Source: Roseinatronobacter sp. S2 (GTDB taxonomy: Bacteria > Pseudomonadota > Alphaproteobacteria > Rhodobacterales > Rhodobacteraceae). From it: a stretch of 64,000 nucleotides of DNA. This document shows, one piece after another, positions 1-64,000 of this stretch (its first letter is position 1; each line of letters begins with the position of its first letter). The position numbers were made by a program, and so were the translations under genes. The stretch covers positions 2,042,001-2,106,000 of the forward strand of contig NZ_CP121113.1 in assembly GCF_029581395.1 (NCBI RefSeq), given 5' to 3'. The notes beneath the pieces were generated by a model that had not been told where the DNA came from, did no database searches, and was given only the letters and a program-made list of their open reading frames with translations.

Positions 1-1
1 T

Positions 2-1714
2 TATACCACCAGCCAGAATCCGCATGTCATCCGGCTGCTGATGGGCGCGTTCGTTCTGAACATCCCCGAACACAAGCTGCGCGTGGTGGCCCCTGATGTG
101 GGCGGCGGGTTCGGGTCGAAAATTTATCACTATGCGGAAGAAGCCTTTTGCACCTATGCGGCGAAAGTGCTGAAGCGACCCGTTAAATGGACATCATCGC
201 GGTCCGAGGCATTCATTTCCGATGCGCATGGCCGCGACCACAAGACGAAAATCGAACTGGCGCTGGATGCAGACCACAATTTCACCGCACTGCGCACCGA
301 AACCTATGCGAATATGGGGGCGTATCTGTCCACCTTTGCACCGTCGATCCCTACATGGCTGCACGGCACCCTGATGGCGGGCAATTACCGCACGCCGCTG
401 ATTTACGTCAACGTCAAGGCAGTGTTCACCAACACAGTGCCGGTGGATGCATATCGCGGGGCAGGGCGGCCCGAAGCCACGTTCCAGATTGAACGACTTG
501 TGGACAAGGCCGCGCGCGAACTGGGCGTGGACCCGATTGAGTTGCGCCGCAAGAATTTCATCAAGGCCGACCAGTTCCCGTATCAGACGCCGGTTGCGGT
601 GGTCTATGACACGGGCAATTACGACGCCACAATGGACAAGATGCTGGAATTGTCGGACTACGCAAATTTCGAAAAACGCATGGCGGAAAGCAAAGCGCGC
701 GGCAAGTTGCGTGGTTTTGGCATTGCCCATTACATTGAAGCCTGCGGTATTGCGCCGTCAAACCTTGTGGGCCAGTTGGGTGCGCGGGCGGGCCTTTATG
801 AATCGGCATCCGTTCGGGTGAATGCAACAGGGTCGATCAGTGTCTATACCGGCAGCCACAGCCACGGGCAGGGGCATGAAACCAGCTTTGCCCAAGTGGT
901 CGCTGAAATGATCGGGATTGATGCCAACAGCATTGAAATCCACCATGGCGACACGTCGAACACACCGATGGGCATGGGCACCTACGGGTCACGGTCCTTG
1001 GCCGTGGGCGGGTCCGCCATTGTGAAAGCCACGAACAAGATCATCGACAAGGCCAAGAAAATCGCAGCCCATCTGCTGGAAGCCGCGCCGGAAGATATTG
1101 AACTGAAAGATGGCAAATTCAGCGTGGCGGGCACGGACAAATCGGTGGATTGGTCGGGTGTGACACTGGCGGCCTATGTGCCCCATAACTACCCGCTGGA
1201 AGATCTGGAACCGGGGCTGGAGGAGACGGCGTTTTACGACCCGTCGAACTTCACCTACCCATCCGGCGCCTATGGGTGCGAGATTGAGCTGGACCCCGAG
1301 ACCGGCAAGATCGACATTCTGCGCTTCATCGCCGCAGATGATTTCGGCAATATCGTCAACCCGATGATTGTCGAAGGGCAGGTGCATGGTGGTCTGGCCC
1401 AAGGGATCGGGCAGGCGCTTCTGGAAAACTGTGTCTATGATGATCAGGGCCAGCTTCTGTCCGGCAGTTTCATGGACTACACCATGCCCCGCGCCGATGA
1501 TGTGCGCGGCTTCACGGTGGACCATAGCTGCATTACGCCCTGCACGCATAACCCGCTGGGTGTAAAAGGTTGCGGCGAGGCGGGCGCGATCGGGTCACCG
1601 CCAGCTGTGGTCAATGCGGCGATTGATGCGCTGCACCGCGCGGGTCATACCCATGTCACTCATATCGATATGCCCCTGACGCCCGCGCGCGTCTGGGCGG
1701 CGATCAACGGCTAA
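2..1714 (+). CDS. Xanthine oxidase-family molybdopterin-binding large subunit (CoxL-like, form II type), 5'-truncated
   Basis: The frame is open from base 2 ([15 protein letters not shown]), so the ATG at 41 is internal and the gene begins outside the window; about 570 C-terminal residues are present. It is the molybdenum-cofactor subunit of an aerobic CO dehydrogenase/xanthine dehydrogenase-type hydroxylase. Visible family motifs are [17 protein letters not shown], the glycine/histidine loop [17 protein letters not shown], and [15 protein letters not shown] near the C terminus. The active-site loop reads AYRGAGR, the form II type; true CO dehydrogenases carry AYRCSFR with a Cys holding the Cu-S-Mo cluster. 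The real substrate is therefore unknown and oxidation of CO should not be assumed. The FAD subunit follows after 14 bases, so they are cotranscribed; the iron-sulfur subunit is not in the window. Confidence 0.9.
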
Positions 1715-1728
1715 GGGAGCAGAAAGTC

Positions 1729-2517
1729 ATGTATAATTTCGAACTGGTCAAACCGTCGAGTGTGGCTGAAGCGGTTTCCGCACTGGCCAATGACGAAGCG
1801 CAACCCCTGTCGGGTGGCCAAACGCTGATCCCGTCGATGAAGGCACGGCTGAATGCACCTGAAACGTTGGTCAGCCTGACGGGGATTGCCGAACTGAAGG
1901 GCGTGTCGCGCGATGGTGACATGCTAACCATTGGCGCGGCCACCACCCATGCGACTGTCGCCGAACAGGCGGCAGCGGATTTTCCGGGTTTGGCGGCCCT
2001 TGCAGGCCAGATCGGCGATCCGGCGGTGCGCAACCGTGGCACCATCGGCGGCAGTCTGGCCAATAACGACCCGTCTGCGTGTTATCCGGCAGCGGCCTTG
2101 GGGACCGGCGCGACCATCATCACCAACAGTCGCGAAATTGCGGCGGATGATTATTTTCAGGGCATGTTCACCACGGCCTTGGAAGAAGGCGAGATTATTA
2201 CCGCTGTGCGCTTTCCCATCTCGCAAGCGTCTGCCTATGCGAAGTTCCTGCAACCGGCATCCCGCTTCGCGCTGACAGGGGTGTTTGTTGCGAAATACGC
2301 ATCCGGCGTGCGGGTTGCGGTGACAGGTGCTTCTGAGAATGGTGTGTTCCGCTGGGCCGAGGCGGAAGCGGCGCTGTCATCAAACTTCACGCCTGATGCG
2401 GTTGCGGGCCTGTCCTGTCCTGCTGATGAAATGATTGGCGATCTGCATGGCAGCCCTGAATACCGTGCGCATCTGGTGGGTGTGATGACCCGCCGTGCTG
2501 TTATGGCCGCTGGCTGA
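1729..2517 (+). CDS. FAD-binding medium subunit of a molybdenum hydroxylase (CoxM-like)
   Basis: 262 residues, close to the usual 260-290 for this family. It carries FAD and passes electrons from the molybdenum subunit through the iron-sulfur subunit. The FAD-binding motifs are visible: SGGQTLIPSMKARL near residue 27 and TIGGSLANNDPSACYPAAAL near residue 105, followed by the C-terminal CO dehydrogenase flavoprotein domain. The ATG follows an AGGGAGCAGAAAG ribosome-binding site. Order is large then medium subunit, with a terminator directly after it, so this gene closes the operon. The substrate of the complex is not determined by this subunit. Confidence 0.92.
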   Translation: MYNFELVKPSSVAEAVSALANDEAQPLSGGQTLIPSMKARLNAPETLVSLTGIAELKGVSRDGDMLTIGAATTHATVAEQAAADFPGLAALAGQIGDPAVRNRGTIGGSLANNDPSACYPAAALGTGATIITNSREIAADDYFQGMFTTALEEGEIITAVRFPISQASAYAKFLQPASRFALTGVFVAKYASGVRVAVTGASENGVFRWAEAEAALSSNFTPDAVAGLSCPADEMIGDLHGSPEYRAHLVGVMTRRAVMAAG

Positions 2518-2542
2518 ACGCCACGCCATATGTGCAAATATG

Positions 2543-2568
2543 AAGGGGGGCAGTGCGCCCCCCTTTTT
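2543..2568 (+). terminator. Rho-independent terminator of the molybdenum hydroxylase operon
   Basis: A nine-base stem (AAGGGGGGC pairing with GCGCCCCCCTT allowing the short loop AGTGC) is followed by a run of five T. It lies 26 bases after the stop of the FAD subunit. Confidence 0.85.
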
Positions 2569-2637
2569 GCATTTGTGGCTTGGAATTTCGCACTGGATGC
2601 TTAGCTTGTGCAGCAACCACTTATGATAGGAGCATTC

Positions 2638-3339
2638 ATGAGCATCGCGCTACATTACTGGCCCACGCCCAATGGCTGGAAAATCTCTATCGCACTGGAA
2701 GAAATGGGCCTGCCCTATGATGTCCATTTCGTCAATATCGGTGCGGGGGATCAGTTCAAACCCGATTTCCTGAAAATCGCCCCCAATAACCGCATGCCCG
2801 CGATTGTTGATCCCGATGGTCCTGATGGCAAACCAATCTCGATTTTTGAATCGGGGGCGATTTTGCAATATCTGGCGCGCAAGACCGGCCAGTTCTATGG
2901 CGATAGCGAACGCGACCGTGTTGCCGTGGACCAATGGCTGATGTGGCAGATGGGCGGTGTCGGGCCAATGGCGGGGCAGGCGCATCATTTCCTGAAATAT
3001 GCACCCGCACTGGAACCGCCGCAGGACCTGCCCTATGCCAAGGACCGCTACCGCAATGAAGTGACGCGCCTGTATGGTGTGCTGGACCGGCAATTGGCAG
3101 ATAACAAATACGTCGCTGGGGATTTCTATTCCATCGCGGATATGGCGATCTGGCCATGGGCCACGCTGTGGGAAGGTCAGGACCAAAGCATTGATGACAA
3201 ACCCCATCTTGCACGCTGGCTGGACGAACTTGGCGCGCGCCCCGCAGTGCACAAGGGCCGCACCCTGGGCGAAGAGCATCGCGCAAATCTGCAAAAAGAC
3301 CGCGACGCGCAGAAAATCCTGTTTGGCAAACGTGACTGA
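2638..3339 (+). CDS. Glutathione S-transferase / disulfide-bond oxidoreductase (YfcG/YghU-like)
   Basis: 233 residues, a cytosolic thioredoxin-fold GST. The N-terminal domain has the Nu-class signature NNRMPAIVDPDG and ESGAILQYLA, and the C-terminal helical domain has DFYSIADMAIWPW. E. coli YfcG is a glutathione-dependent disulfide reductase, and the same role is inferred here. The start at 2638 is chosen over the open frame further up because AGGAG lies five bases before it. It is monocistronic: terminators lie on both sides. Confidence 0.88.
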   Translation: MSIALHYWPTPNGWKISIALEEMGLPYDVHFVNIGAGDQFKPDFLKIAPNNRMPAIVDPDGPDGKPISIFESGAILQYLARKTGQFYGDSERDRVAVDQWLMWQMGGVGPMAGQAHHFLKYAPALEPPQDLPYAKDRYRNEVTRLYGVLDRQLADNKYVAGDFYSIADMAIWPWATLWEGQDQSIDDKPHLARWLDELGARPAVHKGRTLGEEHRANLQKDRDAQKILFGKRD

Positions 3340-3350
3340 AGCACCATCCC

Positions 3351-3385
3351 AAAGGTCCGGCACAGCAAAAGTGCCGGGCCTTTTT
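3351..3385 (+). terminator. Rho-independent terminator after the GST gene
   Basis: GGTCCGGCAC pairs with GTGCCGGGCC (one G-T pair) around the loop AGCAAAA, followed by five T. The A-run on the 5' side means it could also end transcripts from the opposing yciB gene only weakly, because that gene reads away to the left from 3996 to 3397 and stops before it. Confidence 0.85.
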
Positions 3386-3396
3386 CGGGCGCGCTT

Positions 3397-3996
3397 CTAT
3401 TTTTCGGATGCAGGCTTGTAGCGCTCGAACACCTTGGCCTGCGCCATGAAGAACACAAACAGCGCGAATGGCAGAACGAAGGTGCGAAAATTGACCCACG
3501 CATCCGTCGACATGCTGCGCCAGACCAGTTCATTGGCAATGGCCATCGCCGCAAACATGATGGCCAGCCGTTTTGTCAGCACGATCCAGCCGTCATGGGT
3601 CAGCGGCAGCGCCCCTTCCATGACCAGTTCCAGCCAGCTTTGGCCGCGTGCCAGACCAATCCCCAGCAGGATGGCGAAGATTGAATACACGGCGGTGGGC
3701 TTCATCTTGAAGAAACGCTCGTCATTCAGCCAGACAGTCAGCCCGCCAAACACCACAACCATGATCAGCGTTACAAGCTGCAACCTGCTAAGGCGACCGG
3801 ACAGTTTCCACAAGGCGAATGTGGCAATTCCCATGACCGGAATAAACGCGGCCGTCATCAGGATGAAGGCGTCATATTCGGTGCCGCCAATCATATAACT
3901 TTGGCCGCGAGTGGTGATATACCCCACGAAGAATGCAAAGACCGGACCGAATTCCAATGCGATCTTGACTGCGGGTGAAACCTGCTTTTCGGACAT
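3397..3996 (-). CDS. yciB: Septation protein A / inner membrane protein YciB (IspZ family)
   Basis: 199 residues with five to six hydrophobic segments, matching the family length. Family hallmarks are LEFGPVFAFFVGY near the N terminus, AFIPVMGIATFALW, WLNDERFFKMKPTAVYSIFA, and NELVWRSMSTDAWVNFRTFVLP in the C-terminal part. YciB/IspZ is an inner-membrane protein linked to cell envelope synthesis and septation; its biochemical activity is not settled. It reads on the minus strand and follows the large PilM/PilP-like gene by 70 bases, so it may share that transcript. Confidence 0.92.
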   Translation of the reverse strand: MSEKQVSPAVKIALEFGPVFAFFVGYITTRGQSYMIGGTEYDAFILMTAAFIPVMGIATFALWKLSGRLSRLQLVTLIMVVVFGGLTVWLNDERFFKMKPTAVYSIFAILLGIGLARGQSWLELVMEGALPLTHDGWIVLTKRLAIMFAAMAIANELVWRSMSTDAWVNFRTFVLPFALFVFFMAQAKVFERYKPASEK

Positions 3997-4066
3997 GTGT
4001 ATTTCCTGTGTTCAGGCGCAGGGCACCATATGGCCCCGTTCGGGTGCTGTTATCGCGGACACAGGG

Positions 4067-7024
4067 TCAGGATGCAATGCGCAAGACGACATCACGTCCA
4101 CGGCGGTTATAACGCAATTCTGTCTCTCCGATGGCGGTAACCTGCCCGCCATCCAGCGATTCGCCCACGCGCACAGTCAAGACACGGCCGTTTGACAAGC
4201 GCACCAAAGCCCGCCGGTTCGAGGATGTGCCCATCACACCAATCAGATTGAACTGCCGCAGGTTGATGGCCCGTGCCTGCGTGGCTTCGCGCGACACCGA
4301 CGCAGAGCTGGGAATATTCGGTTGGGCCGCAGCCGCACTTGCCGTCTGAACCGGCGCTTGCGGGGTGCTTTGTGCGGCGGGGGCGGCGGCTGCCGTGCTT
4401 GTCGCGTTCAGGGCGCGCTGCACGGTCGATGCAAACGCGCTTGGCCGGTCTGACGGGCGCAAGGATGCGGCAACCGCTTGCGGGGTTGCATTCTCGATCC
4501 GGGGTGTTTGGCGTTCGATGATGGCTTCTGCGCGGGCCGCCAGATCGCTGGGGCGGCTGGCCGGGCGCAACGCACTTAGCGCCAGCCCGCCTGCGGTCGC
4601 ATCGCCACTGGCTTGCTGGATTTCATCAGTCTGTGATGGTGCCTGCCCTTGCGACTGGTCGGTGTCGGGTTGCAGCGCTTCAGGGCGGCTGGGTGGCACG
4701 ACGGGCGGCGTGCCCGGTGTGATCACGATCTCCAGATCGCTTTCATCCAAGGCCGCCGAAGCGGTGTCACCGTCGGATGCATCATCCGGCGTGTCCGTCG
4801 TTTCAGCCGGTTGGCTGGCTGCATCTTCTTGCGGCAGATCGGGGGCGTCCGGCACGTCAGCGTCTGATGCGTCCGGTTCCGCTGCTTCCGGCTCCGCCTC
4901 GGGTTCGGGCGCTTCGGGCAGGGTAAAGCGGACGGGTTTTTCCGGTGGGGCTGTGGTCGGTCGGCCCTGTGTCACGCCAATTTCCAGCGCCTCTTCGCCC
5001 GCTGGCAAACCTTGTTCGTCGACAAGTGTGCTGGTGTCCGGCTCGCTGGCGTCCAGGGCCGCCATATCTTGCGTATCTTGCGCTTCAAGTTCGCTTCGCA
5101 GCGGTGGCAGCGGGTCTGTGCCAAAAGGTTGGGGGGCTTCAGGGCTTGCTGGCAGCGCCGCGAGTTCTTGTGGCATGATCAATGTCGAGGACCGCAGGCC
5201 CGCAATCCGGCCCTGGTCCATCTCGGCGCTGGGGGCGGTGCCGTTTTCGATCTGGGTTGCGTCTTCGTCGGCCAGTGCGGATGTCGATGCACCATCTGGC
5301 GTGGTTGCGTCTGTTTCCGGGCCGCGCTCTGCGACATCTTCCACACCAAGTGCGGCCTCGATCGCGTCGGCTTCGGCGGTTGCGGGGTCATCCTCCAGCG
5401 GGGCGGGGGTGTCCACGGCGGCTTCGGGGGCGGGCGCAAGGGTAACGGGAATTTCCGGCGGCGCAGGCCGCGCAAAATAAAACGCCCATACCGCCGCTGC
5501 GGCAAGGATCATCACGATGCCGCCGCCGATCAACAGGCGCGATTTCAGTTTTGGCGTCGACGCGCCACCTGCCGCAGTCCCGCGCGCGCCGAAAACTGTC
5601 AGCCTTTCGGCTTCGGGGTCGGTCGCGCTGGTGGCACCGGCGGCAGATGTCTGGCCAATGCTGCGCAGCGTTTCAAGCGGGCTTTTGCGCGTTGTGGCGG
5701 ATTGGGTGGCGTCGGTGGGTCTTGACGCTGGCGTCCAGTCAGTGGCCTTTGGCGCCTCGGTGCGTTTTGCAGGTGTTTTCTGCGCGGGCGGTTGCCATGC
5801 TTCTGATTTTGCCGCAGGTATTTCGTCCTGACGACGCTTGGGCAGGCCCAGCATGGGGGCGGCGGCCGGTTTAGGGGAATCCTGTTCCACCGTCTTCTTC
5901 GCACTCATGAAGCGTGCGCGAAGCTGGCCCATGCTTTCGGCAATACGCGCATTCGCACTGGCATATGTTCCGCGCAACCCTTGCGCAGTTTTGCAGGCTT
6001 CTGCTGCGTTTTCCTGCTGGTCATCTGCATCGCGAATGCCAGCAAGTTTTTGGGTCAGCCCAGTCAGGCTGGTGTCTGGTTTCGCACCCGATGCGGCTGC
6101 GCTTTTTCCATCAAGCGTCGGTTCGGGTTTTCGGCGGGTCATGAAACCGGGCAATATGTCATCTTGTGCGCCTTTGGGCGCTGCTGATTCCGACGCCTTT
6201 GGTGCGGATTTTGTGCCTGCCGTCTTGGTGCCGGTTTTCGCATCTTTCAGGTCTGCGCCCGCCGCGCTGTCCGTGCGCTTTTCGCCCGCCAGTTTCTTAG
6301 GGGGGACCGTGGCGTTGTCAGGTGTCGTGTCCGTCTTGGCGCTTTCGGTTTCTGCGGGTTTCGACTGCGGCGGTTCTTTGTCCGCCGTTGCCTTATCGGG
6401 GGCGGGCGTGGTCTTGTCTGCGGCGGGCGCGGCAGTGGCTTTTGCAGCGGGCGGTGGCGGCGCGACAGGCGGGGCCGCGACACCGGTTTCATGCAATATC
6501 TCGCGGTCGCGGACCAGTTTTTCGGGATCGCCGATAATATCGCGTATTGCCCTGCTGGTTCCGAAAAACGGCGCATGTTTGAACGCGCCACTTGCGGGGG
6601 CCGCGACAAAACAGACGGGGTTCAGCTTGTGCTTCTTGGCGAAATCTTCGGCCTCGATCAGGGTTTCGCGTGCGACAACCGCCACATCCACATCCGGCCC
6701 TGCGCCGGTCCAGTCAAAATCCAGTTCCTCAACAGGAAAGGGCGTGCGCCCTTCCAGTGCCTTGCGGATCTGGCTGCGCTGTGCGTCAATGCCCGGCCCG
6801 GGTGCTGAAATACGCGTGTAAAGTATCTGGTCATCAGGAATGACAAGCTGCGTCACAAACTTGTCTGAACCCAGCTTTGCGGCTGTTCCGACAAGATCAG
6901 CAACCGCTGCATCCAGATTTTCATGATCAAGTGCGACGGCACCCACACGCAACCAACCACGTTCACCACGTTGCCACAATGTGACACCGGACTCGGTAAT
7001 GCCAAGAGCGAAATTCGTTTTCAT
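4067..7024 (-). CDS. Large PilM/GspL-like to PilP/GspC-like fusion protein, function unknown
   Basis: 985 residues. Residues 1-170 look like the actin-fold cytoplasmic domain of PilM/GspL proteins (MKTNFALGITESGVTLWQRG start, then a VIPDDQILYTRI segment). Residues about 180-490 are Ala/Pro/Lys/Thr-rich low-complexity linker. One membrane helix lies at about 495-516 (LLIGGGIVMILAAAAVWAF). A long acidic Pro/Ala/Glu/Asp-rich stretch follows, and the last 68 residues form a small beta domain (FNLIGVMGTSSNRRALVRLS...GGQVTAIG) like the HR/PilP domain of secretion and type IV pilus systems. That topology is cytoplasmic N terminus, periplasmic C terminus. No other pilus or secretion gene is nearby. 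AAAGGCG lies before the start. Its function is inferred only from fold resemblance; it is an envelope-spanning scaffold candidate. Confidence 0.8.
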   Translation of the reverse strand: MKTNFALGITESGVTLWQRGERGWLRVGAVALDHENLDAAVADLVGTAAKLGSDKFVTQLVIPDDQILYTRISAPGPGIDAQRSQIRKALEGRTPFPVEELDFDWTGAGPDVDVAVVARETLIEAEDFAKKHKLNPVCFVAAPASGAFKHAPFFGTSRAIRDIIGDPEKLVRDREILHETGVAAPPVAPPPPAAKATAAPAADKTTPAPDKATADKEPPQSKPAETESAKTDTTPDNATVPPKKLAGEKRTDSAAGADLKDAKTGTKTAGTKSAPKASESAAPKGAQDDILPGFMTRRKPEPTLDGKSAAASGAKPDTSLTGLTQKLAGIRDADDQQENAAEACKTAQGLRGTYASANARIAESMGQLRARFMSAKKTVEQDSPKPAAAPMLGLPKRRQDEIPAAKSEAWQPPAQKTPAKRTEAPKATDWTPASRPTDATQSATTRKSPLETLRSIGQTSAAGATSATDPEAERLTVFGARGTAAGGASTPKLKSRLLIGGGIVMILAAAAVWAFYFARPAPPEIPVTLAPAPEAAVDTPAPLEDDPATAEADAIEAALGVEDVAERGPETDATTPDGASTSALADEDATQIENGTAPSAEMDQGRIAGLRSSTLIMPQELAALPASPEAPQPFGTDPLPPLRSELEAQDTQDMAALDASEPDTSTLVDEQGLPAGEEALEIGVTQGRPTTAPPEKPVRFTLPEAPEPEAEPEAAEPDASDADVPDAPDLPQEDAASQPAETTDTPDDASDGDTASAALDESDLEIVITPGTPPVVPPSRPEALQPDTDQSQGQAPSQTDEIQQASGDATAGGLALSALRPASRPSDLAARAEAIIERQTPRIENATPQAVAASLRPSDRPSAFASTVQRALNATSTAAAAPAAQSTPQAPVQTASAAAAQPNIPSSASVSREATQARAINLRQFNLIGVMGTSSNRRALVRLSNGRVLTVRVGESLDGGQVTAIGETELRYNRRGRDVVLRIAS

Positions 7025-7204
7025 ATTGCGCCTTTAGCACATGATTCAGGTATTAAGGGAGTCTCATTTCCGCGATCTGCTGCGGCGATAGCAAAAAATC
7101 GCCAAGATTCCCAATAACAAACTACACGATCAGCGGGGGCCACGGTTTGACATAAAATATGCGTTATGACTTTTCCTGCCGCATTCAGGGGGCCGGATGC
7201 GTGC

Positions 7205-7255
7205 GACCTTTCGGACAGGGGCGCATTGGGATGCTGCGCATATGTCCGAAAGGTC
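7205..7255. repeat. Perfect 13-bp inverted repeat with nested inner stem
   Basis: GACCTTTCGGACA at 7205-7217 is exactly complementary to TGTCCGAAAGGTC at 7243-7255. The loop contains a second pair GCGCA/TGCGC. It lies just after the metY stop codon on the minus strand. No T-run follows on either strand, so it may be a Rho-assisted or 3'-stabilising hairpin and not a simple terminator. Confidence 0.7.
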
Positions 7256-7270
7256 ATGTGGCCGTGCGGG

Positions 7271-8563
7271 TTATTGTCCGCAGGCTTTGGTCATCGCCTG
7301 ATCCAGATCGGCAATCAGGTCTGCGGGGTCTTCCAGCCCGATGGACAGGCGCACCACATCAGGTGCGGCCCCTGCGGCGATCTGTTGCGCTTCCGACAAC
7401 TGCCTGTGTGTCGTGGAGGCCGAATGGATAATCAACGACCGCGTGTCGCCCAGATTGGCAACATGGCTGAACAAATCAACGCTGTTGATCAGCTTGACGC
7501 AGGCGTCATACCCGTCCTTCAGCGCGAAGGTGAACAGCGATGATGCACCCTTGGGGCAAATTGTTGCCATCCGCCCGTGATAGGGCGATGATGGCAGGCC
7601 CGCATAGGTGACAGTGGCCACGCGGGGGTCTGCTTCCAGCCATTTTGCGACCTTAAGCGCGTTTTCGCAGTGCCGGTCCATGCGCAGCGACAGGGTTTCA
7701 ATGCCCATCAGCGTGTAATGTGCCGCCTGCGGGTTCAGCGTCATGCCAAGATCGCGCAGCCCGACCGCGATGGAATGGAAGGTAAAGGACAGCGGCCCGA
7801 ATGTTTCGTGGAACTTCAACCCGTGATAGGCTGCTTCCGGCTGCGACAGTGACGGGAACTTGTCATTGGCAGACCAGTCGAATTTGCCCGAATCAATGAT
7901 GCACCCGCCCGTGACCGTGCCATTGCCTGTCAGGTATTTCGTCATTGAATGCACGACCAGCGTGGCCCCGTGTTCGATAGGGCGGCACAGATAGGGGGTG
8001 GCCGTGGTGTTGTCGACGATCAGCGGAATGCCATGCCGGTCGGTGACGGCGGACACCGCATCAAGATCGGTAATATACCCGCCCGGATTGGCGATGGATT
8101 CGCAAAATACCGCGCGCGTGTTTTCGTCAATGGCGGCATCCAGCGCGTCCAGATCATCGAAATCCACGAAGGTGGCCGACCAGCCGAACCGCCGGATGGT
8201 CTGGCTGAACTGCGTGACAGTGCCGCCATACAGACGGTTGGACGCAACAATGTTCAGCCCCGGTCCCATCAGCGGGAACAGCGCAAGGATCTGCGCGGAA
8301 TGCCCCGACGCCACACAGACCGCACCTGCGCCACCTTCCAGCGTGGCCATGCGTTCCTGCAATGCGGACACGGTCGGGTTGGTCAGGCGGGAATAGATAT
8401 ATCCCACTTCCTGAAGGTTAAACAGCGCGGCGGCGTGGTCCGTATCGCGGAACACAAATGCGGTTGATTGATAAATCGGAACCTGCCGTGCTCCCGTTGC
8501 GGGATCGGGCCGTGCCCCCGCGTGGATTTGCAATGTATCGAAACCTGGGGGTGTGTCGGCCAT
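7271..8563 (-). CDS. metY: O-acetylhomoserine aminocarboxypropyltransferase (sulfhydrylase)
   Basis: 430 residues, the usual length of MetY. It is a PLP-dependent Cys/Met-metabolism enzyme making homocysteine from O-acetylhomoserine and sulfide. The PLP lysine is in HSMTKYLTGNGTVTGG, the N terminus has FDTLQIHAGARPDPATGAR, and GYIYSRLTNPT and CESIANPGG match the family. The start has AAAGGACGGAAG upstream. No SAM-type riboswitch was recognised in the short leader. It is on the minus strand with its own 3' inverted repeat. Cystathionine-type lyase activity is possible but the length and N-terminal motif favour MetY. Confidence 0.92.
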   Translation of the reverse strand: MADTPPGFDTLQIHAGARPDPATGARQVPIYQSTAFVFRDTDHAAALFNLQEVGYIYSRLTNPTVSALQERMATLEGGAGAVCVASGHSAQILALFPLMGPGLNIVASNRLYGGTVTQFSQTIRRFGWSATFVDFDDLDALDAAIDENTRAVFCESIANPGGYITDLDAVSAVTDRHGIPLIVDNTTATPYLCRPIEHGATLVVHSMTKYLTGNGTVTGGCIIDSGKFDWSANDKFPSLSQPEAAYHGLKFHETFGPLSFTFHSIAVGLRDLGMTLNPQAAHYTLMGIETLSLRMDRHCENALKVAKWLEADPRVATVTYAGLPSSPYHGRMATICPKGASSLFTFALKDGYDACVKLINSVDLFSHVANLGDTRSLIIHSASTTHRQLSEAQQIAAGAAPDVVRLSIGLEDPADLIADLDQAMTKACGQ

Positions 8564-8581
8564 AACTTCCGTCCTTTGCGC

Positions 8582-8714
8582 TTATTGAACCTTGCGGACG
8601 CTACGACAGTGCGGGTCGCCGCGCAAGTATTGCGCCATGTGATTATGGACATACCAACAATCCCCCACCGCTTCGGGCAGGGTCAGGCCGGATGGCGCGC
8701 CGAGCGCGCATTGC
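8582..8714 (-). other. Coding-like short open frame between metY and the upstream small gene, no clear start
   Basis: On the minus strand an open frame with ordinary codon use ends at 8582, 18 bases before metY, reading SGLTLPEAVGDCWYVHNH and ending RSVRKVQ. It has no ATG near its beginning; the nearest candidate is a GTG at 8668, giving 28 residues with two Cys. It could be a small protein with an unusual start, a translationally coupled peptide, the remnant of a frameshifted C terminus of the gene before it, or chance. No function is proposed. Confidence 0.3.
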
Positions 8715-9038
8715 TCAGGGTTTATCGGCCTTGGCGGGGGTGTCGGGCTTGGTTGCGGTATCAGCGGTATCCAGCGCGTCGGGCGTTTTTGGCGTTTCAG
8801 GTTCCGGTTCAGGTTTCGGTTCTGGGGCGGGCAGGGCCTTGGCTTCATCGGGCATCTGTTCGGGCAACGCGATGGACAGGGTGCCATGTTGTAGATCAAC
8901 ACCAATGCTGGCCCTTGGGCTTAGGCCCGGCAAAATCTCGTTCAGTTCGCGCACTGTGCGCATTACCGTTTCACGTTGCGTTTCACGAACAATGACTTCC
9001 GGCTTTTTCGAGGTCCTGCCAAACAGAAATTTAAACAT
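8715..9038 (-). CDS. Conserved small protein with Pro/Glu-rich tail, unknown function
   Basis: 107 residues, starting MFKFLFGRTSKKPEV. The ATG at 9038 is preferred over the one at 9068 because GGCGGAAGAT lies directly before it. Residues 10-60 (VIVRETQRETVMRTVRELNE ILPGLSPRASIGVD) could form a folded, partly helical part; from about residue 62 the chain is a Pro/Glu/Lys/Asp/Ala repeat-like tail that is probably disordered. No signal peptide or membrane segment. It sits upstream of the unassigned short frame and metY on the same strand. I do not recognise a named family. Confidence 0.7.
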   Translation of the reverse strand: MFKFLFGRTSKKPEVIVRETQRETVMRTVRELNEILPGLSPRASIGVDLQHGTLSIALPEQMPDEAKALPAPEPKPEPEPETPKTPDALDTADTATKPDTPAKADKP

Positions 9039-9158
9039 ATCTTCCGCCCTTAATTTGGTGTTTTCCAATATCCAGCCTTACCCCATAGCCACAGGGTAGC
9101 AAAGCTTTCGCGCCGCGATGCAGCACATTTCATGTGCCAGCACAAATATCGGGCGGGG

Positions 9159-10169
9159 CTATTGCGCAAACCCGCTGGCACAACGGGTGTGCCCCACAAC
9201 CAGATCGCGCCGGTTGCGCATTGGTCCCAGATAGCGCGCGACCACAGGATGATCATGCGCAAGTGCGCCGTGGCGAACCAATAGCGCGGATATCGCGGCT
9301 TCTGCGGCGCGCACGCCGCCATCGATGATTTTCAGCGCTATGCCCAGACCGGCCTGCGGCAATATCGCGACAAACACAGCCTCTGCCCCGGTTTTGATTG
9401 CGGCCTTGCCGCCCATGGCACGCATCAGTTCGGTGCAGGCGCGGGTTTCGCCCGCAACCAGTTCGGGGTGACGCATCATCGCCTCGCGCAGGGCGACCAT
9501 TGCGCGGGCGCGGGCATCGCCCATATCTGAGGCGGCCGCAAATCTGGCCATGGCCAGTGCAAGCCCTTGCAGGCTGGTGGCAAAATTCGGGGCAGAACAG
9601 CCGTCAATTCCGTAATGCGGTGATGTCATGCCGGTGACTTCTTCAAACGCCAGACGCACGGCGCGCTGCACAGGGTGGTCCACCTCGACATATTCGCGCC
9701 CCCCGCCCAGATGGCGGTTCAGTGTCAGAAAGCCCGCGTGTTTGCCCGAACAGTTATTGTGCAACTGGCAAGGGGATTCGTGCGCTACAATCAGGCGGTT
9801 GCGTTCATCAATATCTTCTGCGGATTGCGGGCCGCAGCGTAAATCGCTGTCGCTCAGGCCCAATTCCGCCAACCAGCGCGCAACACCTTGCACATGAATG
9901 CCCGCGCCCTGATGGGACGCGCAGGCCAGCGCCAGCTGCGCGCTGCCCAGATCACGCGCCGCACCGCTTTCGATCAGGGGCAGTGCCTGAACCATCTTGC
10001 AGCTTGATCGCGGGTAAATCACAACATCTGGCTGCCCCCAGCTTTCGACGATTTCACCGTTTGCCCGCATCACGACAGCGTGCCCCAGATGGATACTTTC
10101 AAGCAAATCACTGCGCCAAAGTTCGATCAGGGGCACGGCATGGTCGTGTACTTGTGAAGGTTTCGGCAT
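9159..10169 (-). CDS. Asparaginase of the Cys/Lys (Rhizobium etli type, Asparaginase_II) family
   Basis: 336 residues from the ATG at 10169; the longer frame begins with a GTG and adds 14 poorly conserved residues. This family hydrolyses L-asparagine and differs from the E. coli enzymes. The motifs that hold its reactive residues are visible: SSCK (Ser and Lys three apart), NNCSGKHAGFL (Cys and Lys three apart) and DGCSAPNFA (second Cys). HYGIDGC and GGKAAIKTGAEAVF also fit. It is cytosolic, with no signal peptide. It is transcribed alone on the minus strand and diverges from the IalB-like gene. Confidence 0.88.
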   Translation of the reverse strand: MPKPSQVHDHAVPLIELWRSDLLESIHLGHAVVMRANGEIVESWGQPDVVIYPRSSCKMVQALPLIESGAARDLGSAQLALACASHQGAGIHVQGVARWLAELGLSDSDLRCGPQSAEDIDERNRLIVAHESPCQLHNNCSGKHAGFLTLNRHLGGGREYVEVDHPVQRAVRLAFEEVTGMTSPHYGIDGCSAPNFATSLQGLALAMARFAAASDMGDARARAMVALREAMMRHPELVAGETRACTELMRAMGGKAAIKTGAEAVFVAILPQAGLGIALKIIDGGVRAAEAAISALLVRHGALAHDHPVVARYLGPMRNRRDLVVGHTRCASGFAQ

Positions 10170-10340
10170 TTTGTTGCTCAATTCCGTGATCTGGACGCAG
10201 GAAGAATTCACGCCTGCGCGATTTTTTGCGATGAGGGCTTTGAAACTCTGGACCCTTGGCGATAAAAGGCGCTAGGGCCTTGCGCAGATTGTGCGTAAAT
10301 ACCAGTCTAAAGCCCGGACCAAGTGGAGGCAAGAAAGCAG

Positions 10341-10880
10341 ATGGCGTCGAAACGGATGAACGGAACGACACTCGCATGTGCGGCGATGATATGTGCGGGC
10401 GGGTTCGCAAATACCGCACTCGCGCAGGAATCCACAAACCGCGTTGCCGCTGACACGGCCTGGAGCGTGTTCGTGGAAGAGGAACCCAAGGAATGCTGGG
10501 CCGTCTCGGCCCCGCGCGAAACCCTGAATACCCGCGGCGGCCAGCCTGTCGAAGTGCGGCGCGGTGATATCTTGCTGTTTGCAACCTATCGCGGCGACAG
10601 CGGCACACCACAGGTTTCCTTTACCGGCGGCTATCCTTTTGCACCCGATTCCACTGTGGATGTGACGATCGGCAGCGATGAATACCAGCTGTTCGTCGAA
10701 GGGGAATGGGCATGGGCCGGTTCGCCGGAAGAAGACCAGCGTATTTTTGCCGCCATGCGCGCGGGGTCTGACGCGGTTCTGAACGCGCGTTCATCGCGTG
10801 GCACGAATACGCGCGACACGTTTTCGCTGTTCGGGTTCACCGCAGCGACCGAAGAAGCACAACGTCAATGCGCTGAATAA
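10341..10880 (+). CDS. Secreted IalB-like protein (invasion-associated locus B family)
   Basis: 179 residues with a signal peptide ending TALAQES (charged start MASKRMNGTT, then an Ala-rich core). The mature part is a beta-rich domain with one Cys early (KECWAVS) and one at the very end (QRQCAE), a pairing likely to form a disulfide, as in IalB-like periplasmic proteins. In Bartonella IalB relates to invasion of red cells, but the family is common in free-living Rhodobacteraceae, where its role is unknown. The start at 10341 is chosen over the GTG at 10323 because the latter overlaps the GGAGG site. A terminator follows. Confidence 0.72.
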   Translation: MASKRMNGTTLACAAMICAGGFANTALAQESTNRVAADTAWSVFVEEEPKECWAVSAPRETLNTRGGQPVEVRRGDILLFATYRGDSGTPQVSFTGGYPFAPDSTVDVTIGSDEYQLFVEGEWAWAGSPEEDQRIFAAMRAGSDAVLNARSSRGTNTRDTFSLFGFTAATEEAQRQCAE

Positions 10881-10904
10881 TCGCGTCTGATTTTGCGAAT
10901 GTGG

Positions 10905-10934
10905 CCGCCCGGGCTGTAAATTCCGGGCGGTTTT
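10905..10934 (+). terminator. Rho-independent terminator after the IalB-like gene
   Basis: CCGCCCGG pairs with CCGGGCGG around a ten-base loop and is followed by TTTTGTT. Confidence 0.85.
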
Positions 10935-10973
10935 GTTATATCTGAACAAAGCCCATCGCCAAGGATAACCAAA

Positions 10974-12164
10974 ATGTCCATCACAGCCCCGATCACGCAG
11001 GATGTCATGACCATTCCGCGCCGCCTGCCACAGGGGGGGCTGCCCAATCTTGTGGGTATGACACGCGCCCAGATGGCCGATGCGCTGATGGCCATCGGCA
11101 CGCCCGAGCGGCAGGCGAAAATGCGTGTGGGCCAGATATGGCAATGGATATACCATTGGGGCGTTCAGGATTTTGCGTTGATGACCAATCTGGCGAAGGC
11201 CTATCGCGTGGAACTGGCCAAGCATTTTGAAATTGCGCGGCCGGAAATCGTGACGCGCCAGATATCTGACGACGGCACGCGAAAATACCTGCTGCGCATC
11301 GCCGGCGGGCATGAGGTGGAGGCGGTTTATATACCTGAAGAAAGCCGTGGAACCCTTTGTATTTCTTCGCAAGTTGGCTGCACGTTGACCTGTTCCTTCT
11401 GCCATACAGGCACCCAGAAACTGGTGCGCAACCTGACCGCTGCGGAAATTGTGGGTCAGGTTCTGGTGGCGCGCGATGATCTGAATGAATGGCCCGAACC
11501 CGGCGCCCCCAAGGATGAAACCCGCCTTGTCAGCAATGTTGTGCTGATGGGTATGGGAGAGCCGCTTTATAATTTCGACAACGTCCGCGACGCGATGAAA
11601 ATCACCATGGATGGCGAAGGTTTGTCCATCTCGCGCCGCCGGATCACCTTGTCCACATCGGGCGTTGTGCCGGAAATTGCACGCACGGCGCAGGAAATCG
11701 GCTGTCTGCTGGCGGTCAGTTTCCACGCCACCACGGATGACGTGCGCGACAAACTGGTGCCCATCAACAAGCGCTGGAATATCAAGACCTTGCTGGACGC
11801 GCTGCGTGAATACCCGCGCCTGTCGAATTCCGAACGCATTACGTTTGAATATGTCATGCTGAAGGATGTGAATGATTCGGATGATGATGCGCGCCGTCTG
11901 GTCAAACTGATTGCGGGCATTCCGGCCAAAATCAATCTTATTCCCTTCAATGAATGGCCGGGCGCGCCGTTCCAGCGCAGTGACTGGGCGCGGATCGAGG
12001 CGTTTTCCGACATCGTCCACAAGGCGGGCTATGCAAGCCCCATCCGCACCCCGCGCGGCGAAGATATTATGGCGGCCTGTGGCCAGTTGAAATCCGCGAC
12101 CGAACGCGGGCGGAAGTCGCGTGCGGAAATTGCCGCACAGCTTGCGACAGGTCAGGACGCCTGA
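10974..12164 (+). CDS. rlmN: 23S rRNA (adenine-2503 C2) / tRNA (adenine-37 C2) methyltransferase RlmN
   Basis: 396 residues, normal for RlmN. This radical-SAM enzyme methylates A2503 of 23S rRNA and A37 of some tRNAs. The cluster motif C-x3-C-x2-C is in [33 protein letters not shown] and the C-terminal [15 protein letters not shown], with the catalytic Cys, are present. AAGGATAACCAAA precedes the start. The next gene starts one base after the stop, so they are coupled. Confidence 0.96.
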
Positions 12165-12165
12165 C

Positions 12166-12405
12166 ATGCCGGTTGTCGCACTTGTCGTTCTGGGCGCGCT
12201 GGCGGGGGTTCTTGCCACCCGTCTGATGCGCATGAACACGGATTTACCCACCGCCATGGTCATTGGCATTCTGGGTGCGGTTATCGGCGGGCTTGGATTT
12301 CGCTTTCTGATGACCTCTGCCGGTTGGGTTGGCGGGTTTGTGCTGGCGCTTCTGGGATCGCTTGCGCTGCTGTGGTTATATCAGGTCTGGCAGGGTCGGC
12401 GCTAG
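12166..12405 (+). CDS. Small integral membrane protein, YeaQ/GlsB-like
   Basis: 79 residues with three hydrophobic segments (ALVVLGALAGVLATRL, AMVIGILGAVIGGLGFRFLM, WVGGFVLALLGSLALLWLY) and a basic C terminus. The glycine-rich membrane pattern resembles the transglycosylase-associated YeaQ/YmgE family, although the match is not exact. The ATG at 12166 follows the rlmN stop by one base, so translation is probably coupled. Function is unknown. Confidence 0.65.
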   Translation: MPVVALVVLGALAGVLATRLMRMNTDLPTAMVIGILGAVIGGLGFRFLMTSAGWVGGFVLALLGSLALLWLYQVWQGRR

Positions 12406-12465
12406 TTTGGCGTAATATCAAGTGGTTGTGCCGCAATGCTTATGTGATGCAACAGGTGCAGATCC

Positions 12466-12921
12466 TTATCCTTCTTCCTGAAGTGCCTTCATCCACCGCT
12501 TTGTGCGGGCGCGATTGGCACCCATGTCGGAACGCCCGAACCGCGCGCGGGCAAAGGCAAGCACCATCGCGCCATCGCCGGCCGGTTCAATCAGGATAGA
12601 CGTGTAATCAGGAAACCCCATAACCGGAGAGCGTGTCAGATAGGTCATATGCCCTGACGCCACCGACCCGCCGATCAGCTTTGCACCATCGGCAGTCGCA
12701 ACGCGGTCCATACGCGCGGCCAGATCCTGCGCGCTGATTTGCAGCACAGGCGGCATGGCATCGCCACCCACCATGCGTTGCAGATAGAAATTCGGGCTGC
12801 TTGGGCGCGCGACAAGGCGGGGGTCTTCATGCCAGCGCGCGGGATCGCTGGGCGCAAGCCAGACATAGCCCATCAGACCGGCGGCCAGTAACAGCAGTAT
12901 CAGAAGTATAACCTTGATCAT
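12466..12921 (-). CDS. DUF1499 family protein with N-terminal membrane anchor
   Basis: 151 residues. An N-terminal helix (VILLILLLLAAGLMGYVWLA) anchors a periplasmic domain that contains TRSPVMGFPDYTSILI and the ending GANRARTKRWMKAL, the pattern of DUF1499 proteins. The family role is unknown. It lies 69 bases beyond the TRIC channel gene on the minus strand and may be the last gene of that run. Confidence 0.75.
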   Translation of the reverse strand: MIKVILLILLLLAAGLMGYVWLAPSDPARWHEDPRLVARPSSPNFYLQRMVGGDAMPPVLQISAQDLAARMDRVATADGAKLIGGSVASGHMTYLTRSPVMGFPDYTSILIEPAGDGAMVLAFARARFGRSDMGANRARTKRWMKALQEEG

Positions 12922-12990
12922 GTAACCCCCGCAGCATTGCCTGTGTCAAAGCAGTAGCACGCCCGCGCCCGAAAGCCATATGCCGCGCGG

Positions 12991-13614
12991 TTATTGTTTG
13001 GGCGGGTGGCTTTTATAGACGGGCAGGCACCAGCCAAACAACAACGATCCTGTGCGCAGTGCAAATGTGGTGACACCGCAAACCAGCAGAATAATCACAC
13101 TGTCATTGGTAAACATCGCAACACCCAGCGCCGAAATTGCGCCCACAAGTGCGGCGGTGGCATACAACTCGCCCTTTTTCAGGATCAGCGGCAGTTCATT
13201 ACAGACCACATCGCGCATCAGCCCGCCGAAGGTTCCGGTGGCCACGCCCATGATCAGCACAATCGGCCAGGATTGGTTCATCCCCAACGCGACACCCACA
13301 CCCGCAGGAACCGCAACGCCCAGCGCCAACGCATCCAGCCATTCCAATGTGCGCAGCCGCGATTCCAGAAAATGCGCTGTGAAGAACACCAGAATTGCCG
13401 CCACACTTGCCGACAGGATCATGCCGGGGTCTGCAATCCAGAACACCTGATCACGGTTCAGCAACACATCGCGCAAGGTGCCCCCGCCCACGGCGGTCAG
13501 GCAGGCAAGAAACAGAAAACCGACAATATCCAGTTGTGCGCGGCTGGCGGCCAGCGCGCCCGTCAGGCCAAAGATGAACACCGCCGCGTAATCCAGCCCC
13601 TGCACAAGTGTCAT
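12991..13614 (-). CDS. Trimeric intracellular cation (TRIC)-type channel, UPF0126/YicG family
   Basis: 207 residues with about seven membrane helices in two homologous halves. Each half shows the family pattern: [34 protein letters not shown], and [18 protein letters not shown]. Prokaryotic TRIC proteins form potassium-permeable trimers in the inner membrane. Its ATG overlaps the rnhA stop by 4 bases, so translation is coupled. Confidence 0.9.
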
Positions 13615-14078
13615 GTGGCGGCCTTGCCGGGCTTGAAGGGGGCCATGCCCGCGCGCGCCAGTTCATCGGCACGTTCGTTTTCAGGGTGGCCCGCATGGCC
13701 CTTGACCCATTTCCATGTGACGCTGTGGCGCGCTTGTGCGTCATCAAGCCGTTGCCACAGTTCCGCGTTCTTGACGGGCTTGCGGTCCGCGGTGCGCCAG
13801 CCGTTGCGTTTCCAGCCGTGAATCCAGCTGGTGACGCCGTTTTTCACATAGGCGCTGTCGGTGACGATCGTGACCGTGCTGGGGCGTCCCAGCACCTCCA
13901 GCGCGGAAATGGCGGCCATCAGTTCCATGCGGTTGTTCGTTGTGTCGCCTTCACCGCCAAACAATTCGCGTTCCTTGACGATAGCTTCACCCTGATAGGC
14001 GCGCAACAACACCCCCCAGCCGCCCGGGCCGGGATTGCCCGAACACGCACCATCGGTATAGGCCACAAGTTCGGTCAT
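13611..14078 (-). CDS. rnhA: Ribonuclease HI
   Basis: 155 residues, the standard length. It removes RNA from RNA-DNA hybrids. The catalytic acids sit in [29 protein letters not shown] and [22 protein letters not shown] is the usual histidine-containing loop. Its start overlaps the end of the GST gene by 4 bases, placing it in the ispH-to-TRIC run. Confidence 0.97.
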
Positions 14079-14680
14079 GCCAGCCCCTTAAACCCGTCAA
14101 GCTGCGTGATGCGTTCGATCCATGCGTTGACGGCCCCGAACCGCGCCATGTCAAACCCGCCACGACTGCCGGCAGTGTGCGTATAGGCAAACAGACAAAT
14201 ATCTGCGAGGGTGACATCATCGCCCACCAGCCAGTCGCATGTGACCAGATGGTTTTCCATGACCTGCAACAGGTCATGCCCGCGTTCCAGCAAGTCTGCC
14301 ATGCGGTCCGGCGTGGCCAGTGCGCGCCGGTGCGGGTAGCAGCGCAAGGACGCGCGCACGGCAATCACGCCCTCATGCTGGTTCTGTTCCCAAAACATCC
14401 AGCCCAGCATTTGCGTGCGTGCAACCGCGTCTTGTGGAATGAAGCGGCTGCCTTCGCCCAGATAGCACAAGATCGCGTTTGATTCCGGTAAAAGCGTGCC
14501 ATCCTCCAGCATCAGAACAGGGGCCTTGCCAAAGGGCAGGCGGTGTTCCTGTTTGGCCTGTGCCAGCGCATCGGACTGGTCTTCGACATTGATGATTGTG
14601 ACATCATCGTGCCCCAGAAGCGCCAGCAGCAGACGCACCTTATAGCTGTTGCCGGACGAGGGCATGGAATAAAGGATCAT
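14075..14680 (-). CDS. Glutathione S-transferase family protein
   Basis: 201 residues. The N-terminal thioredoxin-like domain starts [23 protein letters not shown] and has [24 protein letters not shown], and the C-terminal helical domain has [15 protein letters not shown]. The substrate is unknown. The ATG at 14680 follows CAGGAAATCACGTCT; the frame stays open much further upstream but there it only shadows the DUF3429 gene. Confidence 0.88.
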
Positions 14681-14718
14681 AGACGTGATTTCCTGAAAAG
14701 CGTAGGGTTGCGGAAGTC

Positions 14719-15171
14719 TTAAACCAACCAAAGGCCCAAGGCCAGACAGGCCACGGCGCCCGATGTCAAAATCAGGCGCAGACGCATCCACCAACGCGGG
14801 GCCAGACCCCAAAGCGCGAACCGGAAGTCGATGACCAGCAGCACGACAAAGCCGGTGATCAACGCGTTCAGCGACTGCACAACCGGGCCGCCCACAAAAA
14901 AGAACGCCCATAAGGCGGGCACAACCGACAGCACATAGCCGGACCAACTGCCCGCTCGCCCGCGCGCCGCAAACCCCCACAACACGCCGGACATGAAGCA
15001 TAATATCACCACGCCATAGCCGGTCAGAACCGCATGCCCGGAAAACCGCGGGCCAATCAGGGTGCGTGTCGCATCCGCCAATGCGGGCGACAGCAAGGTT
15101 ATCACCCCCCAAAGGAACGGGATCAGCCCCGCAAGGCCAAGATACAGGGCAGGGCGGGGAATTGTGGTCAT
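14719..15171 (-). CDS. DUF3429 membrane protein
   Basis: 150 residues with about five hydrophobic segments ([87 protein letters not shown]), matching DUF3429. This family of small inner-membrane proteins is common in alphaproteobacteria, with unknown function. Its start overlaps the ispH stop by 4 bases. Confidence 0.85.
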
Positions 15172-16121
15172 GCGGTTTCCCGCAACGCGCGGGGCACCTT
15201 GAATTCAACGCGCTCTTTCGCGGTTTCGACCAGTTCTACATTCAGGTCATACCGCGCGGCAAAGGCGTCGATCACTTCGTTGACAAGATCTTCTGGCGCC
15301 GATGCGCCTGCCGTTATGCCCACGGCCTTTATGCCCGCCAGGGCGCGCCAGTCTATATCTGCGGCACGTTGCACAAGTTGCGCGTAGGCGCAGCCCTTGG
15401 CACGGCCCACCTCGACCAGACGTTGCGAATTTGACGAATTGGGCGCGCCAATCACCAAAAGCGCATCAATCCTGTTTGCAATTGCCTTGACCGCTTCCTG
15501 CCGGTTGGTGGTCGCATAGCAGATATCTTCCTTATGCGGCCCGATGATGGCGGGAAAACGCGCCTGCAAGGCGGCCACAATTCCGGCAGTATCATCAACC
15601 GACAAGGTCGTTTGCGTGATGAAAGCCAGTTTTGCGGGGTCGCGCACCCGCAGTTTTGCGACATCATCGACTGCTTCAACAAGCAACACTTCGCCTTCGG
15701 GCAACTGCCCCATTGTGCCAATGGTTTCGGGGTGGCCCTGATGGCCGATCATCACCATTTGCAGCCCGTTCGCGTGATGGCGTTCCGCTTCGATATGCAC
15801 TTTGCTGACCAGCGGGCAGGTCGCATCCAGATACAGCATCTGGCGGGCCTGCGCTTCTTCGGGGACGGATTTGGGCACACCATGCGCGGAAAAGATCACG
15901 GGGCGGTCGGTGGGGCAGTCGGCCAGTTCTTCGACGAAAACCGCACCTTTGGCGCGCAGCCCGTCCACCACATATTTGTTATGCACGATTTCATGGCGCA
16001 CATAGACAGGCGCGCCGTATTTTTCCAGCGCCAGTTCCACAATCTTGATGGCGCGGTCCACACCTGCGCAAAAGCCGCGCGGCGCGGCCAGATAAAGGGT
16101 CAGGGCAGTTTTTTCAGTCAT
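15168..16121 (-). CDS. ispH: 4-hydroxy-3-methylbut-2-enyl diphosphate reductase
   Basis: 317 residues from the ATG at 16121. It is the last enzyme of the MEP isoprenoid pathway, reducing HMBPP to IPP and DMAPP with a 4Fe-4S cluster. The three cluster cysteines lie in [22 protein letters not shown] and [22 protein letters not shown] and [10 protein letters not shown] complete the active site. The frame upstream of 16121 lacks family sequence. It heads the run ispH-DUF3429-GST-rnhA-TRIC. Confidence 0.97.
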
Positions 16122-16212
16122 GTCTGGCGGTCCTGTTGCTAGGTCCAGACCTAAACATTCATCCGCGCGGCGTCCAGTCAAATGGGCGCCGCGCGGGCAG
16201 GGCAGGGTTAGT

Positions 16213-17523
16213 TCACTCGCCCGATACGCAATCTGCAATGGATTGCGCGATGCCACGCATCACAGCCGGATAGAGGTTCGCACCGGGTTCTTGCAGCACG
16301 CCCGCCGGGTCCAGTTCGGCGCCGATGCGGGTTTCGGTTCCTTCGACCACAGTGTCGATATAGCGCGATGAATGGTTCACTTCGGGGAAGATGCACACGG
16401 CACCATCGTCGTGCAGTTGCGCGCGCAGTTCGCTAAGGCGCTGCGCACCGGGGGCAGCCGCATCGCCCAGCGCGATTGTGCCCGCGATGTTCAGCCCGAA
16501 CTGGTTGGCCATATAGCCATAGGCATCATGGAACATGACCAGCGGGGCCGTGCCGACAGGTTCAAGGATTTCGGCCAGCTCATCCGCAAGCGCTGCAATC
16601 TCGGACTTAGCCGCATCGGCATTGGCAAGATAGATGTCTGCATGGTCGGGATCATGTTCTGCCAGTTCAGCGGCGATAACATCCAGCCAGATTTCGACAT
16701 TTCCGGTGTTCATCCAAGCATGCGGATCAAGACCATCATGGCTGTGGCCGTGGTCGTCATGCCCATGCGCGTCATCATCATGGCTGTGGCCGTGATCGTC
16801 ATGCCCATGTGCGTCGTCATCATGGCCGTGCCCGTGATCGTCGTGCCCGTGCGCATCATCATCGTGGCTATGGCCATGGTCGTCATGGCCATGCGCATCG
16901 TCATCATGGCCGTGCCCGTGATCGTCGTGGCCATGCGCATCGTCATCATGGCTGTGGCCATGGTCGTCATGGCCATGCGCGTCATCATCGTGGCTATGGC
17001 CATGGTCGTCATGGCCATGCGCATCGTCATCATGGCCGTGCCCGTGATCGTCGTGGCCATGCGCATCGTCATCATGGCTGTGGCCATGGTCGTCATGGCC
17101 ATGCGCGTCATCATCGTGGCTATGGCCGTGATCGTCATGACCGTGCTCGTCGTGCCCATGGTCGTCATGATCATGACTGTGACCATGCGCGAAGTCCTGC
17201 ACCGCCAGACCATCTGCGTTCAACAACGATACAATGTCCGCCTGCGTTTCAGTCCCTGCAAGGGCGCGGGCCAGCCATGGGGTCAGGTCTTCACCAACCC
17301 AGAAAATGACATCCGCATCAGCCAGCGCGCGCGCCTGAGAGGGGCGCAACTGAAAAGAATGCGGGTCACCGCCACGGTCCAGCAACAGATCAGCGCTGCC
17401 ATGCTCACCCTGCACCATCGAAACAAGCGAATGCGTGATCGGAAAATCGGTGACAATCTTCAAATCATGGGCGGCAAGCGGTGTGGCCATCATGGCGCAG
17501 GCCAATGCGAGAGAGTGGCGCAT
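16213..17523 (-). CDS. znuA: Zinc ABC transporter substrate-binding protein with greatly expanded His/Asp loop
   Basis: 436 residues; family members have about 300-330, and the extra length is the central metal-rich loop. A short signal peptide ends PLAAHD. The ZnuA fold is clear: [89 protein letters not shown] and AELDPAG. Zinc-binding histidines are in DPHSF, DPHAW and FHDAY. Residues about 110-270 form a His/Asp-rich loop with nine 14-residue repeats. It diverges from zur across a Zur-like operator. Confidence 0.96.
16767..17144 (-). repeat. Nine tandem 42-bp repeats in znuA encoding [16 protein letters not shown]
   Basis: Nine units of 42 bases start at 16767, 16809, 16851, 16893, 16935, 16977, 17019, 17061 and 17103, each encoding 14 residues ending SH or GH. 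A higher-order 126-bp unit is visible: 16851-16976 and 16977-17102 differ by one base. Two incomplete His/Asp segments continue to about 17185. The outer units are more diverged than the middle ones, which suggests recent expansion in the centre. Confidence 0.97.
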
Positions 17524-17563
17524 CGTGATCTCCTTGTGTTATGGTATTTCAGTACATATCTTA

Positions 17564-17578
17564 TGTTATATCATAACA
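17564..17578. promoter_or_regulatory. Zur-box-like operator between znuA and zur
   Basis: TGTTAT-ATC-ATAACA is a perfect 6-3-6 dyad in the 70-bp gap between the divergent znuA and zur starts. It matches the TGTTATAATATAACA core of enterobacterial Zur boxes at 13 of 15 bases. It could repress both directions. Confidence 0.75.
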
Positions 17579-17593
17579 GTCAAGGCGCTTGGA

Positions 17594-18112
17594 ATGGCAG
17601 ACAGCCCTGAATCACAGTCATTTTGTTGCCCCGACCATAGTGGGCATGCCCCTGCACAGGCGATTCTGGCGCAGGCGGAATCACGTGTGAAGTCGCACGG
17701 ATTGCGGCTGACCCCTGTGCGCAGACGCACGCTGGAGATTTTGTTGCAGGCGCATGGCGCGCTGGGGGCTTATGACGTTCTGGAACAACTGGCCGCTGAC
17801 GGGTTCGGCGCGCAGCCGCCCGTCGCCTACAGGGCGCTGAATTTTCTGGTCGAAAACGGGCTTGCCCATCGTATCCGGCGGTTGAATGCCTTTACCGCCT
17901 GCGCCCATCCCGGCCATGACCACCGCGCCGCGTTTCTGATATGCGAAACCTGCGAAAGCGTGACCGAAGCCCCAAGCGATGCAGTGGGGGCCGCCTTGGG
18001 TGTGGCGGCGCAGGATATGGGTTTCGCCCTGTCGCGTGCCACCATCGAGGCCGTCGGCCAATGCCGCGAATGCATTGCGCGCGAAACTGCTGACCAAAGG
18101 ACCATTGCGTGA
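17594..18112 (+). CDS. zur: Fur-family zinc uptake regulator
   Basis: 172 residues. A winged helix (RLTPVRRRTLEILLQAHGALGAYDVLEQL, then PPVAYRALNFLVENGLAHRI) is followed by the metal-binding dimerisation domain with CAHPGHDHRAAFLICETCESV and a C-terminal CREC pair; two extra Cys and His lie in the N-terminal extension CCPDHSGH. With zinc bound it represses uptake genes. The ATG at 17594 is chosen because it begins just after the operator. The stop overlaps the znuC GTG by 4 bases. Confidence 0.92.
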   Translation: MADSPESQSFCCPDHSGHAPAQAILAQAESRVKSHGLRLTPVRRRTLEILLQAHGALGAYDVLEQLAADGFGAQPPVAYRALNFLVENGLAHRIRRLNAFTACAHPGHDHRAAFLICETCESVTEAPSDAVGAALGVAAQDMGFALSRATIEAVGQCRECIARETADQRTIA

Positions 18113-18861
18113 CATTGATACAGGCAAGCGGCGTTTGCGTGCATTATGGCGGGCGGCGGGCGCTGTTCGACATAGATTTCAGCATAGCCAAGGGCGAAAT
18201 CGTCACAATCGTCGGGCCGAACGGGTCGGGCAAGACAACAATGCTGCGCGCGCTTCTGGGGGTGGTTGCGCCCAGTCGGGGGTCGGTCACGCGCAAAGCT
18301 GGCTTGCAGGTGGGCTACGTTCCGCAGCATTTGCACATTGATCCCGGCCTGCCATTGCCGGTGCGGCGGTTTCTGTCCTTGCCGACACGGCGCAGCGCGG
18401 CCCAGATTGCCGCAGTTCTGGATCGTGTGGGCGTGCCGGATGTGGCAGCGCAGAATATGACGACCCTGTCGGGCGGCCAGTTCCAGCGCGTACTTCTGGC
18501 ACGCGCGCTTCTGATGCAGCCCGACATTCTGATGCTGGATGAACCGACCGCAGGTCTGGACCAACCCGGCGTTGCCAGTTTCTACCGCCTGATTGAAGAT
18601 GTGCGCCGTGACACGGGCTGTGCGGTACTGTCTGTCAGCCATGACCTGCATGTTGTCATGAGCGCATCTGACAGGGTGGTGTGCATCAACGGGCATATCT
18701 GCTGCGAAGGGACGCCCAATGTCGTGCGCGCGGCCCCCGAATACCGTGCCCTGTTCGGAATGGGCACGGGCGGCGCGCTGGCCTTGTTCCAGCACCAGCA
18801 TGACCATGATCACGAACACGAACACGAACATCACAAGGAAGATAGCCCCCATGCTGGATGA
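18109..18861 (+). CDS. znuC: Zinc ABC transporter ATP-binding protein
   Basis: 250 residues, starting with GTG at 18109 inside the zur stop. Walker A is GPNGSGKTT, the signature is LSGGQFQR, Walker B is ILMLDEPTAGLD, and the switch His is in SVSHDLH. The C terminus has a His-rich tail (HQHDHDHEHEHEHH), seen in some ZnuC and possibly metal-binding. It overlaps znuB by 11 bases. Confidence 0.95.
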   Translation: MTLIQASGVCVHYGGRRALFDIDFSIAKGEIVTIVGPNGSGKTTMLRALLGVVAPSRGSVTRKAGLQVGYVPQHLHIDPGLPLPVRRFLSLPTRRSAAQIAAVLDRVGVPDVAAQNMTTLSGGQFQRVLLARALLMQPDILMLDEPTAGLDQPGVASFYRLIEDVRRDTGCAVLSVSHDLHVVMSASDRVVCINGHICCEGTPNVVRAAPEYRALFGMGTGGALALFQHQHDHDHEHEHEHHKEDSPHAG

Positions 18862-19654
18862 TTTCATGATGCGGGCGTTGTTGGCGGGTCTGGCGGTGGC
18901 GTTGGCAACCGGGCCGCTTGGCTGTTTTGTGGTGTGGCGGCGCATGGCCTATTTCGGCGATGCCACATCGCATGCCGCCATTCTGGGGGTGGCGCTGGCG
19001 CTTGGGTTCCAGATCAGCATTTTCGTGGGCACATTGGTGGTGGCCCTGCTGATGGCGATGATTGTGTCGGTGATGGCCGGTCGCGGCTGGGCCATGGACA
19101 CCACGCTGGGGGTGCTGGCGCATTCCGCGTTGGCCTTTGGTTTGGTGGCGGTGTCGTTTTTGCCTGCTGTGCGCGTGGACCTGACGGCCTATCTGTTTGG
19201 CGATATTCTGGCGGTGTCGCGCATGGATCTGGCCATTATCGTAGCGGGGTCAGCGCTGGTTCTGGGGTTGATCCTGTGGCGGTGGTCAGCCCTGCTGACC
19301 GCCACGTTGAACGAGGATCTGGCCCATGCATCCGGCCTTAGCCCGGCGCGCGAACGCATGGTGCTGACGCTGTCGCTGGCTGTGGTGGTCGCGGTGGCGC
19401 TGAAAATCGTGGGGGCCTTGCTGATTGCGGCCATGCTGATTGTGCCCGCTGCCGCGGCGCGCAATCTGGCACGCACCCCTGAAATAATGGCGCTGTTTGC
19501 GGTCGCGATCGGGGGCTTTTCGGTGTGGGGGGGGTTGCAGCTGTCGCTGTGGCAGGACACGCCGTCAGGCCCGTCGATTGTTGTGGTGGCGGCGCTGATA
19601 TTTTCGCTGTTCACCTTCGCGGCGGCACTGGTTCAGAAACGGCCCGGACGGTAA
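18851..19654 (+). CDS. znuB: Zinc ABC transporter permease
   Basis: 267 residues with eight to nine membrane helices (ABC-3 family). LGCFVVWRRMAYFGDATSHAAILG and the loop HASGLSPARERMVLTLSLA before KIVGALLIAAMLIVPAAAARNLA are family hallmarks. The start at 18851 sits within the end of znuC. The 3' end overlaps the opposing oxidoreductase gene by 22 bases. Confidence 0.94.
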   Translation: MLDDFMMRALLAGLAVALATGPLGCFVVWRRMAYFGDATSHAAILGVALALGFQISIFVGTLVVALLMAMIVSVMAGRGWAMDTTLGVLAHSALAFGLVAVSFLPAVRVDLTAYLFGDILAVSRMDLAIIVAGSALVLGLILWRWSALLTATLNEDLAHASGLSPARERMVLTLSLAVVVAVALKIVGALLIAAMLIVPAAAARNLARTPEIMALFAVAIGGFSVWGGLQLSLWQDTPSGPSIVVVAALIFSLFTFAAALVQKRPGR

Positions 19655-20886
19655 GGCGCAATATCCAGCGCAGGCATGCGCCCTGCCACCAGATCCGCGA
19701 CAATCTGTGCAGTGACTGGTGCCAGCGTCAGGCCCAGATGCCCGTGCCCATAGGCGTGGATCACATTCGCGCCCTGTGTTGACGGTCCAATAACAGGGCG
19801 CGAATCCGGCAGGGACGGGCGGCACCCCATCCAGCGCCGGTCGGGTTCGGGCAGGTCGGGAAATATGGCACGCGCGCCGCGTTCCATGACGGCCCAGCGG
19901 TTTGGCGCGGCAGGTGCGTCCCGCCCGCCCAACTCCACCGTGCCCGCAATCCGCAACCGCCCCGCCATCGGGCAGAAATAGAACCCCCGCGACACAGGCG
20001 TTACCTGGCGGGTCAGGGGCTGGTCCGTCATGTCATATTCCAGATGATAGCCGCGTTCGGTGTCCAGCGGCGCCTTGTCGCCCGCCTGCCGTGCCAGATC
20101 GCGCGACCATGCGCCCGCCGCCAGAATGACCTTGCTTGCGCGCAAGCGAATGTCTGCGCCTGTCAGGGTGACATGCCCGTGCCCGTCGCGGGCCAGTCCG
20201 GTGATGCGCGCGGGGATATGGCGCACGCCTGCATCGATGACGGCCGCGCGCAACAGGCGCAGCATGGCGCGCGGGTCATGCATGGTGACCGTATTGGGAA
20301 AAAACGCCGCCCCATGCCCGACATGCGCAGGCAGGCCGGGTTCAAGCTGGCCCAGTTCCGCGCGCGTGATGATGTCGACGGTGACGCCCAAAGCGCGCGA
20401 CAAGCTGAAATCTGCGCCACGCTGCTCCTTGGCGGTTTCAAACAGATACAGGGACCCTTGGGGTTTCAGCAATTCGATCCCCCCGATCTGGCTGGCAAAT
20501 GCGCGCCATGCGGCAGGTGACGGGGCCAGCAGTGCAGCAATGGCGCGTGCATTTTCCGCCGCGCGTGCAGGCAGGCATTCGCGCGTGAAACGCAGCAACC
20601 ATGGCGCAAGCGTGAAAATGGCGGCCTTGCGTATGGACAGCGGGCTGTCGCGGTCAAACAGCAACGCGGGCAGATTGCGCAGCACATCGGGCGTGCCCAC
20701 CGGCATGACGGCATAATCCGCGATGACACCGGCATTGCCATAGGATGCGCCAGTCTCGTCATCTTCGGGGGCCAGCAGCGTGACCTCGTGGCCCTGATCC
20801 GCCAGACGCAATGCGATGGACAACCCCACGATGCCCGCACCGATGATGGCAATTTCGCTACTGTTCGCAGGGGGCGGGGCTGGCAT
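19633..20886 (-). CDS. FAD-dependent D-amino-acid dehydrogenase-like oxidoreductase (DadA-like)
   Basis: 417 residues from the ATG at 20886. The N-terminal dinucleotide-binding motif IAIIGAGIVGLSIALRLADQGHEVTLL and the C-terminal GYHLEYDM, GTVELGG and YGHGHLGLTLAPVTAQIVADLV match DadA/DAO-type enzymes that oxidise amines or D-amino acids. Substrate is not determined. The ribosome-binding site is weak. It is convergent with znuB (22-base overlap) and stands apart from the next minus-strand gene. Confidence 0.82.
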   Translation of the reverse strand: MPAPPPANSSEIAIIGAGIVGLSIALRLADQGHEVTLLAPEDDETGASYGNAGVIADYAVMPVGTPDVLRNLPALLFDRDSPLSIRKAAIFTLAPWLLRFTRECLPARAAENARAIAALLAPSPAAWRAFASQIGGIELLKPQGSLYLFETAKEQRGADFSLSRALGVTVDIITRAELGQLEPGLPAHVGHGAAFFPNTVTMHDPRAMLRLLRAAVIDAGVRHIPARITGLARDGHGHVTLTGADIRLRASKVILAAGAWSRDLARQAGDKAPLDTERGYHLEYDMTDQPLTRQVTPVSRGFYFCPMAGRLRIAGTVELGGRDAPAAPNRWAVMERGARAIFPDLPEPDRRWMGCRPSLPDSRPVIGPSTQGANVIHAYGHGHLGLTLAPVTAQIVADLVAGRMPALDIAPYRPGRF

Positions 20887-21259
20887 GGTGACGTGATGGC
20901 CTGAAAGGAATGATACGCCTGTTTGTGGCGCGGTCGGCAGACGGATGCAAGGTGCAGTGCATAGCTTGATCGCGTGATCGGATCGGGCTGAGGGCGTTGA
21001 GTTGGGGGGATTGCAGGCGGTTGCGTAGCTTCCGGCGCGGAACAAAGGCCGCAGGCCGCCGCGCCATCGGTCTGGCCGTCCCGCGGCCTGCCGATTTTGC
21101 CAGTGTCACGCCAAGCCTTTGAACGCAGGAATATGCAGCCTGCATAAACTGCGTGTCTCAAACGTCGGATCGGCTGCCCCCGGCCCACCAATGGCGCGGG
21201 CTTACTCCATGCGCGAATGATCGCAAAAGGCCATTACCCCGACCACAGCACAGCTGCGG
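20887..21259. other. 373-bp gene-free region
   Basis: No convincing gene. It holds copy A of the dispersed 199-bp repeat (21034-21232). The remainder, up to the dadA-like start, shows no recognised promoter motif. Confidence 0.6.
21034..21232 (-). repeat. Dispersed intergenic repeat, copy A (199 bp)
   Basis: Read on the minus strand, this segment aligns without gaps to 45677-45875 on the plus strand (copy B), with most bases identical and a 42-base identical core (21056-21097 against 45812-45853). The core contains the palindrome GGCCGCGGGACGGCC. The two copies are in opposite orientation. Confidence 0.9.
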
Positions 21260-22192
21260 TCAGTAGCCACGCCCGCGATCTACCACATTCATAAACGCCA
21301 ACCCCTTTTCCCCCCGCGCGATATTGCCCGCAATCACGCGTGCTGCGGTGCGCGCGCGTGTGGTGGCCGCGATATGCGGGGTCACGGTAACGCGCGGATG
21401 CGCCCAGAACGGATGATCCGCAGGCAGGGGTTCGGTGCGGAACACATCCAGTGTCGCGTGACCGATTTGCCCGCTGTCCAACGCCGCAATCAGGGCGGTG
21501 TCATCCACCAGCCGCCCGCGACCGGGATTGATAAGCGCCGCCCCTTCTGGCAGCAGCGCCAATGCGCGCCGATCCAGCAGGTTTTCGGTGCCTGCGGTCA
21601 GCGGCAGCAGGGTTACCAGAATTTCTGCGTGGGACAGGCAGGCATCCAGACCGTCCTGCCCGTGATGGCAGCGCATACCGGGAACCGATCTAGGACTGCG
21701 CGCCCAGCCATGCAGGTCAAACCCGAAACCCGCCAGCGCCTGTGCAACCGCTTGCCCCAATGCCCCCAGTCCCAGAATGCCAACTTTGCGTTCCTGCGCC
21801 AACGGGGGTTCCACTGCGTGCCAGTCACCGGGGCGCGCATGAATATGGGCGTCCATCCCCAGATGATGGCGCAGCACATGACCGCAAACATATTCGACCA
21901 TGCCCTGGGTCAGCGACGGGTCGACCATGCGGCAAAGCGGCTGGGTCAGGGTTGGATTGCCGACAATCTTCTCGACACCGGCCCACAGATTCAACACCGC
22001 CTTGCAGCGCGTGTAGGGGGTGAAATCCTGCAACGCACTGGACGGGGCATAGATGATGTAATCCACAGATTCGGGCGGGGCGTCGGTCACCAGTTCTGCA
22101 TCAAGTGCCTGTTCTTGCAGGGCCTGTGACAGCGGGGCCTGGTAGTCGTTATATAATTCCTGCCCTGCGGCGAACAGAACGGTCAGTGTCAT
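21260..22192 (-). CDS. 2-hydroxyacid dehydrogenase, glyoxylate/hydroxypyruvate reductase A-like
   Basis: 310 residues, the usual GhrA length. It reduces glyoxylate or hydroxypyruvate with NAD(P)H. The Rossmann motif is GILGLGALGQAVAQALAGFGF; NPGRGRLVDDTALIAAL, DVFRTEPLPADHPFW and PHIAATTRART hold the catalytic Arg/Glu/His set. The ATG at 22192 overlaps the rodA stop by 4 bases, so it is translated from the morphogenesis operon, an unexpected partner for cell-wall genes. Confidence 0.88.
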   Translation of the reverse strand: MTLTVLFAAGQELYNDYQAPLSQALQEQALDAELVTDAPPESVDYIIYAPSSALQDFTPYTRCKAVLNLWAGVEKIVGNPTLTQPLCRMVDPSLTQGMVEYVCGHVLRHHLGMDAHIHARPGDWHAVEPPLAQERKVGILGLGALGQAVAQALAGFGFDLHGWARSPRSVPGMRCHHGQDGLDACLSHAEILVTLLPLTAGTENLLDRRALALLPEGAALINPGRGRLVDDTALIAALDSGQIGHATLDVFRTEPLPADHPFWAHPRVTVTPHIAATTRARTAARVIAGNIARGEKGLAFMNVVDRGRGY

Positions 22193-23337
22193 GATGGCAA
22201 CCTTGCCCTGTGAATATGCGCCGACTGAACCAGCCCGAAGGCGACCATCAGCACAATCATTGCAGACCCCCCATAGGACACCAATGGCAACGGCACCCCC
22301 ACCACAGGTGCAAGCCCCATGACCATGGCCATATTCACGGCGAAATACAAAAAGAAGGTGCCCACTACGCCGATCACCAGCAACGCCCCGAACCGGCTGG
22401 TCGTGCGAAAGGCCGTCAGCAGGCAAAACCCGATGATCATCAGATACAGCACCAGCAGGGACGCCGCCCCGACAAAGCCGAATTCTTCCGCCAGCGTGGT
22501 GAAAATGAAATCGGTGTGCTTCTCAGGCAGGAAGTTCAGCCGCGCTTGCGTGCCTTCCATGAAACCCCGACCTGACCACCCCCCGGACCCCAGTGCAATC
22601 ATCGACTGGTTGATGTGATAGCCTGCCCCCAATGGGTCAAGCGAGGGGTCAAGGAACGAATCTATGCGTCGATACTGGTAATCCTTCAGGATTTGCCAAT
22701 CCGTCCCGCGCGATGACATGATAACCATGATCCCCGCCACCATGCTGCCGATCAATGCGGCGAAATAGGCCCAATGCACCCCGGCGGCAAAAATCACCAC
22801 GCCGCCGCCCAGTGTCAGCAAAAGCGCCGTGCCCAGATCAGGCTGGCGCAGCACCAGAAGTGCCGGAACCGCGGCAATCAGAATACCCAGCACCACCCAT
22901 AGCGGATGCGAGACTTTCTTGATGTTCAGCCAGTCGTAGTAGGCCGCCAGCGCCAGAATTGTGCTGATCTTGGCCAACTCGGACGGTTGCAGCCTTATGG
23001 GGCCGACAACCAGCCAACGTTTTGCGCCCATGCCGATTGTGCCGAAAAATTCGACCCCCAGCAGCAGCAGGATCGACACGACATAAGCAACCCCCGCAAT
23101 GGAGCGCCAGAACCATAGCGGCACGAACCCGATCGCCAGCATCAAAAGAATGCCAATGCCGAAGCGGCGCATCTGCGGGTCCATCCAAAGCTGCGCATTG
23201 CCGCCGGCAACCGAATACAGCATGACAAAGCCGTAGCATGCGACAGCCACAAGCAAGACCACCAGCGGCCAGTTGACATATAACACTTTCGCCAGCCCGG
23301 ACGGCATGCGCTTGGTGTTGTATTCAAGATAACTCAT
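22189..23337 (-). CDS. rodA: Peptidoglycan glycosyltransferase RodA (SEDS)
   Basis: 382 residues, about ten membrane helices. RodA polymerises glycan strands in the elongasome with PBP2. Family motifs: RPIRLQPSELAKI-type element (GPIRLQPSELAKISTILALA), VLRQPDLGTALLL, FLPEKHTDFIFTTLAEEFGFVG and GVPLPLVSYGGSAMI. It overlaps mrdA by 4 bases on one side and the hydroxyacid dehydrogenase by 4 on the other. Confidence 0.96.
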   Translation of the reverse strand: MSYLEYNTKRMPSGLAKVLYVNWPLVVLLVAVACYGFVMLYSVAGGNAQLWMDPQMRRFGIGILLMLAIGFVPLWFWRSIAGVAYVVSILLLLGVEFFGTIGMGAKRWLVVGPIRLQPSELAKISTILALAAYYDWLNIKKVSHPLWVVLGILIAAVPALLVLRQPDLGTALLLTLGGGVVIFAAGVHWAYFAALIGSMVAGIMVIMSSRGTDWQILKDYQYRRIDSFLDPSLDPLGAGYHINQSMIALGSGGWSGRGFMEGTQARLNFLPEKHTDFIFTTLAEEFGFVGAASLLVLYLMIIGFCLLTAFRTTSRFGALLVIGVVGTFFLYFAVNMAMVMGLAPVVGVPLPLVSYGGSAMIVLMVAFGLVQSAHIHRARLPS

Positions 23338-25271
23338 GCGCGGCTTATCCGTAAAAGCTGCGGGTCACGCAGGCGTTCTTCCAGCTCGATCTGTTCGGCG
23401 CGGATGCGGTTGCGTTGCGGCGCGGGATAGGCCGACAGGGGCGGGATGCCGTCATTCAGTGCGGCCAGCGTGATGTCGCGCCCAATGGGGGCCGCCGCTG
23501 ACGACCCGCCGCCACCATGCTCGATGACCACGGCCACGGCAATGCGCGGGGCGTCGACCGGGGCGTAATTGACAAACAGCGCGTGGTTGCGCCGGTTCCA
23601 GGGCAGGTCACTTTGCTGGCGTATCCCCGCATCGCGTTCCGCGCGGGTGATGGAGAAAACCTGACTCGTGCCGGTTTTGCCAGCCATTTCCTGACCATCC
23701 GCCACCACACGCGACGAATAGGCCGTGCCGCGCGCATGGTTGACAGTATCAAGCATGCCACGGCGTATCATGCGCAGCCATTCGGGGCGCAGGTCCAGCG
23801 ACGCGGCCTGCGGTGCGGCCTGTTCAAGCGGGTCACGCAGCAATCGGGGCAGGATGGCCTTGTTGGTGGCCAGCCGCGCCGTCATCACGGCCAGTTGCAG
23901 CGGTGTCGACAGCACGAACCCCTGCCCGATAGAGGCGTTGACCGTATCGCCGATCCGCCATTCTTCATTGCGGTTGCGCCGTTTCCAGTCCCGTGTAGGG
24001 TTCAGCCCGCCTGCAATCGACGGAATTGGCAGATCATAGCGTATGCCAAGGCCCAGACGCTCGGACATGGCGTTGATGCGGTCGATGCCACAGCGTTGCG
24101 ACATTTCATAGAAATACACATCACAGCTTTCCGACAGCGCGGACACAAGGCCTACACGCCCATGTCCGCCGCGCCGCCAGCAATGGAAGCGGTTGCCGGA
24201 CACATCCATATGTCCGGGGCAGAACACGCGTTCCTCGCCATCTGTTTCGCCCGCATCAAGTGCGGCAAGGGCTGTTACCATCTTGAAGGTGGACCCGGGC
24301 GGATACATGCCCTGAACGGTTTTGTTCAGCAGCGGGCGGTATTCATCTTCCAGCAGGCCATTGAAATCGGTGTTGGAAATGCCGCGCACAAACAGGTTGC
24401 CGTCAAAACTGGGCGCGGATGCCAGTGCCAGAATATCACCGGTTGCCGTGTCCATAACCACCGCCGCGCCGCTTTGGCCTTTCATGCGTTGCAGCGCGTA
24501 ATTTTGCAGCCGCGCATCAATCGTCATATGCACATTGCCGCCCGGTTGCCCTTCGGCGCGGTCCAGTTCACGCATGACACGGCCAACGGCGTTCACTTCC
24601 ACACGTTGCGAACCGGCGGTGCCGCGCAGGCGGTCTTCCATGGCGCGTTCCACGCCGCTTTTGCCGATCTGGAAGCGCGGGATCATCAGCACCGGATCAG
24701 GCGCTTCCAGCGCTTCCAGATCACGGTCGGAAACGGGGCCGACATAGCCCACGACATGGGCCATATCCTCGCGCAGCGGATAGGCGCGTGACAGGCCCAT
24801 TTCGGGCGTCACCCCCGGAAGTGCAGGCGCATTGGACGCAATGCGGCTGATCTCTTCCCAGCTCAGGCGTTCGGCAACCGTGACCGGCACAAAGGGGCGG
24901 TGGCGCAGCAAATCGCGCCGCGCGCGTTCCAGATCATCCTCGCTTAGCGGTATCAGCTGTGACAGCCGGTCCAGAACAAGGTCGATATCGCCTGCATCAT
25001 CGCGCTTGATCACCACACGGTAATTTTGCTCATTGCCCGCCAGCAACACGCCGTTGCGGTCAAAGATCAAACCGCGTGTGGGCGGCAGCAGGCGCAGGTT
25101 AATGCGGTTTTCTTCTGCCAGCAGGTGAAACTGCTCGGACTGCATAAGCTGCATATCACGCAGGCGCCACGCAAGTGCGCCTGCAAAGCCCAGTTGCGCA
25201 CCGCCCAGAATTAACCCGCGGCGCGTGATGATCCTTTGGCTAAGTTCCTTGTCGCGATCCGTGCGTTTCAC
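23334..25271 (-). CDS. mrdA: Penicillin-binding protein 2
   Basis: 645 residues, normal length. A membrane anchor near residue 20 is followed by the dimerisation domain and the transpeptidase domain. Active-site motifs: PPGSTFKMVTALAALD (SxxK), SESCDVYFYEMS (SxN-type) and AGKTGTSQVF (KTG). It cross-links peptidoglycan during elongation and acts with RodA. The start overlaps the mreD stop by 4 bases. Confidence 0.96.
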   Translation of the reverse strand: MKRTDRDKELSQRIITRRGLILGGAQLGFAGALAWRLRDMQLMQSEQFHLLAEENRINLRLLPPTRGLIFDRNGVLLAGNEQNYRVVIKRDDAGDIDLVLDRLSQLIPLSEDDLERARRDLLRHRPFVPVTVAERLSWEEISRIASNAPALPGVTPEMGLSRAYPLREDMAHVVGYVGPVSDRDLEALEAPDPVLMIPRFQIGKSGVERAMEDRLRGTAGSQRVEVNAVGRVMRELDRAEGQPGGNVHMTIDARLQNYALQRMKGQSGAAVVMDTATGDILALASAPSFDGNLFVRGISNTDFNGLLEDEYRPLLNKTVQGMYPPGSTFKMVTALAALDAGETDGEERVFCPGHMDVSGNRFHCWRRGGHGRVGLVSALSESCDVYFYEMSQRCGIDRINAMSERLGLGIRYDLPIPSIAGGLNPTRDWKRRNRNEEWRIGDTVNASIGQGFVLSTPLQLAVMTARLATNKAILPRLLRDPLEQAAPQAASLDLRPEWLRMIRRGMLDTVNHARGTAYSSRVVADGQEMAGKTGTSQVFSITRAERDAGIRQQSDLPWNRRNHALFVNYAPVDAPRIAVAVVIEHGGGGSSAAAPIGRDITLAALNDGIPPLSAYPAPQRNRIRAEQIELEERLRDPQLLRISRA

Positions 25272-25852
25272 AATTTCTGTCCCAGAACATCCACCTCGCC
25301 TGTCGCCGGTTTGCGCAGTTTCAACACATAATGCAAGACCGCGACGACAGCGGGATACGCCAGAACTGTGCCCAGAAACTGCGCAAAGCTCAAGTCAAGC
25401 GGGGCGTTTGGCATCATCACAATCGCGAGCAGGGCACGATTTGCCAGAAACATTGTCAGCATCAGCCCAAACACAATGGCATATTCCAGCCAGAACCCGA
25501 ACCCGCGCAGCAAGCCCGCGCGGGTGCGCAGAAATTCCGTCGCCAACAAAACAACCAGCGCCCACAGGCCGGGGGGGCGCAGCAACAACAGATCCTCGAA
25601 CAGGAAATATGCCGCGATAACGGGTGCAGGCAGCAAATCAGGACGCCGCACAATCCATGCCAATGTTAGACACAGCAAGAAATCCGGCGCGGGCCAGTCG
25701 CGGGCTGACAGACCAAACAGCGCGCCCGAGGAATCGGATGCGGCCGCCCCATAATCCTGCATCGGCAAAAGCCGCAAGAACGTGACCAGCGCCGCAAGCC
25801 CCAGAAACAATGCGACATACAGCGCTTTTCTGGCGGGGCGGCGGTTATTCAT
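25268..25852 (-). CDS. mreD: Rod shape-determining protein MreD
   Basis: 194 residues with five to six membrane helices from the ATG at 25852. The position between mreC and mrdA and the pattern ALYVALFLGLAALVTFLRLLP, WPAPDFLLCLTLAWIVRRPDLLPAPVIAAYFLFEDLLLLRPPGLW, and a hydrophobic tail are MreD-like. Sequence conservation in this family is low, so context weighs heavily. Its start lies eight bases inside mreC. Confidence 0.85.
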   Translation of the reverse strand: MNNRRPARKALYVALFLGLAALVTFLRLLPMQDYGAAASDSSGALFGLSARDWPAPDFLLCLTLAWIVRRPDLLPAPVIAAYFLFEDLLLLRPPGLWALVVLLATEFLRTRAGLLRGFGFWLEYAIVFGLMLTMFLANRALLAIVMMPNAPLDLSFAQFLGTVLAYPAVVAVLHYVLKLRKPATGEVDVLGQKL

Positions 25853-26780
25853 CAGCCGGGCTTTCGATATTCGGCCCTTGCGGCAACACCACATCCCCCG
25901 GCAAATCCGGCGCGCGCGGAATTTCTGGAACGATCAGGCGGCCGGTATCAACAATACTCTCGACCGGGCGAGAGCGCATCACGCGCAGGAATTCCAGCCG
26001 CCCGTAATCGGCGGCAAGGCGCACCCGCAACCTGCGGTCCCGTGACTGGACGACTTCGCCAATCAGCAACCCCGCCGGAAACACGCCACCGTCATCGGAA
26101 CTTATGACACGGTCACCGGGGCGCAATTCATCCGGTGTTTCAATGAATTCCAGCAGCGGATAGGATGAATTGTCACCCGACAGCATGGCCCGTTGTCCCG
26201 ATGGCTGAATCAGAACCGGAACCGAACTTGCCGTGTCAGTCAGCAGCACCACCCGCGATGTCCGGTTGCCGACACCCGCGATCCGGCCTGCAAGCCCAAG
26301 GCCATCCATCACCGCCCAACCATCCTGAACGCCGTCGCGCGCGCCCACATTCAGCAGCACAGACCGCCGGAAAGGCGATCCGCCATCCGCCATCACAACC
26401 CCTGTCACATGGGTCAGTTGCGGATCAATGCGCACCTGATTCAGATCCAGTAACTGGGCATTGCGCTGTTCCAGTTGCAAGGCCGCTTCGCGCCACGCCC
26501 GCATCTGTTGCAATTCGCGGCGCAATTCCTGATTTTGCTCCACGATACGGGCATAGGATTGCAGGTTCTCCAGCATACCCGCCACCCGCGTCACAGGGCG
26601 CATGGCCCAGTCGAAGGACGGCACAATGCGGTCGATCAGATCCGTGCGCACCTGTTCCACCCTTGGGCTGTCAATGCGCCAGACCAGAAAAACAAGTGTC
26701 AGGAACAGAACCATAGCCCCAATCAGGATACGCCTGACAGGGCGGATATAATCTTGGTCTGTCTGACGTTCGGATGCCAA
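25845..26780 (-). CDS. mreC: Rod shape-determining protein MreC
   Basis: 311 residues. One N-terminal membrane helix (RRILIGAMVLFLTLVFLVW), a coiled-coil (RIVEQNQELRRELQQMRAWREAALQLEQRNAQLLDLNQV), and a beta-barrel periplasmic domain with GARDGVQDGWAVMDGLGLAGRIAG and PGDRVISSDDGGVFPAGLLIG, the usual MreC architecture. It links MreB to the cell-wall enzymes. mreB is 25 bases upstream. Confidence 0.95.
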   Translation of the reverse strand: MASERQTDQDYIRPVRRILIGAMVLFLTLVFLVWRIDSPRVEQVRTDLIDRIVPSFDWAMRPVTRVAGMLENLQSYARIVEQNQELRRELQQMRAWREAALQLEQRNAQLLDLNQVRIDPQLTHVTGVVMADGGSPFRRSVLLNVGARDGVQDGWAVMDGLGLAGRIAGVGNRTSRVVLLTDTASSVPVLIQPSGQRAMLSGDNSSYPLLEFIETPDELRPGDRVISSDDGGVFPAGLLIGEVVQSRDRRLRVRLAADYGRLEFLRVMRSRPVESIVDTGRLIVPEIPRAPDLPGDVVLPQGPNIESPADE

Positions 26781-26805
26781 AGTTCAAGCCCGGCCTGTTG
26801 CGGCG

Positions 26806-27909
<1,104 letters not shown>

Positions 27910-28056
27910 TTATAGGGCGGGGCAGGGCACGCGGTAAAGGGGGTGAGATCGCAAGATAAGCGGGAATTGGCCGCGAAATCAGCACAAAGCCGCGATTTCA
28001 GGGCGGGCCGGGCGCTTTGTGCCCTGATGCCCGCCCTTATGTGCCAGTGTCGCGGT

Positions 28057-29622
28057 CTAGCTTGCGCTGCTCATCAAGGCCGACAGGTTTCCGCGATGGC
28101 GGTGCAACACCATGCGATTAAGCGCATTTACATAGGCTTTCGCGGACGCCACGACCGTATCGGTGTCTGATGACTGTCCCGAAAACACGATACCGTCCAG
28201 CGCCAGCCGAACGCTGACCGTGGCCTGTGCATCGGTGCCTTCGGTGACGGCATGCACCTGATACAGCTCCAGACGGGCTTCATGTTCAAACAGCATCTTG
28301 ACCGCATTGAAGGTCGCGTCCACTGGGCCGTCGCCGGTGGCGTCGATGAATTTTTCAACCCCGCCGATGGACAGTGTCAGTTCCGCTTCCTGCGGTCCGT
28401 CGGTGCCGCAGACCACGCGCAGCTTGCGCACTTGCAGATAGGCGTCTTCGTCGTTCAGGCTGGCCTCTGTCATCAGCGCGATCAGGTCGTCGTCATAGAC
28501 CTCCTTCTTGCGGTCGGCCAGCGCCTTGAAGCGCACAAACACATCCTTCAACTGGTTGTCGCCCAATTCATAGCCCAGTTCCGACAGTTTCGCGCGCAGT
28601 GCGGCCCGGCCCGAATGCTTGCCCATCACCAGATTTGTCGCAGCCAACCCCACATCTTCGGGGCGCATGATCTCGAATGTTTCCTTATTCTTCAGCATGC
28701 CATCCTGATGAATGCCCGATTCATGCGCAAAGGCGTTCTTGCCGACCACAGCCTTGTTAAACTGCACCGGAAAGCCCGACACGGCCGCGACCATGCGCGA
28801 AATGCCCATGATTTTGGTTGTGTCAATGCCGGTGTGATAGGGCAGAATGTCGTTGCGCACGCGCAGGGCCATGACAACTTCTTCCAGCGCCGTGTTGCCC
28901 GCGCGTTCACCAAGGCCGTTGATCGTGCATTCGATCTGGCGCGCGCCCGCTTCGACGGCGGCCAGCGAATTGGCGGTCGCCATGCCAAGGTCGTTGTGGC
29001 AATGCGTGGCAAATATAATCTCATCCGCGCCGGGCACCCGTTCCAGCAACATGGCGATCAGTTCGGCACTTTCGCGCGGATAGGTATAGCCCACTGTGTC
29101 GGGGATGTTGATTGTCGTGGCACCCGCCTTGATGGCAGCTTCAACCACGCGGCACAGATAATCGCGTTCGGTGCGCGTGGCGTCCATGGGCGACCATTGC
29201 ACATCTTCGCACAGATTGCGCGCATGGCTGACCGTGTCATGAATGCGCGCAACCATCGCGTCCTGATCCAGTGCGGTGATGTCACGGTGCAGCGGCGATG
29301 TACCGATGAAGGTGTGAATGCGCGGGCGGGCTGCGTGTTTCACAGCTTCCCAGCAGCGGTCGATATCATTCAGATTGGCGCGTGACAGGCCGCAGATGAC
29401 CGAATTGCGCGAATTCTTCGCGATTTCGCTGACGGCCTGAAAATCCCCTTCCGAGGCGATTGGAAAGCCTGCTTCTATAATATCGACACCCATTTCATCC
29501 AGAAGGGCAGCGATTTCCAGCTTTTCGCCATGGCTCATGGTGGCGCCGGGGGATTGCTCGCCATCGCGCAATGTTGTGTCGAAAATCAGGACATGGTCCT
29601 GCTTGGGGGCGGCTTGTGTCAT
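28057..29622 (-). CDS. leuA: 2-isopropylmalate synthase
   Basis: 521 residues, the usual class length. It makes 2-isopropylmalate from acetyl-CoA and 2-oxoisovalerate, the first committed step of leucine synthesis. The N-terminal TIM barrel has TTLRDGEQSPGATM and the metal-binding FATHCHNDLGMATANS; HESGIHQDGMLKN and the C-terminal regulatory domain follow, so leucine feedback inhibition is likely. It is preceded by a leucine-rich leader ORF and alternative hairpins. Confidence 0.97.
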   Translation of the reverse strand: MTQAAPKQDHVLIFDTTLRDGEQSPGATMSHGEKLEIAALLDEMGVDIIEAGFPIASEGDFQAVSEIAKNSRNSVICGLSRANLNDIDRCWEAVKHAARPRIHTFIGTSPLHRDITALDQDAMVARIHDTVSHARNLCEDVQWSPMDATRTERDYLCRVVEAAIKAGATTINIPDTVGYTYPRESAELIAMLLERVPGADEIIFATHCHNDLGMATANSLAAVEAGARQIECTINGLGERAGNTALEEVVMALRVRNDILPYHTGIDTTKIMGISRMVAAVSGFPVQFNKAVVGKNAFAHESGIHQDGMLKNKETFEIMRPEDVGLAATNLVMGKHSGRAALRAKLSELGYELGDNQLKDVFVRFKALADRKKEVYDDDLIALMTEASLNDEDAYLQVRKLRVVCGTDGPQEAELTLSIGGVEKFIDATGDGPVDATFNAVKMLFEHEARLELYQVHAVTEGTDAQATVSVRLALDGIVFSGQSSDTDTVVASAKAYVNALNRMVLHRHRGNLSALMSSAS

Positions 29623-29668
29623 CTGTATAGTCCTGTAACCGGAGATCTGTTGTATCTGATGTGTTTTC

Positions 29669-29719
29669 CGGGCGCTTGCAACCTCTGAGCGGCGCGCCCG
29701 TTCAGGACACGCTCAGAGG
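29669..29719 (-). promoter_or_regulatory. leuA leader: mutually exclusive hairpins of a putative attenuator
   Basis: Two stems read on the minus strand compete. Stem A pairs 29710-29719 with 29682-29691 (10 perfect pairs, CCTCTGAGCG with CGCTCAGAGG). Stem B pairs 29694-29700 with 29669-29675 (CGGGCGC with GCGCCCG). Each arm of B lies in or across the loop of A, so both cannot form. Stem A starts inside the leader ORF's last codons. No T-run follows either stem, so the termination step may need Rho. Confidence 0.7.
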
Positions 29720-29790
29720 CCCCTAAGAAGAAGCAGGCCCGTTTGCAGGGGCAATGTCGGCAGTGCCGCGATATGCTCGTTCAATGACAT
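29713..29790 (-). CDS. leuL: Leucine-rich leader peptide of leuA
   Basis: 25 residues beginning MSLNEHIAAL and ending TGLLLLRGL, with nine leucines including four consecutive Leu codons (CTG CTT CTT CTT) near the end. It lies 90 bases before leuA on the same strand. The stop codon is inside stem A. Such peptides let a ribosome stalled for leucyl-tRNA control transcription of the biosynthetic gene. The ATG is at the base expected for the transcription start, so it may be translated leaderless, as trpL is in Sinorhizobium. Confidence 0.8.
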   Translation of the reverse strand: MSLNEHIAALPTLPLQTGLLLLRGL

Positions 29791-29796
29791 CGTCGT

Positions 29797-29825
29797 GTTA
29801 TACGCAGGATATATCCGGTTGAAAA
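29797..29825 (-). promoter_or_regulatory. Putative sigma-70-type promoter of the leuA leader
   Basis: On the minus strand TTTTCA (29820-29825) and TATAAC (29797-29802) are separated by 17 bases. The A of the leader ATG is the seventh base after the -10 element, the usual start site. Confidence 0.6.
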
Positions 29826-29943
29826 CCCCGAAACTGGCGTCACTTTCGTGTAGGGGGCTTGCCCCAACAGCTTGACTTCATGCCCGCCCCCGCCCATGAA
29901 GCCTGCAACATATCAGGTCAATGACAATAATCGGATTGGACGA

Positions 29944-30732
29944 ATGGCAGCAAGTGACGGCAAGAAAGACGGCCTTTGGGAAAACGTGAAAACAATCGTT
30001 TACGCGTTGGTGATTGCAGGCCTGTTTCGCACATTGTTTTTCCAACCGTTCTGGATTCCGTCAGGGTCCATGAAGGAAACATTGCTGATCGGGGATTTTC
30101 TGTTCGTCAATAAGATGGCCTATGGCTATTCGCGCTATTCCTGCCCGTTTGGCGCATGCCCCATCACGGGGCGGCTGTTTGCGAATGATCCCGAACGCGG
30201 CGATATCGTTGTCTTCCGCCACCCCGGCACGGGCGCGGATTACATCAAACGCCTGATCGGTCTGCCGGGCGACCGCGTGCAAATGCGTGATGGCATTCTG
30301 TATCTGAATGATGAAGCAGCGCCCCAGGAACCCGATGGTGATTTTGCAGAAACCTATGACCGCCAGGGCAGCGCGGGCCAGTATCCGCGCTGCGCGAATG
30401 CGCCAGTGGGGCAGGGTGGCCAATGCCTGAAACCGCGTGCGATTGAAACCTTGCCCAATGGTGTCAGCTATCCGGTGCTGAACATCTCGGACGGGGGGGC
30501 TGCGGACAATACGCCTGTGTTCACTGTGCCAGAAGGGCATTTCTTCTTCATGGGCGACAACCGCGACAATTCGCTGGACAGCCGCATGCCGCGCAGCGTG
30601 GGTGGTGTTGGCATGGTGCCGTTTGATCACCTGATCGGACGCGCGCGCCATGTCGTGTTTTCCGCCGAAGGACGCTCGCTGTTCTTCGTGTGGACATGGC
30701 GCAGCGATCGTTTCTTTGCGAGGTTGCAGTGA
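29944..30732 (+). CDS. lepB: Signal peptidase I
   Basis: 262 residues from the ATG at 29944. A membrane anchor ([27 protein letters not shown]) carries the catalytic Ser in PSGSM; the Lys is in [16 protein letters not shown], and [24 protein letters not shown] is the C-terminal box. It removes signal peptides outside the inner membrane. An alternative start at 29896 cannot be excluded. It opens lepB-rnc-era-DUF1491, a standard alphaproteobacterial order. Confidence 0.95.
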
Positions 30733-31415
30733 CACTGTCGAAAGAACTGCGCGCATTCAGTGCGCGCATCGGTCATGAGTTTTCCCGCCCCGAACTGCTG
30801 CGCCGCGCACTGACGCATCCGTCCATTTCATCGCCCTCGCGCCCTGACAACCAGCGGCTGGAATTCTTGGGGGACCGCGTGCTGGGCCTTGTGATGGCCG
30901 AAGCGTTGCTGCACGCAGATAAAGCGGCCAGCGAAGGGCAGCTTGCACCGCGCTTCAACGCACTTGTGCGCAAGGAAGCCTGCGCAGACATCGCGCGCGA
31001 TGTGGAGCTGGGCGAGGTGCTGAAGCTGGGGCGGTCTGAAATGCTGTCGGGGGGGCGGCGCAAGGAAGCGCTGCTGGCCGATGCCATGGAAGCCGTGATT
31101 GCCGCCGTCTATCTGGATGCGGGCTTTGACGCGGCGCGCGACATGGTGCTGCGCCTTTGGGGGGCGCGGATTGCCACCGTCAAGGACGACGCCCGCGATG
31201 CAAAGACCGCGTTGCAGGAATGGGCGCAGGCGCGCGGGCAGACCCCGCCTGCCTATACTGAGCGCGACCGCAGCGGCCCGCCCCATGCGCCGGTTTTCAC
31301 CATTGAAGTGCAGCTGTCCGATGGCGTGGTTGCGCAAGCCAGCGCCGGTTCCAAGCGACAGGCAGAACAAAAAGCCGCGCAACTGCTTCTTGACCGGCTG
31401 GAGGGCCAGACATGA
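30729..31415 (+). CDS. rnc: Ribonuclease III
   Basis: 228 residues from a GTG at 30729 overlapping the lepB stop by 4 bases. The catalytic motif [20 protein letters not shown] and the second acidic pair in [16 protein letters not shown] belong to the RNase III domain; the dsRNA-binding domain is C-terminal ([35 protein letters not shown]). It cuts double-stranded RNA, including rRNA precursors. It overlaps era by 4 bases. Confidence 0.97.
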
Positions 31416-32365
31416 CCGATACACCTGACACTGCCACCACGCCGACCGACACACCGCCAACCCGCGCGGGGTTCATTGCCCTGATCGGTGAACCCAATGC
31501 GGGCAAATCCACCCTGACAAACCGCATGGTCGGCGCGAAGGTCAGCATTGTGACCCATAAGGTGCAGACCACCCGCACACGCATTCGCGGTGTGGCCATG
31601 GAAGGGGCCGCGCAACTGGTATTCGTGGACACGCCCGGCCTGTTCCGCCCGCGGCGCAGGCTGGACCGCGCCATGGTCGCCGCCGCATGGGGCGGGGCCG
31701 CAGATGCCGATATCGTGGTGCTGCTGGTCGAGGCGCATCGCGGCGTGACCGACGGCACACAGGCCATCCTTGATGCGCTGAAAGAGCGTATCTCGCCCAA
31801 CCAGACGGTCGCGCTTGCGATCAACAAGATTGACCGCGTCAAGGCAGAAACCCTGCTTGCGCTGTCGGAAAAACTGAACGCGGCCTATCCGTTTGTCAAA
31901 ACCTTCATGATCTCCGCCGAACGCGGGCATGGCGTGGATGATCTGCGCCACTGGCTGGCCGAAACCCTGCCCGAAGGGCCATGGCTTTACCCCGAAGACC
32001 AGATCGCGGATTTGCCGCTGCGCATGATCGCCGCCGAAATGACGCGCGAGAAGCTGACCCTGCGCCTGCATGAAGAACTGCCCTATCAGCTGACGGTCGA
32101 GACGGAAATGTGGCAGGAACGCAAGGACGGGTCCGTGCGCATTGACCAGATCATCTATGTCATCCGCGACGGGCATAAGGGCATTGTGCTGGGCAACAAG
32201 GGCGAAACCATCAAATCCATTTCACAAGCCGCCCGTGTCGAGATTACGGAATTTCTGGGCCGTCCCGTGCATTTGTTCCTGCAAGTAAAAGTGCGTGAAA
32301 ACTGGCTGGAAGAGGCCGCGCGCTATTCCGAAATGGGGCTGGATTTCCGCGACGGCAATACATGA
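31412..32365 (+). CDS. era: GTPase Era
   Basis: 317 residues. G1 is [13 protein letters not shown]3 is DTPGLFRP, and G4 is NKID; the C-terminal KH domain contains [22 protein letters not shown]. It helps assemble the 30S subunit. The first 15 residues are Thr/Pro-rich. It overlaps both neighbours by 4 bases. Confidence 0.98.
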
Positions 32366-32688
32366 GTGCGCGGCTGGCATCCGGCATCTGGGTGTCTGCA
32401 TATTTGCGCCGCCTTCAGATTGACGGAATACCGGCCTATGTGATCACCCGCGGCGACGACACCGCAGGCGCAGTGCTTGTCAAACTGGCGCTGATGGACG
32501 GGACTGCGCGCGCCTATCAGCGCGGCTTCGATCTGGCCAGCGGGGCGCGTGTCTGGCAGGTGCTGGTTGAGGGACCGGAAGCCAGCGTTGACGAGGCGAT
32601 ATTGCGCCAGCGCAGTTTCGACCCTGACCTGTGGGTGATCGAGGTAGAGGACGCGCGCGGGCGCATCCTGCTGGATGACATGGACTGA
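32362..32688 (+). CDS. DUF1491 family protein
   Basis: 108 residues. The family pattern is WVSAYLRRLQIDGIPAYVITRGDDTAGAVLVKL and RSFDPDLWVIEVEDARGR. Function is unknown; the family is restricted to alphaproteobacteria and often sits, as here, after era. It closes the lepB-rnc-era run. Confidence 0.85.
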   Translation: MSARLASGIWVSAYLRRLQIDGIPAYVITRGDDTAGAVLVKLALMDGTARAYQRGFDLASGARVWQVLVEGPEASVDEAILRQRSFDPDLWVIEVEDARGRILLDDMD

Positions 32689-32723
32689 CATAACCCGCCT
32701 GATGCTATCTGTTCGCCAGTAAA

Positions 32724-32759
32724 TTTAAAGCGCTTGCAATTTAATTTAATGCGCTTTAA
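32724..32759. promoter_or_regulatory. Two LacI-type operators upstream of the LacI regulator
   Basis: TTAAAGCGCTTGCA (within 32724-32739) and TTAATGCGCTTTAA (32746-32759) have centres 21 bases apart, two helical turns. They lie just before the regulator's GTG start and share sequence with a third site inside the transporter gene. Confidence 0.7.
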
Positions 32760-32781
32760 GTACCCCTCATCGGAGGGGAAC

Positions 32782-33822
32782 GTGACCAAAACCCGCACAT
32801 TATCAGATCTTGCGCGCCACTTGGGCCTTTCACCTGCGACCGTGTCGCGGGCCCTGGCGCAGCATGAACAGATCGCGCTGAAAACGCGCGAGCGTGTGGC
32901 AAAGGCCGCGCTGGAGTTGGGCTATGTCCCCAACCGCACAGCGCAGGCACTGGCATCAGGGCGCACCGGGTTTGCGGGCTTCCTGTTGCCTATGCGCGGA
33001 CGCGGGCTTGCCGATCCTTTCCTTGGTGAATTTGTCAGTGCCCTGACCGAAGGGTTCAGTGCAAAAGGGGTTGAATTGCTGCTGTCTGCGGTTCCGCGCG
33101 ACGGGTCTGAACAGCGCCATCTGGAAAGCCTGATTACATCTGGCCGTGTCGATGGCGTGGTTGTCAGCCGGATCGAATGCGCTGACACACGCATTGCGCT
33201 GCTGCAAGACCATGGCGTGCCATTCGTGGCGCATGGCCGGTTGGAGCATGATGAATCAGGCTATAGCTGGTTGGATACCGACGGCGAGTCTGCCTTTATG
33301 GAAGCGTTTGATCTGCTGTATCAGGCAGGCCATCGCCGGTTTGGCCTGCTAAGTCTTGATGACCCGCTGACCTTCCGCCAGAAGCGCGAGGCCGGTTTGC
33401 GCAACGCTTATGCGGCCAATGGCGACCCCGCGCTGACATTGCGGCATGTGTCATGTTCGCGCTACGACATGGACACGCGCGCGCAGGCCATCGCGGGCAT
33501 CCTGTCCGGTGCCGACCGACCCACCGCCGTGCTTGCCATTGCCGACGGGCTGGCGTTGGAGTTGATGGCCGAAGCCCAGAAACAAGGGTTAAGCGTGCCA
33601 GATGACCTGTCCATCATCGGTTTCGACAATATCCCTGCCGCGGCGCATGTCACGCCCGCGCTGACCACATTTGACGCCTGTATTGCCGACAGCGCCACGC
33701 AACTTGCCGAAATGTTGCTGGTGCGGATCAACGCACCGAATGCGCCGCATGAGCAACGACTGCTGCGCCCGCAGCTTATTTTGCGGGGCACACACGGGAC
33801 TGCACCCGTAATCGCGGGCTGA
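32782..33822 (+). CDS. LacI-family transcriptional regulator of the sugar/osmolyte cassette
   Basis: 346 residues from a GTG preceded by the strong site GGAGGGG. The N-terminal LacI helix-turn-helix (TLSDLARHLGLSPATVSRALAQ) and hinge (YVPNRTAQALASGRTGFAGF) are followed by the periplasmic-binding-like effector domain. It probably represses the transporter and hydrolase behind it and itself, through the operators just upstream. Confidence 0.9.
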   Translation: MTKTRTLSDLARHLGLSPATVSRALAQHEQIALKTRERVAKAALELGYVPNRTAQALASGRTGFAGFLLPMRGRGLADPFLGEFVSALTEGFSAKGVELLLSAVPRDGSEQRHLESLITSGRVDGVVVSRIECADTRIALLQDHGVPFVAHGRLEHDESGYSWLDTDGESAFMEAFDLLYQAGHRRFGLLSLDDPLTFRQKREAGLRNAYAANGDPALTLRHVSCSRYDMDTRAQAIAGILSGADRPTAVLAIADGLALELMAEAQKQGLSVPDDLSIIGFDNIPAAAHVTPALTTFDACIADSATQLAEMLLVRINAPNAPHEQRLLRPQLILRGTHGTAPVIAG

Positions 33823-33859
33823 CCGCGCAACCAACGACCAAAAAATGGGAGGAAAGACC

Positions 33860-35119
33860 ATGAAATCCAGACTGAAACTTACCTTACTTGCCACTGCAAG
33901 CGCTTTAATTTCCACAAATGCCATCGCCGAGACCTTGTTCTGGTCCAGTCAGGCCACACCGATTGAGGAAACCCAGGCCATGCGCGAGCAGGTCTTGTCA
34001 GGGTTCGACGGGGGCGTGTCCTTCCAGCCCGCCGACCCCGGCCCATGGCTGACGCGCATTCAGGCCGAACTGGGGGCAGGCAGTGGCAGCATCGGGGTTC
34101 TGGGCGCATTGCACGGCGATTTCACGCCCCTTGCGGGCAATCTGGCCGACCTGTCGGGAATTGATGCAAGTGCTGTGTCACCGGGCTTTATGGAACTTGG
34201 CCTGCTGGGCACGGGAGAGCAGAAATATATTCCGTGGATGCAGGCCACCTATGTCATGGCCGCGCATACCAATGCACTGGAATACCTGCCCGACGGCGCG
34301 GATCTGATGGCGCTAAGCTATGACGAGCTGATTGCATGGGCCGCCAATATGCACGAAGCGACTGGCGAGCCGCGCTTCGGGTTCCCCGCAGGCCCACAAG
34401 GGCTGAAGCACCGTTTCTTTCAGGGCTATCTGCTGCCCGCCTATACGGGGTCTATGGTGACAGAATTCCGGTCCGATGCGGCAGAAGAAGCATGGACTGC
34501 TTTTCTGGAATTGTGGGAGCATACAAACCCTGCATCCACCAATTACAGCTTCATGCAGGAACAACTGATTTCCGGCGATGCATGGCTGGTGTTTGACCAC
34601 ACCGCGCGGCTGGCCGATGCGTTCAACCAGCAGCCTGATGATTTTGTGGCCTTTCCTGCGCCAGCCGGTCCGGCGGGGCGGGGGTTCATGCCGGTTCTGG
34701 CGGGTATGGCTGTGCCGGAAACCGCGCAGGACAAGGATGCGGCGATGGATCTGATCAGCTATATGCTGGCGCCCGAAACCCAGATCGCGACCTTGCGCGC
34801 CACCAATTTCTTTCCGGTGATCGATGTGGATTTCCCCGATGACATGCCGCCATCGGTGCAGGCGGCAGGCGCGGCCATTGCGGCCATGTCTGGCGCGGAT
34901 GATGCCTTGCCCGCGCTGTTGCCCGTGGGCTTGGGCGATCTGGGTGGCCAGTTCAATCAGGTCTATAACGACTCGTTTGAACGCATTGTTCTGGCCCGCC
35001 AGCCGGTGCGTGCGGTTCTGGATGATCAGGCAGACGCATTGCGCCGCATTCTTGACGAAGCAGGTGCGCCGTGCTGGGCACCTGATGCGCCATCAGATGG
35101 TCCTTGCCCTGTGAACTGA
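33860..35119 (+). CDS. ABC transporter sugar-binding protein
   Basis: 419 residues. Signal peptide MKSRLKLTLLATASALISTNAIA-E, then an extracellular solute-binding family 1 domain (SGFDGGVSFQPADPGPWLTRIQAEL, LVFDHTARLADAFNQQ). The ligand is not given by sequence alone; the hydrolase in the cassette suggests a glycosylated osmolyte. GGGAGGAAAG precedes the ATG at 33860, which decides the start over 33845. A candidate operator lies in its 5' coding part. Confidence 0.86.
   Translation: MKSRLKLTLLATASALISTNAIAETLFWSSQATPIEETQAMREQVLSGFDGGVSFQPADPGPWLTRIQAELGAGSGSIGVLGALHGDFTPLAGNLADLSGIDASAVSPGFMELGLLGTGEQKYIPWMQATYVMAAHTNALEYLPDGADLMALSYDELIAWAANMHEATGEPRFGFPAGPQGLKHRFFQGYLLPAYTGSMVTEFRSDAAEEAWTAFLELWEHTNPASTNYSFMQEQLISGDAWLVFDHTARLADAFNQQPDDFVAFPAPAGPAGRGFMPVLAGMAVPETAQDKDAAMDLISYMLAPETQIATLRATNFFPVIDVDFPDDMPPSVQAAGAAIAAMSGADDALPALLPVGLGDLGGQFNQVYNDSFERIVLARQPVRAVLDDQADALRRILDEAGAPCWAPDAPSDGPCPVN
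33896..33908. promoter_or_regulatory. Intragenic LacI-type operator in the sugar-binding protein gene
   Basis: TGCAAGCGCTTTAA, in reverse complement TTAAAGCGCTTGCA, repeats 14 bases of the upstream site exactly, and lies 36 bases into the coding region. It could allow looping or a roadblock. Confidence 0.55.
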
Positions 35120-35139
35120 TCGGAATTCGATCCGAAAAA

Positions 35140-35178
35140 GGGGCTGTCGCCCCCACCCGGCCCCCGCAGGGCCGGGTT
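35140..35178 (+). terminator. Two hairpins in the gap after the sugar-binding protein gene
   Basis: GGGGC/GCCCC (35140-35153) and CCCGGCCC/GGGCCGGG (35156-35176) follow one another, without a T-run. They may stabilise the 5' part of the transcript so that binding protein exceeds permease, a common pattern. Confidence 0.5.
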
Positions 35179-35185
35179 CACCCCC

Positions 35186-35206
35186 GAGTATTTCTGGCAA
35201 GATGAA
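35186..35206. repeat. Recurrent 21-base extragenic motif, copy 1
   Basis: GAGTATTT-C-TGGCAAGATGAA; copy 2 at 50216-50236 differs only at one base (T for C). Both lie a short distance after a gene's 3' hairpin. Confidence 0.7.
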
Positions 35207-35251
35207 GATAAAGCGGGGGCATAGCTTACCCGCCGAAACAAGGAGGCGAAA

Positions 35252-36094
35252 ATGCCACGAGCCTTGCCCTATCTGTTGCTGCTTCCGGCATCGCTGTTTC
35301 TGCTGGTGTTCTTCTTTTATCCGTTCGGGCTGGTCGTGGTTGAAAGCCTGACGCGCGGCGGGGAATGGACGACCGAGAATTTCACCCGCATGACGGGACA
35401 CTGGAAGTTCGCACCTGCCTTCTGGAACACCATCTGGCTGACCGCGATTGTGGTGCCGGTGCAGCTGATCATGGCGCTGACCATGGCATCTGTGGTGCAA
35501 AAGCTGAAAACGGGGCGGTCGGGGCTGCTGTATATCTTTGCGATCCCGCTGGGGATTTCCGATCTGGCGGCGGGGTTGATCTGGCTTGCGATATTCGAGC
35601 AATCGGGGTTCCTGAATTCCATATTTCACGCCTTCGGTATCATCGACCGCCCGACCCTGTATCTGGGCTATCAGAACATGTGGGTCATCTTTCTGGCGGT
35701 GGTTCTGGCTGAAATCTGGCGCGCAACGGCCATCATGATGGTGATTATCGTGGCAGGCATGGGGCTGATCCCCAAAGAATATTCTGAGGCTGCCGAAGTG
35801 TTTGGTGCGTCGCGCTGGCAACGGTTCACGCGTGTTACCCTGCCACTGTTGCGCCCCAGCCTGCAAACCGCACTGATCCTGCGCATTCTTATGGCATTCG
35901 AGGTGTTTGCCGTTGTCATGGCGCTGGGGGGCACAACCCTGCCGGTGCTGATGGGCGAGACATTCCAGTGGCAGTTCCAGCTACAGGACCGCGGTGTGGC
36001 GGCCGCCTATGCGATGGTCATTCTGGGCCTGTCGGTCGCCTTTTCGCTGGTGGTGTTGCGGCTGTTGCACGTCCCTAAAGGAGCGCGGATATGA
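35252..36094 (+). CDS. ABC sugar transporter permease 1 (MalF-type)
   Basis: 280 residues with six membrane helices. The cytoplasmic EAA loop is EYSEAAEVFGASRWQRFTRVTLPLLRPS. AAGGAGGCG precedes the start. It ends with 4 bases overlapping permease 2. Confidence 0.9.
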   Translation: MPRALPYLLLLPASLFLLVFFFYPFGLVVVESLTRGGEWTTENFTRMTGHWKFAPAFWNTIWLTAIVVPVQLIMALTMASVVQKLKTGRSGLLYIFAIPLGISDLAAGLIWLAIFEQSGFLNSIFHAFGIIDRPTLYLGYQNMWVIFLAVVLAEIWRATAIMMVIIVAGMGLIPKEYSEAAEVFGASRWQRFTRVTLPLLRPSLQTALILRILMAFEVFAVVMALGGTTLPVLMGETFQWQFQLQDRGVAAAYAMVILGLSVAFSLVVLRLLHVPKGARI

Positions 36095-36933
36095 CCGACA
36101 CATCCCCACCACCCGCGCCACAGCTAGAGGCGCGGCGCGCAGGCCGGTTCCTGTTTTACGCAGGCATTGCGCTGCTGGTCTTATGGGTGCTGGTGCCCAT
36201 CTGGTTTTTATTCGTCAATGCACTGTCCGCGCCCTCTGAGGTGACAGGGTTTCCAAAACGCATATGGCCAAGTTTCGATCTGGCATCCATCCAGTTTTTC
36301 TTGCAATTTCAGGGCGTCACGCAGGCGCTGTGGAATTCGGTCAAGGTGGCGGTGCTGACGATGATCCTGTCCATCGCGATGGGGGCACCGGCGGGCTACG
36401 CGTTGTCGCGGTTCGACTTTCCCGGCAAGGAATTCTTTCGCGTGCTGGTCATCATGACGCGTGCGTTTCCGCTGCCGCTGCTGGCGCTGCCCTTGGCTGT
36501 GATGTTCATTCGCACAGGGTTGGACGACACGGTGCTGGGGCTGGCGCTGGTGCATGCCATGCTGGCGCTGCCATTCGCGGTGCTGATTACCTTTTCGCTG
36601 TTTTCCGGCATTCCGGTAGAGTTGGAAGAGGCCGCATGGACATTGGGGTGCAACAGGTTGCAAGCCTTCATCAAGGTCGTGCTGCCATTGGCGCTGCCGG
36701 GCATCATGGCCAGCGCGGTCTTTGCCTTCGTTATTTCATGGAACGAGGTGTTTGCCGCAGCCGTCCTGACAATCGAGAACCGCACATTGACGGCGTTTTT
36801 GCTGCAATCGCTGAATGTATCGCCATTGCCGCTGAAATTTGCAGGCGGTGCGGCGCTTGTCATGCCTGCGCTGATCTTCATCTTCGCAGTGCGCAAATAT
36901 CTGTTCGCGATGTGGGGCATCGCCAATCGCTAG
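36091..36933 (+). CDS. ABC sugar transporter permease 2 (MalG-type)
   Basis: 280 residues, six membrane helices after a short basic N terminus. The EAA loop is ELEEAAWTLGCNRLQAFIKVVLPLALPG. It pairs with permease 1 to form the pore for the cassette. Confidence 0.9.
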   Translation: MTDTSPPPAPQLEARRAGRFLFYAGIALLVLWVLVPIWFLFVNALSAPSEVTGFPKRIWPSFDLASIQFFLQFQGVTQALWNSVKVAVLTMILSIAMGAPAGYALSRFDFPGKEFFRVLVIMTRAFPLPLLALPLAVMFIRTGLDDTVLGLALVHAMLALPFAVLITFSLFSGIPVELEEAAWTLGCNRLQAFIKVVLPLALPGIMASAVFAFVISWNEVFAAAVLTIENRTLTAFLLQSLNVSPLPLKFAGGAALVMPALIFIFAVRKYLFAMWGIANR

Positions 36934-36934
36934 A

Positions 36935-36982
36935 GCATGTTGCGCGAAACCGGGAACCGGTTTTGCGCAAGCAAGGACATGC
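36935..36982. repeat. REP-like palindromic element between permease and ATPase genes
   Basis: Inner arms TTGCGCGAAACCGG (36940-36953) and CCGGTTTTGCGCAA (36957-36970) pair with one G-T; outer arms GCATGT (36935-36940) and ACATGC (36977-36982) pair too. Palindromic elements of this kind (GCATGTTGCGC...CCGG core) are dispersed in many alphaproteobacteria. It sits inside the operon and just after a stop codon. Confidence 0.75.
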
Positions 36983-37006
36983 GACCAAAAACAGGAAGGG
37001 GCCAAT

Positions 37007-38044
37007 ATGGCTGAAATTGTCATCAAGGGTGTCGCCAAGGATTTCGGGGCCTTCACGGCGCTGCATTCGGTGGACCTGACCATCGCCGATCAGGAATTCA
37101 TGGTACTGCTGGGCGCGTCCGGCTGCGGCAAGACCACGCTTTTGCGCATCATCGCAGGGCTGGAGACCCCCAGTCAGGGCGAGGTCTGGATCGGGGGGCG
37201 GCGGGTGGACCATTTGCCACCCCGCGCGCGCGGTATTTCCATGGTGTTCCAGAATTACGCGGTATTCCCGCATCTGACGGTGTTTGAGAATATCGCGTTT
37301 GGTCTGCGCATGGCGAAAGTGACCGGCACGGAGGTGGACCGCCGCGTCCGGCGCACCGCCGAATTGATGCATATCGAGCAGTTGCTGAAGCGCTATTCTG
37401 GTGAATTGTCGGGCGGGCAGCGCCAGCGTGTGGCTGTTGCGCGGGCCTTGGCGATGGAGCCTGATGTCATCTTGATGGATGAACCGCTGTCCAATCTGGA
37501 CGCGCTGCTGCGTCTGGAAATGCGCGCCGAATTGAAGGGCGTTCTGGCGGAATCGAAAACCACCACCATCTATGTCACCCATGATCAGGTCGAGGCCATG
37601 TCGCTGGCCGACCGGATCAGCGTGATGAATGGCGGCTATATCGTGCAGGCCGACCGCCCGACCGAAGTATACCGCAACCCTGCCGCGCGGTTTGTGGGCA
37701 GTTTCATCGGCAACCCGCCGATGAATTTTCTGCCTGCCAAATCCGAAGGGGCAGGGCGCTGGCATGTGGCGGGGCAAAGTTTCGCGGGCCCGCAAGGGGC
37801 CGCTGCCGAATTTGCCATCCGCCCCGAAGACCTGCACCCGTCCGACACGGGCCTGAGCGCCGAAGTGCGTGTGGTCGAACCCCTTGGGCCGCATACGCTT
37901 GTCACCGCACAGGTGGCTGGCCAGCCATTTCGTGCCGTGCTGGACAGCGACCGCCACATCACGCCGGGCGAGGTGATCACCCTTGCGCCCGTCCCCGACC
38001 GTATCCGCTGGTTTGATCCCGAAACACAAAAGGCCATCGCATGA
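37007..38044 (+). CDS. ABC sugar transporter ATP-binding protein (MalK/UgpC-type)
   Basis: 345 residues. Walker A GASGCGKTT, Q-loop VFQNYAVFPHLTV, signature LSGGQRQR, Walker B VILMDEPLSNLD, switch YVTHDQ. The C-terminal TOBE-like part (FAIRPEDLHPS) is typical of MalK. It overlaps the hydrolase by 4 bases. Confidence 0.94.
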   Translation: MAEIVIKGVAKDFGAFTALHSVDLTIADQEFMVLLGASGCGKTTLLRIIAGLETPSQGEVWIGGRRVDHLPPRARGISMVFQNYAVFPHLTVFENIAFGLRMAKVTGTEVDRRVRRTAELMHIEQLLKRYSGELSGGQRQRVAVARALAMEPDVILMDEPLSNLDALLRLEMRAELKGVLAESKTTTIYVTHDQVEAMSLADRISVMNGGYIVQADRPTEVYRNPAARFVGSFIGNPPMNFLPAKSEGAGRWHVAGQSFAGPQGAAAEFAIRPEDLHPSDTGLSAEVRVVEPLGPHTLVTAQVAGQPFRAVLDSDRHITPGEVITLAPVPDRIRWFDPETQKAIA

Positions 38045-39303
38045 CAGACGCGCTGCGCACCGCTGCAATCGACATTCTTAAAATCAACGACAGGGGCCAG
38101 TATACTGTGCCCACCAAGGGGCTGTATCCGTTCCAGTGGAACTGGGACAGCTGCCTGACAGCCCTTGGCCAGTGCCATTTCGACGAATCCCGCGCCTGGA
38201 CCGAGATCGAGACGCTGTTTGCCCATCAATGGCCCTGCGGGATGGTGCCGCATATTATTTTCCATCAAATGGATGATGGCTATTTTCCCGGCCCCGCAAT
38301 CTGGGGCACGGACCGGCCTGTGCCCACATCGGGGATTACCCAGCCCGCAGTTGCGGGGTTCGCGTTGAAGCGGTTGTTTGATCGTGCGCAGGACCGTGCA
38401 GCGGCGATGCAGCGTGTGCGCGCATTGTTGCCCAAAGTGGCCGCATGGCACCGCTGGTTCTATGCAACCCGCGACCCGCATGCAGAAGGGCTGGCCGCAA
38501 TCCTGCATCCGTGGGAAGCAGGGCGCGACAATTCCGTGGATTGGGACGACCCGTTTGACCGAGTGCCCACTGACGGGATTGCAGCCTATACGCGGCGCGA
38601 TACCCTGCATGCCGACCCGTCGCACCGGCCCACCAAGGCGCAATATGACCGCTATCTGTGGCTGGTCGAGCATTTTCGCGCGCTGCACTGGGACACATCG
38701 AAATTGCATGATGCGTCGCCCTTTCAGGTGGTTGATCCCGGTTTCAATGCGATTTTGACCCGCGCATGTGCCGATCTGGCCGATCTGGCCGATCATGTTG
38801 GCGAACCCGAACTTGCCGCCGAAAACCGCGCTTTTGCGGCACGCGGGCTGGCGGCGATGGAAAGCCTGTGGTCGGACGCGCATGGCCAGTATCTGTGCAA
38901 GGACCGCGTCACGGGCCAGTTGATCGACAGTGCGTCGGTGGGCGGGCTTCTGGCTGCGTTCTGTGCAATTCCACCCGAAAGGGCCGCAAGCATCGCCAAC
39001 ACGATAGAGGGGCACGGAACCCGCTACTGTGTCGCCAGTCACCCGCCGCAAGACCCGCGATTTGATGCCAAACGCTATTGGCGCGGCCCTGTGTGGCTGG
39101 TGGTGAACTATATGATCGCGGACGGACTGGCGCGCGCCGGACAGGGCCGCACCGCCGCACGCATTTCCGCCGACAGTCTGGAGTTGATCCATAAGGGCGG
39201 CTTTGCGGAATATTATGACCCCCTGACGGGAGAGGCATTGGGCGGCGGGCAGTTCACATGGACCGCCGCCATGGTGCTGGAATTTCTGGCGCTGGATGGA
39301 TGA
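38041..39303 (+). CDS. GH63-like glycosidase, probably mannosyl-/glucosylglycerate hydrolase type
   Basis: 420 residues with an (alpha/alpha)6 barrel pattern. YPFQWNWDSCLTALGQCHF near residue 30 and DDGYFPGPAIWGTD, HPWEAGRDNSVDWDDP and KRYWRGPVWLVVNYMI match bacterial GH63 enzymes that split mannosylglycerate or glucosylglycerate. No signal peptide, so it works on imported substrate. It is last in the cassette and overlaps the ATPase gene by 4 bases, supporting uptake and hydrolysis of a glycosylated compatible solute. Confidence 0.75.
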   Translation: MTDALRTAAIDILKINDRGQYTVPTKGLYPFQWNWDSCLTALGQCHFDESRAWTEIETLFAHQWPCGMVPHIIFHQMDDGYFPGPAIWGTDRPVPTSGITQPAVAGFALKRLFDRAQDRAAAMQRVRALLPKVAAWHRWFYATRDPHAEGLAAILHPWEAGRDNSVDWDDPFDRVPTDGIAAYTRRDTLHADPSHRPTKAQYDRYLWLVEHFRALHWDTSKLHDASPFQVVDPGFNAILTRACADLADLADHVGEPELAAENRAFAARGLAAMESLWSDAHGQYLCKDRVTGQLIDSASVGGLLAAFCAIPPERAASIANTIEGHGTRYCVASHPPQDPRFDAKRYWRGPVWLVVNYMIADGLARAGQGRTAARISADSLELIHKGGFAEYYDPLTGEALGGGQFTWTAAMVLEFLALDG

Positions 39304-39335
39304 CGCCGCCCCGCCCAAAGCCAAAGGGGGCATCA

Positions 39336-39366
39336 TGAAAAAGACCCGGTCATTTCTGACCGGGTC
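39336..39366 (-). terminator. Terminator of the IalB-family gene
   Basis: GACCCGGTCA/TGACCGGGTC around a 4-base loop (perfect 10-bp stem); the minus strand then has TTTTT, so it ends that gene. On the plus strand it can also act for the hydrolase, less well. Confidence 0.85.
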
Positions 39367-39394
39367 CATATCCTGGCTGGAACGTGCCGTCAGA

Positions 39395-40000
39395 TCACGG
39401 CAGTTGTTCCGAAAGCTCGGTGAAGGCAGCAGTGAAGCCGGTCAATGACATGGTCAGGTCAATGGGTTGGTCGGGGGCGGCGACTGGCACAACCTGCCAG
39501 ACAGCTTCCGCGCCGCGACGAAACGCATCAATCTCTTCTGCGGTGAAGCCCACGCGCGCGATGCAACCCACCGCCGTGCAGAAGGTGAACGGGTAGCGCT
39601 TGGCGGCACCTTCATCAACCTGCATGATCAGTTGCGCGGTCAGAAGCGTTTCCAGTGGCGTCAGAATGGTGGCACCTGCTGCGGCTTCCTGTCCCGGTGG
39701 CAAGGGGAACATGGTGATTTCGGCTGTTGCATTGCCTTCACCATCGCGCAGCAACTGATACATCTGACAAGGGTCTTCGCCTTCGGGGTTCTCCACACAG
39801 ACCAGTTCCCAGTCCCCGTGCGTGTTGCCGATATAGCTGCCATCACCCATTTCTTCGCCAAGCACCTCTCCGGTGGACAGGGCTGTGATTGGGGAATCCG
39901 TTTCTGTGCTTGTCTGTGCGAAAGCCGCCGATGTGCCCATAAGGGCAGCAAATGCGGCAACGGATGCAATGTTGAAAAATGCGGTATGTGTTCTTGACAT
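39395..40000 (-). CDS. IalB-family secreted protein
   Basis: 201 residues with a signal peptide ending AAFAQTS. The IalB domain is clear: THGDWELVCVENPEGEDPCQMYQLL, ATILTPLETLLTAQLIMQVDEG, RYPFTFCTAVGCIARVGFTAEEI. Four Cys probably form disulfides in the periplasm. Ribosome-binding site GGGACAAGG. The gap upstream holds candidate small RNAs. Confidence 0.88.
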   Translation of the reverse strand: MSRTHTAFFNIASVAAFAALMGTSAAFAQTSTETDSPITALSTGEVLGEEMGDGSYIGNTHGDWELVCVENPEGEDPCQMYQLLRDGEGNATAEITMFPLPPGQEAAAGATILTPLETLLTAQLIMQVDEGAAKRYPFTFCTAVGCIARVGFTAEEIDAFRRGAEAVWQVVPVAAPDQPIDLTMSLTGFTAAFTELSEQLP

Positions 40001-40130
40001 GCCTTGTCCCTTGATATGCTCGTTTTCCTTGCATGTCGTATCACGGCATGCGTCAGGTGTCAGTCGAAAAAAATGCCACCACGCAGTGTTGAACAGGGTT
40101 GATTTTGGCCATCACGCGAGTGGAAAATCA

Positions 40131-40206
40131 AAAATTAAAATAAGGGCCCGAAGGCCCCTATTCATATTGATTTTTGCTTTGCTCCCTGTCGGACTGGCCG
40201 ACGATT
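40131..40206 (-). ncRNA. Candidate small RNA 2, or leader with terminator, upstream of the IalB gene
   Basis: On the minus strand TTGACG (40236-40241), a 17-base spacer and TACGGT (40213-40218) form a weak promoter, with start near 40206. The RNA would have hairpin GTCGG/CCGAC and end in a 10-bp stem (AATAGGGGCC with loop TTCG) and T-rich tail at 40131-40162. It is about 76 bases. It might also be the attenuated leader of the IalB gene. Confidence 0.5.
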
Positions 40207-40335
40207 GAGCACACCGTATGGTGAAAGCACCACTGCGTCAACAGGAAATAGTAACCTGATTGTTATGGAAATTGTGCAAAACCGGCCCCGCGCGTGCGCC
40301 CTGTTTCCACCGGCCCGCCGAAATCCTGATTGCCG

Positions 40336-40460
40336 AAAAAAGGCCGCACCCGAAGGCGCGGCCAGTCTGACAGGGAGGACGCGCATCCACAGATCACAAA
40401 ACCGGATGCGCATCACTGGAAATAGTCTGAAATGGTTAAGATTTGCTTTTCCCGTTCCCC
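40336..40460 (-). ncRNA. Candidate small RNA 1 with TCCTCCC motif and strong terminator
   Basis: On the minus strand CTGACA (40491-40496), 18 bases and TATGCT (40467-40472) could drive a transcript from about 40460. It holds hairpin GCGCATCC/GGATGCGC, an unpaired GTCCTCCCTGTC that could pair with Shine-Dalgarno sequences, and a 9-bp G/C stem with loop TTCG followed by six T (40336-40363). There is no coding gene on this strand here. Confidence 0.55.
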
Positions 40461-40510
40461 GCTTTCAGCATAACCTGAAGGCCGGATTTATGTCAGGCGG
40501 AGTATGAGTG

Positions 40511-42085
40511 ATGAATGAAGGTATCGGGCCGGTTCTGGTTGGTGGCGGCGGGGCGGATCAACGCGCCCCGCAGGTTTTGAAACTGGCCTATGGCAACCGT
40601 CACGGGCTGATTGCGGGCGCGACGGGCACCGGCAAAACCATCACCATGCAAATTCTGGCCGAAGAATTTTCCAACGCAGGCGTTCCCGTCTTTCTGACCG
40701 ATATCAAGGGCGATGTGGGCGGCATGGCCGTGCCGGGCACAGAACGCGGTGCGTTGCAGCGCCGCGCCGAACAGATCGGGCTGGGCCAGCACGAATATCG
40801 CGAAACTCCGGTCATTTTCTGGGATTTCTTTGGCGAGCATGGCCATCCCGTGCGCGCCACCATGGCCGAAGTCGGCCCGCTTCTGTTGTCGCGCATGCTG
40901 GATCTGACCGAAGCGCAGGAAGGGGTTATCAACGTGGCCTTCCGTATTTCGGATGATGAAGGGCTGCCCATACTGGACCTGAAAGACCTGCGCGCGATCC
41001 TGAATTTTCTGGGCGAGAACCAGCGCGAGATATCACGGCAATACGGCAGCGTCACCACGGCCAGCATCGGGGCCATCCAGCGCAAATTGCTGGTGCTGGA
41101 AAATCAGGGCGCTGTGCATTTCTTTTCCGAACCGGCGCTGGATTTGTCCGATTTCATGCGCCTTGCCCCCGACGGGCGGGGCTATGTCAGCATTTTGCAC
41201 GCCGAACGGATGATGCGCACACCGCAGCTTTATGCCACCTTCCTGCTGTGGTTGTTGTCGCAACTGTTCGAGGAATTGCCAGAAGTGGGCAACCCCGACA
41301 AACCCAAGCTGGTCTTTTTCTTTGATGAAGCGCATTTGCTGTTCAATGGTGCGCCGCGGGCCCTGATCGAAAAGATCGAACGCGTCGCACGTCTGATCCG
41401 GTCCAAGGGGGTGGGGGTGTATTTTGTCACCCAGAACCCGGATGATGTCCCCGACAGTGTTCTGGGGCAGCTTGGCAACCGTATCCAGCATGCGCTGCGC
41501 GCCTTCACCGCGCGCGACCAGCAGGCGCTGCGCCGCGCGGCGCAAACCTACCGGCCCAACCCGCGTTTCGATATTGCAGACACCATCCGCGATGTCGGCG
41601 TGGGCGAGGCGGTGACATCGTTTCTGGAAGACAAGGGCAGTCCCGGCATGGCTGAACGCACGCTGATCCGTCCGCCCGCATCGGCCATGGGCCCGATCGA
41701 GGATGGCGCGCGGCGCATGATCATGCTGCAATCGCCCGTGGCCGGAAAATATGAACAGATGATTGACAGCGACAGCGCGCATGAAATGCTGGCCCGCCGT
41801 GCAGAAGCCGCCGCCCAAGAAGCCCAGCAGGCACTGGACGCAGCAAACACGCCCGATGATGCTGACAATGCGCGCGAATTCAACGCCGCACGGCGCTATG
41901 ACGGGGGGCGCACGCGGGCCGCGCGTGCCATCAACACACCGGACCGCACACCCGCGCGCGCACCGGCCCGCCGCGGGGACAGCCCGGTAGATGCCTTTGC
42001 CAAATCATTTGCGCGCCAGATCGGATCGCGTTCGGGGCAGGCATTGATGCGCGGCGTGCTGGGCGGGTTGCTGAAAGGACGCTGA
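40511..42085 (+). CDS. HerA-like ATPase, DUF853 (YjgR-type) family
   Basis: 524 residues from the ATG at 40511 (GTG at 40508 also possible). Walker A GATGTGKTITMQ, Walker B KLVFFFDEAHLLF, and a C-terminal Ala/Arg-rich tail. The DUF853 family is a HerA/FtsK-related P-loop ATPase group found widely as a single gene; its role is not known. Here it has no nearby nuclease or defence partner. Confidence 0.85.
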   Translation: MNEGIGPVLVGGGGADQRAPQVLKLAYGNRHGLIAGATGTGKTITMQILAEEFSNAGVPVFLTDIKGDVGGMAVPGTERGALQRRAEQIGLGQHEYRETPVIFWDFFGEHGHPVRATMAEVGPLLLSRMLDLTEAQEGVINVAFRISDDEGLPILDLKDLRAILNFLGENQREISRQYGSVTTASIGAIQRKLLVLENQGAVHFFSEPALDLSDFMRLAPDGRGYVSILHAERMMRTPQLYATFLLWLLSQLFEELPEVGNPDKPKLVFFFDEAHLLFNGAPRALIEKIERVARLIRSKGVGVYFVTQNPDDVPDSVLGQLGNRIQHALRAFTARDQQALRRAAQTYRPNPRFDIADTIRDVGVGEAVTSFLEDKGSPGMAERTLIRPPASAMGPIEDGARRMIMLQSPVAGKYEQMIDSDSAHEMLARRAEAAAQEAQQALDAANTPDDADNAREFNAARRYDGGRTRAARAINTPDRTPARAPARRGDSPVDAFAKSFARQIGSRSGQALMRGVLGGLLKGR

Positions 42086-42203
42086 GTGCTTGAGGCCGCG
42101 CGCGATTCCCTGTAAGCGCTAAATCAAATCCGGTGATGCTGGGCCAAGGTCCGGGGCGGGGTTGCATGAAACAATATGCCAAAGCGTGCCTTGACTGTCC
42201 TGA

Positions 42204-44379
<2,176 letters not shown>

Positions 44380-44383
<4 letters not shown>

Positions 44384-45639
44384 GTTCTGAAATTTCACCT
44401 GAAATGCAGGAAATGGGCCGCCGCGCGCGTGCCGCCGCACAAGTGCTGGCCATGGCACCGGCAGCAGCCAAGGCGCTGGCGCTGACCGGGGCGGCAGATG
44501 CCCTTTGGGCGCGGCGCGATGATGTGATTGCCGCCAACGCGCGCGACATGACTGCGGCCACGCAAAAGGGGCTGTCACCTGCAATGCTGGACCGTCTGAT
44601 GCTGGACGAGGGGCGCATTTCCGGCGTGTGTGACGCGCTGCGCACCATTGCCGCGCAGGATGACCCTGTGGGCCAGATCATCACGGAATGGGACCAGCCC
44701 ACGGGGTTGCATATCGCGCGGGTGCGCACGCCTTTGGGTGTGGTGGGTGTGATCTATGAATCGCGCCCCAATGTGACCGCCGATGCGGGCGCGCTGTGCC
44801 TGAAGGCGGGCAATGCCGTCATTCTGCGCGGCGGGTCCGAAAGTTTCCATTCCTCGCGCGCCATTCATGGCGCACTTGTGCAGGGCTTGCGCGCGGCAGG
44901 CCTGCCGGAAGATGCCATTCAGCTGGTCCAGACCACCGACCGCGCCGCGGTGGGCGATATGCTGCGCATGGTTGACTATATTGATGTGATTGTTCCGCGC
45001 GGTGGCAAGGGGTTGGTGGGGCTGGTGCAGCGTGAAGCGCGCGTGCCGGTCTTTGCCCATCTGGAAGGGATTTGCCACATCTATGTCGATGCCAGCGCCG
45101 ATCCGGCCAAGGCGCGCAATGTGGTGCTGAACGCGAAAACGCGGCGCACCGGTATCTGTGGCGCGGCAGAATGCCTGTTGCTGCACCGCGATATTGTCGA
45201 CGGGCTTGGCGCACAGATTATCGCCGATCTGGTCGCCGCAGGGGTAGAAATGCGCGTGGGCGCAGGCTTGCAGCATTTGCCGGGCGTTTTGGCTGCCGCG
45301 CCCGATGATTTCGGACAGGAATATCTGGACAAGATCATGGCGGCGGCAGTGGTTGATGATGTGGATGCCGCGATGGTGCATATCCGCGACTATGGATCGC
45401 AGCACACGGATGCAATTCTGGCCGAAGATGACACCGTCGCCGCGCGGTTCTTTGCCGGGCTGGACAGCGCGATCTTGATGCGCAACGCATCGACCCAGTT
45501 TGCCGATGGCGGTGAATTTGGGCTTGGGGCGGAAATCGGCATTGCCACGGGCAAGATGCACGCGCGCGGGCCGGTCGGGGCCGAGCAGTTGACCAGTTTC
45601 AAATATCTGGTCACGGGCGACGGAACTGTGCGCACCTGA
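44380..45639 (+). CDS. proA: Glutamate-5-semialdehyde dehydrogenase
   Basis: 419 residues. Catalytic Cys in [31 protein letters not shown] and [23 protein letters not shown] are family motifs. Acts after ProB. It ends the obgE-proBA run; the dispersed repeat follows. Confidence 0.97.
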
Positions 45640-45676
45640 CACGGCTTTGGCTTGCGGTGTGTGGTTGCCGCTGTCT

Positions 45677-45875
45677 GGCCTTTTGCGGTTATTCGCGTTT
45701 GGATAAAGCCCGCGCCATCGGTGGGCCGGGGTCTGCCGATCCGGCGTTGGTGAAGTTCGCTTTATGCCTGCTGCGTATTCCCAAGTTCATGGGCTTGGAC
45801 TGCCATCAGCCAAATCGGCAGGCCGCGGGACGGCCAGACCGATGGCGCGGCGGGCTGCGCCCTTTGCTCCGCGCC
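45677..45875 (+). repeat. Dispersed intergenic repeat, copy B (199 bp)
   Basis: Aligns without gaps to copy A (21034-21232, opposite strand). It fills most of the gap between proA and the DUF6525-like gene. The open frames crossing it read AKSAGRGTARPMARR in both copies, but the frame is interrupted in different ways, so a protein is unlikely. Confidence 0.9.
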
Positions 45876-45924
45876 TTAGGGAACTCCAACGTCCCCTTCA
45901 GGCCGCTTCGCGCCGCATCTGCGT

Positions 45925-46194
45925 CTACTCCCGCATCAGCGGATACCCGTTCCCCCAGATCGCGGGAATGTCCCTGGCTAGGCTGCGCGCTTCGGCGCGG
46001 GCCAGATGGGCAAGAATGGCCTGCCGGTCCGGCCCGTATTGGCGCGCGGCCCTGTGCCACAGCCGCAGCGCAGACCGCGCCGACCATGGCAGCGCTGCAT
46101 GCGCCAGCCAATGGCGCAGCTCCGGCGGCAGGCGGTCGAATTCAGCCATCGGACTGGACCGCCTGCGTAAGCTGGATTTCAGGTTTGCGCCCAT
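45925..46194 (-). CDS. Small conserved protein, probably DUF6525
   Basis: 89 residues starting MGANLKSSLRRRSSPMAEFDRLPPELRHWL, a pattern I associate with DUF6525 of Rhodobacterales; LPWSARSALRLWHRAARQYG and a helical rest follow. Its ATG is 3 bases after the COG0523 GTPase stop, so it is cotranscribed with that Zur-box gene. Function unknown. Confidence 0.65.
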   Translation of the reverse strand: MGANLKSSLRRRSSPMAEFDRLPPELRHWLAHAALPWSARSALRLWHRAARQYGPDRQAILAHLARAEARSLARDIPAIWGNGYPLMRE

Positions 46195-46197
46195 GGA

Positions 46198-47409
46198 TCA
46201 CGCGGCCTTGCGCTGGCCCCATTTGGGGAACGGATCTTCCAGACCGGCCCAAAGTTCGGGGGCAAAACTGTCGGTGTTCACCAAGCAGGCATCCAGCTTG
46301 GCAATCAGCGCCGCATGATCCATGCCCGCGCCAATAAATGCCAGTTCCTGCCGCCGGTCGCCCCATGGATCAACCCAGTTCTGGCGCATCTTTTCCAGCG
46401 CTTCGGCGTGGTCGGGCCAGCGGTCGCGCGGCACAGCCGCCCACCAGCCGCCCAAGGGCATGACACTGGACATCGCACCGGCAAGCGAGAATTCAGCCAC
46501 CCAGTTGGGCCGTGTCGCCAGCCAGAAATGCCCCTTGGCACGGATGACACCGGGCAGGGGACCATTGAGAACCGCATGAACCTTGGCCGGATCAAACGGC
46601 TGGCGCGCGCGGTAGACAAAGGATGTCACGCCGTATTCTTCGGTTTCTGGCACATGATCGGCAAAACCATACAGTTCCTTTGCCCAAAGCGGGTGTTCAT
46701 GCGCGGTGTCGAAATCAAACAGGCCGGTGTCAAAAATCTGGTCTGCGGCCACATGCGAATGATCGGTTTCGATCAGCCGGGCATCAGGGTTCAGGGCCTT
46801 GATGATCTTGCGCGCGGCATCGGTTTGCGCCGGCCCCGCATCGGTGACTTTGTTGAGGATGATGACATCGGCAAATTCGATCTGGTCGGTCAGCAAATCA
46901 ACAAGGTTGCGCTCATCTTCTTCGCCCAGAACCTCGCCCCGGTCAGACAGGAAATCATGACTGGAGAAATCGCGCAACAGATTGACCGCGTCCACCACAG
47001 TGACCATCGTGTCCAGCCGCGCCACATCCAGCAGGCTGTCGCCCTGTTCGTCGCGAAATTCAAATGTTGCGGCCACGGGCAGCGGTTCGGAAATGCCGGT
47101 GGATTCGATCAGCAGATAATCAAAGCGCCCTTCCTGCGACAGGCGGCGCACTTCCGCCAGCAGGTCGTCGCGCAGCGTGCAGCAGATGCAGCCATTTGAC
47201 ATCTCGACAAGTTTTTCCTCGCCGCGCTTCAGGTCGACACCGGCATCAATCAGGTCGGCGTCAATATTCACTTCGGACATGTCATTTACGATAACTGCCA
47301 CGCGGCGGCCTTCGCGGTTGTTCAGGACATGGTTCAGCAGCGTTGTTTTGCCTGCGCCAAGAAAGCCCGACAATACAGTGACGGGCAGGCGGGGGTCGGT
47401 TGCGGACAT
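46198..47409 (-). CDS. COG0523 (CobW/ZigA-type) metal-related GTPase
   Basis: 403 residues from the ATG at 47409. Walker [16 protein letters not shown], then the metal-binding [12 protein letters not shown] and [13 protein letters not shown], and G4 NKVTD. The CobW C domain ends the chain. COG0523 proteins hand zinc or other metals to target enzymes. A Zur-like box lies 32 bases upstream, so a zinc-starvation role as in ZigA/ZagA is inferred. Confidence 0.9.
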
Positions 47410-47440
47410 GCGACACCTTTCGTTATGATGGGGATCGTTA

Positions 47441-47455
47441 TGATATAATATAACA
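47441..47455. promoter_or_regulatory. Zur-box-like operator upstream of the COG0523 GTPase
   Basis: TGATATAATATAACA differs by one base from the TGTTATAATATAACA core and resembles the site between znuA and zur. CGTTATGAT occurs twice beside it. Confidence 0.75.
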
Positions 47456-47497
47456 CTCATGGGAGTCATATAGTATCATTTTCCGCCGGACAAGAGG

Positions 47498-48727
47498 TCA
47501 GGGCAAAAGCTGGCGCAGCAAATCGGCATTGACATAGCCGTCAGGGGCCAGCCCCTGCGACTTCTGCCATGCCTGCACAGCAGCAACTGTGGCGGGGCCA
47601 ATGCGTCCGTCCACGCCGCCCGTGTCATGGCCCAATGCGTTCAGGCGGCGTTGCAATGCGCGCCGTTCATCAAGCGTCAGGGCACGGTCGCCGCGCGGCC
47701 AGCTGCCTTGCAACCCGCCATCACCCCGCAGCCGGTCGGACAGGTGCCCCACGGCCAGAACATAGGCATCCGACAGGTTGTATTCTTTCAGCACATCATA
47801 ATTGCCATAGGTCAGAAACGCAGGGCCGCGCGCGCCACCGGGCAGAACCAGCCGCGCCTGACCTGATTGCAATGGTGCACCTGCCGCCGCGCGCACGCCT
47901 GCGTTTGTCCACTCTGCCGCTGATTGTGCCTGTCCGGTCAGGCGCAGGTCGAACCCACCGGGCAGGACAACCTCGCGCGCCCAGGGCTGGCCGCGTGTCC
48001 AGCCGCGCCGCGTCAGGTAGTTCGCCGCCGATGCCAGCGCGTCGCTTGGGTCATCCGCCCAGACATCGCGCCGCCCGTTGCCGGTGAAATCCACGGCATA
48101 GGTCAGGAAGCTGGACGGCATGAACTGCATATGGCCAAATGCGCCCGCCCATGATCCGATCATGGCCTGCGGGCTGATATCGCCCGCCTGAATGATGCGC
48201 AGCGCATCCAGCAGCTGTTCTTCAAAGAATTCGCCGCGCCGCCCGTCCTTGGCCAGTGTCGCAAGGGTCGCCAAAGTTTGTGTGCCGCCACGGTTTGCCC
48301 CGTAAGACGATTCAATGCCCCAGATCGCCACAAGAATTTCCGGCGGCACGCCGTAGCGCGACTCGATCCGGTTCAGAACATCTGCATGGCGGCGCAGTGC
48401 GGACTGCCCCTGCGAAATGCGTGTGGATGACACGGTGCTGTCCATATAGTCCCAGATGCGCGCGCCAAATTCGCTTTGGCGGCGGTCAAGGGCCACCGTT
48501 TCGGGCAAAAGCTGCATGACCGGAAGCGACCGGTCCAGTGTGGCCTGCGTGATGCCATTGGCGCGCGCGCGGGTCGCAAACGCCGACCGCCATGTGTCGA
48601 AATTGCCAGTTTGCGGCTGGGCCAGTGCGGCGGGCCGCGCGGTGGGTCTGGGTGAGCTATCCACATTGGCCAGGCTGCAGGCCGGCAGTGCAAAGGCCAA
48701 GGTCGCGGCCGGTATCCAACGTGACAT
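47498..48727 (-). CDS. Lytic murein transglycosylase (MltB family) with peptidoglycan-binding domain
   Basis: 409 residues. A lipobox-like LPAC near residue 17 suggests a lipoprotein. The transglycosylase domain has the catalytic Glu region VAIWGIESSYGANRGG and GSWAGAFGHMQFMPSSFLTYAVDFTGNGRRDVW; a C-terminal PG_binding_1 domain has LNALGHDTGGVDGRIGPATVAAVQAWQ. It is divergent from its paralogue. Confidence 0.92.
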   Translation of the reverse strand: MSRWIPAATLAFALPACSLANVDSSPRPTARPAALAQPQTGNFDTWRSAFATRARANGITQATLDRSLPVMQLLPETVALDRRQSEFGARIWDYMDSTVSSTRISQGQSALRRHADVLNRIESRYGVPPEILVAIWGIESSYGANRGGTQTLATLATLAKDGRRGEFFEEQLLDALRIIQAGDISPQAMIGSWAGAFGHMQFMPSSFLTYAVDFTGNGRRDVWADDPSDALASAANYLTRRGWTRGQPWAREVVLPGGFDLRLTGQAQSAAEWTNAGVRAAAGAPLQSGQARLVLPGGARGPAFLTYGNYDVLKEYNLSDAYVLAVGHLSDRLRGDGGLQGSWPRGDRALTLDERRALQRRLNALGHDTGGVDGRIGPATVAAVQAWQKSQGLAPDGYVNADLLRQLLP

Positions 48728-48892
48728 GATGTTCCCCGAATTATACTTATGCCGGGAATGGTAGCGGTCCTGCGGCCGGGAACCAAGGTGGCTGTGTTCA
48801 CAATATGCGGGTCTTCGCCGATGGCCGCTTTTATGCGCGCCGATCTTCGGCTACCTTTGCTGCAAAAATCCACTAAAGGGGTGAGCAGTGCC

Positions 48893-50143
48893 ATGCAACT
48901 TTCAAGACGTTTCTGTATCGCGGGGTTATCCGCAATGTCGCTTTCGGCCTGTATGGGCGGGGGGGTGCCAATGACAACATCATCACAGGCAACAACCCGC
49001 ATGCGGCCGCAGGCGAATGCCGAATTTGATGCCTGGCTGGCGCAATTCCGCACGCGCGCCGCTTCTGCGGGCATAAATGCAAGCACGCTTGAGCCTGCGT
49101 TGCGCAGCGCGGGATTCCTGCCTGATGTCATTTCGCGCGACCGCAGGCAGACCGAATTCACCCGTACGCTGGAAGATTACCTGTCAATCGCGGTGTCCGA
49201 TGAACGGCTGTCGGCGGGGCGGGCGGCCTTGTCGCGCCACAGCGCCACCCTGCGCGCCGTTGAGGGGCGCTACGGCGTCGAGGCAGAGGTGATCGCCGCA
49301 ATCTGGGGGCTGGAATCGCGCTACGGGACAGAACGCGGCGATATTCCGGTGATTTCGGCGCTGGCCACGCTGGCCTTTGACGGGCGGCGGGGGGCGTTTT
49401 TCGAAAGCCAGTTGATTGCGGCGCTGCGCATTCTGCAACGCGGGGACACCAGTGCGGCCAATATGCGCGGGTCATGGGCGGGGGCCATGGGCCACACGCA
49501 GTTTATTCCGACCACCTATCAGGAATACGCGGTCGATTTCACCGGCAACGGGCGGCGCGACATTTGGGCGGATGACCCGGCTGATGCACTGGCATCGGCT
49601 GCGAATTATTTGTCGCGCATGGGCTGGACGCGCGGCCAGCCCTGGGGCGTGGAAGTGCAACTGCCCGACGGGTTCAACACGGGGCTGGCCGGGCGGGGCA
49701 GTTCGCGCGCTGTGTCGGAATGGACCGGCATGGGCGTGCGCAACATGGACGGGCGCGCGGTCACGGACCATGGCGCGGCATCTATAATCATTCCCGACGG
49801 GCCGCGCGGGCCTGCGTTCATGACCTTCCGCAACTTCACAGCGTTAACGCGTTACAATAACTCCGAGTTTTATGTCATTGGTATTGGGCATCTTTCTGAC
49901 AGATTGCGCGGAGGTGGTCCCATTCGCGGCAATTTCCAGCCCGACCGTCACGGCCTGCGGCTGGGCGAGCGGCAGGAAATCCAGCGTCTGCTGACGCGCG
50001 CGGGGTTTGATACACAAGGCGCGGATGGCGTGATTGGCCCGAATTCGCAATCTGCAATAAGCGCCTATCAGCGCGCGCGCGGGCTGACTGTCACAGGCGA
50101 TCCGTCGCGCGAGTTGCTGGAGCGTTTGCGGCAGGGGTCGTGA
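48893..50143 (+). CDS. Second MltB-family lytic transglycosylase
   Basis: 416 residues. Lipobox LSAC near residue 18. AAIWGLESRYGTERG, GSWAGAMGHTQFIPTTYQEYAVDFTGNGRRDIW and a C-terminal PG_binding_1 domain (LLTRAGFDTQGADGVIGPNSQSAISAYQRARG). Same architecture as 47498-48727. Start at 48893 chosen for the lipoprotein signal. Confidence 0.92.
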   Translation: MQLSRRFCIAGLSAMSLSACMGGGVPMTTSSQATTRMRPQANAEFDAWLAQFRTRAASAGINASTLEPALRSAGFLPDVISRDRRQTEFTRTLEDYLSIAVSDERLSAGRAALSRHSATLRAVEGRYGVEAEVIAAIWGLESRYGTERGDIPVISALATLAFDGRRGAFFESQLIAALRILQRGDTSAANMRGSWAGAMGHTQFIPTTYQEYAVDFTGNGRRDIWADDPADALASAANYLSRMGWTRGQPWGVEVQLPDGFNTGLAGRGSSRAVSEWTGMGVRNMDGRAVTDHGAASIIIPDGPRGPAFMTFRNFTALTRYNNSEFYVIGIGHLSDRLRGGGPIRGNFQPDRHGLRLGERQEIQRLLTRAGFDTQGADGVIGPNSQSAISAYQRARGLTVTGDPSRELLERLRQGS

Positions 50144-50155
50144 AACAGGCGAAGG

Positions 50156-50180
50156 AAAAGGGGGCTTGCGCCCCCTTTTT
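50156..50180 (+). terminator. Rho-independent terminator of the second MltB gene
   Basis: AAAAGGGGGC pairs with GCCCCCTTTT around loop TTGC, then further T. Confidence 0.9.
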
Positions 50181-50215
50181 GTGATCTTGCCCTGCGCTGC
50201 GCTACGGACAGTTTT

Positions 50216-50236
50216 GAGTATTTTTGGCAAGATGAA
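50216..50236. repeat. Recurrent 21-base extragenic motif, copy 2
   Basis: GAGTATTT-T-TGGCAAGATGAA, one base different from copy 1 at 35186-35206; also behind a 3' hairpin. Confidence 0.7.
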
Positions 50237-50272
50237 ATCCCTGATTTGCATCCAGCCATAGTTTTGGGGTGC

Positions 50273-51202
50273 TCAGGCCTTGCCCTTGTAGATCTCGACC
50301 AGTTTGGCGAGCATCGCAAGCGCGTCTTCGCGCGAGCGCTGGAAGCTGTTGCGCCCGATGATGGACCCGTTGCCGCCCCCGTCGCGGATGGCGCGGGCAT
50401 CATCATAGACCGAATCCTCGCCCTTTTTGGCGCCGCCGGAAAACACCACGATGCGCCGGCCATGGAAGCTGGCCTCCATGCAGTGTTTGACGCGCGCGGC
50501 CTGGGTTGCGATCTCGATCTTCTTGTCTTCATAGACTTTCTTGGCTTCGGGCAGCATCAGATGATCGGTGGACAATTTGATCTTGATGATATGCGCCCCC
50601 AGCAGGGCCGCGATCTGGGCTGCATAGGCCGCAACATCAATGGCGGTTTCGCCGTCTTTGGTGATGGCCTCACCGCGCGGGTAGGACCAGATGACGCTCG
50701 CCACGCCTTTGGCGGCGGCTTCCTGCCGCATGGCGCTGATTTCTTCATACATGCCCAATGCGCAATCTGAACCGGGATAGATTGTGAACCCGATCGCCGC
50801 ACACCCAAGGCGCAGCGCATCATCGACACTGGCGGTGATGGCCTGATTTTTGCCCGCTGTATCCGACATCAGGGAATTGGCGCTGTTGACCTTCAGGATG
50901 GTGGGGATCTGGCCTGCGAACGTGTCGGCACCTGCTTCGATCATGCCCAAAGGGGCTGCATATGCGTTCATCCCGGCATCAATGGCCAGTTGATAGTGAT
51001 AATGCGGGTCATAGGCAGCAGGGTTGGGCGCGAAGCTGCGGGCAGGGCCATGTTCAAACCCCTGATCCACCGGCAAGATGATCATCTTGCCAGTGCCGCC
51101 CAGTTTGCCCTGCATCAGCATGCGGCACAGATTGGCCTTCACGCCGGGGGTTTCGCCTTCGTAGTTGCTAAGGATCTTCTGAACGACGCGGGTTGCACGC
51201 AT
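50273..51202 (-). CDS. fbaB: Class I fructose-bisphosphate aldolase (DhnA type)
   Basis: 309 residues. ILPVDQGFEHGPARSFAPNPAAYDPHYHYQLAIDAG, IGFTIYPGSDCALGMYEE, GAHIIKIKLSTDHL and FSGGAKKGEDSVYDDARAI fit archaeal-type class I aldolase; the Schiff-base Lys is probably in the IIKIKLS strand. Glycolysis/gluconeogenesis. Transcribed singly on the minus strand. Confidence 0.92.
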   Translation of the reverse strand: MRATRVVQKILSNYEGETPGVKANLCRMLMQGKLGGTGKMIILPVDQGFEHGPARSFAPNPAAYDPHYHYQLAIDAGMNAYAAPLGMIEAGADTFAGQIPTILKVNSANSLMSDTAGKNQAITASVDDALRLGCAAIGFTIYPGSDCALGMYEEISAMRQEAAAKGVASVIWSYPRGEAITKDGETAIDVAAYAAQIAALLGAHIIKIKLSTDHLMLPEAKKVYEDKKIEIATQAARVKHCMEASFHGRRIVVFSGGAKKGEDSVYDDARAIRDGGGNGSIIGRNSFQRSREDALAMLAKLVEIYKGKA

Positions 51203-51485
51203 GGGCTGCTCCTGTCCGGTTGGTTGTTTCGGGCAGGGTTAATCGCTGCTTTGTGTCGAAACAATGATGATAATGCACAGGGGAATGATGTTAGCGCAAT
51301 CAAGTCCGGGTTCGGTGAGCATGCAGGACATTTGGGCTGAATCGCCTGCAAAAAGGCCCTTTGGTGCGATGGTGGGAACGTGCCGCGCCCCCGTTCCATC
51401 GCGCACCCCTGCCGCGCCTGCGCCGCATTTCCGGGCGTGTCGGTCCACCGGACAGGGGGCAGGCAACACAGCAAAGGGGGATTTC
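51203..51485. other. Divergent gap between fbaB and the GntR regulator
   Basis: Nothing beyond likely promoters is seen up to 51485; no hairpin with T-run was found. The small ORF at 51486 follows. Confidence 0.4.
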
Positions 51486-51542
51486 ATGCTTGTCATTCAG
51501 GCAAAAGCGGGGTTTTGTGAGGCGCGCCCAGCAAAAGAGTGA
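51486..51542 (+). CDS. Possible 18-residue upstream ORF before the GntR gene
   Basis: MLVIQAKAGFCEARPAKE, preceded by a strong AAAGGGGGA ribosome-binding site. It ends 4 bases before the regulator start. It could couple translation to the regulator, or the regulator could start further up in another frame. No function is known. Confidence 0.35.
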   Translation: MLVIQAKAGFCEARPAKE

Positions 51543-51546
51543 CTTG

Positions 51547-52200
51547 ATGCCTGATTTCAAACCGCCAAAAGACGCCTATACCTTGATTCTGGAGGCAATA
51601 GATCTTGGCGTATATCGGCCCGGTGACAGGCTTGTTGAATCCGAACTTGCGGATCGTTTCGGCGTGTCGCGCACGCCCATCCGCGAAGCGCTGCAACGTC
51701 TGGAAACGCAGTCACTGCTGACACGGGACGGGCGGTCGCTGATCGTGGCCTCGCTGGATCATAACCAGTTGGCGGAACTCTATGCCGTGCGCGCCGAGCT
51801 GGAAGGGTTTGCAGCCCATCTTGCCGCGCGCCATGCGACAGAGGAAGAAGTGCGCCTGCTGCGCAGCATGGTTGAAGAAGACCGCAAGCTGATAAACGAA
51901 CCAAAAGCCCTGAGCCGTGCCAACAGGCGCTTTCACAAGCAGATTCATCTGGCGTCGCATAACCGCTATCTGGTGCAACAGCTTGATCTGGTGCATCGGT
52001 CCATGGCGCTTCTGGCCACAACATCACTTAGTTTTGAAGGGCGCGGCACCCAGACCATTGACGAGCATTCCGCGATTGTCGAGGCGATTGCCGCCCATGA
52101 CGGGCAGGGCGCGTATGAGGCGCTGAAAACGCATATCTCGACTGCGTTCCTGACGCGTTTGCGTCAGGATGCAGACAGTGCGGACCGCTATTCTTTATAG
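51547..52200 (+). CDS. GntR-family regulator, FCD (FadR) type
   Basis: 217 residues from the ATG at 51547. Winged helix with YRPGDRLVESELADRFGVSRTPIREALQRLETQSLL, then the helical FCD ligand domain (ELYAVRAELEGFAAHLAA, HRSMALLATTS, EHSAIVEAIAAHDGQGAYEALKTHI). Ligand unknown; no obvious target operon adjoins apart from the divergent fbaB. Confidence 0.9.
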   Translation: MPDFKPPKDAYTLILEAIDLGVYRPGDRLVESELADRFGVSRTPIREALQRLETQSLLTRDGRSLIVASLDHNQLAELYAVRAELEGFAAHLAARHATEEEVRLLRSMVEEDRKLINEPKALSRANRRFHKQIHLASHNRYLVQQLDLVHRSMALLATTSLSFEGRGTQTIDEHSAIVEAIAAHDGQGAYEALKTHISTAFLTRLRQDADSADRYSL

Positions 52201-52239
52201 CGGCACAATAGGGCCGAGTTGAACCTGTCGGGGCGGCGT

Positions 52240-52989
52240 TCAGAATATCTGGTCAAGAAAACGCGCCAGCGCCGCATGCGCCTTTTCATTTGCATCAGCG
52301 TCCCAGTCATTGGACCCCTCGACCGTGAATGAATGGCGCGCGCCGCCAAAAATCTGGGCTTCATGCGGGACATCTGCTTCTTGCAACGCGTCCATCAGGC
52401 GCGCCAGATCGGCCATGCCGGATACGGGATCGGCTGATCCGTGCAGCACCAGAACCGGTGCATCTGTCGCCGAATAATCCTGCCCGTCCGGTGTGTCCAG
52501 CCCGCCATGAAAGCTGACAAACCCTGCCATGGCCATGCCTGCGCGCGCAGCTTCCAGTGCTGCCGCACCGCCGAAGCAATACCCGGTGATGACCATTTGT
52601 GCGGGCGTGTTATCCAATTGAGAGACTGCATCTGCGGCAGCGGCAATGCGGGCGCGAAACGCGTCGCGGTCCGCATAGAGCGCGCCTGTTTCGCGGCGAT
52701 AGTCATCAAACCCGTCCAGCACGGCATCGCGCCCAAAAAGATCAACAGCGACGGCGACATAGCCTGATTGCGCAAGCGCATCGGCGCGCGCGATTTCATG
52801 GTCGTTTACGCCGTCCCAGTCATGGACAATCAGCACCGTGCCGCGCGGCGTGCCTTCGGGGCGGGCAACATACCCTTCAAATACTATATCGCCGACGCTG
52901 TATTCCAGTGGTTGCGCCCATCCGGTTTGTGCCGACATGACCAAGGCAGCGCTTGCCCCCGCAAACACTGTAGCTGTGACAAATTGCAT
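52240..52989 (-). CDS. Secreted dienelactone hydrolase-family protein
   Basis: 249 residues. Signal peptide MQFVTATVFAGASAALVMSAQTGWAQ. Alpha/beta-hydrolase with Cys nucleophile in GYCFGGAAALE, Asp in GSADP and His in ARHSF. AAGGGTGGAA before the ATG at 52989 decides the start over 53013. Substrate unknown; periplasmic. Confidence 0.88.
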   Translation of the reverse strand: MQFVTATVFAGASAALVMSAQTGWAQPLEYSVGDIVFEGYVARPEGTPRGTVLIVHDWDGVNDHEIARADALAQSGYVAVAVDLFGRDAVLDGFDDYRRETGALYADRDAFRARIAAAADAVSQLDNTPAQMVITGYCFGGAAALEAARAGMAMAGFVSFHGGLDTPDGQDYSATDAPVLVLHGSADPVSGMADLARLMDALQEADVPHEAQIFGGARHSFTVEGSNDWDADANEKAHAALARFLDQIF

Positions 52990-53064
52990 AAGTTCCACCC
53001 TTTTGCGTGACATTTGTATATCACAAGCTAGGGCCGTTGCGGAAATTTCAAGCGATAGGGGGCT

Positions 53065-53523
53065 TCAGGCCAGCCGCGATTTGAGGATTGCGCCCGCTTT
53101 GCCGAAATCCATTTCACCGGCATGGCGGGACTTCAACAGGCCCATCACCTTGCCGATATCGCGCACGGATGCCGCGCCCGTTTCGGCAATGGCTGTGTCA
53201 ATCGCTTGTGCGATTTCGTCGTCATTCAACTGGCGTGGCAAGAACGACTCGATCACACCAATCTCGGCGATTTCCTTTTCCGCCAGATCAAGACGCGCGG
53301 CTTCTTCATAGGCGCGCGCAGAATCACGGCGTTGTTTGACCATGCGCGTCAGCACCGCGACCAGATCGCTGTCGCTTAATTCGCTGTTGGTGCCATCGCC
53401 ACGCGCGACAATTTCGCGGTCCTTTATGGCTGCATTGATCAGACGCAGGGTTGCCAGCTTTTCGCTGTCTCTGGCCTTCATGGCTGTCTTCAGATCGCTT
53501 GATATCCTGTCGCGCAGTGACAT
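53065..53523 (-). CDS. GatB/YqeY domain protein
   Basis: 152 residues. RLINAAIKDREIVARG, VLTRMVKQRRDSARAYEEAARLDLAEKEIAEIGVIESFLPRQL and DIGKVMGLLKSRHAGEMDFGKAGAILK are standard YqeY. It resembles the tRNA-binding tail of GatB; function unclear. It diverges from carA. Confidence 0.93.
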   Translation of the reverse strand: MSLRDRISSDLKTAMKARDSEKLATLRLINAAIKDREIVARGDGTNSELSDSDLVAVLTRMVKQRRDSARAYEEAARLDLAEKEIAEIGVIESFLPRQLNDDEIAQAIDTAIAETGAASVRDIGKVMGLLKSRHAGEMDFGKAGAILKSRLA

Positions 53524-53715
53524 GGGGCCAGTCCTGTTCCAGATAAAGGGTGTTGAGCGCGGACCCTAACGAAGGTGCCTGCTGCCCGCAAGGTTCAAAA
53601 AATCCATGCCCCTGACGCTATCTTTCCTTCTTTTCCAAACCGGGCCGGATTCGCTTGATTCTTGGTGCGCATGGCCGTAGGTTCCGCCGAAATCCGAACA
53701 TGACGGAGCGATAAG

Positions 53716-54873
53716 ATGTGTGCGCAGACACTCAAACCCACAGCATGCCTTGTTCTGGCTGACGGGACGATATTTTATGGACGTGGCTTCGGGGCTGCGG
53801 GCAAAACGGTGGCAGAGCTGTGTTTCAACACGGCGATGACCGGCTATCAGGAAATCATGACCGACCCGTCCTATGCGGGGCAGGTGGTCACATTTACCTT
53901 CCCGCATATCGGGAATGTGGGCGTAAACCCCGATGATGATGAAACCGCCGACCCGGTCGCTGCCGGAATGGTGGTGAAATGGGACCCGACCCTGCCCAGC
54001 AACTGGCGTGCGACCGAAACACTGGTCGAGTGGCTGACAAAACGCGGGCGCATCTGTATCGGGGGCGTGGATACGCGCCGCCTGACGCGCGCGATTCGCC
54101 AGCAGGGCGCACCGCATGTCGCGTTGGCCCATGACCCTGACGGCAATTTCGACATTGAGGAACTGCTGGCCATGGCGCGCGGCTTCAAGGGGCTGGTCGG
54201 GCTTGATCTGGCCCGCGATGTGACCTGCGCGCAAAGCTATCGCTGGGATGAAATGCGGTGGGCCTGGCCCGACGGGTATGTGCGCCAGACAGCACCCGTC
54301 CATAAGGTGGTCGCGATTGATTACGGCGCGAAACGCAATATCCTGCGCTGTCTAGCCAGTGCGGGCTGCGATGTGACCGTGCTGCCGGCCAGTGCAACCG
54401 CTGAACAGGTGCTGGCGCTGAACCCGGACGGGGTGTTCTTGTCCAACGGTCCGGGCGACCCGGCCGCCACAGGCGAATATGCCGTGCCCATGATTCAGGG
54501 TGTGCTGAAAGCGGATATTCCGGTGTTTGGCATTTGTCTTGGTCATCAGATGCTGGCGCTGGCACTTGGGGCACAAACCATCAAGATGAATCACGGCCAT
54601 CACGGTGCAAACCATCCGGTCAAGGACCACGATACCGGCAAGGTCGAGATCACGTCGATGAACCACGGTTTCGCGGTGGACAGTCAGACCTTGCCCGATG
54701 CCGTGATTGAAACGCACACGTCCTTGTTTGACGGGTCGAACTGCGGCATCCGGATGAAGGACAAGCCGGTGTTTTCGGTGCAGCACCACCCCGAAGCCAG
54801 CCCCGGCCCGCAAGACAGCTTTTACCTGTTTGAACGCTTTGCGGGCCATATGGCCGACCGCAAGGCCAGCTAA
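53716..54873 (+). CDS. carA: Carbamoyl-phosphate synthase small subunit
   Basis: 385 residues. N-terminal domain LADGTIFYGRGFGAAGKTVAELCFNTAMTGYQEI and a C-terminal class I glutaminase with the Cys in GICLGHQML and the His/Glu in VQHHPEASPGPQD. It supplies ammonia for carbamoyl phosphate for arginine and pyrimidines. carB is not adjacent. Confidence 0.97.
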   Translation: MCAQTLKPTACLVLADGTIFYGRGFGAAGKTVAELCFNTAMTGYQEIMTDPSYAGQVVTFTFPHIGNVGVNPDDDETADPVAAGMVVKWDPTLPSNWRATETLVEWLTKRGRICIGGVDTRRLTRAIRQQGAPHVALAHDPDGNFDIEELLAMARGFKGLVGLDLARDVTCAQSYRWDEMRWAWPDGYVRQTAPVHKVVAIDYGAKRNILRCLASAGCDVTVLPASATAEQVLALNPDGVFLSNGPGDPAATGEYAVPMIQGVLKADIPVFGICLGHQMLALALGAQTIKMNHGHHGANHPVKDHDTGKVEITSMNHGFAVDSQTLPDAVIETHTSLFDGSNCGIRMKDKPVFSVQHHPEASPGPQDSFYLFERFAGHMADRKAS

Positions 54874-54877
54874 GCGC

Positions 54878-54903
54878 GTGCCCTGCTGCGTGCAGCGGGG
54901 CAC
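54878..54903 (+). terminator. Hairpin after carA, weak terminator candidate
   Basis: GTGCCC with GGGCAC and GCTG with CAGC form a stem with loop CGTG. There is no T-run directly after it. Confidence 0.4.
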
Positions 54904-54979
54904 ATACAGGGTGCGCCTGTCAAAGAATCCGTCAGTGGCACGGCATTTTTTCGCGGCGCGCGCCTGACACACCGAATTC

Positions 54980-54994
54980 TTAATCAGTTGTTAA
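54980..54994. promoter_or_regulatory. CtrA-like binding site upstream of the glycosyltransferase
   Basis: TTAA-N7-TTAA with N7 TCAGTTG; CtrA consensus is TTAA-N7-TTAAC. A further TTAACC lies at 55018-55023. The ATG follows at 55035. Confidence 0.55.
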
Positions 54995-55034
54995 TCAAAA
55001 TCATGTTCCCCTTTGCGTTAACCAAAGTGGGGCA

Positions 55035-56978
55035 ATGATGCGCCTGTTCAGACGTTCACACAAGTTCACGGCGCCGGATGTGCCCGTGGTGCCACCCGTT
55101 CGTCTGGCGGTTGTGCGCGACAACAGCCAGGCGCAGGACAGGCTTGGCGCTATCCTGCGCGACATGGGGGCCATTTCGGATGAAGGATTGGTTCACGCCC
55201 TGCAAATGCAGACGCAGCAGGCCACCAGCCTTGGCGATTTGCTGATTGCCCAAGGGGTCATCAGCGAAGATACCCTGATGCGGGCGCTGTCCATCCAGTT
55301 CGACACCCCGATACTTGACACAACGCTTCAGCAACCGGACCCCGCATTGACAGACCTGCTTGGTGCACAACACTGTATTGCGCTGCGCTGCATGCCTTGG
55401 CGCAATGCCGGTGCTGTCACGGTGGTGGCAACCCCGCGCCCCGACAAGTTCGAGGCGAATCGCGCACAGCTGCAAGCCATCTTTGGACCCGTTGTTCCGG
55501 CCCTTATACCCGAGAATGCATTGCATGACACCGTGCTGCGGTTGCGGCGTAACCGTTTGAAAATATGGGCGGAAACATGCGTCTTGCACAAGGAAAGCTG
55601 CCGCTCGATGCCGTTCTTGGGCGTGCGGCAGGGACTGGCTGCGGGGCTGGTGGCGTTGATTGTGCTGGGCGCGTTTTTCCCGCAGATGGTGTTTTTGGTG
55701 TTTACCTTTGCTGCCTGCATATTTCTGGCCTTGTCTGCCCTGCTGAAGCTGGCGGCGGCGGTTGCCGCATTCACCACGCCTGCAGAAAAGCGCGCCCATG
55801 AAAACGGCGCGGTCGTCGACTTGGCACAGCGACGAAAACCCGTGGTGTCGATCCTTGTGCCACTTTACAAGGAACCCGAAACGGTCCCGCGCCTTATGAC
55901 ACGGTTGTCCCGCCTGACATGGCCGCGCAACCTGCTGGATGTGCTGCTGATTGTTGAAGAAAACGACCATGCAACGCGCCATGCCCTGCAATGTGCGGAA
56001 TTGCCGCGCTGGATGCGGGTTGTGCCGGTGCCGGATGCGCGCCTGAAAACCAAACCACGCGCGTTGAACTACGCCATGTTGTTTGCGCGCGGCACGTTGA
56101 TCGGTGTCTATGACGCTGAAGATGCGCCCGAACCCGACCAGATACACCGTGTTGTGTCTTGCTTTCAAAACGGGCCGTCCAATCTGGCCTGTGTTCAGGG
56201 GGTGCTGGATTTCTACAATCCGCGCAGCAACTGGATGGCGCGCTGTTTTACCATTGAATATGCAAGCTGGTTTCGCGTGATTCTGCCGGGCATGCAGCGG
56301 CTGGGTCTGGCCGTTCCGCTGGGGGGCACGACCTTGTTCTTTCGCCGCGATATTCTGGAACGGCTGGGGGGGTGGGATGCGCATAACGTGACCGAGGATG
56401 CGGATCTGGGCATCCGGCTGGCGCGGCGCGGCTTTTACACCCAACTACTGGACACCGTCACCTATGAAGAAGCCAATTGCCGCGCCATTCCATGGGTCAA
56501 GCAGCGGTCGCGCTGGCTGAAAGGATATGCGATCACATGGATGGTGCATATGCGTGATCCGCGCGCCTTGTGGCAACAACTGGGTGCATGGCGGTTTTTC
56601 GGGGTGCAGGTGCTGTTTCTGGGAACATTGGTGCAGTTCATGCTGGCCCCGCTGCTGTGGTCGTTCTGGCTGGTCATGCTGGGCTGGGGTCACCCCTTTG
56701 TGGACATGTTTCCACGGGGGGTTCTGGTGGCCTTTATCAGCCTGTTTGTGATGAGTGAAGTGGTGAACCTGTCTGTCGGCATCCTTGCGACGCGCGCGCG
56801 CCATCACCGGCATTTGCGCCTGTGGCTGCCAACGTTGCACGGCTATTTCCCGCTGGCGGTGCTGGCCGTCTACAAGGCATTGTGGGAGCTTGTTTCTGCA
56901 CCGTTTTACTGGGACAAGACACAGCATGGAACGCATGGCGCGGCCCTTGACGCAGTCGCGGTTCATGGTCAAAGCTGA
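55035..56978 (+). CDS. Family 2 glycosyltransferase with N-terminal MshEN (c-di-GMP-binding) domain
   Basis: 647 residues. Residues 36-88 carry two copies of the MshEN pattern, LGxxL-x3-G-x6-L-x2-AL-x2-Q (RLGAILRDMG... and SLGDLLIAQG...). Two helices (LAAGLVALIVLGAFFPQMVFLVFTFA, then LALSALLKLAAAVAAF) precede the GT2 domain: VSILVPLYKEPE, DAEDAPEPDQ, TEDADLG and QRSRWLKGY; further helices follow. A processive inner-membrane polysaccharide or glycolipid synthase is inferred. Domain order differs from NfrB, where MshEN is C-terminal. Confidence 0.85.
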   Translation: MMRLFRRSHKFTAPDVPVVPPVRLAVVRDNSQAQDRLGAILRDMGAISDEGLVHALQMQTQQATSLGDLLIAQGVISEDTLMRALSIQFDTPILDTTLQQPDPALTDLLGAQHCIALRCMPWRNAGAVTVVATPRPDKFEANRAQLQAIFGPVVPALIPENALHDTVLRLRRNRLKIWAETCVLHKESCRSMPFLGVRQGLAAGLVALIVLGAFFPQMVFLVFTFAACIFLALSALLKLAAAVAAFTTPAEKRAHENGAVVDLAQRRKPVVSILVPLYKEPETVPRLMTRLSRLTWPRNLLDVLLIVEENDHATRHALQCAELPRWMRVVPVPDARLKTKPRALNYAMLFARGTLIGVYDAEDAPEPDQIHRVVSCFQNGPSNLACVQGVLDFYNPRSNWMARCFTIEYASWFRVILPGMQRLGLAVPLGGTTLFFRRDILERLGGWDAHNVTEDADLGIRLARRGFYTQLLDTVTYEEANCRAIPWVKQRSRWLKGYAITWMVHMRDPRALWQQLGAWRFFGVQVLFLGTLVQFMLAPLLWSFWLVMLGWGHPFVDMFPRGVLVAFISLFVMSEVVNLSVGILATRARHHRHLRLWLPTLHGYFPLAVLAVYKALWELVSAPFYWDKTQHGTHGAALDAVAVHGQS

Positions 56979-57034
56979 CGCCTGCGCTGATTTGGGCGCA
57001 GACACCTGATAAACTGCATAAAGATTGGCCTGCA

Positions 57035-57637
57035 ATGCTATATTTTGAAAAGCAAAACCTTGTTTTATTTGCGACCCCGAAAACCGCAAGCACATCGCTG
57101 GAAGCCGCACTTGCGCCCATGGCCGATATTGTGTTGCAGGGCGATCCACGGATCAAGCATTGCACGTTTCACCGCTACAAATGGCGGTTTGAGAAATTTC
57201 TTATGATTTTCAAGAAGTCGCCGCCAGAAACTGTCGCGCTGATCCGCGAGCCGGAAGACTGGCTGAACAGCTGGTTCCGGTTCCGCCATGGAAGCTGGCT
57301 GCACGACACCCCGCGCAGCACGCAGGGAAAAAGTTTTGATGACTTCGTGGACGGGTATCTGTCCGACCCCAAGCCCGCATTTGCAGCAGTCGGGTCGCAG
57401 GCGGCGTTTCTGACGCATCCGATGCAGGACGATCAGGTGCAAACCCTGTTTCGCTATGATGCGATGCCCGAGTTCCTGACATGGCTGGAAGCGCGGCTTG
57501 GGTGTTCGCTGGACCTGCCGCAAAAGAATGTATCCCCAAAGATGGACGCCACCTTGTCTGCACAAATGCGCGTCAGGTTGCGAAACGGGTGTGCGCGCGA
57601 TTATGCGCTTTATGACCGCGCGCGCGGCGCTGCGTGA
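57035..57637 (+). CDS. Sulfotransferase-like protein
   Basis: 200 residues. The PAPS-binding loop is TPKTASTSLEAAL at about residue 14; ALIREPEDWLNSWFRFRHGSW is the second phosphosulfate element. No signal peptide. The gene lies 56 bases after the glycosyltransferase on the same strand, so sulfation of its product is inferred. Confidence 0.75.
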   Translation: MLYFEKQNLVLFATPKTASTSLEAALAPMADIVLQGDPRIKHCTFHRYKWRFEKFLMIFKKSPPETVALIREPEDWLNSWFRFRHGSWLHDTPRSTQGKSFDDFVDGYLSDPKPAFAAVGSQAAFLTHPMQDDQVQTLFRYDAMPEFLTWLEARLGCSLDLPQKNVSPKMDATLSAQMRVRLRNGCARDYALYDRARGAA

Positions 57638-57719
57638 ATTTTGCGGGTGAGTGGCTTGTCGCGCCTGTGTTTTCGGTGCAGCCTGCGGGCCAGAACCCCC
57701 GCCGGAAAGGATCAGGATA

Positions 57720-59408
57720 ATGACGCTAGAGACCCGCATTCAACAAGCGCGCGGCGACATGCCCGCGGACCTCGTCCTGCGCGGGGCCAAGGTTCTTTGC
57801 GTGGTGACCGGCGATTATATTCAGGGCGATGTCGCCATATGCGACGATACAATCGTGGGCATTGGGGCGGCGTATGACGGCGCACGGGTCATTGACCTGC
57901 ACGGGCATATCCTTGTGCCGGGGTTTATTGACACGCATCTGCATATTGAATCGTCGCTGGTGACTCCGTTTGAATTTGACCGCTGCGTTGCCCCGCGCGG
58001 GGTAACAACGGCCATTTGCGACCCCCATGAAATTGCCAATGTCGCGGGCAGTGCAGGCATTCGCTATTTTCAGGATGCCGCGACCCGCACGGTAATGGAC
58101 ATACGGGTGAACCTGTCATCCTGTGTCCCCTCCACGCATATGGAAACCGCAGGCGCGGCACTGGATGCGCAGGACCTGCTGGCGCTTGGCGACCATCCCA
58201 GCGTGATCGGGCTGGCGGAATTCATGAACTTTCCCGGCGTCATTCACCGTGATCCCGGATGCATGGCAAAGCTGCGTGCCTTCGCGGGCCGCCATATTGA
58301 CGGGCATGCGCCGCTGCTGTCGGGGCGTGACCTGAATGCCTATGTCAGCGCGGGTATTCGGACCGAACACGAATCCACCACTGCCGCAGAAGCCCGCGAG
58401 AAGCTGCAAAAGGGGCTGCGCTGCCTGATCCGCGAAGGGTCGGTCAGCAAGGATATGGTGGCGCTTGCGCCGCTGCTGACGCCGGTGACAGCGCCCTATA
58501 TGTGCCTGTGCACCGATGACCGCAACCCGCTGGACATTGCCGAGCATGGCCATCTGGACCACATGATCCGCAGCCTGATTGCGATGGGCTGTGACACGCT
58601 GGCGGTGTATCGCGCCGCATCGCTTTCGGCGGCAGAGGCATTCGGGCTGAAAGATCGGGGGCAGATCGCACCGGGCAAACGCGCCGATATTGTTGCCTTG
58701 CCCGATCTGGCCGCGTGTCGCGCCGGTCTGGTGCTATGCGGGGGCAGGGTGGTCGATGACGCGGCTTTTGCCGCGCGCGATGTGATTGCGCCGGTTGCAC
58801 GCGATTCCGTTCGCGCGCCGCAGGTCAGCGCGCACAATTTCCGCCATGCAGGAAACAGCCCCGAAACCCCCGTCATTGGCATTCTGGAAGGCAAAATCAT
58901 CACCGAACATCTGCGCAAGCAGATTGCCCCCGAAGATGGCGACAAACGCCCCGACCCTGCGCGCGATCTGGCACGCGTTGCGGTGGTCGAACGCCACGGC
59001 AAAAACGGCAATATCGCCACAGGGTTTGTGCGCGGGTTCGGCATGACATCGGGCGCGATTGCGGCAACGGTTGCGCATGACCACCACAATATTGTGACGG
59101 TCGGGGTGGATTATGACGATCTGGCGGTGGCCGTGAACCGCCTGTCAGACATCGAAGGGGGGGTTGTCGTGGCACAGGGCGGGAAGGTTGTGGCAGAACT
59201 GCCCCTGCCGGTTGCAGGGCTTATGTCGCTGAACAGCTATGAGCAGGTTCACGCCCGCCTTGTTGAGTTGCGCAGCGCCGCCAAGTCGTTGGGTGTGACA
59301 CTGGAAGAGCCGTTCTTGCAACTGGCTTTCATTGCGTTGCCGGTTATCCCGCACCTGAAGATCACCGATTTCGGCATGGTCGATGTGGACCGGTTCGAGG
59401 TGATCTGA
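57720..59408 (+). CDS. ade: Adenine deaminase
   Basis: 562 residues from the ATG at 57720. Metal-binding [35 protein letters not shown] and the C-terminal [25 protein letters not shown] domain. Converts adenine to hypoxanthine. AGGAT precedes the start. It is convergent with the PccR-like gene, 6 bases apart. Confidence 0.95.
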
Positions 59409-59414
59409 CACACG

Positions 59415-60815
59415 CTATTCAATGGTATAGGGCAACACCTTCCGGTGGTCGGGATCAATGCGCAAATGCCGCTCCAGCGGGGGCACCGATCGCTGGTGGC
59501 AATTGTCGCGTTCGCAGATACGACAGGAAATCCCGATAGGGTCATAGCCCCCTTCGCGGCCCAGATCCATGCCATCCCCGTAAACGAGTGCATTCGCGTG
59601 GTTAATCTCGCAGCCAAGCCCGATGGCGTAGCGCCGCACGGGCGCATGAAACGCGCCGCCGCCCTTGGTCACGGCCAGTGCAAGGCAGAAATACCGCATA
59701 CCGTCGGGCGTTTCGGCCAGCTGGCGCAGGAACCGGCCCGGTGTTTCAAAGGCGCGATGCACATTCCACAATGGGCAGGCACCGCCGAAACGCGCAAATT
59801 GCAACCGCGTGGCCGAATGGCGTTTCGTAATGGTGCCGGCCTGATCCACGCGCACAAAGAAAAACGGCACGCCCTTGGCACCGGGGCGCTGCAAGGTCGA
59901 AAGCCTGTGGGCCACCTGTTCAATCGACGCGCCGAACCCTTCGGCCAGGGTTTCCAGATCATGGCGGGTATCCTGTGCCGCCGACAGGAACCGCCGATAC
60001 GGCATCAGCGCGGCACCGGCGAAATAATTGGCCAGCCCGATCTTGGCAATTGCGCGGGCCTCTGGCGATTGAAACCGCGCAAGGTCCAGCGTGGCCTCCA
60101 GCAGGTCATGTTGTGTCAGCAATGCCACCTGATGCGCCAGCTGGAACGCCTGTGTTGCGCGCGACACTTTGGATGACAATTCCAGCACACCGCGTGCAGC
60201 GTCAAAGCGGCGCAGGTCTTCGCTTGCCGTTAGGTGAACGCTGATCTTGCGATCATTCAGCGCGGCGGCGGCATGGGACATGAAATCCACGCCGGGTTTG
60301 GCCCGCGACGCAAAATGTTCGGCGGCGCGGTCAACGGCATCGATATAATTGTCGCAATAATGGAAGAAATCACGCACTTCTTCCCATGGCGACAGGCGCA
60401 GCGTCGTGTCTTCGCGGCCCAATGCCTCGTCCAATGACGCAAGCTGTTCCTGTGCCTGCCTGTAGGCGCGGTGCAGGTCCAGAAACGCGCGGGCAAATAC
60501 CGGCGCATTGGCCCCCACCAGCCGCAGGTCGGGCAAGGCGGGGTTGGCGCTGGCGAAAAGCGGGTCTGCCAATGCCTCTCGCAAATCGGAAACCAGCCTT
60601 TCGCTGTCGCCTGCCGAAAGTTCGGTGACATCCATGCCGAATTCGCGCGCCAAGGCCAGAACCACCGCCGTGGACAGGGGGCGGTTGTTGTTTTCCATCT
60701 GGTTCAGATAGGGCAGGGACAAGCCCAGCTTGGCGGCAAAATCCTTTTGTGTCAGTTGCAGTTGCAGGCGGGTTTCACGCAGCTTTGCACCGGCATAAAG
60801 TTTCTGTGGTGGCAT
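59415..60815 (-). CDS. pccR: Short-chain fatty acyl-CoA regulator (ScfR family), PccR-like
   Basis: 466 residues from the ATG at 60815. XRE helix-turn-helix (RLQLQLTQKDFAAKLGLSLPYLNQMENNNRPLS), a central ImmA/IrrE-like region, and the ScfR C-terminal domain (GCEINHANALVYGDGMDL, GISCRICERDNCHQRSVPPLERHL). In Rhodobacter sphaeroides PccR controls propionyl-CoA carboxylase; pccB is 1.5 kb away here. GGGGGAAAAC lies before the ATG. Confidence 0.88.
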   Translation of the reverse strand: MPPQKLYAGAKLRETRLQLQLTQKDFAAKLGLSLPYLNQMENNNRPLSTAVVLALAREFGMDVTELSAGDSERLVSDLREALADPLFASANPALPDLRLVGANAPVFARAFLDLHRAYRQAQEQLASLDEALGREDTTLRLSPWEEVRDFFHYCDNYIDAVDRAAEHFASRAKPGVDFMSHAAAALNDRKISVHLTASEDLRRFDAARGVLELSSKVSRATQAFQLAHQVALLTQHDLLEATLDLARFQSPEARAIAKIGLANYFAGAALMPYRRFLSAAQDTRHDLETLAEGFGASIEQVAHRLSTLQRPGAKGVPFFFVRVDQAGTITKRHSATRLQFARFGGACPLWNVHRAFETPGRFLRQLAETPDGMRYFCLALAVTKGGGAFHAPVRRYAIGLGCEINHANALVYGDGMDLGREGGYDPIGISCRICERDNCHQRSVPPLERHLRIDPDHRKVLPYTIE

Positions 60816-60831
60816 GTTTTCCCCCGACCAC

Positions 60832-60861
60832 TTTGCTAAGCTCGCAGATGAACTTTGCAAA
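60832..60861. promoter_or_regulatory. PccR-like operators upstream of pccR
   Basis: TTTGCTAA (60832-60839) and TTTGCAAA (60854-60861) lie in the 60-bp gap between the MFS and pccR genes. They fit autoregulation. Confidence 0.6.
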
Positions 60862-60875
60862 GCGCCGATCGAAGG

Positions 60876-62132
60876 TCAAGCGCCGATCTGGCGCGCCCGC
60901 CGCATGACATACAGAACCGGAAGGATTGTTGTGCCCGTGGTGGCCAGCATCATCCAGATCAGCGGGCCAGCCCCGCTGCCCGGTGTCAGAAGCGCACCCG
61001 CCAGCGCCGACAGCGCAGCCCCGCCCCCGATCATGATTGCGCCGCCCATGCCGCTGGCCGTGCCCGCCAGATGCGGGCGCACCGACATCATGCCCGATGT
61101 GGCCGATGGCAGCAGCATTCCGTTGCCAAGCCCGATCATGATGAAGCACCCGAAAAACACCGCCGCAGACAAGGCCCCTGCCAGATACAGCAGCGACAAT
61201 ATGATCATGCCCGAAAACCCGATCAGACTGCCCACAAGAATCATGTAATTGATCCCGAAACGTGCCGCATAGCGCCCCGACAGGAAATTGCCAAAAGCAT
61301 AGCCAACCGCAGGCGCCCCGAAGTACATTCCAAGCGCTGAAGGTGACAATTCGAACACGCGCGACCCAACAAAGGGCGCCCCGCCAAGATAGGCAAAAAA
61401 CGCCCCCGACGCCAAGGTTGCAGACCCGCAATATCCCCAAAAACGCCGCGCGCGCATCAGTTCGGGCAGGGTGGCGAATTGCTGGCGCAATGACCCGCTG
61501 CGGTCATGTTTGGTTTCACCCATATCGGCCCAGCTTAGGATCAGAACAGCCACGCCCGCCACCAGCATCAGGGTAAAGCTGCCGCGCCAGCCAAACGCTT
61601 CGTCCAGAAAGCCGCCGATGGCGGGGGCAATCATGGGAACCAGCGCCATGCCCATGGTGACATAGCCAATGCGCGACGCGGCCGCGTTTTCATCAAGCAC
61701 ATCGCGGATGGATGCACGGCTTAACACCATGGCCGACACGACCAGCGCCTGCATCATGCGAAAGACCAGAAACACAGTGACATTGGGTGCAAACAACGTT
61801 CCCACTGTCGCAATGATGAAAACCACCAATGACGCCAGCAAGACCGGCCTGCGCCCGTATCTGTCGGAAATGGTGCCGATAAAAACCTGCAACACCGCAT
61901 TCATGGCCAGATACAGCGATACGGAAAGTTGCATGACACTGTAGCTGGTGTCAAAATACACCACCATGGACGGAAGTGACGGCAAAAACACATTCATCGC
62001 CAGCGCGGCAATCGACGCTTGCGCCACCAGGGTTGAAACATGGGGCGGGGTGTTTCGGTTCAGAAATACAGATTGCGGCGGGATGAGTGGTATGGTCACT
62101 GCGCGATCGACCTTCAGCTTATATCTTTGCAT
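60876..62132 (-). CDS. MFS multidrug-type transporter, Bcr/CflA family
   Basis: 418 residues from the ATG at 62132 (a GTG at about 62102 is also possible). Twelve membrane helices; GTISDRYGRRPVLLASLVVF is the A-motif after helix 2, and AMVLSRASIRDVLDENAAASRIGYVTMGMALVPMIAPAIGGFL the C-motif region. It lies between pccR and pccB and its link to propionate is not known. Confidence 0.88.
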   Translation of the reverse strand: MQRYKLKVDRAVTIPLIPPQSVFLNRNTPPHVSTLVAQASIAALAMNVFLPSLPSMVVYFDTSYSVMQLSVSLYLAMNAVLQVFIGTISDRYGRRPVLLASLVVFIIATVGTLFAPNVTVFLVFRMMQALVVSAMVLSRASIRDVLDENAAASRIGYVTMGMALVPMIAPAIGGFLDEAFGWRGSFTLMLVAGVAVLILSWADMGETKHDRSGSLRQQFATLPELMRARRFWGYCGSATLASGAFFAYLGGAPFVGSRVFELSPSALGMYFGAPAVGYAFGNFLSGRYAARFGINYMILVGSLIGFSGMIILSLLYLAGALSAAVFFGCFIMIGLGNGMLLPSATSGMMSVRPHLAGTASGMGGAIMIGGGAALSALAGALLTPGSGAGPLIWMMLATTGTTILPVLYVMRRARQIGA

Positions 62133-62190
62133 TTGAACTGTTACACATGTGAAAAGAAGGTGCAATGTGGATTGCGAGCAAGAGCCTGAC

Positions 62191-62230
62191 TTTGCAAATT
62201 AGCCCCAATACTTGCAGACCAGTTTGCAAA
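62191..62230. promoter_or_regulatory. PccR-like operators upstream of pccB
   Basis: TTTGCAAA at 62191-62198 and 62223-62230; the latter follows CTTGCAGA (62211-62218) after four bases, giving a TTTGCAAA-N4-TTTGCAAA-like pair. Confidence 0.7.
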
Positions 62231-62322
62231 TTATCTTAATTTCGCTTTTCACGGGCTGAACGAAACATTATTGTTTGGCAAAATTGGCGGCAAACACCGT
62301 GTGCCGCGCGAAGGGGGACCGC

Positions 62323-63855
62323 ATGAAAGATATTCTGCAACAGCTTGAAAGTAACCGTGCGCAGGCCCGGCTTGGCGGCGGACAACGCCGGATTGATGCG
62401 CAGCACGCCAAGGGCAAGCTGACCGCGCGCGAACGCATCGAGTTGTTGCTGGATGAAGACAGCTTTGAAGAATTCGACATGTTCGTGGCCCATCGCTGCA
62501 CTGATTTCAGTATGCAGGACGACCGGCCCGCAGGTGATGGTGTTGTCACAGGATGGGGCACAATCAACGGGCGTCAGGTCTATGTGTTCAGTCAGGATTT
62601 CACCGTCTTTGGTGGCTCGCTTTCTGAAACCCACGCGCAGAAAATCTGCAAAATCATGGATATGGCCATCCAGAACGGTGCCCCCGTCATTGGCCTGAAC
62701 GATTCCGGTGGCGCGCGCATTCAGGAAGGGGTCGCCAGCCTTGCCGGTTACGCCGAAGTGTTCCAGCGCAATATCATGGCGTCGGGCGTGGTGCCGCAGA
62801 TCAGCGTGATCATGGGACCATGTGCGGGCGGCGCGGTCTACAGCCCCGCGATGACCGATTTCATTTTCATGGTCAAAGATACCAGCTACATGTTCGTGAC
62901 GGGGCCTGATGTCGTCAAGACCGTGACAAATGAAATCGTCACCGCAGAAGAACTGGGCGGCGCCAGCACCCATACGCGCAAATCATCGGTTGCAGATGGG
63001 GCGTTTGAAAATGATGTGGAGGCCCTGATCGAAGTGCGCCGCCTTGTCGATTTCCTGCCCAAGAACAACCGCGAAAAGCCGCCTGTGCGCCCCTTCTTCG
63101 ATGACCCCGCACGGCTGGAGCACAGTCTGGACACGCTGATCCCGGACAATGCAAATACCCCCTATGACATGAAGGAACTGATCCGCAAAGTTGCGGATGA
63201 AGGGGACTTTTTTGAGATACAGGAAGATTTTGCGAAGAACATCCTGACAGGTTTCATCCGTCTGGAAGGGCGCAGTGTGGGCGTTGTCGCAAACCAGCCG
63301 ATGGTGCTGGCAGGTTGTCTGGATATTGATTCCAGCCGCAAGGCCGCGCGGTTTGTGCGGTTTTGCGATGCGTTTGAAATCCCCATCCTGACCTTCGTGG
63401 ACGTGCCCGGCTTCCTGCCCGGCACCGGGCAGGAATATAGCGGTATCATCAAGCATGGCGCGAAATTGTTGTTTGCCTATGGCGAGGCAACTGTGCCGAA
63501 AGTGACGGTGATTACCCGCAAGGCCTATGGTGGTGCGTATGATGTGATGGCGTCCAAACATCTGCGTGGTGATTTCAACTATGCGTGGCCCACAGCCGAA
63601 ATTGCTGTGATGGGGGCCAAGGGCGCGGTTGAAATCCTGTATCGGTCCGAATTGGGTGATTCAGACAAGATTGCCGAACGCACCAAGGATTATGAAACCC
63701 GCTTTGCCAATCCCTTCGTTGCCGCGGAAAAAGGGTTCATAGACGAGGTGATCATGCCGCATTCAACGCGCAAACGGGTGGCACGGGCCTTCGCATCCCT
63801 GCGCAACAAGTCCCTGCAAAACCCGTGGAAGAAGCACGACAATATTCCGTTATAA
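62323..63855 (+). CDS. pccB: Propionyl-CoA carboxylase beta subunit
   Basis: 510 residues from the ATG at 62323, with AAGGGGGACC before it. Carboxyltransferase: [80 protein letters not shown] and [12 protein letters not shown]. It carboxylates propionyl-CoA to methylmalonyl-CoA with the biotinylated alpha subunit, not in the window. Confidence 0.97.
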
Positions 63856-63861
63856 GGGGGC

Positions 63862-64000
63862 ATGGTGGACGCGCGTGGTATCATAATCTGTGCTGGGCTG
63901 ACACTTGCAGCGCCGCTTTCGGCTGCGGGGCAGGGGATGCCGGATTCTGCGCCGTTACTGATGCCGTCGGGCGAAATGGCCTATCCGCTGGATGAAATCT
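63862..64000 (+). CDS. Partial secreted protein after pccB
   Basis: 46 residues to the window end, beginning MVDARGIIICAGLTLAAPLSAAGQG, with a signal-peptide-like core. It begins 6 bases after pccB and is probably cotranscribed with pccB and a downstream pccA. The family cannot be told from this fragment. Confidence 0.55.
   Translation, partial: MVDARGIIICAGLTLAAPLSAAGQGMPDSAPLLMPSGEMAYPLDEI

Follow-up and report, generated by a model that had tools for sequence, protein, structure and literature searches.

A conserved leucine-codon leader upstream of leuA in Rhodobacteraceae: a probable translational attenuator

The window analyzed here, a 64,000-nucleotide stretch of DNA from Roseinatronobacter sp. 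S2, carries on its minus strand a leuA gene whose product is a 2-isopropylmalate synthase (NF002087, 835.2 bits vs. a cut-off of 729). The gap upstream of this gene, flanked by a divergent signal peptidase I gene (TIGR02227), holds a short leucine-rich open reading frame (ORF), raising the question of whether leuA is under the control of an attenuator and, if so, of which kind. A preliminary description had proposed one, and its account of the parts is borne out (Table 1): the ORF has 25 codons with nine Leu, four of them in a row, and ends 90 nt before the leuA ATG (29622), while its last codons and UGA stop lie in a perfect 10-bp stem (stem A), with which a second stem (stem B) is interleaved. 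The remark that no T-run follows the stems was likewise correct for the window, and no run of more than four T was seen in 105 loci.

Table 1. Features of the leuA leader region in the window
Feature	Positions	Strand	Basis
leuA, 521 aa	28057–29622	−	profile match NF002087
-35-like TTTTCA, 17 nt ahead of the -10 box	29820–29825	−	sequence and relatives
-10 box TATAAC, six bases ahead of the leader ATG	29797–29802	−	sequence and relatives
Leader ORF, 25 codons, MSLNEHIAALPTLPLQTGLLLLRGL; ATG as putative transcription start	29713–29790	−	sequence, conserved frame
Four-Leu run, CTG CTT CTT CTT	29725–29736	−	Leu conserved, codons varied
Stem A 5′ strand, includes the leader stop UGA (29715–29713)	29710–29719	−	pairing, covariation
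Stem A 3′ strand	29682–29691	−	pairing, covariation
Loop segment GTCCTG, complement of the leuA SD; proposed anti-SD of the window's genus	29703–29708	−	own-genome pairing, folds
Stem B 5′ strand, within the stem A loop	29694–29700	−	pairing, relatives
Stem B 3′ strand	29669–29675	−	pairing, relatives
leuA Shine-Dalgarno (SD) region CAGGAC	29630–29635	−	sequence

The window by itself says little on this question. Taken as a whole, its leader has a fold no stronger than those of shuffled versions (z −0.70; 41 of 200 shuffles do as well), a sigma-70 scan of the leader region returned no promoter, no intrinsic terminator was found there, and an Rfam 15 search of the element gave no match at either the gathering cut-off or E ≤ 10. 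With fold, scan, and Rfam all null, the case for the window element rests on comparison.

A covariance model (R1), built on 109 loci (alignment A1), matched 287 of 295 sampled Rhodobacteraceae genomes (E ≤ 0.001), with a single match in 286 of these and two in the remaining one (G225). Among sampled Alphaproteobacteria, 55 of 385 genomes had a match (E ≤ 0.01), five of them Rhodobacteraceae, and among sampled Pseudomonadota 30 of 249, of which 29 belong to Alphaproteobacteria; the lone match outside the class (G907) sits within a 580-codon open frame and was not kept. Extra matches inside long ORFs (G897 and G828) were discarded, as was one (G016) in a stretch without a 100-aa ORF and, by eye, without a Leu run. 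The element lies upstream of leuA in 78 of the best 80 named leuA loci, some of the single-sequence matches among these 78 being weak and accepted on the motif; of the other two, L061 has no leader and L071 comes from a contig that begins inside leuA. Three leuA loci from other families (L128, L131, and L132) gave no leader match. In the class outside Rhodobacteraceae, leuA is downstream in all 24 placed loci (25 were fetched; L159 was unplaced). Among named relatives, a Roseinatronobacter sp. MAG stands closest to the window, with a LeuA 91% identical.

Several variants were noted. In loci from outside Rhodobacteraceae, a Leu-Arg-Leu ending, mostly CTTCGACTTA, often takes the place of the four Leu (L147, L151–L155, L158, L161, L162, and L165–L169). 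Bradyrhizobium-type members have longer leaders and a longer GC-rich loop (L070, L072–L079, L081, L171, and L185); in the ten such loci inspected, no -10 box was found at a fixed distance from the ATG, and these leaders are apparently not leaderless. In L032, L036, L064, L084, L090, and L093 we noted by eye an inserted inverted repeat of the CCCGAAG...CTTCGGG type, an extra hairpin ahead of a GCTAAG segment between stem B and leuA. One family of the class (f174) has seven listed genomes without a match in the phylum search; in this family the element may have been lost or have diverged too far.

The starting collection of 123 loci omits the window copies (L001/L082) and L061, which has no leader; L071, L126, L128, L129, and L131–L141, without a leader match, also lie outside it, and several of these contain a different gene or have one end within leuA. 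Alignment A1 further omits 11 Bradyrhizobium-type loci, L026, L010 (weak), and L021 (a near-copy of L015), leaving 109. The 112 loci compared below comprise 95 "main" loci and 17 of the window's genus ("g1"), a split made by eye, with L002 assigned to g1 by hand and the start of L117 also set by hand. Main loci in which leuA is too far away or stem A is incomplete were left out of individual tests, so that 87 entered the leader scan, 88 the SD-access folds, 79 the forcing of stem A, and 93 the helix fit.

The leader peptide is well conserved in these loci. Leu occupies the successive run positions in 97, 108, 107, and 112 of the 112 loci, and the codons used there are CTT (198), CTG (100), CTC (71), CTA (51), TTG (3), and TTA (1). 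The preliminary description had said that leader codons drifting while leuA was kept would count against it, and that conserved Leu codons and paired stems in relatives would count for it; the Leu codons, the frame, and both helices are conserved. An ATG located 12–14 nt past a -10-like hexamer is in the leader frame in 104 cases vs. one out of it (112 loci), and in 43 vs. two in 50 further loci, and the best -10-like hexamer begins 13 or 14 nt ahead of the leader ATG in 70 of the 106 loci having one, i.e., at a largely fixed distance. Among 94 main loci, T is found at -35 in 79% and at -34 in 76%. An SD-like 4-mer precedes only seven of 121 leader ATGs (picked by the -10 box) vs. 66 of 122 leuA ATGs. 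Given this frame bias behind the hexamer and the scarcity of SD-like 4-mers, the leader ORF looks leaderless and translated, and the start proposed earlier, directly behind TATAAC, gains support from the relatives. A His-Ile pair was also noted near leader residues 6–7, including in the window (29773–29768); it is found at residues 6–7 in 46 of the 102 leaders whose start is supported and in 25 of 42 in the further set, and at control residues 11–17 in neither set.

The two helices are visible across the alignment. In 108 distinct rows, 98.9% of stem A cells are paired, with both-side changes in three of ten pairs, and 80.5% of stem B cells, with both-side changes in two of six pairs, the MAFFT register of stem B being imperfect because its linker varies in length. 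None of 500 shuffles reaches the observed whole-structure covariation score or the observed number of both-side-changed cells, but the count of both-side-changed pairs (five) falls within the shuffle range (60/500). When one strand is slid by −1, 38 cells are changed on both sides vs. 35, though only 35.6% of cells remain paired vs. 92.0%. Strands also fit their own genome's partner: z −10.6 for the 5′ with the 3′ strand of stem A, and z −7.3 for the stem A loop with the downstream B strand (each 0/5000, n = 93 main loci). Within g1, stem A is invariant, and stem B shows no significant own-genome fit (z −1.8, 177/5000). Strands in the order A5-B5-A3-B3 imply either a switch or an H-type pseudoknot. 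Among loci the stem A loop differs in both length and sequence, and the A3–B3 linker is never shorter than 5 nt (112 loci), which is what a pseudoknot over a 10-bp stem needs, though no proof of one. The preliminary description had the two stems compete; their interleaving stands, but competition alone does not, as the loop lengths would also allow both stems to coexist in such a pseudoknot.

By eye, a stretch close to the leuA SD (GCUAAGGA) is the reverse complement of the last Leu codons together with the next codon (UCCUUAGC). For each Leu segment we computed the duplex energy with the downstream region of the same genome and with those of other genomes, using permutations that treat loci as independent of kinship, and obtained −12.83 kcal/mol for own pairs vs. 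−9.98 for others (z −11.6, 0/2000, n = 95 main loci). Scanned in 31 windows (n = 87 main loci), the leader gives its strongest signal at the last Leu codons (z −11.0 and −10.8), declining both ways over −33 to −9 and reaching at most −2.7 (at +3) beyond. The exact reverse complement of a locus's own 6-mer is present in 39 of 95 main loci vs. 1.5 expected, and that of two control 6-mers in two and none of the 95. These matches comprise six different words of 19 (28 + 4 + 4 + 1 + 1 + 1 loci), which suggests that the two strands have changed in concert on more than one occasion.

The same pairing was seen beyond the main set. In the 50 further loci, taken from 60 chosen among the best-scoring R1 family rows, and thus not random and possibly close kin of earlier loci (ten were dropped, four identical to earlier loci in the 115-nt core and six of the cupin-first type described below), the Leu segment gave z −4.6 (0/5000), with controls at z −1.4 (upstream; 432/5000) and z −0.4 (loop). 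Of these loci, 27 have the exact own word, for which the expectation is poorly defined because 46 of the 50 share one word. Class loci outside Rhodobacteraceae (L147–L171, without the unplaced L159 and L158, a near-copy of L152, and with the start of L170 mis-set) gave z −2.28 (60/5000, n = 23; controls z +0.48 and −0.92), i.e., weaker own-genome pairing than within the family, and Bradyrhizobium-type loci only z −1.1 (n = 11). In leuA-first loci of the family, the partner of the Leu segment ends (3′) 0–38 nt ahead of the leuA ATG and extends into GGA in 14 of 37 loci; where the SD core is uncovered, the segment may block the landing of the ribosome and not the SD itself.

At least 11 Rhodobacteraceae loci have a small gene between leader and leuA (L025, L026, L052, L142, L146, L193, L203, L205, L207, L221, and L228). 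It encodes a Cupin_2 protein (PF07883) in L025, the one tested, and the others are alike by sequence. In ten of these 11 cupin-first loci the Leu segment makes at least eight pairs with an AGG-containing stretch before the cupin start, the mean duplex energy of own pairs being −13.23 kcal/mol vs. −12.01 for all pairs (a comparison without permutation and with the start of L205 mis-set). As the pairing shifts to the cupin start region, the lock formed by the Leu segment seems to follow the first gene. The pairing suggests that the Leu codons serve as an anti-SD, i.e., translational attenuation.

Access to the SD was predicted with nested folds, which ignore pseudoknots, for 88 of the 95 main loci. 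A ribosome placed on the Leu codons raises predicted SD access in 42 of these and lowers it in nine, and in the class set (L170 again with its start mis-set) raises it in 15 of 24 loci and lowers it in two. A ribosome on the leader stop opens the SD nearly equally (0.58 vs. 0.61 on the Leu codons in the main set, 0.45 vs. 0.46 in the class set), so that the off state would require the ribosome to leave. For g1, a ribosome on the Leu codons raises SD access in none of 17 loci and lowers it in two; in the window itself, predicted access is 0.84 in the free leader and 0.56, 0.82, 0.19, and 0.38 with the ribosome at the four Leu codons. Two features of the window folds were noted in passing. The minimum-energy fold pairs the Leu codons with the stem B 3′ strand, which by eye is not general, and the free fold of the whole leader pairs 29789–29783 with 29624–29618, leaving the leuA AUG at 0.05 unpaired.

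The Leu segment of g1 does not fit the leuA SD (z +1.9), and with no gain in SD access either, the simple model of Leu codons pairing with the SD was rejected for the window. In g1 it is the nine bases behind the stem A 5′ strand that fit the SD (z −2.9, 3/2000, n = 17); the g1 scan peaks at +3 (z −4.9, n = 17), and with a wider SD region the peak is at +6 and only z −3.8; one unrelated position, at −60, reaches −3.2. The window's GTCCTG is the perfect complement of CAGGAC. A loop anti-SD was rejected for the rest of Rhodobacteraceae (z −0.6 in the main set, z −0.4 in the 50 further loci). Nested folds of the window give two exclusive states, one with stem A and the SD 0.84 unpaired, the other with stem B plus loop:SD pairing and the SD 0.01 unpaired; the whole-leader fold gives 0.53 (stem A state) vs. 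0.04 (closed state). Forcing rather than blocking stem A opens the SD in ten of 17 g1 loci and closes it in none, compared with nine opened and six closed of 79 main loci. A leader ribosome is accordingly predicted by these folds to alter SD access in the window's genus only through stem A. Since the leader stop lies inside stem A, a ribosome completing the leader should favor the closed state, in a model where the full footprint at the stop also covers the loop anti-SD and where stem A reaches only 0.34 in the starved state. The 17 g1 loci are few, related, and in part near-identical (L112–L114, L123/L125, L124/L127, and L083/L121), and a rewiring of the genus is therefore a lead, not a result.

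In our reading, at a probability of roughly 70%, the element is a ribosome-mediated translational attenuator for leuA, in which a ribosome short of leucine probably uncovers the leuA landing site by way of the leader and the RNA fold. From the sequence comparison we infer transcription from the leader A, control by leucine, and translation as the output. Transcription would start with the first base of the leader ATG, which would let a ribosome begin without an SD. When leucine is ample, the ribosome would finish the leader and depart, and the Leu-codon segment would then pair at the leuA SD or immediately before it; the A/B pseudoknot, placed between the Leu segment and the SD region, would hold this pairing, and leuA would be poorly translated. 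When leucine is short, the ribosome would stall on the Leu codons and mask the anti-SD strand, leaving the SD free for LeuA synthesis. For the window's genus, the partner of the SD would be the stem A loop just behind the leader stop: with stem A formed the SD would be open, and with stem A blocked, stem B and the loop:SD pairing would close it, a ribosome at UGA favoring the closed fold and one stalled earlier on Leu the open fold. A more specific proposal is tentative, and we put it at somewhat under even odds. Here the Leu codons would be sensor and anti-SD lock in the same bases, because CUU/CUC runs resemble the 16S rRNA 3′ end; the device would be old in Alphaproteobacteria and match the LEU element of actinobacteria, and the window's genus would have moved the lock to the loop behind the stop, making a two-hairpin switch.

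The preliminary description had left the off-switch as either Rho-dependent or translation-based. A switch without a terminator stands, and of the two outputs translation appears the likelier, with the leuA SD region as the partner. Rho would load on the untranslated stretch after the leader stop and end transcription before or in leuA, unless a stalled ribosome or the fold prevented it. The lack of an intrinsic terminator among our findings agrees with this, as does a stem A–leuA stretch richer in C than in G (median ratio 1.30; >1.2 in 68 of 105 loci). That stretch is, however, short (59 nt in the window), and Rho needs no own-genome pairing with the leuA SD or the cupin start region, yet such pairing is present; we regard Rho attenuation as unlikely. 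Less probable again is a folded leader that binds a protein or small molecule, the Leu codons mattering for their pairing alone. A base stem together with a conserved pseudoknot does look riboswitch-like, and passages of an account of the actinobacterial LEU element (PMC1262725) report Leu-codon mutations in Streptomyces to be without effect, for which reason a protein ligand was thought likely there. A ligand reading nevertheless sits poorly with Leu kept through changing synonymous codons, with the retained frame and promoter spacing, and with a loop that varies in length and sequence.

The suggestion that a released leader acts as a small RNA has fared worst. Classical attenuation yielding a trans-acting leader RNA, as for the Sinorhizobium trp leader, has in its favor the leaderless leader peptide, also described for S. 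meliloti trpL in passages of PMC10117765. No terminator was found here, however, and no T-run longer than four lies between stem A and leuA in the 105 family loci, which makes it very improbable. In the class set, a run of five T occurs in one of 24 loci and a run of six T in one.

The translational attenuator that we favor can be set beside several known systems. The enterobacterial leuL attenuator (Rfam family Leu_leader, RF00512) likewise has a leader peptide with Leu codons ahead of leuA; it differs from the present element, for which no terminator hairpin with a T-run and no Rfam match were found. Leaderless polycysteine attenuators, which Canestrari and co-workers are said to have described in mycobacteria in 2020, differ in amino acid, genes, and phylum. 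The S. meliloti trpL attenuator, as given in part of PMC10117765, is likewise alphaproteobacterial, with a leaderless leader containing codons of the regulated amino acid; it yields the small RNA rnTrpL, whereas the leuA leader here lacks a T-run. The candidate uORFC-8-2 before cysS is also a uORF-based attenuator of Rhodobacterales but concerns another gene, and leuA has no occurrence in the main text of that source (PMC8632094).

The closest likeness is to the LEU element itself, which passages of Seliverstov et al. 2005 (PMC1262725) place before leuA, with a Leu-run ORF, a pseudoknot, and a base stem between Leu codons and SD. Excerpts of two further sources give the S. lividans leader as MRFGLLLLSCRGEGL, leaderless and without a terminator (PMC8079986), and another actinobacterial leader as MTSRANLLLLRRGGSQRS (PMC8709942). 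As far as these passages describe it, the family-wide design matches that of the LEU element: a Leu-run leader ORF stands before leuA, two helices are interleaved (here as pairing potential and own-genome fit in the main set), and the Leu-codon complementarity to the SD region that a base stem calls for recurs in Rhodobacteraceae, where the SD core is partly covered, but not in the window's genus. The hosts are of another phylum, and the likeness is one of architecture. By eye, the 260 nt upstream of a plasmid-borne gene of Streptomyces clavuligerus (L187, 26.5% identical over part of its length) contain no Leu run, which is no test of homology. Among the literature matches listed, mostly outside subscription journals, no such leuA element was described for Alphaproteobacteria.

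If our reading is true, leucine synthesis in a widespread bacterial family would have a control step without an Rfam 15 match. The unexplained LEU element of actinobacteria would be revived with comparative evidence and other hosts in which to test it, and the window's genus would be a naturally occurring example of an RNA switch whose wiring may have changed inside a single genus.
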